Assembly: GCA_013360575.1 (NCBI GenBank) | Contig: JABWBG010000051.1 | Location: 1-32,137, forward strand | Source: Caldilineales bacterium | GTDB taxonomy: Bacteria > Chloroflexota > Anaerolineae > J102 | DNA: 32,137 nucleotides | Direction: 5' to 3' | In this document: positions 1 through 32,137 of the stretch, one piece after another | Layout of the letters: each line of letters opens with the position of its first letter | Numbering within the stretch: position 1 is the first letter of the stretch | Made by a program: the position numbers and the translations under genes | The notes under the pieces: model-generated | The model's database searches: none | Seen by the model: the letters and a program-made list of their open reading frames with translations, nothing else | Told to the model about the DNA's origin: nothing

Positions 1-1
1 T

Positions 2-1681
2 CCGCCGCCGGTGGAGCCGCCGCCGCCGACAGAGTTGCCTCCGACGTCCTCTCCCCCGCCCGTCGCGGCCGCCGCCCGCAACAAACGCCTGGGCCTCCTC
101 GCCGCCGGCCTCCTCCTGGGCGCGCTCGCGCTCTTCATCGGCCTCAATCTGCTCTCCAATGCCACCGAAAAGGCCACGAAGGCCGCCGTGGCCACCGCCA
201 ACGCCGCGGCCACAGCCACGGCCCAGGCCATCGCCGATGCGCTGTTGACGCCGCCCGGCTTCCCTCCTGATCCGGGCAAGGGCGGCGGCGAACTCCCACC
301 CGACCCCGGCCAGACCAACGTGGGCCAGACCGGCGTCGAGCAGACGCCCTTCCCCATCATCACGCTGCCGCCGGAGCTGGAACTGCCCACCCTCGCCCCC
401 ACCGCCACGCCCACACCCTCTCCCACGCCCGACGCCGTGGCCGCGGCCCGCGCCGGGTTGAGCGGTTACCTCCTCTTCACCCGCAACGTCGGCGGCGACC
501 CCAACACCAACGAGATCATGCGCTACGATCTGGCCGGCGGCGGATTGGTGGCGCTGACCGCCAACAGCGCCGACGACCACATCGCCCGCTGGTCGCCCGA
601 CGGCAGCCAGATCGCCTTCACCTCCAACCGCGGCGGCGGCTATGACATCTGGCTGATGGATGCCAACGGCGACAACGCCCGCCGCCTGATCGGCACCGGC
701 GGCTGGGACGAGTACGCGGCCTGGGCGCCCGGCTGGCTGGCCGGCGAGGATGGCCCCATCGCCTTCATCACCACCGCGGACAACAGCTCCGAGCTGCACG
801 TGTACGCGGGGGGACGGGTCTTCCGTCTCAGCAACCATCCTGGCCGGGATGAATGGCCCAGTTGGTGGGCAGAGGGCGCGGTCATTGCCTACGGCAGCGA
901 GCGCAACGGCGATATGGACATCTATCTGATGCCGGTGGAGCCGGCCGCGCAGCAGCTCGCGCAGGCCTACAGGGTGCGCTCGCCCACGCCCTTTGTGGTC
1001 AGCGACGCGGACGAGAACGAGCCGGCGTGGTCGCCGCGCGGCCATGAACTGGTGTTCGTGCAGCGCAGCCGCGGCAGCGACGCTTACGGGCAGTTGATTC
1101 TGGTGGACAGCGCCGGCAGCAACTCGCGCCATCTCAGCGAAGCCTTCGCCGCCAACCCCGCCTGGTCGCCCGATGGCGAATGGATCGTGTACAGCCGCGG
1201 GATCGATGTGAATGGCGATTCCCGGTTCGATGCCAAAGATGGCAGCGATATCTGGGCCGTGCGGGTGGAAGATGGCCTGCACATCCCCCTGATCGAGGGG
1301 GAAAGCAACGACGGCGCGCCCCATTGGGCCGCGACCATCCCCGAATCGGCCAGCCAGAGCAGCCTGCGGGCCTTGATCACCGGCATCGTCGGCGAAGACA
1401 ACCACTACGCGGTTGCATTCGAGACCTTCGGCTTCACGCCGGTGGTGCCGGGCCAGCACCTGCACTTCTTCTGGAACACGGTCACGCCTGCCAACGCCGG
1501 GGTGCCGGGGCTTGGCCCCTTCCAGATGTACCCGATCGAGGCGGGGGGCAGCGGCGCCAGCCCCTTCACCCTGTTCAAGATCAGCGATCGCCCGGCCCAG
1601 GCCACGCAGATCTGCGTCCTGGTTGCCAACGCCGACCACACAGTGCAAGCCAATTCGGGCAATTGTTTCCCGCTGCCCTGA
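2..1681 (+). CDS. PD40/TolB-like propeller membrane protein, 5'-truncated (probable C-terminal part of a Ser/Thr kinase)
   Basis: The frame is open to the window edge; a GTG at 11 is available but probably internal. Numbered from that GTG, the visible part begins with a Pro-rich stretch and one membrane helix (about residues 25-49), then an Ala/Thr/Pro-rich linker. Next come PD40/TolB-type repeats (about 150-440) with motifs such as ARWSPDGSQIAFTSNRGG and DIWLMDANGD. The last ~105 residues form a separate extracytoplasmic domain containing GQHLHFFWNTV. Proline linker, helix and outside propeller is the same arrangement that follows the kinase domain in the next gene, so I infer that a kinase domain lies upstream of the window. 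The alternative is a free-standing membrane-anchored propeller protein. The propeller assignment is strong; the kinase inference is moderate. The next gene starts 33 bases downstream and is probably co-transcribed. Confidence 0.8.
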   Translation, partial: PPPVEPPPPTELPPTSSPPPVAAAARNKRLGLLAAGLLLGALALFIGLNLLSNATEKATKAAVATANAAATATAQAIADALLTPPGFPPDPGKGGGELPPDPGQTNVGQTGVEQTPFPIITLPPELELPTLAPTATPTPSPTPDAVAAARAGLSGYLLFTRNVGGDPNTNEIMRYDLAGGGLVALTANSADDHIARWSPDGSQIAFTSNRGGGYDIWLMDANGDNARRLIGTGGWDEYAAWAPGWLAGEDGPIAFITTADNSSELHVYAGGRVFRLSNHPGRDEWPSWWAEGAVIAYGSERNGDMDIYLMPVEPAAQQLAQAYRVRSPTPFVVSDADENEPAWSPRGHELVFVQRSRGSDAYGQLILVDSAGSNSRHLSEAFAANPAWSPDGEWIVYSRGIDVNGDSRFDAKDGSDIWAVRVEDGLHIPLIEGESNDGAPHWAATIPESASQSSLRALITGIVGEDNHYAVAFETFGFTPVVPGQHLHFFWNTVTPANAGVPGLGPFQMYPIEAGGSGASPFTLFKISDRPAQATQICVLVANADHTVQANSGNCFPLP

Positions 1682-1714
1682 GCGGCGGCCAGTTCTCACA
1701 CCCAACTGCTTGCC

Positions 1715-3568
1715 ATGAACGCACCCCCGTCCACCCACTTCGGCAAATACGAGATCCTGGGCGAGTTGGGCCGGGGCGGGTTCGCCACGGTCTACCGCGC
1801 TCGCGACGCCACGCTCGACCGGGAAGTGGCGCTGAAGGTGCTGGCGCCGCATCTGCTGTGGGAACCTTCGTTCAGCGAGCGCTTTTTGCAGGAGGCGCGG
1901 CTGGCCGCCAGCCTGGCCCACCCTGCCATCCTCACCATCTACGAGGTGGGCGAGCAAGAGAGCCAGATGTACATGGCCGCCGAGTTATGGGAAGGCGGCT
2001 CGCTGCGCGATCTGTTGCAGCATGCCGGCCCCTTGCCCCCGCCGCAAGCCCTGGATATCCTGCGCCAGGTCGCCCGCGGGCTGGATTTCGCGCACCGCCG
2101 CGGCCTGGTGCACCGCGATGTCAAGCCAGGCAACATCCTGCTGCGCGCCCTGCCAGAGGGGGATGCGGAGGGCGTGCAGGCGGTGCTGGCCGATTTCGGC
2201 CTGGTCAAGGCCCTCAGCCACAACACCGCCCTGACCACAACCGGTGCCCTGCTGGGCACCGCCGAATATATGGCCCCGGAACAGATCGAGCCGGAACTGG
2301 CCGATTTAGGCCCGCACACCGACATCTACGCCCTGGGCGTGGTGGCCTATCAGATGCTGACCGGCGTCGTGCCCTTTGCCGGCACCACCACGCAGGTGAC
2401 GCACGCGCACGTGCACAAGCCGCCGCAGCCGCCGCATCAGCGCCGCGCGGATCTGCCCGCGGCAGCCTCGGACGCGATCTTGCAGGCGCTGGCCAAAAAC
2501 CCACAGGCCCGCTTTGGCACGGCCACGGCCTTCATCCAGGCTCTGGCCGCGGGCTTCGCGCCTCTGCCTGAAACGGTCAAGCCCCCGCCGGCAAAAGGGG
2601 CGCCGGCAGAACTGCTGCCGCCTGCCGCGCCCACGCGGGACAGGCAGGAGCGGCGTTTCACGCTGCCCCCTCTGAAGCTGCCCCGCCCGCGCACCCTCGC
2701 GCTGCTCCTGCTGGTGCTGGCGGTGATCGGGGCCGCGGGTTGGCTGGCCTGGGGAGGCTGGCAGCGTCTTTTCTCCCCGCCGATGGCCGCCATCTATTTC
2801 ACATCCACCCGCGAGGGCAAACGGGGCATCTATCGTATCGATGCCAGCGGCGCGGTGGTGCTCGTCTTGCAGAGCGCCAGCACGGTGGAGGAGTGGCTGC
2901 CCACGCTGGAAGCGCCCCGCGGCGCCCTCTATTTCAACAGCAATCGCACCGGAACGAGCGAGATCTTCACCCTGGAACAGGGGGGATCGCTGCTGCAAGT
3001 CACCCAGACCCCCAACGGGCGGAGCAGCACCGGGCCGGTGCACGGGCCCAACGGCGATCTCTATTTCACTTCCAACCGCAGTGGCCGCTACGAAGTCTAT
3101 CATCTCTCTGTCCAGGGCGAGACCGTGGCGGTGACGAAAACCACCCCGCGCGGCCACAGCCGCAACCCCGCGCTTGCGCCCGATGGCTCTCTCTTTTTCG
3201 ATTCCACCCGCGAGGGGCCCCGCGAAATCTATCGTCTGGACACGGCGGGCGTGGTGCATCGCATCACCCACAGTCCGACCAGCGCCGGCAGCTACGAGCC
3301 GGCGTTCAGCGCCGCCGGTGTGCTCTATTTCACCTCCGACCGCTCCGGCAAACGGGAGATCTACCGTCTGGCTGGGGGCGAGGCGCAGGCGATGACCGAA
3401 ACGAAAGGCCAGGGGGAGAGCTGGTCACCGGTTGCGGCCAGTGACGGCGCCATCTATTTCACTTCCACCCGCACCGGCAAGCGCGAGGTGTTCCGCCTGG
3501 AGGCCCAGGGCAGGATCACGCAAATCACCAACACGCCGGGCGCGGGCGAGAGTTTTCTGGGAGGGTGA
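1715..3568 (+). CDS. PknB-like Ser/Thr protein kinase with six-repeat propeller sensor
   Basis: A 617-residue transmembrane Ser/Thr kinase. The kinase domain covers about residues 12-285: glycine loop GRGGFATV (20-26), Lys41 in ALK, helix-C Glu60, catalytic HRDVKPGN (Asp135), DFG 160-162 and APE 187-189, so all catalytic residues are present. A Pro-rich juxtamembrane segment leads to one helix (about 325-348). The outside part holds six repeats of the type IYFTSTREGKREIYRL, as expected for a small six-bladed propeller. The start ATG leaves only ~11 residues before the kinase domain, usual for the family. It lies between two related membrane proteins, with the next gene 3 bases downstream. Ligand and substrates cannot be read from the sequence. 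Its 5' end shares a 66-base exact match with the next kinase. Confidence 0.93.
   Translation: MNAPPSTHFGKYEILGELGRGGFATVYRARDATLDREVALKVLAPHLLWEPSFSERFLQEARLAASLAHPAILTIYEVGEQESQMYMAAELWEGGSLRDLLQHAGPLPPPQALDILRQVARGLDFAHRRGLVHRDVKPGNILLRALPEGDAEGVQAVLADFGLVKALSHNTALTTTGALLGTAEYMAPEQIEPELADLGPHTDIYALGVVAYQMLTGVVPFAGTTTQVTHAHVHKPPQPPHQRRADLPAAASDAILQALAKNPQARFGTATAFIQALAAGFAPLPETVKPPPAKGAPAELLPPAAPTRDRQERRFTLPPLKLPRPRTLALLLLVLAVIGAAGWLAWGGWQRLFSPPMAAIYFTSTREGKRGIYRIDASGAVVLVLQSASTVEEWLPTLEAPRGALYFNSNRTGTSEIFTLEQGGSLLQVTQTPNGRSSTGPVHGPNGDLYFTSNRSGRYEVYHLSVQGETVAVTKTTPRGHSRNPALAPDGSLFFDSTREGPREIYRLDTAGVVHRITHSPTSAGSYEPAFSAAGVLYFTSDRSGKREIYRLAGGEAQAMTETKGQGESWSPVAASDGAIYFTSTRTGKREVFRLEAQGRITQITNTPGAGESFLGG
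1742..1807 (+). repeat. 66-bp exact repeat, copy 1 (kinase glycine-loop segment)
   Basis: Bases 1742-1807 are identical to 3596-3661. Both encode the glycine-rich loop region of the two adjacent kinases, including synonymous positions, while the flanking codons diverge. This looks like recent duplication or gene conversion confined to this segment. Confidence 0.95.
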
Positions 3569-3571
3569 GCG

Positions 3572-5653
3572 ATGCACACAGCGCCCAAGCAGTTTGGCAA
3601 ATACGAGATCCTGGGCGAGTTGGGCCGGGGCGGGTTCGCCACGGTCTACCGCGCTCGCGACACGCGGCTGGGCCGCCAGACCGCGCTGAAGATCCTGGAT
3701 CCGGCCCGGAGTTGGGAGTCTGATTTCGCCGCCCGCTTTCTGCAGGAAGCCCAGGCCGCCGCCCAGCTCAAACACCCCCACATCATCACCATCTACGAGA
3801 TCGATGAGGTGGAGGGGCAACTGTTCATCGCCATGGAGTTGATCGAGGGTGGCAGCCTGCGCGACTATCTGCAAGCGGGGACGAGTGCGCTGGATGTGGG
3901 GGAAACGAGGGCCCTGCTGGCCCCGGTGGCCGCGGCCCTGGATCACGCGCATGCCCACGGCATGGTGCACCGCGACGTCAAGCCCGCCAACATCCTCCTC
4001 GACAGGATGAACGATGGTTCGGTGCGGGCGGTGCTCAGCGATTTTGGCATGGTGAAGGCGCTGGCGCAGAGCACGGAACTGACGCAATCGGGCGCCATCC
4101 TGGGCACGGTGGAATACATGGCGCCGGAGCAGGGAGACACGGCCCGCGCGCACGAGATCGGCCCCGCCGCCGACATCTACGCCCTGGGCGTGACCGCTTA
4201 TCACCTGCTCACCGGGCAGGTGCCCTTCACTGGCAGCACGGTGCAGGTGCTGATGGCCCACGCCAGCAAGCCGCCGCAGCCGCCGCATGAATTGCGCGCC
4301 GACCTGCCCCCTGCTGTCTCCGAAGCTATCTTGTGCGCGCTGGCCAAGCAACCGGGCGAGCGATTTCCTACGGCCCGCGCCTTTGTGCAGGCCCTGGCTG
4401 CGGCAGAGCCGCCTCCGCCCGAACCGGCCAAGCCACTGCCGGCAGAACCACTGCCGCTGCCGCTCGCGCCGGCCAAGCGCGAGCGCGGCCCCCTGCCCAT
4501 CGCCGCGGTGATCGTGGTAGTGCTGGTCGCCAGCATCTTGTGGGGGGCGCGGGCTATTGTGCTGCGCCGGCAACTGCCGACCTCGCGGGCCACGATCACG
4601 CCTGTTGCAATCGACTGCGACGCCATGGTCGCCACAGTCAGCGCCCTGAGCAACCAGAACAACTGCGAAAGCGCGGTGGCCGGCGCCGATGCGGCCATCG
4701 CCGCCGGCTGCCAGGATCGCTCGCTGTGGGAGAACCGGGCGATCTGCTACACCATGCTGGGGAAGGTGGATGCGGCGCTGGCCGATTTCGCCACAGCCCT
4801 GGATATGAACCCCGGCGACGCCTGGACCTATATCAACCGATCGTATGCGTACGAGAAGCAGGGGCGGCTGCCAGAAGCGCTGGCCGACCTGACCCAGGCG
4901 ATCACGCTGCAACCGGGCAACGCCGGCTTCTATTTCACCCGCGCTCACATCTACAAGCAACTGGCGCAGTTGAAAGATGCGCTGGCCGACCTGACCGCAG
5001 CCATCGACCTGGAGCCGGCCAACGCCGAGTACTACCTCAACCGCGGGGATCTGTATGAGAGGCTGGGCGAGTTGCCGGCAGCCGCGGCAGATTTCGAGCG
5101 GTTCGTGGCCCTGACCGCGGGCGACGACGCCTGGACGGACTATCGCGCGGCCCGCCAACAGTGGTTGCAGAGCTATCAGGCCGGTTTGGCGACGCTCATG
5201 CCGGCGACCACCGCCACGCCCATCAGCACGAGCACAGCGATTCCGCCCACGGCCACGCCCGCGCAGCCGGCGGCCCGGGTCAACAGCGTCGCCAACGTGC
5301 GCAGCGGCCCCGGCACGCAGTACGATCGCATCGGTGTGGCTGCCGCCGGCCAACGGTTCGATATCACGGGCAAGAACGGGGCGGAAACATGGTGGCAGAT
5401 CGATTTCAATGGCCGCGCGGGCTGGCTTTTCGCGGATCTGGTCAGCGCCGCGGGAGATTTGGGCCGCGTGTCTGTGGCGCCCGCGCCGCCCACACCCACG
5501 CGCGTCCCACCCACCGCCACGCCCATCCCGCCCACACCCACGCCTATCCCACCCACACCCGTTCCCCCCACCGCTACGACCGTTCCCCCCACGTCTGCGC
5601 CGCCCACCCCCACACCCGTCCCGCCGGCGACGCCCACCGCCGCGCCGCCCTAA
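3572..5653 (+). CDS. PknB-like Ser/Thr protein kinase with TPR and SH3 domains
   Basis: A 693-residue kinase with a different sensor from its neighbour. The kinase domain (about 11-280) has the glycine loop GRGGFATV (19-25), Lys40, HRDVKPAN (Asp135), DFG from Asp157 and EYMAPEQ. A Pro-rich linker precedes one membrane helix (about 308-330). Outside are three to four TPR-like repeats (about 350-520, for example NRGDLYERLGELPAAAADFE), then a bacterial SH3 domain (about 565-628, with NVRSGPGTQYDRIG and GWLFADLV). The C-terminus is a Pro/Thr tail of PPTATP type that may span the cell wall. SH3_3 domains often bind peptidoglycan, so wall-stress sensing is plausible but inferred. The ATG lies 3 bases after the previous stop (TGAGCGATG), implying translational coupling. 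Confidence 0.93.
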   Translation: MHTAPKQFGKYEILGELGRGGFATVYRARDTRLGRQTALKILDPARSWESDFAARFLQEAQAAAQLKHPHIITIYEIDEVEGQLFIAMELIEGGSLRDYLQAGTSALDVGETRALLAPVAAALDHAHAHGMVHRDVKPANILLDRMNDGSVRAVLSDFGMVKALAQSTELTQSGAILGTVEYMAPEQGDTARAHEIGPAADIYALGVTAYHLLTGQVPFTGSTVQVLMAHASKPPQPPHELRADLPPAVSEAILCALAKQPGERFPTARAFVQALAAAEPPPPEPAKPLPAEPLPLPLAPAKRERGPLPIAAVIVVVLVASILWGARAIVLRRQLPTSRATITPVAIDCDAMVATVSALSNQNNCESAVAGADAAIAAGCQDRSLWENRAICYTMLGKVDAALADFATALDMNPGDAWTYINRSYAYEKQGRLPEALADLTQAITLQPGNAGFYFTRAHIYKQLAQLKDALADLTAAIDLEPANAEYYLNRGDLYERLGELPAAAADFERFVALTAGDDAWTDYRAARQQWLQSYQAGLATLMPATTATPISTSTAIPPTATPAQPAARVNSVANVRSGPGTQYDRIGVAAAGQRFDITGKNGAETWWQIDFNGRAGWLFADLVSAAGDLGRVSVAPAPPTPTRVPPTATPIPPTPTPIPPTPVPPTATTVPPTSAPPTPTPVPPATPTAAPP
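3596..3661 (+). repeat. 66-bp exact repeat, copy 2 (kinase glycine-loop segment)
   Basis: Identical to 1742-1807 in the upstream kinase gene. The rest of the two kinase domains is similar but clearly diverged at the DNA level. Confidence 0.95.
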
Positions 5654-5684
5654 ACCGCAGTCCTCAGGGAGTAGTGACCCCGTG

Positions 5685-8207
5685 ATGGTGACCGTTCGCA
5701 AAAGCCTGCTGCTGGCGACCACAGCCTGTCTGGTCGTGATGCTGGCGCTGGTTGCGCGGGCGCAGGAGGATCCTTGGTGGCCGGGCCAGCAGGGGTTGTA
5801 CGGGGGAGATGTTGCCGCCCTAGTCTTCTCACCCAATTTCATCGCAGATGAGCTGGTCTTCGCCGGCACGAGGGGGGCCGGCGTGTTCCGTTCCAGCGAT
5901 GGCGGCCTCACCTGGCAGCCCGCCAGCAGCGGATTGGATTCGCGCACCATCTTCGCGTTGGCCATTTCGCCCGCATTTGCGTCGGATCAGACTATGTACG
6001 CCGGCACCGATTCGGTTGTGTTCAAAACCAGCGATGGCGGCCTCAGCTGGCAGAAAAGCGGGAATGGCATTGATGATTTTTACATCCGTGCGCTGGCCCT
6101 CGCCGGCGATTACGCCGCCAGCGGCATCCTCTACGCCGGCACTGGCGTAGGCGTGTTTCGCTCCACCGATGGCGGCAAATTCTGGCAAGCGCGCAACGCC
6201 GGACTGACCAATACCGATGTAAAAGCCCTGGTCGCCGCAACAGCCGAGAACCTGGATTGGGTCTTCGCCGGCACTGATCAGGGCGTTTTCAGATCTGATG
6301 ATCGCGGAAACGGTTGGACGGCAAGTTGGACCGGCATCACCGATCCCGAAATCACCGCCCTCGCCGTCTCGCCCGCTTTCGAGAGCGATCGCACCCTGTT
6401 CGCGGCCACAGAAAACGGTGGTGTGTTTCGATCGACGAATGGCGGAACCACATGGACACGCGCCAGCCAGGGGCTGGCCTCGTTACAAACATCGGTGTTG
6501 GCCCTGTCGCCGAATTTCGCTGCCGACCAAACCCTGTTCGCCGGCCTGGCCTGGGACGGCATCTCCAAATCGATCGACGCCGGAAACACCTGGCAATCGG
6601 TGCGCAACGGCCTGGCCAGTTGGAACAGCCTGGCGCTGGCCCCGGCCCCAACGTATGCCGAGGATGGCACGATCCTGGCCGGGTTAGGGCTGAATGGCGG
6701 AGTGAGCATGTCGACCGACGGTGGACAAAACTGGAGCAGCAAGAACACAGGCATCACCAATCTGCGGGTGAATGCAATCAGCGTGCCCCCACCACCGCAT
6801 CAACTTCCCACCCTGTTCATCGCCGCCGGCGGCGGGCGTCTTTTCCGTTCCGACAACCGCGGCGCCAGTTGGATACCGTCGCACACGGGCATCGGCGAAC
6901 GCACGCTGACCGATGTCGAAGTCTCGCCTGATTTCGCCGCCGACAACACCCTCTTCGCTGCCGGCAGCCTGGCGGGCGTTCATCGCAGCAGCGATGGCGG
7001 CCAGACCTGGACGCGTACCGGGGCCGGGCCGGTCGATGTGGCAACCGTGGCCCTCTCGCCCGCGTTCGCCAGCGACAACACCTTGTTTGCAGCCTCGAAC
7101 TTCCGCGGCGTTTATCGATCCGAGGACCGTGGCGCAAGCTGGCTGGGGATCAGCAATGGCCTGGGCGACCAGCGGGCGCTGATCCTGGCCCTGACGCCGA
7201 ACTATGCCAGCAGCGCCACGCTTTTCCTGGGCACGGATCGGGACGGCGTTTTCAAATCGACCAACCGCGGCGATTCCTGGATCGCCATCAACACCGGGCT
7301 GGGCACGGGCGAGGTGATGGCCGTGGCCGTGTCCCCGGCCTACGCCAGCGACGCCACCCTTTTTGCGGCCGTGTATAGCGATGGTCTGCATCGTTCGAGC
7401 GATGGCGGGGCCACTTGGGCGTTCATCGGGTGGGAATTGCCCACTATCATCATCCACGACGTGGCGCTCTCGCCCCACTATCCGCTCATACCTGGCATCT
7501 ATGTGGCCACGCAATGGGCAGGTGTGTATGAATCCACGGATGACGGCGTCACCTGGCGGGCGATCAACGAGGGGCTGCCCACCTCCGATGTCCGTTCTCT
7601 GGCCATCGACGCCTCTGGCGAATGGCTGTTCGCCGGAACATCTGACAATGGCCTCTGGTATCGCCCCCTGGCGGCAGGGACGATCAAGACAGTGTGGTTG
7701 CCGATGGTGGCGCTGCCGCAACCCTCGCCCACACCCACGGCCAGCCCCACCGCCACCCTCACCCCTACCCGCACACCGACCTCCACCCGCACGCCCACAC
7801 CCAGCCCCAGCCCCACAGCCACGGCCACGCCCACCCCCTTCTTCGAAGGCCCCTTCGAGCAGGAGCCGAACAACAGCTTTGCCAGCGCCAACGGCTGGCT
7901 GCGACTGGGCCGAAATTACTTCGGTTTCGCCAACGACCATGCCGACTGGTTCAGCATCCGCGCCAATAGCGCCGGCCAACTCGCCGTGTTGCTTTCCAAT
8001 CACAGCGGCGTCGATGTGGCCATCACTCTCTACGATGCCGGCCTGAACCTGGTGCAGCACGTAGCCCAGGCCGGCCCCGCCCCGACCACCCTACAACTCA
8101 ACGCCGACCTGCCCGCGGGCGGCGTCTACGGCGTGCGCATCATCTCTGCCGGCAACTTCAACAGCAACACCCCCTACACGTTGCACCTCACCTTTCTCGC
8201 GGATTGA
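5685..8207 (+). CDS. Secreted BNR/YCF48-like multi-repeat protein with C-terminal PPC domain
   Basis: A protein of 840 residues from the ATG at 5685; an adjacent GTG at 5682 is possible. AGGGAG at 5666-5671 serves as a ribosome site. The frame extends upstream into the previous gene, but the signal-like segment [20 protein letters not shown] fits this start. It holds thirteen full repeats plus a half repeat of ~45 residues of the type [15 protein letters not shown]...[12 protein letters not shown], the BNR/sortilin/YCF48-like propeller pattern (about residues 40-660). A Pro/Thr linker follows. The last ~120 residues (from about 720, starting [11 protein letters not shown]) match the bacterial pre-peptidase C-terminal (PPC) domain. 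No catalytic site is visible. Two stacked propellers acting as a surface binding scaffold are likely. The linker/PPC start is shared almost exactly with the next gene. Confidence 0.85.
7806..7877 (+). repeat. 72-bp exact repeat, copy 1 (linker/PPC junction)
   Basis: Bases 7806-7877 are identical to 9800-9871. They encode the end of the Pro/Thr linker and the first residues of the PPC domain ([13 protein letters not shown]). Downstream the two PPC domains diverge. Confidence 0.95.
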
Positions 8208-8240
8208 AGGCTGCTGCCGTCAGAAAGCGAGGGCAGATAA

Positions 8241-8257
8241 AAGAAGTTCAGCTTCTT
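8241..8257. repeat. Small inverted repeat in the intergenic gap
   Basis: AAGAAG-TTCAG-CTTCTT is a perfect 6-bp inverted repeat in the 134-base gap between the propeller protein and the glycosidase gene. A related GGGGAAGTTGGCC follows directly. It may be a small dispersed palindrome or a weak hairpin; there is no T-tract. Confidence 0.4.
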
Positions 8258-8341
8258 GGGGAAGTTGGCCTCCTGAAGCAAGGTGTTATCTGGCACCCTC
8301 TGCATTTTTTGGGCAGTCCCCACCTAAGGATAGAATTCGCT

Positions 8342-10180
8342 ATGGATAATAGGTCTTTTCGCCTCTGGTTGTTCGCGACAGGAGTGATCGTGCTCACTAT
8401 CTCCTGGTTAAGCGTCCGGTTAACGTCGGCCACGCCGCCCGCAGCACTGTGGTCACTGAAACCAGATGCAGATATCCTGGCGCAACCCCCGATCCCAGAA
8501 AAGGGAGCGTATATCGGCGTCTATCTCGACGATGCTGCCGCACAAAACTGTAGGGCCATCCATGAGTTCACAGCACAAACGAGCAAGGCGCACGTCATCT
8601 ATTCCCGTTATATCCGCATCAATGATGGCGAAGGTTGGTGGGACGGTACGCCAACCAGCATTGCGGATTTCATGAGGTGTGTCAAGGATGCAGCGGGCGT
8701 TCCCGCTCTGATCCTAGAGTTTGCACGTCCATTGACAGTCAACGGGCTGCCTGAAGGAGATGCCAATTGGCTGAAGGAACTCATCGCCCCCGAAATCCGC
8801 GCGTTTGGCGAACCGATGTTCATCATTTTTGCACCCGAGATGAACCTTATCGAGAACAAAGGCCAAGGACATCTGACGCTAAGCACTTATCAGGCTGCCT
8901 ATCGCGCTGCATTCTGCCGTGTGAAGCAGATTCTTAGAGAAACCAACGCAGACAATACCGCACTTGTGTGGAGTCCGAATCAAAAATGGGCCAATCAAGA
9001 CCCTAACTGGGACTACGAATTTTTCTATCCAGGCGATGATTGTGTGGACTGGGTGGGACTTGATTATTATTTTCATAAGGACGATCCATGTGATGACTTT
9101 ATCATCCGAGCTGCTCTGAATAGCGACGAATTCAACAACTATTTCTATGAACGGTTCTCCGCGCCAACACCGCGCGCCATTTTCACGCCGGCGCGTACTG
9201 TAACGCCGCATGGCAAACCGATGATGATCTCCGAGACAGGCGCCTCTAATTGGAGTTCTTGTGGACAAAATTGGTACATCGATCGTTTACACAACCTCTA
9301 CGAATCGGGGCTCCCGGTCGCCATTGACAAAGAATTTCCCAATCTACACGCTATTGTCTGGTTCAACCAAGACAAGCTGCCAGATGAAAATCATCCCTGG
9401 GAGGAACCCTGGGCTATCAAAGATTACGATCATTATGCCACGGCCGTTGCACCTGCATACTTCATCGGCGCACCCATTCCTACTGCCACTCCCACCTCAA
9501 CCCCGACGCCAACTTCGACGCCTACAGCCACACCAACCCTGACTGCCACGCAAACGTTCTCGCCAACGCCCACGCCACCTTTGACGTCTACACCCACACC
9601 TACACTCACCCCAACGGCCACGCCCACATCTACGCCAACCACTACTCCCTCTCCTACTTCAAGTCCTACAAGCGTTGTGATACAGATCTACCTGCCATCG
9701 ATACATAGATTCCATCCCACACCAACCCGGACGCCAACACCCATCCCCACACCAACCCGCACACCCACGCCCAGCCCCACACCAACCCGCACACCCGCGC
9801 CCAGCCCCACAGCCACGGCCACGCCCACCCCCTTCTTCGAAGGCCCCTTCGAGCAGGAGCCGAACAACAGCACCGCCCAGGCCAATGGCCGGTTGCGATC
9901 GGGCCGCCATTACCAGGGCTATGCCAACGACCGTGAGGACTACTTCAGTTTCTGGCTGGCCGGACCCGGCCATGTCGCCATCGACATGACCGAACACAAT
10001 GGACTCGATCCGCAACTGCATCTCTACCACCAGAGCACGGCCAATCGCGTGGGCTTTGCCGGCGCCCCGCCCTTCCACATCGAAGACGACTATTCTGCGG
10101 GCTGGTATTTTATACGCGTGTACACTGCCGGCAACTATAATAGCATCGCGCCCTACAAACTCAAGGTTATCTATCCGTGA
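8342..10180 (+). CDS. GH26-like glycoside hydrolase with Pro/Thr linker and PPC domain
   Basis: A protein of 612 residues from the ATG at 8342, preceded by TAAGGAT at about 8325-8331. The frame runs on upstream, but the hydrophobic anchor [17 protein letters not shown] (about 7-25) follows this ATG. The catalytic domain (about 50-370) has the layout of clan GH-A family 26 (beta-mannanase-like): FIIFAPEMN with putative acid/base Glu166, and [10 protein letters not shown] with putative nucleophile Glu298. A long TPTPTSTPT-type linker (about 375-500) leads to a PPC domain starting [11 protein letters not shown]. The substrate is probably a beta-mannan or related polysaccharide, which is inference. 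The catalytic part is visibly richer in A+T than its neighbours, whereas the tail matches the preceding gene, suggesting a chimera of acquired catalytic domain and local tail. Confidence 0.8.
9800..9871 (+). repeat. 72-bp exact repeat, copy 2 (linker/PPC junction)
   Basis: Identical to 7806-7877 of the preceding gene. It marks the likely recombination point that gave this hydrolase its C-terminal anchor module. Confidence 0.95.
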
Positions 10181-10194
10181 AAGCGGGTGGTTTT

Positions 10195-10224
10195 TTGGGG
10201 TCTCGCCCTGCCCTGCGCTATCAT
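10195..10224 (+). promoter_or_regulatory. Putative sigma-70-type promoter of icd
   Basis: TTGGGG (10195-10200), 18 bases, TATCAT (10219-10224). The -10 lies in CCTGCGCTATCAT, which resembles the rpsT promoter in this window (CCTGCGCTATAAT). The expected start near 10231 gives a leader of ~90 bases before icd. Confidence 0.45.
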
Positions 10225-10320
10225 GGCGGCGCTGTTTTCGCTCTTTTCTCTTTTTTGGATCGCTGTCCGGCCAGCCGCGGCGCTCCACCCAAACCATACA
10301 AAATCAAAAGGAATCCCACC

Positions 10321-11562
10321 ATGGCTTTCGACAAAATCATCCTCCCCGACGGGGAAAAAATCACCATTACCAACGGCGCCCTGCACGTGCCCGATCATCC
10401 CATCCTGGCCTTCATCGAGGGGGACGGCACCGGCCCCGACATCTGGGCGGCCTCGGTGCGTGTGCTCGACGCCGCTGTGGAAAAGGCCTACGGCGGGCAG
10501 CGCAAAATCGCCTGGATGGAGGTCTACGCCGGCGAAAAGGCCGTGGCCACCTATGGCGAGGGCGTCTGGCTGCCGGATGAGACGCTGGACGCGTTCCAGG
10601 AATACCTCGTCGGCATCAAAGGCCCGCTGACCACGCCCGTGGGCGGCGGCATCCGCTCGCTGAACGTGGCCCTGCGGCAGATGCTCGATCTCTATGTCTG
10701 TCTGCGCCCGGTGATGTATTTCGACGGCACCCCCAGCCCGGTGAAACAGCCGGAATTGATCGATATGGTCATCTTCCGCGAGAATTCGGAAGATATCTAC
10801 GCCGGGATCGAGTGGGAAGCGCAGTCGAAAGAGGCGAAAAAGGTGATCAAGTTCCTGCGCAAAAAGATGGGCGTGAAGAAGATCCGCTTCCCCAAAAGCT
10901 CCGGCATCGGCATCAAGCCGGTGTCGAAAGAGGGCACCTACCGCCTGGTGCGCGACGCCATCCAATATGCCCTCGCCAACAACCGCCAATCGGTGACACT
11001 GGTGCACAAAGGCAATATCATGAAGTTCACCGAGGGCGCGTTCCGCGATTGGGGCTATCAGGTAGCCAAAGAGGAGTTCGGGGCCGAGGAGTTCGGCGGC
11101 GGGCCTTGGTGCAAGCTGCCCAACGGCCTGGTGATCAAGGATGTCATCGCCGATGCTTTCTTGCAGCAGATCCTCACCCGCCCGGCGGAATATGACGTGA
11201 TCGCCACCATGAACCTGAACGGCGATTACATCTCGGACGCGCTGGCCGCGCAGGTGGGCGGCATCGGCATCGCCCCCGGCGCCAACATCAATTATCAGAC
11301 CGGGGCCGCCATTTTCGAGGCCACGCACGGCACCGCGCCCAAATACGCCGGCCTGGACAAGGTCAATCCCTCCTCGGTCATTCTCTCCGGCGAGATGATG
11401 TTCCGCTACATGGGCTGGACGGAAGCGGCGGATCTGATCGTCTCGGCCATGAAGAAGACCATCGCCGCCAAGACCGTGACCTACGATTTCGAACGGCTGA
11501 TGGAAGGGGCGACCCTGCTGAAGTGCTCCGAGTTTGGCGATGCGTTGATTGGAAATATGTAG
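10321..11562 (+). CDS. icd: NADP-dependent isocitrate dehydrogenase
   Basis: A 413-residue enzyme converting isocitrate to 2-oxoglutarate, CO2 and NADPH in the TCA cycle; a cytoplasmic homodimer. It closely follows the E. coli Icd pattern along its length: substrate loop [10 protein letters not shown] with Ser113, [49 protein letters not shown] and [15 protein letters not shown]-selecting residues are retained: Lys341 and Tyr342, Tyr388 and Arg392 (in YDFERLM). Ser113 matches the position phosphorylated by AceK in enterobacteria; no aceK is in this window. The ATG at 10321 is chosen because AAAAGGA sits ~9-14 bases upstream and the N-terminus matches family length. A strong terminator follows, so it is probably monocistronic. 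Confidence 0.97.
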
Positions 11563-11650
11563 GGTGGGTGGGTGGTTAGTTGGTTGGTTAGTTGGTTAGT
11601 TGGGTGGTTGGTTGGTTGGTAGGTTGGTAGATTGGTTGGTTGGTTGGGGG
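11563..11650 (+). repeat. TTGG/TTAG tetranucleotide tract
   Basis: Directly after the icd stop, ~88 bases consist of GGTTGGTT and GTTAGTTG units with almost no C on this strand. It is a simple-sequence tract with regularly spaced G pairs that could fold into two-tier G-quadruplexes. No coding signal in any frame. Confidence 0.85.
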
Positions 11651-11651
11651 A

Positions 11652-11685
11652 AGCGCCTCTTGCGTTGGCAGGGGGCGCTTTTTTT
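11652..11685 (+). terminator. Rho-independent terminator of icd
   Basis: Stem AGCGCCTCT (11652-11660) and GGGGGCGCT (11671-11679), nine pairs with two G-T wobbles, a 10-base loop, then a run of seven T (11679-11685). Confidence 0.85.
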
Positions 11686-11746
11686 ATGGTTGGGGAGGGG
11701 AGCTGTCCCGTGAATGAATTCACGGTCTGACATCAGAAACCTGCTA

Positions 11747-11790
11747 AAGCAGGTTGTTATTGGCATGATAACGTCATCGACAACCCGTTT
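11747..11790 (+). repeat. 44-bp direct repeat, copy 1
   Basis: Identical to 11914-11957. It starts inside palindrome P2 and ends in ACCCGTTT. An internal ATGA-TAACG-TCAT makes a further small hairpin. Confidence 0.95.
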
Positions 11791-11913
11791 ATGGAAGTTA
11801 AAATTTTATTTCGGTAAATGCCTCCCTGATATCCATTCCGATTGCCTTGTGAATCTAGCAAATCATGGTCGGATCGCGAGCCGCCATTACCGGTTTAATT
11901 TCTTAACTTCCAT
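11791..11913. mobile_element. 123-bp MITE-like core with terminal inverted repeats
   Basis: The core begins ATGGAAGTTAA (11791-11801) and ends TTAACTTCCAT (11903-11913), a perfect 11-bp inverted repeat that extends imperfectly to ~27 bases, including CGGTAA/TTACCG. It is bounded exactly by the 44-bp direct repeats. It is too short to encode a protein and looks like a non-autonomous insertion. Confidence 0.6.
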
Positions 11914-11957
11914 AAGCAGGTTGTTATTGGCATGATAACGTCATCGACAACCCGTTT
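11914..11957 (+). repeat. 44-bp direct repeat, copy 2
   Basis: Identical to 11747-11790. Here it runs on into CAACGGGTT, completing palindrome P3, which copy 1 has lost at the insertion junction. Confidence 0.95.
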
Positions 11958-12058
11958 CAACGGGTTTGCTTGTATCAGCCGCCGAATTCATTCGGCGGTT
12001 CTGTCGCCACCGCCGCCCCACCGCCCACCCCCCGCCGCCTCTTCCACCCCCTGCCCTT

Positions 12059-12087
12059 TTGCCCATCCCCTGCGGATGCGCTAAGAT
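12059..12087 (+). promoter_or_regulatory. Putative sigma-70-type promoter of sdhCAB
   Basis: TTGCCC (12059-12064), 17 bases, TAAGAT (12082-12087) in the context TGCGCTAAGAT, similar to the icd and rpsT promoters. The expected start near 12094 gives a ~40-base leader with AGGAGG at 12124-12129. Confidence 0.45.
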
Positions 12088-12134
12088 TGGCGGATTCCTT
12101 CCCAATCCTCTCTTCATTCGTTCAGGAGGCGTGT

Positions 12135-12818
12135 ATGCAAAACCTGCAAGTGCTGTCCTTCTCCCGCTCGACCATCGGCAAAAAGGTGATCATGGCCGTG
12201 ACCGGGGTGATCGGCATTGGGTTCATCCTCGTCCACATGTATGGCAACCTCAAGGTTTTCATCGGCCCGGAGTATTTCAACGCCTATTCCGAAGAACTGC
12301 GCGAGCTGGGCGCGCCCATCTTCGGCCACGCCCACGCCCTCTGGATCATGCGGCTGATCCTGATCGCCTCGGTAGCCCTGCACGTCTGGGCGGCGACGGC
12401 GCTGACGATCCAGGCGCGCAAGGCCCGGCCCGATCAGTACGCGGTCAAACGCACCCTGGAGGCAAATTACGCCTCCAAACTGATGCGCTGGGGCGGCGTG
12501 GTGATCTTCGTCTTCATCCTCTACCATCTCATGCACTTCACCTGGGGCAATATTCACCCCGATTTCATCCCCGGCGAGGTCTATCACAACCTGGTGGTCG
12601 GATTTCAGTTCCTCCCCAATGTCATCTTCTACCTCATTGCCGTCTCTCTGCTGGGGCTGCACCTCTATCACGGCGGCTGGAGCATGATGCAGACCCTGGG
12701 CATCCTCAGCCCCCGCTACGATCAGGCCGTGCGCCGCGGCGCCGCCGCCTTTGCCCTGCTCATGACCCTCGGCTTTGCCGTCGTACCCCTCGCCGTCCTG
12801 TTCGGCGTCGTCAAATAG
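12135..12818 (+). CDS. sdhC: Succinate dehydrogenase cytochrome b subunit
   Basis: A 227-residue membrane anchor of succinate:quinone oxidoreductase, type B (single large cytochrome b subunit, as in Bacillus and Bacteroidota). Five predicted helices carry His residues in the expected places: [30 protein letters not shown] and GLHLYHGGW, consistent with two b hemes. The protein passes electrons from the SdhB clusters to quinone. The ATG at 12135 follows a strong AGGAGG. The frame is open further upstream but there reads through the palindromic repeat. The sdhA gene follows after 16 bases with its own GGAGG. Confidence 0.93.
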
Positions 12819-12834
12819 GCCCGGAGGAAACACC

Positions 12835-14799
<1,965 letters not shown>

Positions 14800-14815
14800 G
14801 GGAGAAGAGAAGACA

Positions 14816-15559
14816 ATGAAGCTCAAACTGCGCATTTGGCGCCAGGCCAACGCCGACACCCAGGGCCGGTTCCAGGACTACAACCTCGACCATGTCAGCG
14901 CCGATTCTTCCTTTCTGGAGATGCTCGACCTGCTCAACGAGCAGTTGATCCAGGCGGGAGAGGAGCCGGTGGCCTTCGACCATGACTGTCGCGAAGGCAT
15001 CTGCGGCATGTGCGGCGTGGTGATCAACGGTCTGGCGCACGGCCCGGCCCGCGGGCTTACCGCCTGCCAGCTGCACATGCGCCACTACAAAGAGGGCGAC
15101 ACGATCACCATCGAACCCTGGCGCGCCGCGGCCTTCCCCCTGATCAAAGATCTCGTGGTCGATCGCAGCGCCTTCGACCGCATCATCCAGGCCGGCGGCT
15201 ACGTTTCCGTTTCCACCGGCAGCGCGCCCGACGCCAACGCCATCCCCATCCCCAAGAAAAACGCCGATCTGGCCATGGATGCGGCAGCGTGCATCGGCTG
15301 CGGCGCCTGCGTCGCTGCCTGCCCCAACGGCTCGGCCATGCTCTTCACCGCGGCCAAAGTCAGCCACCTGGGCCAATTGCCGCAGGGGCAGGTCGAACGC
15401 CACAACCGCGTGGCCGCCATGGTGCGGCAGATGGACGCCGAAGGCTTTGGCGGCTGCACCAACCATGGCGAATGCTCCGCCGTCTGCCCCAAGCTCATCC
15501 CCCTGGATGTGATCGGCCAGATGAACCGCGACCTGATCCGAGCAGTTCTTAGTCGTTAG
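14816..15559 (+). CDS. sdhB: Succinate dehydrogenase iron-sulfur subunit
   Basis: A 247-residue electron-transfer subunit. The [2Fe-2S] cysteines are Cys58, Cys63, Cys66 and Cys84 ([10 protein letters not shown]...LTAC). The ferredoxin half has [15 protein letters not shown] (Cys159, 162, 165, 169) and [15 protein letters not shown] (Cys214, 220, 224) for the [4Fe-4S] and [3Fe-4S] clusters. It links the flavin in SdhA to the hemes of SdhC. The ATG at 14816 lies 16 bases after sdhA behind GGGAGAAGAG. The stop codon TAG is the first triplet of a heptamer repeat array, an unusual 3' boundary. Confidence 0.96.
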
Positions 15560-15644
15560 ATATTAGATATTGGGTATTAGATATTAGGTATTAGATATTA
15601 GATATTAGATATTGGATATTGGATGGATATTGGTTATTAGGTAA
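15557..15644 (+). repeat. TAGATAT/TGGATAT heptamer array
   Basis: About eleven 7-base units (TAGATAT, TGGGTAT, TAGGTAT, TGGATAT) start at the sdhB stop codon. AT-rich and non-coding. It is the inverted counterpart of the CCAATAT array at 15793-15844. Confidence 0.9.
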
Positions 15645-15668
15645 TAAGTAACAATTCACTTTATTTTG

Positions 15669-15754
15669 TCATTGCGAGGGGCGATAGCCCCGAAGCAATC
15701 CCCAACGCTGATTGACATCCACAGAATTGACGAGCCACCTTGGAGATTGCTTCG
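15669..15754. repeat. Dispersed CATTGCGAGG...GATTGCTTCG-type repeat
   Basis: Begins GTCATTGCGAGGGGCGATAG. CGAAGCAATCCCCAA (15691-15705) is the inverse of TTGGAGATTGCTTCG (15740-15754) with one mismatch. The pattern resembles intergenic repeats I know from many bacterial genomes. It sits between the two heptamer arrays. Confidence 0.7.
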
Positions 15755-15792
15755 CTGCAATCAATCAATAGCCGCCAATTATTACGAACTAC

Positions 15793-15844
15793 CCAATATC
15801 CAATATCCAATACCCAATATCCAATATCCAATATCCAATATCCA
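15793..15844 (+). repeat. CCAATAT heptamer array
   Basis: Seven copies of CCAATAT (one as CCAATAC). This is the reverse complement of the ATATTGG units at 15609-15633, so the two arrays can pair around the repeat between them. Confidence 0.9.
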
Positions 15845-15852
15845 CCAAAAAG

Positions 15853-15891
15853 CCAACACCCCGACCGGCGGAGAGCTGATCGGGGTGTTGG
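15853..15891 (-). terminator. Strong hairpin, terminator-like only on the - strand
   Basis: CCAACACCCCGA (15853-15864) and TCGGGGTGTTGG (15880-15891) form a perfect 12-bp stem with a 15-base loop. Read leftward it is followed by CTTTTTGG; read rightward by GGGGAGG. No leftward gene is present, so its role is unclear. From 15892 to 16119 I see only a short CCACC-GCTT-GGTGG hairpin and no gene. Confidence 0.45.
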
Positions 15892-16119
15892 GGGAGGAGG
15901 TAAGAGGGGTTGAGGAGGAACCACCGCTTGGTGGGCTTGAAGCCCTGTCTACACTTGTCACTATAGCAGACCATCCTTAGAAACAGGTGAAGTGAAGGTT
16001 GGCATTGGGTGAAAAAACGCCAAAACCGTGTAACAACGCTTCCTATCCCCTTCACGCCAGCCTCCAGGCAGGGGACTCATCTCCTTTTCATCTTTCTCTC
16101 ACCGATTTGTAAGCTGGGG

Positions 16120-16161
16120 TGTGATGTAAATCATGTCGGCAGAATCATGGCATGCTATACT
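16120..16161 (+). promoter_or_regulatory. Putative CRP/FNR-family operator and -10 box of ccmE
   Basis: TGTGATGTAAATCATG (16120-16135) contains TGAT-N4-ATCA, the core of FNR/CRP-type half-sites. TATACT (16156-16161) is a good -10. The predicted start near 16168-16169 puts the operator centre (16127.5) at about -41, the class II activator position, and no good -35 is present, as expected there. Inference from spacing and motif. Confidence 0.55.
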
Positions 16162-16196
16162 AAACCCATGATTCCCACCCACATTGAGGCGTTACC

Positions 16197-16661
16197 ATGA
16201 CCGAAAGCGTGATCATGCAACCGCAAATTGCGGCCAAAAACCCCAATAAAAAGATCAAATTCCTGGTTGGCGGCGTCCTGATCGTCGCTGCCATCCTCTA
16301 CCTGATCGTCACCAGCATCAGCGCCACCGGCGCCTATTACATGTCCGTCTCGGAGCTGAATAGCCAGGGAGCGGAGATCGTGGGCCGAAAGGTGCGCGTG
16401 TCCGGGCCGATCGTGCCCGAAAGCGAGCAGTGGGACGCGCCCAACCTGATGCTCAACTTCAAGATGACCGATGACAGCGGCGAACAGATGGTTGTCAGCT
16501 TTCATGGCAGCCGTCCCAGCAACTTCAGCATGGCCACCGAAGCGATCATCGAAGGGGAAATGACCGACGCCGGCGTATTTCGCGCCGATCACCTCATGCT
16601 CAAATGCCCCTCGCGCTACGAAGAAGCCCCCGAAGTGACTGAATTTACGGCCATCCAATAA
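16197..16661 (+). CDS. ccmE: Cytochrome c-type biogenesis heme chaperone CcmE, CxxxY variant
   Basis: A 154-residue membrane-anchored heme chaperone of cytochrome c maturation System I. N-terminal helix about residues 20-42 (KFLVGGVLIVAAILYLIVTS). The OB-fold domain has the family pattern: YYMSVSEL, GRKVRVSGPIV, VSFHGSRPSNF and EGEMTDAGVFRADHLMLK. At the heme-attachment site the usual HxxxY is replaced by Cys137-P-S-R-Tyr141. CxxxY forms of CcmE are known from archaea and some sulfate reducers, so this is a natural variant and not a broken gene. GAGG at 16186-16189 sets the ATG at 16197. It heads the cluster behind a likely CRP/FNR site. Confidence 0.92.
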   Translation: MTESVIMQPQIAAKNPNKKIKFLVGGVLIVAAILYLIVTSISATGAYYMSVSELNSQGAEIVGRKVRVSGPIVPESEQWDAPNLMLNFKMTDDSGEQMVVSFHGSRPSNFSMATEAIIEGEMTDAGVFRADHLMLKCPSRYEEAPEVTEFTAIQ

Positions 16662-16710
16662 GAAACCGCACCTTTCTCGACCCGGCTGCCCGGTTTTCCC
16701 CCCTTTCTCG

Positions 16711-16742
16711 AACGGTCGCTCTTCTCCTCTGGGCGACCGTTT
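16711..16742 (+). terminator. Hairpin after ccmE, possible weak terminator
   Basis: AACGGTCGC (16711-16719) and GCGACCGTT (16733-16741) form a perfect 9-bp stem with a 13-base loop, but only three T follow. It may give partial termination between ccmE and the downstream genes. Confidence 0.45.
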
Positions 16743-16761
16743 CCATTCCCAGCCCCGCCCC

Positions 16762-18021
16762 ATGCACGCATCCTCCATCCACCGCATTGGCAGCGTCCGC
16801 GCCGCGCTGCTCCTGACCCTGCTCGCGCTCTCTCTTCTCCTGGCCCCGTCCGCGCTGGCGCAGAGCGAGGTCAGCGGGCCTGGCGTCCTCGACGTGCTGA
16901 TCAGCAACCCCAACAGCGGCGAAACGCCCGACGGACTGCCCCTCTTCCTGTGGATCATCGACGGCGAAAACCTGGTGGGCAGCCGCACAGGCGAAACCGC
17001 CGACGGCCGCGCCCGTTTCGACAACCTGCCCACCGCCGCCAACTGGGCCTACGTCGTACAGGTCGAATACAACGGCGTGCCTTTTAGCAGCGATCTGGTG
17101 CAGTTCAACAGCGGCGAAAGCCTGCTGACCCTGCCCCTGAACATCTACGACGGCGGCGCCAGCAGCGCCGACATCCGCATCAGCCGCGGGCATTGGGTTG
17201 TCAACATCGTCTCGCCGCACAGCATCGATGTGGGCGAACTGTACGCACTGACCAACGGCAGCGACCGCGTGTTCATGGGCGATGGCGGCGATCCCTCCCA
17301 CGTCCTCGCCTTTCACCTCCCCCCCAATGCCACCGATATCAGCTTCGAGGATGGCGCCCTGGGCGAACGCTACGTGCAGGTCGGAGACATCCTCTATGAC
17401 ACCCTGCCCATGCCCCCCGGCCAGCGCCAGATCTTCTTCCGCTACACCCTGCCGGTGACAGAGGAACGCGTGACTCTGACGCACGCCATTGCCTACGCCA
17501 CCGCCACCCTCAACCTGCTGGCGCCCGACCTGGGCGCCACTGTGGAAGCGCCGGGCTGGACGCAAGGGGAGCCGCGGCAGACCGCCGGCGGTGCCTATCT
17601 CAACTTCACCCTCAACAACCTGGCGGCCAACGAAACACCGCAGGCGAGCCTCAGCAACCTCAGCGCCGCCACCTTCACCGCCACCGACAGCGCCGCGGCC
17701 CCGGCCGTCAGCGCCAACAGCCAGGTGGTCGACGCCGAAGCCACGCCCGGCCTCTCCGGCCAACCCTTCTTGCCGATCCTGGTGGCGATTCTCTCCCTGG
17801 CCGCGCTGGGCGGGGGGCTGCTCTTCGCCCTCAACCGCTACCGCGCCCAGGCCGCGGCCGCGCCCAGACGCCGCCAACAACTGCAAGAGGCGCTGATCGA
17901 AGAAATGGCCGCGCTGGACGACGCCTACGAAGAGGGCGAGGTCGGCGCCGCCGCCTACGCCACCGAGCGCCGCCTGCTGAAAACGCGGCTGGCCGCGCTG
18001 ATGACCGGACAGCACGCATGA
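16762..18021 (+). CDS. Membrane protein of unknown function in the ccm cluster, with CcmI-like cytoplasmic tail
   Basis: A 419-residue protein. An N-terminal signal segment (AALLLTLLALSLLLAPSALA, about 14-33) precedes an extracytoplasmic beta-rich region of ~310 residues. Its start resembles a carboxypeptidase-regulatory or transthyretin-like fold (GETADGRARFDNLPTAANW). A single helix (about 336-358) leads to a charged cytoplasmic tail containing EMAALDDAYEEGEVGAAAY and ERRLLKTRLAAL. That tail pattern (short coiled coil, E-x-G, Y, then R-x-L-K) recalls short tails of CcmI-like proteins. The stop overlaps the ccmA start (ATGA), so it is translationally coupled to the heme transporter. It has no heme-handling WWD motif and no CxxC, so it is not CcmF or CcmH. 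Function unknown; an accessory role in cytochrome maturation is inferred from position. Confidence 0.8.
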   Translation: MHASSIHRIGSVRAALLLTLLALSLLLAPSALAQSEVSGPGVLDVLISNPNSGETPDGLPLFLWIIDGENLVGSRTGETADGRARFDNLPTAANWAYVVQVEYNGVPFSSDLVQFNSGESLLTLPLNIYDGGASSADIRISRGHWVVNIVSPHSIDVGELYALTNGSDRVFMGDGGDPSHVLAFHLPPNATDISFEDGALGERYVQVGDILYDTLPMPPGQRQIFFRYTLPVTEERVTLTHAIAYATATLNLLAPDLGATVEAPGWTQGEPRQTAGGAYLNFTLNNLAANETPQASLSNLSAATFTATDSAAAPAVSANSQVVDAEATPGLSGQPFLPILVAILSLAALGGGLLFALNRYRAQAAAAPRRRQQLQEALIEEMAALDDAYEEGEVGAAAYATERRLLKTRLAALMTGQHA

Positions 18022-18740
18022 CAACCGATCCCCTGATCGAGATCGCCGGTCTGCAAAAAGCCTTTGGCCGCCACCGCGTCCTGCGCGGGATCGATCTCGC
18101 CATCCCCGCGGGGTCGGCCATCGCCCTGTACGGGCCGAACGGGGCCGGCAAAACCACCCTGCTGCGCATCCTGGCCACCCTCTCCCGGCCCACCGGGGGC
18201 AGCGTGCGCGTGGCCGGTGTGGATATCGCCGCCAACCCGGAGGGCATCCGCCAACATCTTGGCCTGGTGGGCCACGCGCCCCTGCTCTACGATGACCTCA
18301 GCGCCGCCGAAAACCTGGGCTTCTACGCCCGGCTCTATGGCCTGCCCGCAGCCGATGCCCGCATCGCCGATCTGTTGCAGCGGGTGGGGCTGTACGAGCG
18401 CCGCCGCGATCTGGTACGCACTTTTTCGCGGGGCATGGTGCAACGCCTGGCCATTGCCCGCGCCCTCCTGCACGATCCCGCCATCCTCCTGCTGGATGAG
18501 CCGGACACCGGGCTGGACCCGCAGGCGGCGGAGAGGATGACCGCGCTGCTGCGCGAGCTGGGGGGCAGCGCCCGCACCATCCTCATGACCACCCACCATC
18601 TGGAACGGGGCCTGGATCTGGCCGACCGCGTGCTGATCCTGGCCGGGGGCCGGCTGGTTTTCGACGCGTCCGCGGCCACGCTTGACGCTGCCGGCCTGCG
18701 CCCTCTCTACGATCACTACGTGGGCACGGGGGCGGCATGA
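18018..18740 (+). CDS. ccmA: Cytochrome c maturation ABC transporter ATP-binding protein CcmA
   Basis: A 240-residue ATPase of the CcmABC complex, which releases heme-loaded CcmE. Walker A GPNGAGKTT (39-47), signature FSRGMVQRLAIARA, Walker B LLLDEPDTGLDP and switch His in TTHHLERG. Length is near the family norm of ~205-240. Its ATG overlaps the preceding stop and its own stop overlaps ccmB (ATGA at 18737), indicating tight coupling. Confidence 0.94.
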   Translation: MTTDPLIEIAGLQKAFGRHRVLRGIDLAIPAGSAIALYGPNGAGKTTLLRILATLSRPTGGSVRVAGVDIAANPEGIRQHLGLVGHAPLLYDDLSAAENLGFYARLYGLPAADARIADLLQRVGLYERRRDLVRTFSRGMVQRLAIARALLHDPAILLLDEPDTGLDPQAAERMTALLRELGGSARTILMTTHHLERGLDLADRVLILAGGRLVFDASAATLDAAGLRPLYDHYVGTGAA

Positions 18741-19411
18741 AGCGCTATCTGCAGGTGATCTGGGCGGTGTTGTGGAAGGATCTGCGCATCGAATCGCGCA
18801 CCAAGGATGTGTTCACCAGCATGGCGGTATTTGCTGTGCTGGCCCTACTCATCTTCAACTTCGCCTTCGAGCTGCGTGTGCCCGACAAGGCGATGGTGAC
18901 GCCAGGCGTGCTGTGGGTGACGGTGGCCTTTGCCGGCGTGCTGGGCCTGGGCCGGGCCTTTATCACCGAAAAGGACAAAGGCAGCCTGGCCGGGCTGTTG
19001 CTGGCCCCGGTCGACCGCAGCGCCGTCTATTTTGGCAAGATGTTGGCCAATCTGCTCTTCATCCTCGTGGTGGAATTGTTCCTGTTGCCGCTGATCACGA
19101 TCTTTTTCAATGTCCCCCTGATCACGCCTGCTTTGTTACTGATCCTGCTATTGGGTACAATTGGCTTCGCCGCGGTGGGCACCACCTTCTCGGCCCTTGC
19201 TGTCAACACCCGCGCCCGCGAGGTGCTGCTGCCGGTGCTGCTCTTTCCGGTGATGTTGCCGGTGCTGGTGGCGGGCATCCGCTCCACCATCGGTCTGCTG
19301 GAGGGCGACACCCTGGCCGACCTCGGCAACTGGCTACAGCTTTTTCTCTTCTACGATCTGCTTTTCCTCGTCGTGGCCTTCCTCACCTTCGATTACGTGG
19401 TCGAAGAATAA
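18737..19411 (+). CDS. ccmB: Heme exporter membrane protein CcmB
   Basis: A 224-residue integral membrane protein with six predicted helices, partner of CcmA and CcmC. The N-terminus WAVLWKDLRIESRTKDVFTS and the segment EKDKGSLAGLLLAPVDRSAV are typical of CcmB. The start overlaps ccmA by four bases. A 290-base repeat-filled gap separates it from ccmC. Confidence 0.94.
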   Translation: MKRYLQVIWAVLWKDLRIESRTKDVFTSMAVFAVLALLIFNFAFELRVPDKAMVTPGVLWVTVAFAGVLGLGRAFITEKDKGSLAGLLLAPVDRSAVYFGKMLANLLFILVVELFLLPLITIFFNVPLITPALLLILLLGTIGFAAVGTTFSALAVNTRAREVLLPVLLFPVMLPVLVAGIRSTIGLLEGDTLADLGNWLQLFLFYDLLFLVVAFLTFDYVVEE

Positions 19412-19420
19412 ACTCATTAA

Positions 19421-19682
19421 TTCAAACGCAAAGACGCAAAGGCGCAAAGATAAAACAAAAAAAACTCTGCGCACCCTCTGCGCCCTCTGCGCCTTTGCGA
19501 TAAAAAAATCATTTCAAACGCAAAGACGCAAAGGCGCAAAGATAAATCCAAAAAAACTCTGCGCACCCTCTGCGCACCCTCTGCGCCCTCTGCGCATTTG
19601 CGATAAAAAAATCATTTCAAACGCAAAGACGCAAAGGCGCAAAGAAAAACTCAGAAAACTCTGCCTTCTCTGCGATAAAACC
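19421..19682. repeat. Three copies of an ACGCAAAGACGCAAAGGCGCAAAG-type repeat
   Basis: Repeat units start at 19421, 19513 and 19616 (periods 92 and 103; the third is shortened). Each begins TTCAAACGCAAAGACGCAAA. The first two then continue CTCTGCGCACCCTCTGCGCC and TTTGCGATAAAAAAATCATT, so the ends of a unit are partly inverse (GCGCAAAG and CTTTGCG). The third ends in an abbreviated CTCTGCCTTCTCTGCGATAAA. The second unit has one extra CTCTGCGCACC. The class resembles dispersed intergenic repeats known in many bacteria. It lies inside the ccm operon. Confidence 0.9.
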
Positions 19683-19701
19683 CACTCACACGGAAACAGC
19701 T

Positions 19702-20394
19702 ATGGGCCCTTCTCGTCGCCTGGTTGCAGGCCTCAACCTCCTTGCCCTCCTGGCCATGCTGGCCGCCATCTACATGGCGTTGGTGCAGGCGCCAGACGCC
19801 ACCAACATCGTGCCCGAAATCCGCCCGGCGCAGCGCATCATCTACTTCCACGTGCCCGCCGCCTGGGTGAGTATGCTGGCCTTCCTCGTCACCTTCCTGG
19901 CCAGCCTGCTCTATCTGCGCAGCAGCCACGTGCGCTGGGACATCTGGGCGCGTTCCTCCGCCGAGATCGGCATCGGCTTCACCCTGGCGGCGATAGCCAG
20001 CGGCTCGATCTGGGCCAAGCCGGCCTGGAACACCTGGTGGACTTGGGACCCCCGGCTGACCACCTACACCATCGTGCTGCTGCTCTACATCGCCTACTTC
20101 ATGCTGCGCTCGGCCATCGACGAGCCGGGCCGCCGCGCCCGTTTTGGCGCGGTCTATGGCATCTTCGCCTTTCTCAGCGTGCCCCTCACCTTCATGTCCA
20201 TCCGCTGGTGGAACACCATCCACCCCGTCATCCTCGACCCCAGCGCGGATTTCGGCCTCGGCCCCGGCATGACCCTGGCCTTCGTCTTCGGCAACATTGC
20301 CTTCTCCATCCTCTATTTCGCGCTGCTTGCCAACCGCCTGCGCCTGGAATGGACCGTCGAACGCGTCGCCGCCCTACGCGAACACCTGCTCTAA
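19702..20394 (+). CDS. ccmC: Heme exporter/handling protein CcmC
   Basis: A 230-residue polytopic membrane protein with six helices that loads heme onto CcmE. The WWD heme-handling motif is present (WNTWWTWDPRLTT), with the two flanking ligand histidines in IIYFHVPAAW and WWNTIHPV. The ATG at 19702 has only a weak purine site (GGAAACAG) and follows the repeat cluster, so its expression may differ from ccmAB. The length is normal. Confidence 0.95.
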   Translation: MGPSRRLVAGLNLLALLAMLAAIYMALVQAPDATNIVPEIRPAQRIIYFHVPAAWVSMLAFLVTFLASLLYLRSSHVRWDIWARSSAEIGIGFTLAAIASGSIWAKPAWNTWWTWDPRLTTYTIVLLLYIAYFMLRSAIDEPGRRARFGAVYGIFAFLSVPLTFMSIRWWNTIHPVILDPSADFGLGPGMTLAFVFGNIAFSILYFALLANRLRLEWTVERVAALREHLL

Positions 20395-20402
20395 CCCGCC
20401 CC

Positions 20403-20424
20403 CCTGACACCTGACACCTGACAC
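20403..20424 (+). repeat. CTGACAC heptamer, three copies
   Basis: CCTGACACCTGACACCTGAC and following bases, between ccmC and the ccmD-like gene. Simple tandem repeat. Confidence 0.8.
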
Positions 20425-20453
20425 CCGCCCCCCCACCCTTCAGGATTCCTCTC

Positions 20454-20591
20454 ATGATCTACCTTGTTGCCGCGTACGTAGTCATCTGGCTGGTGGTTTT
20501 CGGCCTGATCTTCAACATGCACCGCCGCCAGGCGCAGTTGGATAGCGAATTGCAAATGCTGGAAGAGATCGCCAATCGCCCCAAAGGCTGA
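20454..20591 (+). CDS. ccmD: CcmD-like small membrane protein
   Basis: A 45-residue ORF: one helix (IYLVAAYVVIWLVVFGLIF) followed by a charged helix HRRQAQLDSELQMLEEIA. This is the size, topology and position of CcmD, which holds CcmE on the CcmABC complex. AGGA at 20442-20445 lies 8 bases before the ATG. CcmD proteins are poorly conserved, so the call rests on form and location. Confidence 0.8.
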   Translation: MIYLVAAYVVIWLVVFGLIFNMHRRQAQLDSELQMLEEIANRPKG

Positions 20592-20671
20592 TCGCCCCCC
20601 GATTTGCCCGCGCTGACGTAAGCAAATCGCTCCTCGCGCAGACAAAGAGAAACAGCAACAGAGCACACACC

Positions 20672-20697
20672 GCGGCGCGGCCTGCACCCCGCGCCGC
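20672..20697 (+). promoter_or_regulatory. GC-rich hairpin just upstream of ccdA
   Basis: GCGGCGCGG (20672-20680) and CCGCGCCGC (20689-20697) form a perfect 9-bp stem with an 8-base loop, ending ~11 bases before the AAGGAT ribosome site of ccdA. There is no T-tract, so translation control or mRNA stability is more likely than termination. Role inferred. Confidence 0.4.
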
Positions 20698-20719
20698 GCC
20701 ACGTCCCAAGGATCTCACC

Positions 20720-21763
20720 GTGCCCCACGTCCATTCCCGCGCCACCTTTTTCCACGCCCTCGCCCTCGTCGCCGGCTTCAGCCTCGTCTTCACCCTGCTC
20801 GGCGCTTCGGTGGGGCTGCTCGGCGGCTACGCCCTCTACGACATCCTGCCCGCGGTCGTGCGCGTGGGCGGCATTTTGCTGGTCATCTTCGCCCTGCGCG
20901 TCGCACATCTGCGCCTGAGCCTGGCGGGCTGGCTGGCCGTCGCCCTCCTCCTCGGCGGCGTCACCTACCTGCTCAACCGCTTCCCCTTCGATCCCAGCTT
21001 CCGCTACATCAACGCCGGCATCATCGCCCTGACCATCCTCTCCGGCGCCCGCTGGGATCGGCTGCCCCTGGCTATCTTCGCCCTGCTCATCGGCCTGCTC
21101 AGTTGGATCACCAGCGACAGCCTGCTGCCCGCGGTGCGCATCGTCGAAACCCTGCTGATCATCGCCGTCATCTTCTTCGGCAACCGCACCGACCTGTTCG
21201 ATCGCGAACTGCGCCTGGACATGGGCGGGCGTTTCGGCGGCAAGGCCTCCTATTGGCGCAGCGGCTTGGTCGGCGTCATCTTCGCGGCCGGCTGGACGCC
21301 CTGCGTCGGCCCCATCCTCTCCGGCATCCTCCTCCTTGCCTCGCAAACACAGACGGTGGGCCAGGGCGCGCTCCTGCTCGCCGCCTATTCTGCCGGCCTG
21401 GGCATCCCATTTCTGATCGCCGGCGCCCTTTTCTCCCGGCTGGCGGTGCATCTGCCCCGTTTCTACCGCCACCTGCCCACCATCAGCCTGATCAGCGGCC
21501 TGCTGCTGTTGCTGATCGGCCTGCTGATCTTCACCGACAGCCTGGCCCAACTGGCCCAGCTCGGTTTCCTCTTCAACCTGGAAGAGGGCCTGGCGCCTGA
21601 ATCCATCTCGCAGATCACCCTGCTGCTCGCCTTCCTGGCCGGCGGCATCTCCTTCCTCTCACCTTGCGTGCTGCCGCTGGTGCCGGCCTATCTCGGCTAC
21701 CTCAGCGGCGCCGCGCTGGGCAGCGGCAGAGGCCAGCCCAGCGGCCAAGCCGCCATCGCCTGA
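20720..21763 (+). CDS. ccdA: CcdA/DsbD-type thiol-disulfide transporter with permuted domain order
   Basis: A 347-residue polytopic protein expected to carry reducing equivalents across the membrane for cytochrome c maturation. The second-Cys motif AAGWTPCVGPILSGIL is in the middle (Cys195). The first-Cys motif, normally near the N-terminus, is at the very C-terminus: SFLSPCVLPLVPAYLGYLSG (Cys316). The protein starts instead with FFHALALVAGFSLVFTLLGA, which in ordinary CcdA follows the first-Cys helix. Joining the C-terminus to the N-terminus would restore the normal order. An additional ~80 hydrophobic residues (about 75-150) lie before the Cys195 region. GTG start at 20720 with AAGGAT 7 bases upstream. 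A TlpA-like thioredoxin gene follows after 3 bases. Family call firm; the permutation is read directly from the motifs. Confidence 0.88.
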   Translation: MPHVHSRATFFHALALVAGFSLVFTLLGASVGLLGGYALYDILPAVVRVGGILLVIFALRVAHLRLSLAGWLAVALLLGGVTYLLNRFPFDPSFRYINAGIIALTILSGARWDRLPLAIFALLIGLLSWITSDSLLPAVRIVETLLIIAVIFFGNRTDLFDRELRLDMGGRFGGKASYWRSGLVGVIFAAGWTPCVGPILSGILLLASQTQTVGQGALLLAAYSAGLGIPFLIAGALFSRLAVHLPRFYRHLPTISLISGLLLLLIGLLIFTDSLAQLAQLGFLFNLEEGLAPESISQITLLLAFLAGGISFLSPCVLPLVPAYLGYLSGAALGSGRGQPSGQAAIA

Positions 21764-21766
21764 GCC

Positions 21767-22399
21767 ATGACCTCCCTTCCCACGGGCCAGACCACGCCTG
21801 AACCCCTCTCCCGGCGCAAACAAGCGCTGTTCGCCGCCATGATCGCAGCCGGCGTGCTGCTGGCCCTGCTGGCCTGGCAACTCAGCCGCGGCCCGGCCCC
21901 CGATCTGGCCACCGATCTGCAATTCGTCGAGGGCGCGTTCCCCGTGGCCAGCCTCTTCCGCATCGACAACCGCAGCGCCCAGCCCGACGCCGGCCACCCC
22001 GCCCCCGATTTCGCCATCCACCCGCCAGAAGGGGGCAACCTCACCCTGGCCGACTACCGCGGCCGCCCGGTGGTGATCAATTTCTGGGCCACCTGGTGCG
22101 GGCCTTGCCGCCTGGAAATGCCCGATCTGGTGCGGCTGCACGAAACCTATCGCGATCAGGATCTGGTCATCCTCGAGATCAACGTAGCCGAATCGCACAA
22201 CGCCGTGGCCGCGTTCGTGGCCGAATTTGGCATGACCATGCCGGTCATCCTCGACCCGCGCGGGGATATCCAGGCCGCTTACAAAACCCAATCCCTGCCC
22301 GCCACCTTCTTCATCGACCGGGCAGGCGTGATCCAACTGCGCTGGATCGGCCTGATCACCCCCGACATGCTGGAACAAGGTGTGCGCAACATCCTCTGA
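21767..22399 (+). CDS. Membrane-anchored TlpA/ResA-like thioredoxin
   Basis: A 210-residue protein with an N-terminal anchor helix (about 20-40) and an AhpC/TSA-Redoxin-type thioredoxin domain. Active site WATWCGPC (Cys111, Cys114), cis-Pro in SLPATFFIDRAG. Proteins of this type reduce apocytochrome c CXXCH thiols outside the membrane, drawing electrons from CcdA. The start lies 3 bases after the ccdA stop. It could act as CcmG/ResA; which name is right cannot be decided from sequence alone. Confidence 0.9.
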   Translation: MTSLPTGQTTPEPLSRRKQALFAAMIAAGVLLALLAWQLSRGPAPDLATDLQFVEGAFPVASLFRIDNRSAQPDAGHPAPDFAIHPPEGGNLTLADYRGRPVVINFWATWCGPCRLEMPDLVRLHETYRDQDLVILEINVAESHNAVAAFVAEFGMTMPVILDPRGDIQAAYKTQSLPATFFIDRAGVIQLRWIGLITPDMLEQGVRNIL

Positions 22400-22403
22400 C
22401 CCT

Positions 22404-22652
22404 ATGCCCGCGCCGATCACCCTCTATGGCAAGCCCGGCTGCGGCCCCTGCGACCAGGCCAAGGCGCTGCTCTTCGAGTTGGCGGCGGAGTTGGGGCTGT
22501 CTGTCCAGGTCATCGACATCACCGCCGAGGCCGCGGCCTGGCAGCGCTTCCATGCCCTGATCCCGGCGGCGGAGATCGCCGGCGGCCCCACCCTGGTCTG
22601 GCCCTTCGACGCCTCCGATCTGCTGCACGCGCTGGCCGAGGCGGGGCCATGA
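22404..22652 (+). CDS. Glutaredoxin-like protein (DUF836 type)
   Basis: An 82-residue cytoplasmic thioredoxin-fold protein. TLYGKPGCGPCDQAKALLFE carries a CGPC pair (Cys13, Cys16), followed by VQVIDITAE and GGPTLVWPFD, the short glutaredoxin/DUF836 pattern. The ATG at 22404 is chosen 4 bases after the previous stop; an upstream GTG would overlap. Its stop overlaps the next start (ATGA). A role in thiol supply to the preceding pathway is plausible but inferred. Confidence 0.85.
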   Translation: MPAPITLYGKPGCGPCDQAKALLFELAAELGLSVQVIDITAEAAAWQRFHALIPAAEIAGGPTLVWPFDASDLLHALAEAGP

Positions 22653-23302
22653 ACGCATCCCCCTCGCCGATCCTGCGCCTGGGCAACCGGCTGGCTGCTG
22701 CCATCGCGGCCTGGGCCGACTACCTCAGCCGGCATTGGCTGGCCGCGCTCAACCTGCTGCTGCTGCTCTATCTGGCCCTGCCCTTTGCGGCGCCGGCCCT
22801 GATGCACGCCGGCGCCGCAGGTCCCGCCCGCGTACTCTACGCCCTCTATCGCCCTGCCTGCCACCAACTGCCAGAGCGTTCCTATTTTCTCTACGGCGCG
22901 GCCCCGGTCTACACCCTGACCGAACTGGAAACGGGGGGCGCGGCCCTGGGCGATAACATCTTCAGCCGCCGCGCGTACATCGGCGACCCCGCACATGGTT
23001 ACAAAGTCGCCCTGTGCCAGCGGGATGTGGCCATCTACGGCAGCATGTTCTTGATGGGGCTGATCTTTGCCCTGCGCCGGCGCCTGCCCCGCCTCCCTCT
23101 CAAGATCTACGCCCTGCTGCTGCTGCCCATCGCTGCCGATGGGATCAGCCAGTTGCTGGGGCTGCGGGAGAGCACCTGGCAGATGCGCACCCTCACCGGC
23201 GCCCTTTTCGGCGCGGCCACCCTCTGGCTCGTCCTGCCCTACCTGGCCGAGACCATGCAGGAGGCGCGGGAAGGGTTCACGCGCTCACGCAAATCGGCAT
23301 GA
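22649..23302 (+). CDS. DUF2085 family membrane protein
   Basis: A 217-residue protein with about four helices. Conserved DUF2085 features: CHQLPERSYFLYG, LCQRDVAIYGSMFLMGL and DGISQLLGLRESTWQMRTLT. Two conserved Cys and the CHQ motif suggest metal or redox chemistry, but no function is established. It is coupled to the glutaredoxin gene by a 4-base overlap and is the last gene of the redox block. Confidence 0.85.
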   Translation: MNASPSPILRLGNRLAAAIAAWADYLSRHWLAALNLLLLLYLALPFAAPALMHAGAAGPARVLYALYRPACHQLPERSYFLYGAAPVYTLTELETGGAALGDNIFSRRAYIGDPAHGYKVALCQRDVAIYGSMFLMGLIFALRRRLPRLPLKIYALLLLPIAADGISQLLGLRESTWQMRTLTGALFGAATLWLVLPYLAETMQEAREGFTRSRKSA

Positions 23303-23309
23303 CCCGCCA

Positions 23310-23338
23310 TTTGGCTTTCGCCCTCACCTGCGCTATAA
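23310..23338 (+). promoter_or_regulatory. Sigma-70-type promoter of rpsT
   Basis: TTGGCT (23310-23315), 17 bases, TATAAT (23333-23338), within CCTGCGCTATAAT. The predicted start near 23345 gives a ~76-base leader. Good -10 and exact spacing make this the best promoter in the window. Confidence 0.7.
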
Positions 23339-23361
23339 TCCCTCCCCGTTCCCAATGATTT

Positions 23362-23400
23362 CCCGCCCGTCCGGGTGCTCCAGCCCGGCGGGTTTTATTT
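23362..23400 (+). terminator. Hairpin with T-rich tail in the rpsT leader (attenuator or upstream terminator)
   Basis: CCCGCC (23362-23367) pairs with GGCGGG (23387-23392), with an additional GGG/CCC inner pairing, followed by TTTTATTT. It lies downstream of the rpsT promoter and upstream of the ribosome site (GGAGG, 23407-23411). It may attenuate rpsT or terminate transcripts from the redox operon. Confidence 0.5.
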
Positions 23401-23420
23401 GTCACCGGAGGCACTGAAGG

Positions 23421-23693
23421 TTGGCTACACACAAATCTGCAATCAAACGACATCGTCAAAGCCTGAAACGCCGCGAGCGCAACCGCGTGGTACGCGGCGG
23501 TGTGCGCAAGGCCATCAAGAACACGCGCGTGCTCGTGGCCGCGGGGGAGATGGACGCGGCGCGCGAGGCCATGCAAGAGGCCATCAGCCACCTGGACAAG
23601 GCGGCGGAAAAGGGCATCTTGCACAAGAACAACGCTGCTCGCCGCAAGTCCCGCCTCGCCCGGCTGTTCAACGCGGCATCTGCGCCAAAATAA
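23421..23693 (+). CDS. rpsT: 30S ribosomal protein S20
   Basis: A 90-residue basic protein that binds 16S rRNA in early 30S assembly. Typical start ATHKSAIKRHRQSLKRRERN and RKAIKNTRV; the C-terminus has DKAAEKGILHKNNAARRKSR LARL. The start codon is TTG (23421) behind GGAGG at 23407-23411; E. coli rpsT also uses UUG. Own promoter, a leader hairpin and a strong terminator make it a single-gene unit. Confidence 0.97.
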   Translation: MATHKSAIKRHRQSLKRRERNRVVRGGVRKAIKNTRVLVAAGEMDAAREAMQEAISHLDKAAEKGILHKNNAARRKSRLARLFNAASAPK

Positions 23694-23721
23694 TCCTCTT
23701 TCCCCCTCCACCGCAAAACAC

Positions 23722-23746
23722 AAGCCGGGGCCAGTCCCCGGCTTTT
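23722..23746 (+). terminator. Rho-independent terminator of rpsT
   Basis: AAGCCGGGG (23722-23730), loop CCAGT, CCCCGGCTT (23736-23744) with four T at 23743-23746. Perfect 9-bp stem. Confidence 0.85.
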
Positions 23747-23835
23747 GCGCGTTTACGGTGCGGGCCGGTTAGCGCCATCCGCCCCACCTGGGGCAAAATA
23801 AAAGCAGCAACCATCCCCACCTCGGAGCCTTTGCC

Positions 23836-24219
23836 TTGAGCAAATTCATCCTCATCGGCGCCGGCGGTTTCGTGGGCGCGGTGCTGCGCTATGTGGTCAG
23901 CGGCGCGGCCCAATCCCTCAGCCACAGCGCCGGCTTCCCCTACGGCACCCTTGTCGTCAACCTCAGCGGCTGCCTGATCATCGGTTTCCTGGCGCGGCTG
24001 GCCGATCTGCAAGGCCTGTTCAGCGCGGATGCGCGGCTGTTTCTCTTCATCGGCGTGCTGGGCGCTTTTACCACCTTCTCCACCTTTGGCAACGAGACCT
24101 ACGCCCTGCTGCAAGGAGGGGAGATCGGCCTGGCCCTGCTGAATGTGGGGGCCAGCGTGCTGGCGGGACTGGCCGCGGTGTGGGTGGGGCATGGTCTAGC
24201 CACCTGGATCGCGTTCTAA
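23836..24219 (+). CDS. crcB: Fluoride ion channel CrcB/Fluc
   Basis: A 127-residue four-helix membrane protein that exports fluoride as an antiparallel dimer. Conserved GAGGFVGAVLRY, GTLVVNLSGCLIIGF (Asn42) and GAFTTFSTFGNE (Phe and Thr residues 78-84) are all present. The start is TTG at 23836 with GGAG at 23824-23827. No fluoride riboswitch is recognisable upstream. The DUF190 gene follows at once. Confidence 0.95.
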   Translation: MSKFILIGAGGFVGAVLRYVVSGAAQSLSHSAGFPYGTLVVNLSGCLIIGFLARLADLQGLFSADARLFLFIGVLGAFTTFSTFGNETYALLQGGEIGLALLNVGASVLAGLAAVWVGHGLATWIAF

Positions 24220-24234
24220 AGGAGGTATCCCCCC

Positions 24235-24579
24235 ATGACACTCCCCCAAACCGGCCATCTGTTGCGCATTTTCATCGGTGAATCGGACAAATACGAGGGC
24301 AAGCCGCTGTACGAGTGGATTCTGGCGCAGGCGCGTGGCCACGGTCTGGCCGGGGCCACGGTGCTGCGCGGGATTATGGGGTTCGGCGCGCACAGCCGCA
24401 TCCACACGGCCAAGATCATGCGGCTCTCCACCGATCTACCGATCATCATCGAGATCGTGGACACGCGCGAGAAACTGGAGGCCTTCATGCCCCTGATCGA
24501 TACGGCCATCGCCGAGGGCCTGGCCACGCTGGAAAAGGCGGAGGTGTGGTTCTATCGCAGCAGAAGGGAGAGGGACTGA
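24235..24579 (+). CDS. DUF190 family PII-like protein
   Basis: A 114-residue protein of the DUF190 family, whose fold resembles PII regulators. Visible features: GHLLRIFIGESDKYEGKPLY, GLAGATVLRGIMGFG and LPIIIEIVDTREKLEAFMP. DUF190 genes commonly stand next to crcB, as here. A strong AAAGGAGGT overlaps the end of crcB, supporting an operon. A regulatory role for the channel is inferred from context only. Confidence 0.92.
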   Translation: MTLPQTGHLLRIFIGESDKYEGKPLYEWILAQARGHGLAGATVLRGIMGFGAHSRIHTAKIMRLSTDLPIIIEIVDTREKLEAFMPLIDTAIAEGLATLEKAEVWFYRSRRERD

Positions 24580-24730
24580 TTTTTTGTTTTTTAATCACAA
24601 AGGCAGCAAAAAATGCAAAAGATGTAGAATATTTTTTGTAGGTCATAAGATGTATCGGCGTGAAAGTAGCGCCACTGAGACCATAAAACGAATGAACAAT
24701 ATCCCACGATCTACAAGGACCAAGCCAACC

Positions 24731-25165
24731 ATGCCGATAGAGACCTCTTTTCGTATCAACAGCCCCCACGTCATCGCCGAAGTCATCGAAGACGAGGCGA
24801 TTATCGTCAATCTGGACAGCGGCGCCTATTACAGCCTGCGCGACGCCGGCGCCCTCATTTGGCGCCTGATCGAACAGGGCGCGGCCTTTCCGCAACTTGT
24901 CGGCGAGCTAGCGCAGCGCTACGAAGGAACCGAAGCCGGCATCGCAGCGGGCGCGCGCAATCTGATCGCCGAATTGCAGGGCGAGGGATTGATCCTCGCT
25001 GGCCAGGCAGCCGCGCCGGGCGCCTTCTCCTTGCCTGCGCACAACGGCCGCCCCCCTTTCCAACCGCCGGCGCTGGAAAAATACACTGATATGGCCGACC
25101 TGCTCCTGCTCGACCCCATCCACGAGGTGGACGAGGGGCAGGGCTGGCCCGCGCCGCGGCGATAA
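24731..25165 (+). CDS. PqqD-family protein with C-terminal peptide-like tail
   Basis: A 144-residue protein. Residues ~5-95 form a PqqD-like domain (VIAEVIEDEAIIVNLDSGAY, YYSLRDAGALIWRLIEQG, RNLIAELQGEGLI), the fold used as a RiPP recognition element that binds leader peptides. A Pro-rich bridge leads to a tail (112-144) with PPALEKYTDMADLLLLDPIH followed by EVDEGQGWP. This tail is not part of canonical PqqD and has the look of a short conserved peptide motif. AAGGA at 24715-24719 supports the ATG at 24731; an in-frame ATG at 24692 is the alternative. The preceding 150 bases are AT-rich and non-coding. An ABC exporter follows after 8 bases. A RiPP-like role is inference. Confidence 0.8.
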   Translation: MPIETSFRINSPHVIAEVIEDEAIIVNLDSGAYYSLRDAGALIWRLIEQGAAFPQLVGELAQRYEGTEAGIAAGARNLIAELQGEGLILAGQAAAPGAFSLPAHNGRPPFQPPALEKYTDMADLLLLDPIHEVDEGQGWPAPRR

Positions 25166-25173
25166 GGGCAGGC

Positions 25174-27048
25174 ATGTTTTCTCCCGGCAGGGCCACCAAA
25201 TTGTACGACGCCAGGGCGCAGCAACTGGCCTCCCCGCGCGGTCAGTTGGCCCAACTGCGCTACGTGCCCCGCGCCTTACGCCTGGTCTGGAAGGCTGCCT
25301 CTGGCTGGAGTCTGGCTTCGACCGCGCTGTTGGTGATCCAGGGCCTGCTGCCGGTCGTCACCGTCTATCTGACCCGCACCCTGGTCAATGCCCTGGTTTC
25401 GGTGGTGGAGAGTGGCGGCAATCAGGCAGCCTTGCAGCCGGCCCTGAGCGCCATCTTGCTGTTGGGCGGGGTGATCCTGGCCGGTGAGCTGTTGGGCAGC
25501 GTCCAGGCCTATGTGCGTTTGCTGCTGGCCGAACGCACACAGGATCACATGAACGACCTGATCCACGACAAGGCCATCGCTCTGGATCTGCACTTCTTCG
25601 AATCGCCGACCTATTACGACCAATTGCAACGGGCCAGCATCGATGCCGTCGACCGGCCCCTGGGCCTGCTGGAAAGCCTGAACAGCCTGTTGCAAAACGC
25701 CATCACCCTGGCAGCGATGGCCGGCGTGCTGCTCACCTTTGCCTGGTGGATGCCCCTGGTGCTGCTGGCGGGCACCCTGCCGGCGTTGTGGGCCGCCTTG
25801 CAGGCCACTGTGCTCTTTCACAAGTGGCGGCTGGTCAACACCACCAACCAGCGCCGGCTGCTCTACTATAGCCGTTCGCTTTCTCTGGAACAGGCCGCGG
25901 CCGAAATGCGGCTGTTTGCTCTGGGCGAGCATTTCAAACAGGCCTACAACAGCCTGCGCCGCCGCTTGCGCCAGGAGCGGTTGGGGCTGTTTCGGCGGCA
26001 GATGGCCGCGCAGATGGCCGCCAGCCTGGCCGGGCTGCTCAGCCTGGCCCTGGCCCTGGGCTGGATGGCCTGGCAGTCCTTGGTCGGCCGCTTCAATCTG
26101 GGCGATCTGGCTATGTTCTGGCAGGCGATGAGCCAGGGCCAACGGCTGATGCGCGGCCTGCTCACCGGTTTCAACGATATCTACCGCAATTTGCTCTTTC
26201 TGGAAGATTTGTTCACTTTCCTGGATCTGAGGCCCACGCTGAAGGATCCGGCCCAGCCGCAGCCGCTGGCCCCCGGCTTGCAGCAGGGCATCGCCGTCGA
26301 GGCGGTGACCTTTGCCTACCCTGCCAGCGAGAACAAAGCATTGCAGATGTTCTCGCTGGCCATCCCCGCCGGCCAGATCGTGGCCATCGTGGGCGAGAAT
26401 GGCGCGGGCAAGAGCACCTTGCTCAAGCTGCTTTGCCGCTTTTATGACCCGCAGGAAGGCCGCATCACCTGGGATGGCGTGGATCTGCGTCATCTGGCCC
26501 AGGCCGACCTGCGCCGGCGCATCACCGTGCTCTTCCAGCAGCCTTTCCCCTACCACGACAGCGTGGCCGACAACATCCGCTTCGGCGATCTGGCCGCGCT
26601 GCCGGATCGGGCGCGCATCGAACAGGCGGCCGGCGCGGCCGCGGCGGAGGAGATCATCCGCCGCCTGCCGCAGGGCTACGACACGATCCTGGGCAAGTGG
26701 TTCGGCTACACCGAGTTGAGCGTGGGCGAGTGGCAGCGGCTGGCGCTGGCCCGCGCCTTCGTGCGCCAGGCCGACCTGGTGATCCTGGACGAGCCGACCA
26801 GCGCCATGGACAGTTGGGCCGAGGCCGCGTGGATGGCCCGCTTCCGCGAGTTGGTAGCCGGCCGCACCGCGCTGATCATCACCCACCGCTTCACGACAGC
26901 GATGCAGGCCGACGTGATCCACGTGATGCACGCGGGCCGCATCGTCGAATCGGGCACGCACGCCGAATTGGTGGCGTTGGGCGGGCGCTACGCCGCGTCC
27001 TGGCGGGCGCAGATGCGGGAGGCGGGGGGCGGCGCTCCCGTGATATAG
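25174..27048 (+). CDS. ABC transporter, fused permease and ATPase (exporter type)
   Basis: A 624-residue half-transporter. The membrane domain with about six helices spans residues ~40-330. The nucleotide-binding domain has Walker A GENGAGKST (407-415), signature LSVGEWQR (515-522, a variant of LSGGQ), Walker B VILDEPTS (Asp539, Glu540) and switch His571. There is no N-terminal C39 peptidase domain, so any leader removal would need another enzyme. It is expected to act as a homodimer exporting a lipid-linked glycan, peptide or small molecule. Genes on either side suggest export of the cluster product. Confidence 0.93.
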   Translation: MFSPGRATKLYDARAQQLASPRGQLAQLRYVPRALRLVWKAASGWSLASTALLVIQGLLPVVTVYLTRTLVNALVSVVESGGNQAALQPALSAILLLGGVILAGELLGSVQAYVRLLLAERTQDHMNDLIHDKAIALDLHFFESPTYYDQLQRASIDAVDRPLGLLESLNSLLQNAITLAAMAGVLLTFAWWMPLVLLAGTLPALWAALQATVLFHKWRLVNTTNQRRLLYYSRSLSLEQAAAEMRLFALGEHFKQAYNSLRRRLRQERLGLFRRQMAAQMAASLAGLLSLALALGWMAWQSLVGRFNLGDLAMFWQAMSQGQRLMRGLLTGFNDIYRNLLFLEDLFTFLDLRPTLKDPAQPQPLAPGLQQGIAVEAVTFAYPASENKALQMFSLAIPAGQIVAIVGENGAGKSTLLKLLCRFYDPQEGRITWDGVDLRHLAQADLRRRITVLFQQPFPYHDSVADNIRFGDLAALPDRARIEQAAGAAAAEEIIRRLPQGYDTILGKWFGYTELSVGEWQRLALARAFVRQADLVILDEPTSAMDSWAEAAWMARFRELVAGRTALIITHRFTTAMQADVIHVMHAGRIVESGTHAELVALGGRYAASWRAQMREAGGGAPVI

Positions 27049-27155
27049 TCCGGCGTGCCGAGCCAAGACGCAGAACTGAGACCCAAGCCAGCCCAAATGG
27101 AGATACCGCGATCCGCAAATCATGCCTGGCAGCTCCTTTTCGTCGGCTTCGACAG

Positions 27156-27899
27156 GTGCGCTGGCGGCTGCGCACCTGGCAGACCCGGCAGAGACGCCTA
27201 CGTTTTTATCGCCAGTTCATTCCGCACGGCGGGCTGTGCTTCGATGTGGGCGCCAACGTGGGCAACCGCGCAGATTTGTTCCTGGCGCTGGGGGCGCGCG
27301 TGATTGCTGTCGAGCCAGTCGCCGAGACGGCCGCCCTGCTGCGCCAACGCTTTGCTCAGAACTCGCGATTGATTGTGCTGGAGACCGCGCTGGATGCAAC
27401 AGAGGGCCAAACGACTATCACCGTTTGTTCGCCTCACTGGCTGTCAAGCATCTCAGCCGACTGGCTGGCCGCTACCGAACGTACCGGCCGCTTTCCACGG
27501 CGCAAGATCATCGCAAAGCGCGTGACGTCCCTTACCACTCTGGATCATTTGATCAGCGTTTACGGTGTGCCGGCTTTCATCAAGATTGATGTGGAGGGCT
27601 ACGAGTTGCAGGTGCTACGCGGACTGTCGCAGCCTGTCCCGACGCTGTCCTTTGAATATCACCCCGAGACGCTGCATGAGGCAGCGGCCTGTCTGGAGCA
27701 CCTGACCAGTCTGGGCGCGCTGCACGCCAATTTCTCGCGCGGCGAAAGCCTGACCTGGGCGCTGCCGGAGTGGCAAACGCCGGCGCAACTGCTTGCCCAA
27801 TTGAATGAAGAAACCACCCACGATCGGTTACAATTCGGCGATATCTACGTTCGTTACGAACGACCGCACTATCAGCAGAAGACCGGACGGAGCTCCTGA
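27156..27899 (+). CDS. FkbM family methyltransferase
   Basis: About 247 residues from a GTG at 27156. The SAM-binding region begins GGLCFDVGANVGNRADLF and continues VIAVEPVAETAALL; later LDHLISVYGVPAFIKIDVEG and TLSFEYHPETL are typical of FkbM O-methyltransferases that act on sugars or natural products. The frame is open far upstream into the ABC gene but there is only a shadow. No in-frame ATG precedes the domain and no clear ribosome site precedes the GTG, so the start is uncertain. The next gene begins 3 bases after the stop. Confidence 0.8.
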   Translation: MRWRLRTWQTRQRRLRFYRQFIPHGGLCFDVGANVGNRADLFLALGARVIAVEPVAETAALLRQRFAQNSRLIVLETALDATEGQTTITVCSPHWLSSISADWLAATERTGRFPRRKIIAKRVTSLTTLDHLISVYGVPAFIKIDVEGYELQVLRGLSQPVPTLSFEYHPETLHEAAACLEHLTSLGALHANFSRGESLTWALPEWQTPAQLLAQLNEETTHDRLQFGDIYVRYERPHYQQKTGRSS

Positions 27900-27901
27900 C
27901 G

Positions 27902-28669
27902 ATGACGGCGTATTTCAGACAACTGGCCGGTTCCGCCTGGCGCGCTTTGAGCCACCGTTGGCCGCGGGCGGATCCTCGCCAGCGAGTCGAGGCCATCTTT
28001 CATAACGATCACTACTTGCGCCTGACTGCGCGTTCCCTGGAGCATCTCGCCAGTCTGGGCCTACCCCTGCGCGGGCGCACGGTGCTGGAGGTCGGCGCCG
28101 GCGCAGGCGACTACTCCAGCTTCTTCATAGATCGCGAGTGCCACATCACCATCACCGATGTGCGCCCGGAACTGCTGGCCTACTTGCGCCGCCGCTACCC
28201 GGAACAGGATGTGCAGCATCTAGACCTGGAAACGCCGGCCCCTCTGACCGGTGCGCCCTTCGAGGTCGTTTTCTGCTATGGCGTGCTCTATCATCTGCGC
28301 CAGCCGGCCCAGGCGCTGGCCTACCTGAACGACTGCTGCCGCGACCTGCTACTGGTCTCATCCCAGGTCGTCTATGGCGACGAAGAGGATATCGTCCTGG
28401 TAGATGAACAGCAGGCGCGGCTCGGTCAATCTTACTACGGACGCGGCGCACGTTTCACCCGCAGATGGCTTTGGCAACAACTGCGCCATCACTTCCCGCA
28501 TGTCTATTTGCCCATCATCCAGCCCGCGCATCCTCAATTCCCCACCGACTGGACCTTACAGCCTGTCAAGGAGGAGTTGGTGCGCGCTGTTTTTGTCGCC
28601 GCGCGGCAGCCGTTAACCAATCCGCTGCTGACCGAAGCCTGGCTGGATCACCAAGAGCGCCAGCCATAG
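27902..28669 (+). CDS. Class I SAM-dependent methyltransferase
   Basis: A 255-residue Rossmann-fold methyltransferase. Motif I TVLEVGAGAGDYSSFFI (about 60-76), acidic residue in ITITDVRPELLAYL, then VVFCYGVLYHLRQPAQALAY (motif IV/post-I region) are all present. Substrate unknown; in context a glycan or peptide of the cluster. GGAG at 27888-27891 supports the ATG. Confidence 0.88.
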   Translation: MTAYFRQLAGSAWRALSHRWPRADPRQRVEAIFHNDHYLRLTARSLEHLASLGLPLRGRTVLEVGAGAGDYSSFFIDRECHITITDVRPELLAYLRRRYPEQDVQHLDLETPAPLTGAPFEVVFCYGVLYHLRQPAQALAYLNDCCRDLLLVSSQVVYGDEEDIVLVDEQQARLGQSYYGRGARFTRRWLWQQLRHHFPHVYLPIIQPAHPQFPTDWTLQPVKEELVRAVFVAARQPLTNPLLTEAWLDHQERQP

Positions 28670-28672
28670 GGG

Positions 28673-29731
28673 ATGAGCGTGACAGCACTGGCAGAGCGTA
28701 GTCTGACCGTGGCGTGCTGGGCCGGGCTTGGCAACCGGCTGCGGGTGTTGATCTCCGGGTTGACCGTAGCCGCAGCCAGCGATCGCCGCTTCACGATGCT
28801 CTGGCCGCGCACGCGGGATTGCGCCGCCAGCTTCATGGATTTATTCGTGAACGACTGGCCGGTAGAGGAAGCCCCCCTGACGGCAGTCAAGGATCTGCCT
28901 CCCTATCTTGGCTACTACTGTCCGCCGCTGCCGGACGCGTTGACCTCGCCTGAGCCGCACCTGGCCCTGCTGACGCCGCACTGGCTGCTGGAACCCGCGC
29001 GCTCCCCACGCCACGTGGCGCTGCTGCCCACGTGTGCGGCGCTGCTGGCCGCGTTGGAACCGGCGCCGCTGCTGGCCGACCAGATTGCCGCGTTCAAAGC
29101 GGCCCATTTCCGCCCGCGCATGATCGGCGTGCATCTGCGCCGGGGCGACTTTCTGTTTTATGGGGCCGGGGCGGCCGATAACTTTGCCAGCAGCCGGCGC
29201 GCGGTGGAAGGCTTGCTGCGCCAGTGGCCGGATGCCGGCATTTTCCTGTGCAGCGACGACGGCGCCGGCGACCCCTACCAGGCCCGCCGCGCGGTGGCCG
29301 GCGTCCACGCCGCCTATCGCCAGCATTTCAGCGAACGCGTCGTCTGGCGCACGCCGTCCAGCCTGGACCGCAGTCAGCCCGCGGCCACCCAGGATGCCCT
29401 GGTCGACCTCTGGTTGCTGCGCGCCACCGATGGCTTTGTCGGCACGCCGGACAGCAGCTTTTCCGAGATGGCGGTCTTTGGCCGCTCCGTTCCGACTCGC
29501 TGGGCCGAGCCGGATGGTTGGCGCTACCGGCTGGCGGCGGGGCTGCTCAACGCTGCCGGCATTGCCTGGCTGCTGCGACAGCAGGGCCGACGGCGCTTTG
29601 GCCGGGAGCTTTCGCTGCTGCGACTGATGGATTACCACTGGCGGCGCTGGCGTGGGCGGTCTGTTGTCAACGATGCGCGCGCCTGGCGGCGACACGCGTT
29701 GCCCCTGGCGCAGCCGGCAGAGAAGCGTTGA
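28673..29731 (+). CDS. Fucosyltransferase-like (NodZ/GT23-type) glycosyltransferase
   Basis: A 352-residue protein. The N-terminus has GLGNRLRVLISGLTVAAASD, the usual start of alpha-1,6-fucosyltransferase/NodZ-like enzymes. Residues ~150-160 read IGVHLRRGDF, the GDP-fucose-binding Arg motif (HxRRGD). Near 250-270 is DLWLLRATDGFVGTPDSSFS, the conserved C-terminal motif. No membrane helix is evident. It would transfer fucose or a similar sugar from a GDP-sugar to a surface glycan. ATG at 28673 is 3 bases after the previous stop; GTG at 28679 is an alternative. Confidence 0.8.
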   Translation: MSVTALAERSLTVACWAGLGNRLRVLISGLTVAAASDRRFTMLWPRTRDCAASFMDLFVNDWPVEEAPLTAVKDLPPYLGYYCPPLPDALTSPEPHLALLTPHWLLEPARSPRHVALLPTCAALLAALEPAPLLADQIAAFKAAHFRPRMIGVHLRRGDFLFYGAGAADNFASSRRAVEGLLRQWPDAGIFLCSDDGAGDPYQARRAVAGVHAAYRQHFSERVVWRTPSSLDRSQPAATQDALVDLWLLRATDGFVGTPDSSFSEMAVFGRSVPTRWAEPDGWRYRLAAGLLNAAGIAWLLRQQGRRRFGRELSLLRLMDYHWRRWRGRSVVNDARAWRRHALPLAQPAEKR

Positions 29732-29742
29732 GGCCAACCACC

Positions 29743-30708
29743 ATGCGCGTCTCGCTTGAACCGCCGCCCGTCTATTTCATGCACCTGCCCAAAACCGCCG
29801 GCACTGCCCTGGGCCGCTGGCTGCGCATGGGCTACCATCGCAACCGCTACATTGATCTGCGCGCCGAAGAACTGGAGCGCCTGACGCAGGCTGATCTGCC
29901 GCGGTTCCGCTGCTTCCATGCCTGGCACCTGGGCCGCGGGCTGTACGATTTGATCGGGCGCAGCGATCTCTTGTGCGTGACGATGCTGCGCGAACCCATC
30001 GAGCGGGCGGTATCGGCGGTACGCCATCATCAGCGCACCGGGCAGGATCACCCGGAGCGCATCTCACCCGCGCATCTGGCGCAGATGCAGCCCTGGCTGA
30101 TGGCGGACAGTGAGGCGTGCATCCGGGCCGGCGTCGCGGACGCGCCGCTCCAGAACGCGCAGACACGCGTGCTGGGCAATCGTCGGGGCTATGCCCAGCT
30201 CTTCCGCGGCGCGGCCCAGCCCAGTGCGCGCACGCTCCTCTTCGCTGCTTATCCGGTGCTCGACTATCCGTGGTTGGATCAGCAGACACCGGAAGATGAC
30301 GCCGGCAGCTTCCAGCGGGCGCAGGCCTGGCTGGACGAGATGGCCGTGGTCGGCCTGACCGAGCGCTACGCCGAGTCGCTGCTGCTGATGGGCGACCTGC
30401 TCGGCATCCCGATTCCGGCTGAACCACCCCGCGCCAACATCAACCCGCAGCGCAGCGGCCCGGCCATGCGCTATCGGGATCAGCTTGCGCCGGAGGTGGT
30501 GGCCCGGCTGGAGGAGCTGAACCGCTACGACCTGGAACTCTACGCCCACGCCACCGAACTCTTCGAGCAGCAGTGGGCACGCTACCGGGCGCGGGCGCGC
30601 CGGACGTTTAGCATTGCCGCGCACGCACGGCAAACGCTGCGACCGCTGAAGGCGCAGATCAGGCGTATCATGCGTACACCATCCAAACGATTGGCCGGAT
30701 CACCATGA
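29743..30708 (+). CDS. Sulfotransferase (PAPS-dependent), first tandem copy
   Basis: A 321-residue cytoplasmic sulfotransferase family protein. The PAPS 5'-phosphosulfate loop is HLPKTAGTALGRW with Lys17. The 3'-phosphate motif is TMLREPIERAVSA. The C-terminal half (199-293) has EMAVVGLTERYAESLLLMGD and DLELYAHATELFEQQWARYR. ATG at 29743 chosen because the frame before it overlaps the previous gene. It overlaps the next gene by four bases (ATGA). It likely sulfates a carbohydrate made by this cluster; substrate unknown. Confidence 0.85.
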   Translation: MRVSLEPPPVYFMHLPKTAGTALGRWLRMGYHRNRYIDLRAEELERLTQADLPRFRCFHAWHLGRGLYDLIGRSDLLCVTMLREPIERAVSAVRHHQRTGQDHPERISPAHLAQMQPWLMADSEACIRAGVADAPLQNAQTRVLGNRRGYAQLFRGAAQPSARTLLFAAYPVLDYPWLDQQTPEDDAGSFQRAQAWLDEMAVVGLTERYAESLLLMGDLLGIPIPAEPPRANINPQRSGPAMRYRDQLAPEVVARLEELNRYDLELYAHATELFEQQWARYRARARRTFSIAAHARQTLRPLKAQIRRIMRTPSKRLAGSP

Positions 30709-31670
30709 AATTGCTGCTTGAACCACTACCCATTTACTTTTTGCACGTGCCCAAAACGGGTGGTGTCGCTCTCGGAAACTGGCTGCGCCGCGCCTACGGT
30801 CAAGGCTATTTCGATCTGGACCTGCCCCAAATCACGAAGCTGACGGGCCGGAGCATTCGGGACTTCCGATGCTATCATGCCTGGCATCATGGCCGCAGCA
30901 TGTTCGACTGGCTTGGCCGGGGCGATCTCATGGTGATCACCATGCTCCGCGATCCCGTCGAAAGAGTCGTATCGGGATTCAAGTTCCACCAACGAAGGGC
31001 CGTAGAGAAACCGGCTAACTGGAAACCAGAATACTTGACTATGATGCGCCCGATCCAACACAGCCGTATCGAAGATAGCCTGGAGCATGAGGTGATCACC
31101 CGCAGACTCAGCAACGGCCAGGTGCGTCTGTTAGGCATCCGCAAGGACTACGCTGCATTTCTCACCACCCTCCGCCAGAACCGTCAGTCTGACACGCTGT
31201 TGCGGCCCTATGATGTCCCCGTACTCAGCGATCCGGACAACTTGCCCCTGCTCTACGCCAACGCCCGCGCCTGGCTGAACGAGATGGCCGTCGTCGGCCT
31301 GACCGAGCGCTACGCCGAATCGCTACAGTTGATGGGCGACCTGCTCGGCATCCCGGTTCCGGGAGAACCACCCCGGGCCAACGTGAACCCGCAGCGCGCC
31401 GACCCGGCCATGCGCTACCGGGATCAGCTTGCGCCGGATGTGATCGCCCGGCTGGAAGAGTTGAACCGGTATGACCTGGAACTCTACGCCCACGCCACCG
31501 AGCTATTCGAGCAGCAGTGGGCGCGCTACCGGGCGCGACCGCGGCGGACTTACAGTATTGCCGCGTCTGTGCGCCATCACCTGCATCCCGCCAGGGAGAG
31601 GGCGAAACAGATGGTCAAGCAAACGCCCTTGCTGGCGCAGATTTACGCCGGTATCCGAAAGCGAGGTTGA
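30705..31670 (+). CDS. Sulfotransferase (PAPS-dependent), second tandem copy
   Basis: A 321-residue paralogue of the preceding protein. PAPS loop HVPKTGGVALGNW (Lys17), 3'-phosphate motif TMLRDPVERVVSG. The C-terminal ~95 residues (193-287) differ from the first copy at only ten positions, whereas the N-terminal and middle parts are much more diverged, so acceptor specificity probably differs. Translationally coupled to the first copy. Confidence 0.87.
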   Translation: MKLLLEPLPIYFLHVPKTGGVALGNWLRRAYGQGYFDLDLPQITKLTGRSIRDFRCYHAWHHGRSMFDWLGRGDLMVITMLRDPVERVVSGFKFHQRRAVEKPANWKPEYLTMMRPIQHSRIEDSLEHEVITRRLSNGQVRLLGIRKDYAAFLTTLRQNRQSDTLLRPYDVPVLSDPDNLPLLYANARAWLNEMAVVGLTERYAESLQLMGDLLGIPVPGEPPRANVNPQRADPAMRYRDQLAPDVIARLEELNRYDLELYAHATELFEQQWARYRARPRRTYSIAASVRHHLHPARERAKQMVKQTPLLAQIYAGIRKRG

Positions 31671-31675
31671 TTGTC

Positions 31676-32101
31676 ATGCCGCTAACTTTCCACATCATCT
31701 ATGTACCGGGATCCGTTGACTATCTGCTCGGTTTCGTCGACAGCCTGTTGCGCTGGTCCCCATACTCATTTCGATTAGTAAGCAACGGCTGCTCACCAGC
31801 AGAACAACGTTTGATGCAGGCCTACTGCCGCCGTGACTCCAGACTTGAGTATCTGGCGCTGCCAACTGTTGAGCCTCTGTACCATACCCACTCACTGAAC
31901 TATCTGCAGGCCATCTGTCGGGAAGACGCCTTCTGCTTCATGGATTCGGACATCTTTGCCAGCGGGCCATTCTTGGATAATTTGGACTACCTCCGCCAAG
32001 AGTATACAGGCCTCTTTGCCGGCGCACCGTTTTGGTTGCTGCTAGCAGTTTGTCGGAGAAGTCCGGGTTGTGATGAGACGGTCAGGATAACGTACACTTG
32101 A
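31676..32101 (+). pseudogene. Glycosyltransferase-like gene interrupted by an insertion sequence
   Basis: The open frame from the ATG at 31676 (GAGG upstream) gives 141 residues. The first ~123 look like a nucleotide-sugar-dependent glycosyltransferase start: PLTFHIIYVPGSVDYLLGFV and a DxD-type motif in FCFMDSDIFASGPF. From about 32046 the frame runs into what looks like the left end of an insertion sequence and soon stops, with a composition unlike the rest. The intact protein would be expected to be about twice as long. The remaining part would lie beyond the insertion, outside this window. Confidence 0.65.
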
Positions 32102-32137
32102 GACATGACAAGAAAATTCAAAACCGCAGACTACGAA
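32046..32137 (+). mobile_element. Left end of an insertion sequence (IS1182/IS5-like), cut by the window edge
   Basis: The sequence CAGTTTGTCGGAGAAGTCC from 32046 looks like a terminal inverted repeat. It is preceded by CTAG (32042-32045), a possible target site. An ORF starting at 32105 has the look of a transposase N-terminus. The other end is outside the window, so the boundary is inferred. Confidence 0.55.
32105..32137 (+). CDS. Transposase N-terminus (partial)
   Basis: ATG at 32105 followed by codons for MTRKFKTADYE to the window edge. This start resembles transposases of the IS1182/IS5 superfamily, which begin with a short basic, aromatic segment before the InsH-type N-terminal domain. 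Only eleven residues are visible. Confidence 0.45.
   Translation, partial: MTRKFKTADYE

Follow-up and report, generated by a model that had tools for sequence, protein, structure and literature searches.

Organization of the locus

We analyzed a window of 32,137 nucleotides, the whole of the DNA stretch considered here (contig JABWBG010000051.1 of a Caldilineales bacterium). Its forward strand carries a CcdA-like gene among cytochrome c maturation genes, in agreement with the original prediction that the gene sits in the right operon. The features are given below, the CcdA modules being M1 (TM1), M2 (TM2-TM3), and M3 (TM4-TM6).

16197..16661, + strand: ccmE, heme chaperone with a CPSRY motif (Cys variant)
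16762..18021, + strand: 419-aa ORF following ccmE and preceding ccmA; apparent signal peptide, C-terminal helix
18018..18740, + strand: ABC ATPase, CcmA by position
18737..19411, + strand: ccmB
19702..20394, + strand: ccmC (Cytochrom_C_asm)
20454..20591, + strand: 45-aa single-TM ORF without a Pfam match, CcmD-like by position and shape
20592..20719, + strand: stretch 5' of ccdA, without a TM1/SPC helix in the ccdA frame
20720..21763, + strand: ccdA, 347 aa, permuted order TM2-TM3-[4-helix insert]-TM4-TM5-TM6-TM1
20744..20911, + strand: module M2 (residues 9-64), N-terminal here, FHALALVAGFSLVF
20912..21229, + strand: insert at the TM3/TM4 joint (residues 65-170), four predicted helices
21257..21559, + strand: module M3 (residues 180-280), GWTPCVGP, Cys195 codon at 21302-21304
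21560..21604, + strand: TM6-TM1 linker onto the relocated TM1, predicted to be periplasmic from permuted relatives
21605..21724, + strand: module M1 (residues 296-335), moved from the N to the C terminus, FLSPCVLPLVPAYLGYLSG, Cys316 codon at 21665-21667
21767..22399, + strand: resA/ccmG-like gene, 3 bp downstream of ccdA; its product, a thioredoxin with a membrane anchor (WCGPC), presumably accepts the electrons

The ccdA gene starts with GTG; no other start codon occurs from the upstream stop to the first helix, and AAGGA lies just 5' of the GTG. The ORF at 16762-18021 had no Pfam or NCBIfam match and is perhaps a lineage-specific maturation component. The window CcmE has Cys where the heme-binding His is usual, and a System I* type CcmE with this replacement has been reported for some Chloroflexi (PMC3601427). 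Farther downstream, positions 24584-27048 encode a 624-aa ABC transporter preceded by a PqqD-like protein, which may form part of a peptide natural-product cluster.

A CcdA homolog with TM1 at its C terminus

In a phmmer comparison with Thermus thermophilus CcdA (PDB 5vkv), the window protein aligned in three stretches in rotated order (whole-protein E=5e-23): residues 10-65 with chain positions 40-94 (TM2-3), residues 172-278 with positions 103-206 (TM4-6), and residues 299-331 with positions 3-35 (TM1). The ORF also matches Pfam DsbD_TM (PF02683) at 49.8 bits, the cutoff being 27.1, while the PRK00293.1 match (23 bits; cutoff 330) is limited to residues 183-279. The protein consists of 347 aa of membrane protein only, without the fused periplasmic alpha and gamma domains of full DsbD. 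Both active-site PC motifs are present, with C316 in TM1 (SPCVLPL) and C195 in TM4 (GWTPCxGP); the positions of the two cysteines and the intactness of the motif residues are thus as originally proposed.

The linear order TM1, TM2-3, TM4-6 is true of characterized CcdA members, though it is not required for CcdA homology, and it is not the order of the window protein. On these alignments, the protein is a circularly permuted homolog of CcdA in the DsbD_TM superfamily, and among the features tested it departs from CcdA/DsbD-beta in linear order only. The form of the permutation differs from the one first envisaged: the two half-repeats had been taken to be swapped, a reading that we reject because TM1 alone has moved, giving the order TM2-3, TM4-6, TM1.

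Permuted orders recur in Chloroflexota

We built profile HMMs for the three modules and used them to determine the module order at each locus fetched. Among 229 distinct sequences, 121 have the ordinary order M1-M2-M3, 96 have the order M2-M3-M1 of the window protein, and 12 have a further order, M3-M1-M2. A related-locus search with the single window protein as query gave no matches, and the same search with an alignment as query gave 80 named loci, through which alone phyla beyond Chloroflexota were sampled; within this limited sample, all loci from other named phyla have the ordinary order. Carriers of M2-M3-M1 are mostly or all Chloroflexota and span many genera and several families; the named loci with a permuted ccdA include L181 (Anaerolineales), while L099 and L137, both from genome G115 of the window's class (probably Anaerolineae), have modules identical to those of L172 (Candidatus Roseilinea). 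Two records without a phylum name, L162 (bacterium FW021_bin.48) and L158 (uncultured bacterium), also hold a permuted CcdA, and L162 forms a long branch that might fall outside Chloroflexota.

All full-length homologs of the window's family share the order of the window protein within a single open frame, and in genomes G003, G004, and G005 a second, shorter permuted paralog without the insert stands beside the full-length homolog. Across 91 aligned permuted sequences, C195, C316, and the flanking P, S, G, and W residues are invariant, and module conservation in the permuted forms matches that in the ordinary forms. The search for SPCVLP near the C terminus of CcdA-like ORFs in Chloroflexota that had been proposed as a check was in effect carried out by this survey, with a strongly positive result. 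Some genomes of family f27 (G045 and G317; loci L078, L081, and L076) have two or three permuted CcdA copies and one ordinary copy.

This recurrence bears on whether the gene could be an artefact of assembly, frameshift, or gene calling, in which an otherwise normal ccdA was stripped of its first codons and had a piece of another copy attached to its end. The window genome is a 403-contig draft, which leaves room for such errors, but the order is repeated in 96 distinct sequences, some of them in single-contig genomes (L076 and L081 of G045, L084 of G029), with a conserved C-terminal helix. Moreover, no first-Cys helix was found in the 58 in-frame residues 5' of the ccdA start, and nothing else TM1-like lies upstream. 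Misassembly or a missing N-terminal segment, which had been named as a finding that would overturn the prediction, is excluded on these grounds, as is mere coincidence, and we consider the chance of an artefact negligible. The permuted alignment to 5vkv and the recurrence of the order in homologs together bear out the central claim, namely, that CcdA has truly been circularly permuted here, and the relatives across the phylum show the rearrangement to be old.

The M3-M1-M2 order (TM4-6, TM1, TM2-3) is a true half-swap, and its 12 carriers belong mainly to a Chloroflexota class other than that of the window. These genes are, by locus:

L163 (Chloroflexi bacterium SB0661_bin_43), 2962-3747, + strand: M3-M1-M2 CcdA, single ATG-started ORF of 261 aa
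L255, L257, L264-L271, and L273: further M3-M1-M2 loci, by module HMM order

Nothing CcdA-like was found in the other frames at the L163 gene. In the class of G408, M3-M1-M2 is present in family f124 and in further ones, and that class holds both permuted orders. Cyclic orders that correspond to cuts at the terminal joint, at the TM1-TM2 loop, and at the TM3-TM4 loop all exist in one phylum.

The insert between TM3 and TM4

The added hydrophobic segment of the original prediction is present, but it amounts to ~105 residues rather than ~80, with four helices predicted in a model of the window protein (residues 68-85, 92-108, 114-131, and 137-156). Because this number is even, the insert would not invert the helices downstream of it. 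A homologous insert occurs in ordinary-order CcdA proteins (L047-L050, with weaker matches in L051 and L054), and 78 of the 96 M2-M3-M1 proteins have none. The suggestion that the added helices fix the topology of the permuted protein does not hold up, since ordinary-order relatives carry the homologous insert and so many permuted proteins are without it; for the same reasons, the insert is ruled out as a cause or enabler of the permutation. Insert-bearing proteins of both orders cluster together in the tree (support of 66 for all ten and 99.5 for eight), so that in the window's lineage the insert is most simply taken to be older than the permutation.

Module order has changed more than once

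For phylogenetic analysis, the modules were returned to the ordinary order and each was aligned separately, with the insert columns left out. The order changes needed number 11 on a fast tree and 13 on an IQ-TREE mixture-model tree (98 rows). Clade tests used short concatenations of 187-188 columns. Some of the groups were defined once the tree was known, which affects the smaller tests and leaves the overall M2-M3-M1 test untouched. In that overall test, a single clade of all M2-M3-M1 rows was rejected (AU p=1.2e-5), which argues for repeated changes of order in Chloroflexota. The window's long group can be held together as a single clade (p=0.68). Clades that join it to the permuted group of the G408 class (AU p=0.02) or to a second group of its own class (AU p=0.006) are not compatible with the data, these values being indicative because the groups are partly post hoc.

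The order could instead have arisen in a single permutation event for all M2-M3-M1 proteins, with the nested ordinary-order proteins being reversions or products of tree error. Change counts do not separate gain from loss, the data do not contradict a clade of the window's long group plus the closest short permuted group (p=0.17), and the same holds for one origin of the M3-M1-M2 rows (AU p=0.087). We nevertheless regard a single event as unlikely, given the rejection of the one-clade arrangement and the ordinary-order, insert-bearing proteins that join the window's clade with 99.5 support; besides, reversion would itself require repeated permutation. As read from these trees, module order in Chloroflexota is a character that has been altered more than once, and repeated gain or gain plus reversion can be read from the tree equally well.

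Topology and a possible route

Ordinary CcdA has six helices and both termini in the periplasm. Joining the old C terminus to the old N terminus and cutting the cytoplasmic TM1-TM2 loop would give a protein with both ends in the cytoplasm (N-in/C-in) in which the orientation of each helix is unchanged; TM1, with the first active-site Cys, would thereby move to the C terminus, tied to TM6 by a new linker. A second cut, at the TM3-TM4 loop, would give the order TM4-6, TM1, TM2-3. Both permutations should therefore convert an N-out/C-out protein to N-in/C-in with no helix flipped. The likely genetic route would be a tandem ccdA duplication, after which the copies fused in frame and shed their outer parts, and in the fetched loci we found no four-module ORF (M1-M2-M3-M1), no fused intermediate, and no tandem ccdA.

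The charge distribution of the loops is in line with this topology. The TM6-TM1 linker of the permuted sequences has 18-38 residues with ~2.5-3 D/E on average, and its mean K/R content is 0.06 in the long forms and 0.8 in the short and M3-M1-M2 forms; an acidic linker so poor in K/R fits a periplasmic loop. The TM1-TM2 and TM3-TM4 loops are rich in K/R. C-terminal tails of more than 90 residues occur in 9 of 121 ordinary proteins versus 0 of 108 permuted ones, and since thioredoxin-like tails need a C-out terminus, their absence from the permuted proteins agrees with C-in. An AlphaFold model built from 91 permuted sequences reached a pLDDT of 84.7 and a pTM of 0.81, an earlier one from 17 sequences having been poor (pLDDT 68). 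Foldseek, run twice against the PDB, gave no useful score for the model on 5vkv, as a sequential aligner cannot follow the permutation; the fold is thus a predicted one. As for the ordinary-order proteins themselves, L106, L120, and L122 carry a C-terminal ResA/AhpC-TSA-like thioredoxin fusion according to Pfam, and long C-terminal tails are also seen in L166, L168, L174, L194, L196, and L208.

Could the SPC helix belong to a half-protein that works as a dimer or together with a separate N-terminal partner, rather than to a monomeric permutant? The symmetry within CcdA is an inverted one, and the sequence would allow protomers to swap domains. Each chain, however, has the six core helices and the two Cys motifs, once each; the fetched loci showed no free-TM1 gene, and the search of the genome gave no second DsbD_TM gene. 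We consider such an arrangement quite improbable and prefer the monomeric permutant. More broadly, it is probable that Chloroflexota CcdA has been permuted repeatedly at two cytoplasmic loops, yielding three functional arrangements among close relatives, and that the order of the helices is free as long as their orientations are kept, with each permutation turning an N-out/C-out protein into an N-in/C-in one.

Predicted function

The window ccdA is the only DsbD_TM/CcdA-type gene found in its draft genome of 403 contigs, by a search that was positive in 10 of 14 control genomes; genes of family f1 match DsbD_TM mostly over TM4-6. Of 18 long permuted loci, 15 have a gene for a WCxxC thioredoxin on the downstream side. 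From the motifs, the operon, and the sole-copy status we infer a CcdA role, the best-supported one being to supply the ResA-like protein with reducing equivalents of cytoplasmic thioredoxin, in support of cytochrome c maturation. Electrons would pass from cytoplasmic thioredoxin to the Cys195/Cys316 pair and on to the adjacent ResA/CcmG-like protein, a supply that would keep the cysteines of apocytochrome CXXCH motifs reduced.

A CcdA-derived permutant with another job, such as metal or sulfur transport (compare wider relatives such as the NicO-like transporters), is suggested by a nickel/cobalt efflux model of NCBIfam that matches weakly (E=0.036), and the position of L078, a permuted f27 paralog, beside a DsbA-like gene shows that partners differ between subfamilies. 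The invariance of both redox cysteines and an operon with ccmEABC and a ResA-like acceptor make this very unlikely for the window protein. The partners of permuted CcdA paralogs probably do vary. Overall, we assign a probability of roughly 0.88 to the reading that the product of the window gene is a working CcdA, circularly permuted in nature, with TM1 at its C terminus, in a phylum where module order has been altered more than once.

Comparison with known systems

The window protein resembles T. thermophilus CcdA (5vkv) and DsbD-beta in its homologous modules, both Cys-Pro motifs, and its association with a ResA/CcmG-type protein, and like ordinary CcdA and DsbD-beta it is predicted to carry thiol electrons across the membrane. 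It differs from 5vkv and ordinary CcdA in its C-terminal TM1, the new TM6-TM1 linker, and the four-helix insert between TM3 and TM4, and in being predicted N-in/C-in where ordinary CcdA is N-out/C-out. Also close are the ordinary-order CcdA proteins of families f14 and f20 from the window's class (L047-L051 and L054), which share the homologous insert, fall in the same tree clade, and usually have a thioredoxin gene after them, but which are ordered M1-M2-insert-M3 rather than M2-insert-M3-M1.

The existence of three cyclic orders among close relatives makes the role of insertion order in the folding of inverted-repeat membrane proteins testable, as it does the origin of new cyclic orders and the functional equality of N-out/C-out and N-in/C-in versions of one fold. 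In practical terms, linear domain profiles catch permuted CcdA only as fragments, and automatic annotation may label such genes as partial or miss them.

To our knowledge, hardly any natural circular permutations are on record for alpha-helical membrane proteins, and we found no report of a permuted CcdA or DsbD in the open-access literature (subscription papers not covered). The closest precedent is VKOR/DsbB, likewise membrane thiol redox families related by circular permutation, which a 2015 paper presented as the first such case for proteins with alpha-helical membrane domains and explained by duplication and deletion, the direction being undecided (PMC4555120). While VKOR and DsbB are distant families related by one permutation, the CcdA homologs are up to ~64-67% identical over their modules and come in three cyclic orders; and whereas the direction is undecided for VKOR/DsbB, the ordinary CcdA order is seen in all examined loci of other named phyla.

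Follow-up and report, generated by a model that had tools for sequence, protein, structure and literature searches.

We describe a PqqD protein that, as is well supported by computation, would be an RRE carrying its own ligand, with the first half of its C-terminal tail docked on the domain, because a leader motif in the tail is placed on the domain by AF2 and because the covariation of residues 110 and 74 matches the contact of the LppB-LppA complex. The usual role of a PqqD/RRE protein is to grip the leader of another peptide. The remainder of the tail, DPIH(D/E)V...GWP, is predicted to be free of the domain. We see about an even chance that this RRE fused to its own leader presents a fixed peptide as a docking handle for neighbouring enzymes.

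The gene was found in the window, the whole stretch of 32,137 nucleotides that was analysed; this stretch is an entire contig of a genome of 3.9 Mb that is split into 403 contigs. The protein and its neighbours have the following features.

24731..25165, + strand: PqqD-tail gene, an ORF of 144 aa with an ATG start, read as an RRE domain fused to a leader-like ligand of its own and to an invariant C-terminal peptide
24746..25003, + strand: RRE (PqqD) domain, residues 6-91 (AF2 pLDDT 95-97 over most of it; Foldseek)
25004..25057, + strand: variable Ala/Pro-rich linker, residues 92-109 (0.75 bits per column over 91-108; low pLDDT in the L085 protein)
25058..25084, + strand: cis leader motif F110-x-x-P113-x-L115-E-K-Y118, predicted to lie in the RRE groove (AF2, covariation, 103/111 homologues)
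25085..25162, + strand: predicted free C-terminal peptide T119-R144 (conservation; pLDDT about 60 after a short helix in both models)
25174..27048, + strand: MsbA-like ABC exporter, 8 nt downstream (Pfam ABC_tran, NCBIfam MsbA-type)
27117..27899, + strand: FkbM-family methyltransferase (PF05050 / TIGR01444)
27902..28669, + strand: class I methyltransferase (Pfam Methyltransf_12/25/11)
28673..29731, + strand: fucosyltransferase-like protein, weak (O-FucT E 0.003, below the Pfam gathering score)
29728..30708, + strand: sulfotransferase-like protein, Sulfotransfer_2 (PF03567, E 3e-5)
30705..31670, + strand: sulfotransferase, Sulfotransfer_2 (PF03567, E 2.9e-8)

The initial annotation had proposed a PqqD-like domain with a peptide-like C-terminal tail, followed by an exporter, two methyltransferases, a fucosyltransferase-like enzyme and two sulfotransferases. 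The tailed domain is real: Pfam PqqD (PF05402) matched residues 22-88 with 51 bits (E 1.6e-13), and the tail LEKYTDMADLLLLDPIHEVDEGQGWP occupies residues 115-140. The order of the downstream genes was also borne out by Pfam and NCBIfam, weakly for the fucosyltransferase-like one. The genes 3ʹ of the exporter are tightly packed or overlapping, and the gene cluster runs on beyond the end of the window. No C39 peptidase domain was found in the exporter, and no promoter- or terminator-like site was found 5ʹ of the PqqD-tail gene. At the margins of this region, genes for a CrcB-type fluoride channel and then a DUF190 protein lie just upstream (23836-24579) and are apparently unrelated, and a partial ORF with a DSD motif, possibly a glycosyltransferase, reaches toward the contig end (31670-32137).

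The domain was identified as a PqqD-type winged helix with a peptide groove by Pfam, by Foldseek and by its conserved groove residues. Foldseek of the AF2 domain model returned TbiB1 (5V1V/5V1U; for 5V1V, E 7.7e-6, rmsd 1.2) and TfuB1 (6JX3), and the best structural matches were lasso B1 proteins solved with their leaders. The groove residues, transferred via ungapped alignments to 9X90 and 9X8Z, are Y34, L36, I43, L60, Y64, position 74, position 78, L82 and L87, and they are conserved among homologues. In lasso, LPP and related pathways, the RRE binds the motif [Y/W]xxPx[L/V/I/F/A] in a groove between the third strand and the third helix (PMC12710340, PMC13381572, PMC7470986). The start of the tail has the form of this RRE-bound leader motif, [F/Y/W]xxPx[L/V/I/F], and [FYWL]xxPx[LVIFMA] was present in the tail of 103 of 111 homologues.

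AF2 set the leader motif on the domain both in the window protein (pLDDT 95, with a strand at 116-118) and in the cyanobacterial L085 protein (pLDDT 97); the two proteins are divergent, but most of one alignment was common to both runs. The linker was modelled with a pLDDT of 59-78 (59-73 for the stretch in L085), and the part after the motif with about 60. In crystals, leaders run W/Y-xx-P-x-L and then form a strand, in the same register as in the tail (PMC13381572), and in the PbaB1 crystal the leader residues that follow PxL pair with the RRE at the place of the predicted strand 116-118.

Covariation between domain and tail pointed to the same groove. The best partner of residue 110 was groove position 74: Asp74 accompanied Tyr110 in 20 of 32 sequences and Phe110 in 1 of 65 (Fisher 1.5e-11; 2.4e-6 when thinned to 42% identity). 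In an ungapped alignment, position 74 corresponds to Asp70 of LppB, the residue that forms a hydrogen bond with the leader Tyr in the LppB-LppA crystal (PMC13381572). The top covarying pair between domain and tail was K117-E85, with some charge-swapped E-K cases. In tree-independent pairs, Tyr110-Asp74 always went in the expected direction, with only five resolved pairs and not significantly. Covariation and AF2 fit docking within one chain and exchange of tails between two copies of the protein alike. The suggestion in the initial annotation that the protein is self-recognising was thus strengthened, in that AF2, covariation and the comparison with crystals (PMC13381572) all point to the first half of the tail as an RRE-binding leader motif.

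The tail is an addition outside the PqqD fold, because untailed PqqD relatives stop 0-7 residues past the end of the domain; this also agrees with the earlier view of it as a small peptide-like element and speaks against its being part of the fold in most PqqD homologues. Mapped on a tree of 101 domains, presence of the tail required 3 changes versus 32 in shuffles, which, with few columns and many open forks, is consistent with one origin of the tail and few losses. The tail alone matched no family in Pfam or NCBIfam, and its profile had no match in the PDB.

In the nine tailed proteins first collected, which came from a cyanobacterial plasmid and five genomes of the phylum, 14 of the 19 invariant columns lie in the tail, more than chance would give. 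The plasmid copy, in Crinalium, is followed by genes for NTP_transf_5, HPr kinase and an FkbM methyltransferase. A degenerate DNA scan for the motif in a species-level genome collection gave at least 113 loci. Among the matches listed, PqqD plus tail formed one frame in 98 of 113 loci; the other 15 comprised 12 chance or unrelated matches and three incomplete loci (L113, masked; L155, at a contig start; L122). The conservation of the L-x-DPIH-[DE]-V columns is biased because the scan itself selected them, and that of the remaining columns is not. Outside the scan pattern, D120 was conserved in 99%, P113 in 95%, GWP in 96% and an aromatic residue at 110 in 95%. The mean information per column over 112 homologues was 2.96 bits in the tail, 1.86 in the domain and 0.75 in the linker, which makes the tail the most conserved part of the protein. 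Within the T119-R144 peptide, D120, M121, LLL, D128-P-I-H-E-V and GWP are invariant.

By record titles, the loci span about a dozen bacterial phyla; most are MAGs, so the labels may err. The tail matched in 9 of 301 genomes of the phylum, three of the nine being weak or variant, and a tailed copy was present in 9 of 194 cyanobacterial genomes. When 40 whole genomes were searched with a profile, the tail matched 45 times, and 43 of these matches lay in PqqD-sized frames; the other two were a contig-edge fragment and a weak chance frame lacking the motif.

The tail was also searched for as a stand-alone short ORF or a separate precursor, as the initial annotation had advised, and nothing convincing was obtained. 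No stand-alone tail peptide was found in the 301 genomes of the phylum, and no convincing one in the profile search of 40 tail-bearing genomes or among the matches listed in the genome-contig scan (at least 113 loci); viral contigs gave one chance match only. Small-ORF clustering and a leader-motif search near the tail genes gave no plausible conserved separate precursor, and neither the LPP precursor YxxPxVLxHQxIxFETxxS nor another leader-bearing small ORF was found there.

Several individual loci depart from the common form. At L122 (minus strand), a linker and tail occur with no recognisable PqqD in a 3.5 kb stretch; a truncation or chimera is suspected, a true stand-alone tail being possible. 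At L205 (G305:C723; ORF frame 5515-6495, + strand), a tailed PqqD lies between NTP_transf_5 and HprK genes, and the protein keeps the leader half (APYATPELQKYSDMADLLALDP) with a different C-terminal half (LDPPMPGVMDFPWQEPSGKASG; PMPGVMDFPWQEPSGKASG). Two cyanobacterial genomes of 1.8-2.1 Mb encode HprK-like kinases with a C-terminal RRE and a leader-like end without DPIH (L231:9711-11264 and L232:9781-11319), and next to each kinase is a separate PqqD that bears DPIH and has an extended tail (GWTPEKDSIGYTKEET). In L060 (G392:C115), tailed and untailed PqqD genes share a locus, and a B2-type protease is encoded 4.5 kb away from the tailed one.

Tailed PqqD genes stand nearly always beside genes for sugar-, phosphate- or sulfate-adding enzymes and exporters. 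Among the matches listed, 52 loci had 3 kb or more of downstream sequence, and every one of these had an HprK-like kinase, NTP_transf_5, a glycosyltransferase or an ABC protein on the same strand, so that contexts without any exporter or modifying enzyme, which could have spoken against the earlier reading, were not the rule; a few loci, L161, L203 and L090, have no obvious exporter or modifying set. In these 52 loci, HprK was counted in 42, NTP in 21 and ABC in 17, the last including some importers, which the ABC profile also catches (NMT1/BPD-type importer genes lie behind the ABC matches of L161 and L090). With matched short flanks, HprK accompanied 13 of 18 tailed versus 5 of 35 untailed PqqD genes, and GT2 accompanied 11 of 18 versus 0 of 35. 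Residue 122 went with the next gene, Ala with ABC in 5 of 6 cases and Gln with HprK in 37, in a manner confounded with clade.

The window represents a minority form of the family locus, with an exporter, methyltransferases and sulfotransferases; together with L096, L112 and probably L055 it belongs to a small group with an adjoining ABC exporter. HprK and NTP_transf_5 were absent from the remaining 5 kb of the window contig. Elsewhere in this genome, contig C243 carries another tailed copy that is 38% identical over its full length, in company with several glycosyltransferases, an NTP_transf_5 protein and an HprK-like kinase; on C241 lies a PqqD with no tail.

The initial annotation had also advised looking for a protease gene beyond the window; in general, no leader peptidase accompanied the tail gene. 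The leader peptidase B2 (PF13471) occurred within 15 kb of the tail gene in just 2 of 41 genomes and PF00733 (Asn-synthase-type cyclase) near it in just 1 of 41 (14-21 kb); the window genome had neither nearby. No SpI-like peptidase (TIGR02228; archaeal-type SpI) was found within 70 kb on the same contig in the 41 genomes. A lasso peptide cluster was rejected on the rarity of cyclase and B2 near the tail gene (1 and 2 of 41 genomes). In G422:C3 (4229420-4250298), two B2-type protease matches lie at a distance of some 10 kb from the tail gene, and two Asn-synthase-type proteins at 14-21 kb, which recalls the LPP/lasso co-localisation in Bacillota.

From these results we propose that the PqqD groove would hold, in cis, F110-x-x-P-x-L115-E-K-Y in the register that lasso and LPP leaders adopt, and that the pre-assembled unit would present a single fixed peptide, DPIH(D/E)V...GWP, outside the groove; both steps are supported by the computations above. 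The fixed peptide would most likely serve as a docking handle for the adjacent sugar-, phosphate- or sulfate-transferring enzymes and the exporter, and the gathered enzymes would act on a partner substrate in glycan-type loci, not on a separate small precursor. Since the window lacks HprK and NTP_transf_5 in its remaining 5 kb, the handle there would have to dock to the exporter or to the transferases. The LPP kinase phosphorylates Ser3 of the precursor LppA, 18 residues past the anchoring aromatic (PMC13381572); because Asp128 has the same register, at +18 from its aromatic, the handle may be a built-in pseudo-substrate.

A less probable alternative is a fused RRE-precursor, in which the exposed peptide would be a core modified by HprK, NTP_transf_5 and glycosyltransferases, or by the methyl- and sulfotransferases in the window, with the product exported. 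The enzyme set resembles that of the LPP and phosphorylated lasso pathways (PMC13381572; pseudomycoidin PsmK/PsmN, PMC9266682), whose kinases act on a residue past the RRE-docked leader. The failure of the small-ORF and leader-motif searches to give another precursor would also fit, as would the G305 relative, which retains the leader half and swaps the C-terminal half for LDPPMPGVMDFPWQEPSGKASG, and the two small cyanobacterial genomes in which an HprK with its own RRE and a leader-like end without DPIH stands beside a DPIH-bearing PqqD. However, the acceptor of LPP and paeninodin-type kinases is serine (PMC13381572), and six HprK-adjacent members (L051, L053, L058, L088, L103 and L118) have zero Ser/Thr from residue 119 to the end, which leaves Ser/Thr phosphorylation unsupported as a general function of the tail. 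Asp, His or Trp of the exposed peptide could be modified instead. The leader peptidase is generally absent nearby, and the exposed half is almost invariant, unlike most RiPP cores, so that cleavage or export of the tail, as the initial annotation envisaged, found no support. Because these six members lack Ser/Thr and the exposed half hardly varies from phylum to phylum, we favour a docking handle over a modified core. Of the initial reading, self-recognition therefore stood, and a separate precursor, cleavage and export did not; its other option, a tail that docks to a partner enzyme, would fit the exposed half better than the precursor option.

It is unlikely that the family is a widespread RiPP-like system with domain, leader and core in one chain, the core being a ribosomal primer for glycan assembly; a phosphate, sugar or sulfate structure would then be built on the invariant core in surface-glycan loci and exported. 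Quite unlikely, too, is an autoinhibitory plug, a tail that fills the groove until displaced by a true precursor encoded elsewhere: the predicted cis docking on a flexible linker would suit it, but no leader-motif candidate was found near the genes, and the invariant DPIH...GWP beyond the groove would be left unexplained. Very improbable is a tail that presents nothing and acts as an ordinary extension stabilising the PqqD fold, since, although the first half packs on the domain in the AF2 models, untailed relatives finish at the domain and the unpacked half is conserved as much as the packed half, or more.

Neither the RRE fold nor the leader motif nor the enzyme set is new. The arrangement in one chain and the tail motif were absent from Pfam, NCBIfam and the literature searched, a library that leaves most subscription-journal and bioRxiv-only work outside, and the motif string occurred in no paper of it. 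RREs are the hallmark for mining RiPP clusters; such mining assumes a separate precursor and would overlook or misinterpret a large RRE family with domain and ligand in one chain. A built-in pair of RRE and ligand also makes covariation readable within single sequences, and through the family a connection of RiPP machinery with surface-glycan loci could be tested in many phyla.

Among known systems, the linear polyphosphorylated peptide (LPP) RiPP system, LppA/K/B/S/D/N (PMC13381572), is close. Both have a discrete RRE with the same fold and groove and a [Y/W]xxP leader motif, in glycan-type loci; the HprK-like kinase, NTP transferase and MsbA-like exporter of LPP have common counterparts in the tail family, the window copy having the exporter alone. 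In LPP the leader motif is on a separate precursor, whereas here it is fused to the RRE; the tail family lacks the LPP consensus past the motif and an SpI peptidase nearby; and it spans many phyla, whereas LPP belongs to Bacillota. No kinase is in sight of the window copy. The HPr-rel-A system (PqqD TIGR04353; HprK-related kinases A/B, TIGR04352 and TIGR04355) likewise combines a PqqD with an HprK-like kinase, but the kinases here score far below the TIGR cut-offs and the TIGR04353 model spans the domain only; the paralogue scored 23.3 bits against its cut-off of 35 and the window protein was not among the matches, which places neither in that family. The discrete lasso-peptide RREs (B1: TbiB1, TfuB1, PbaB1) are the closest solved structures by sequence and fold and share the leader register; they are single domains, unlike the tailed PqqD proteins.
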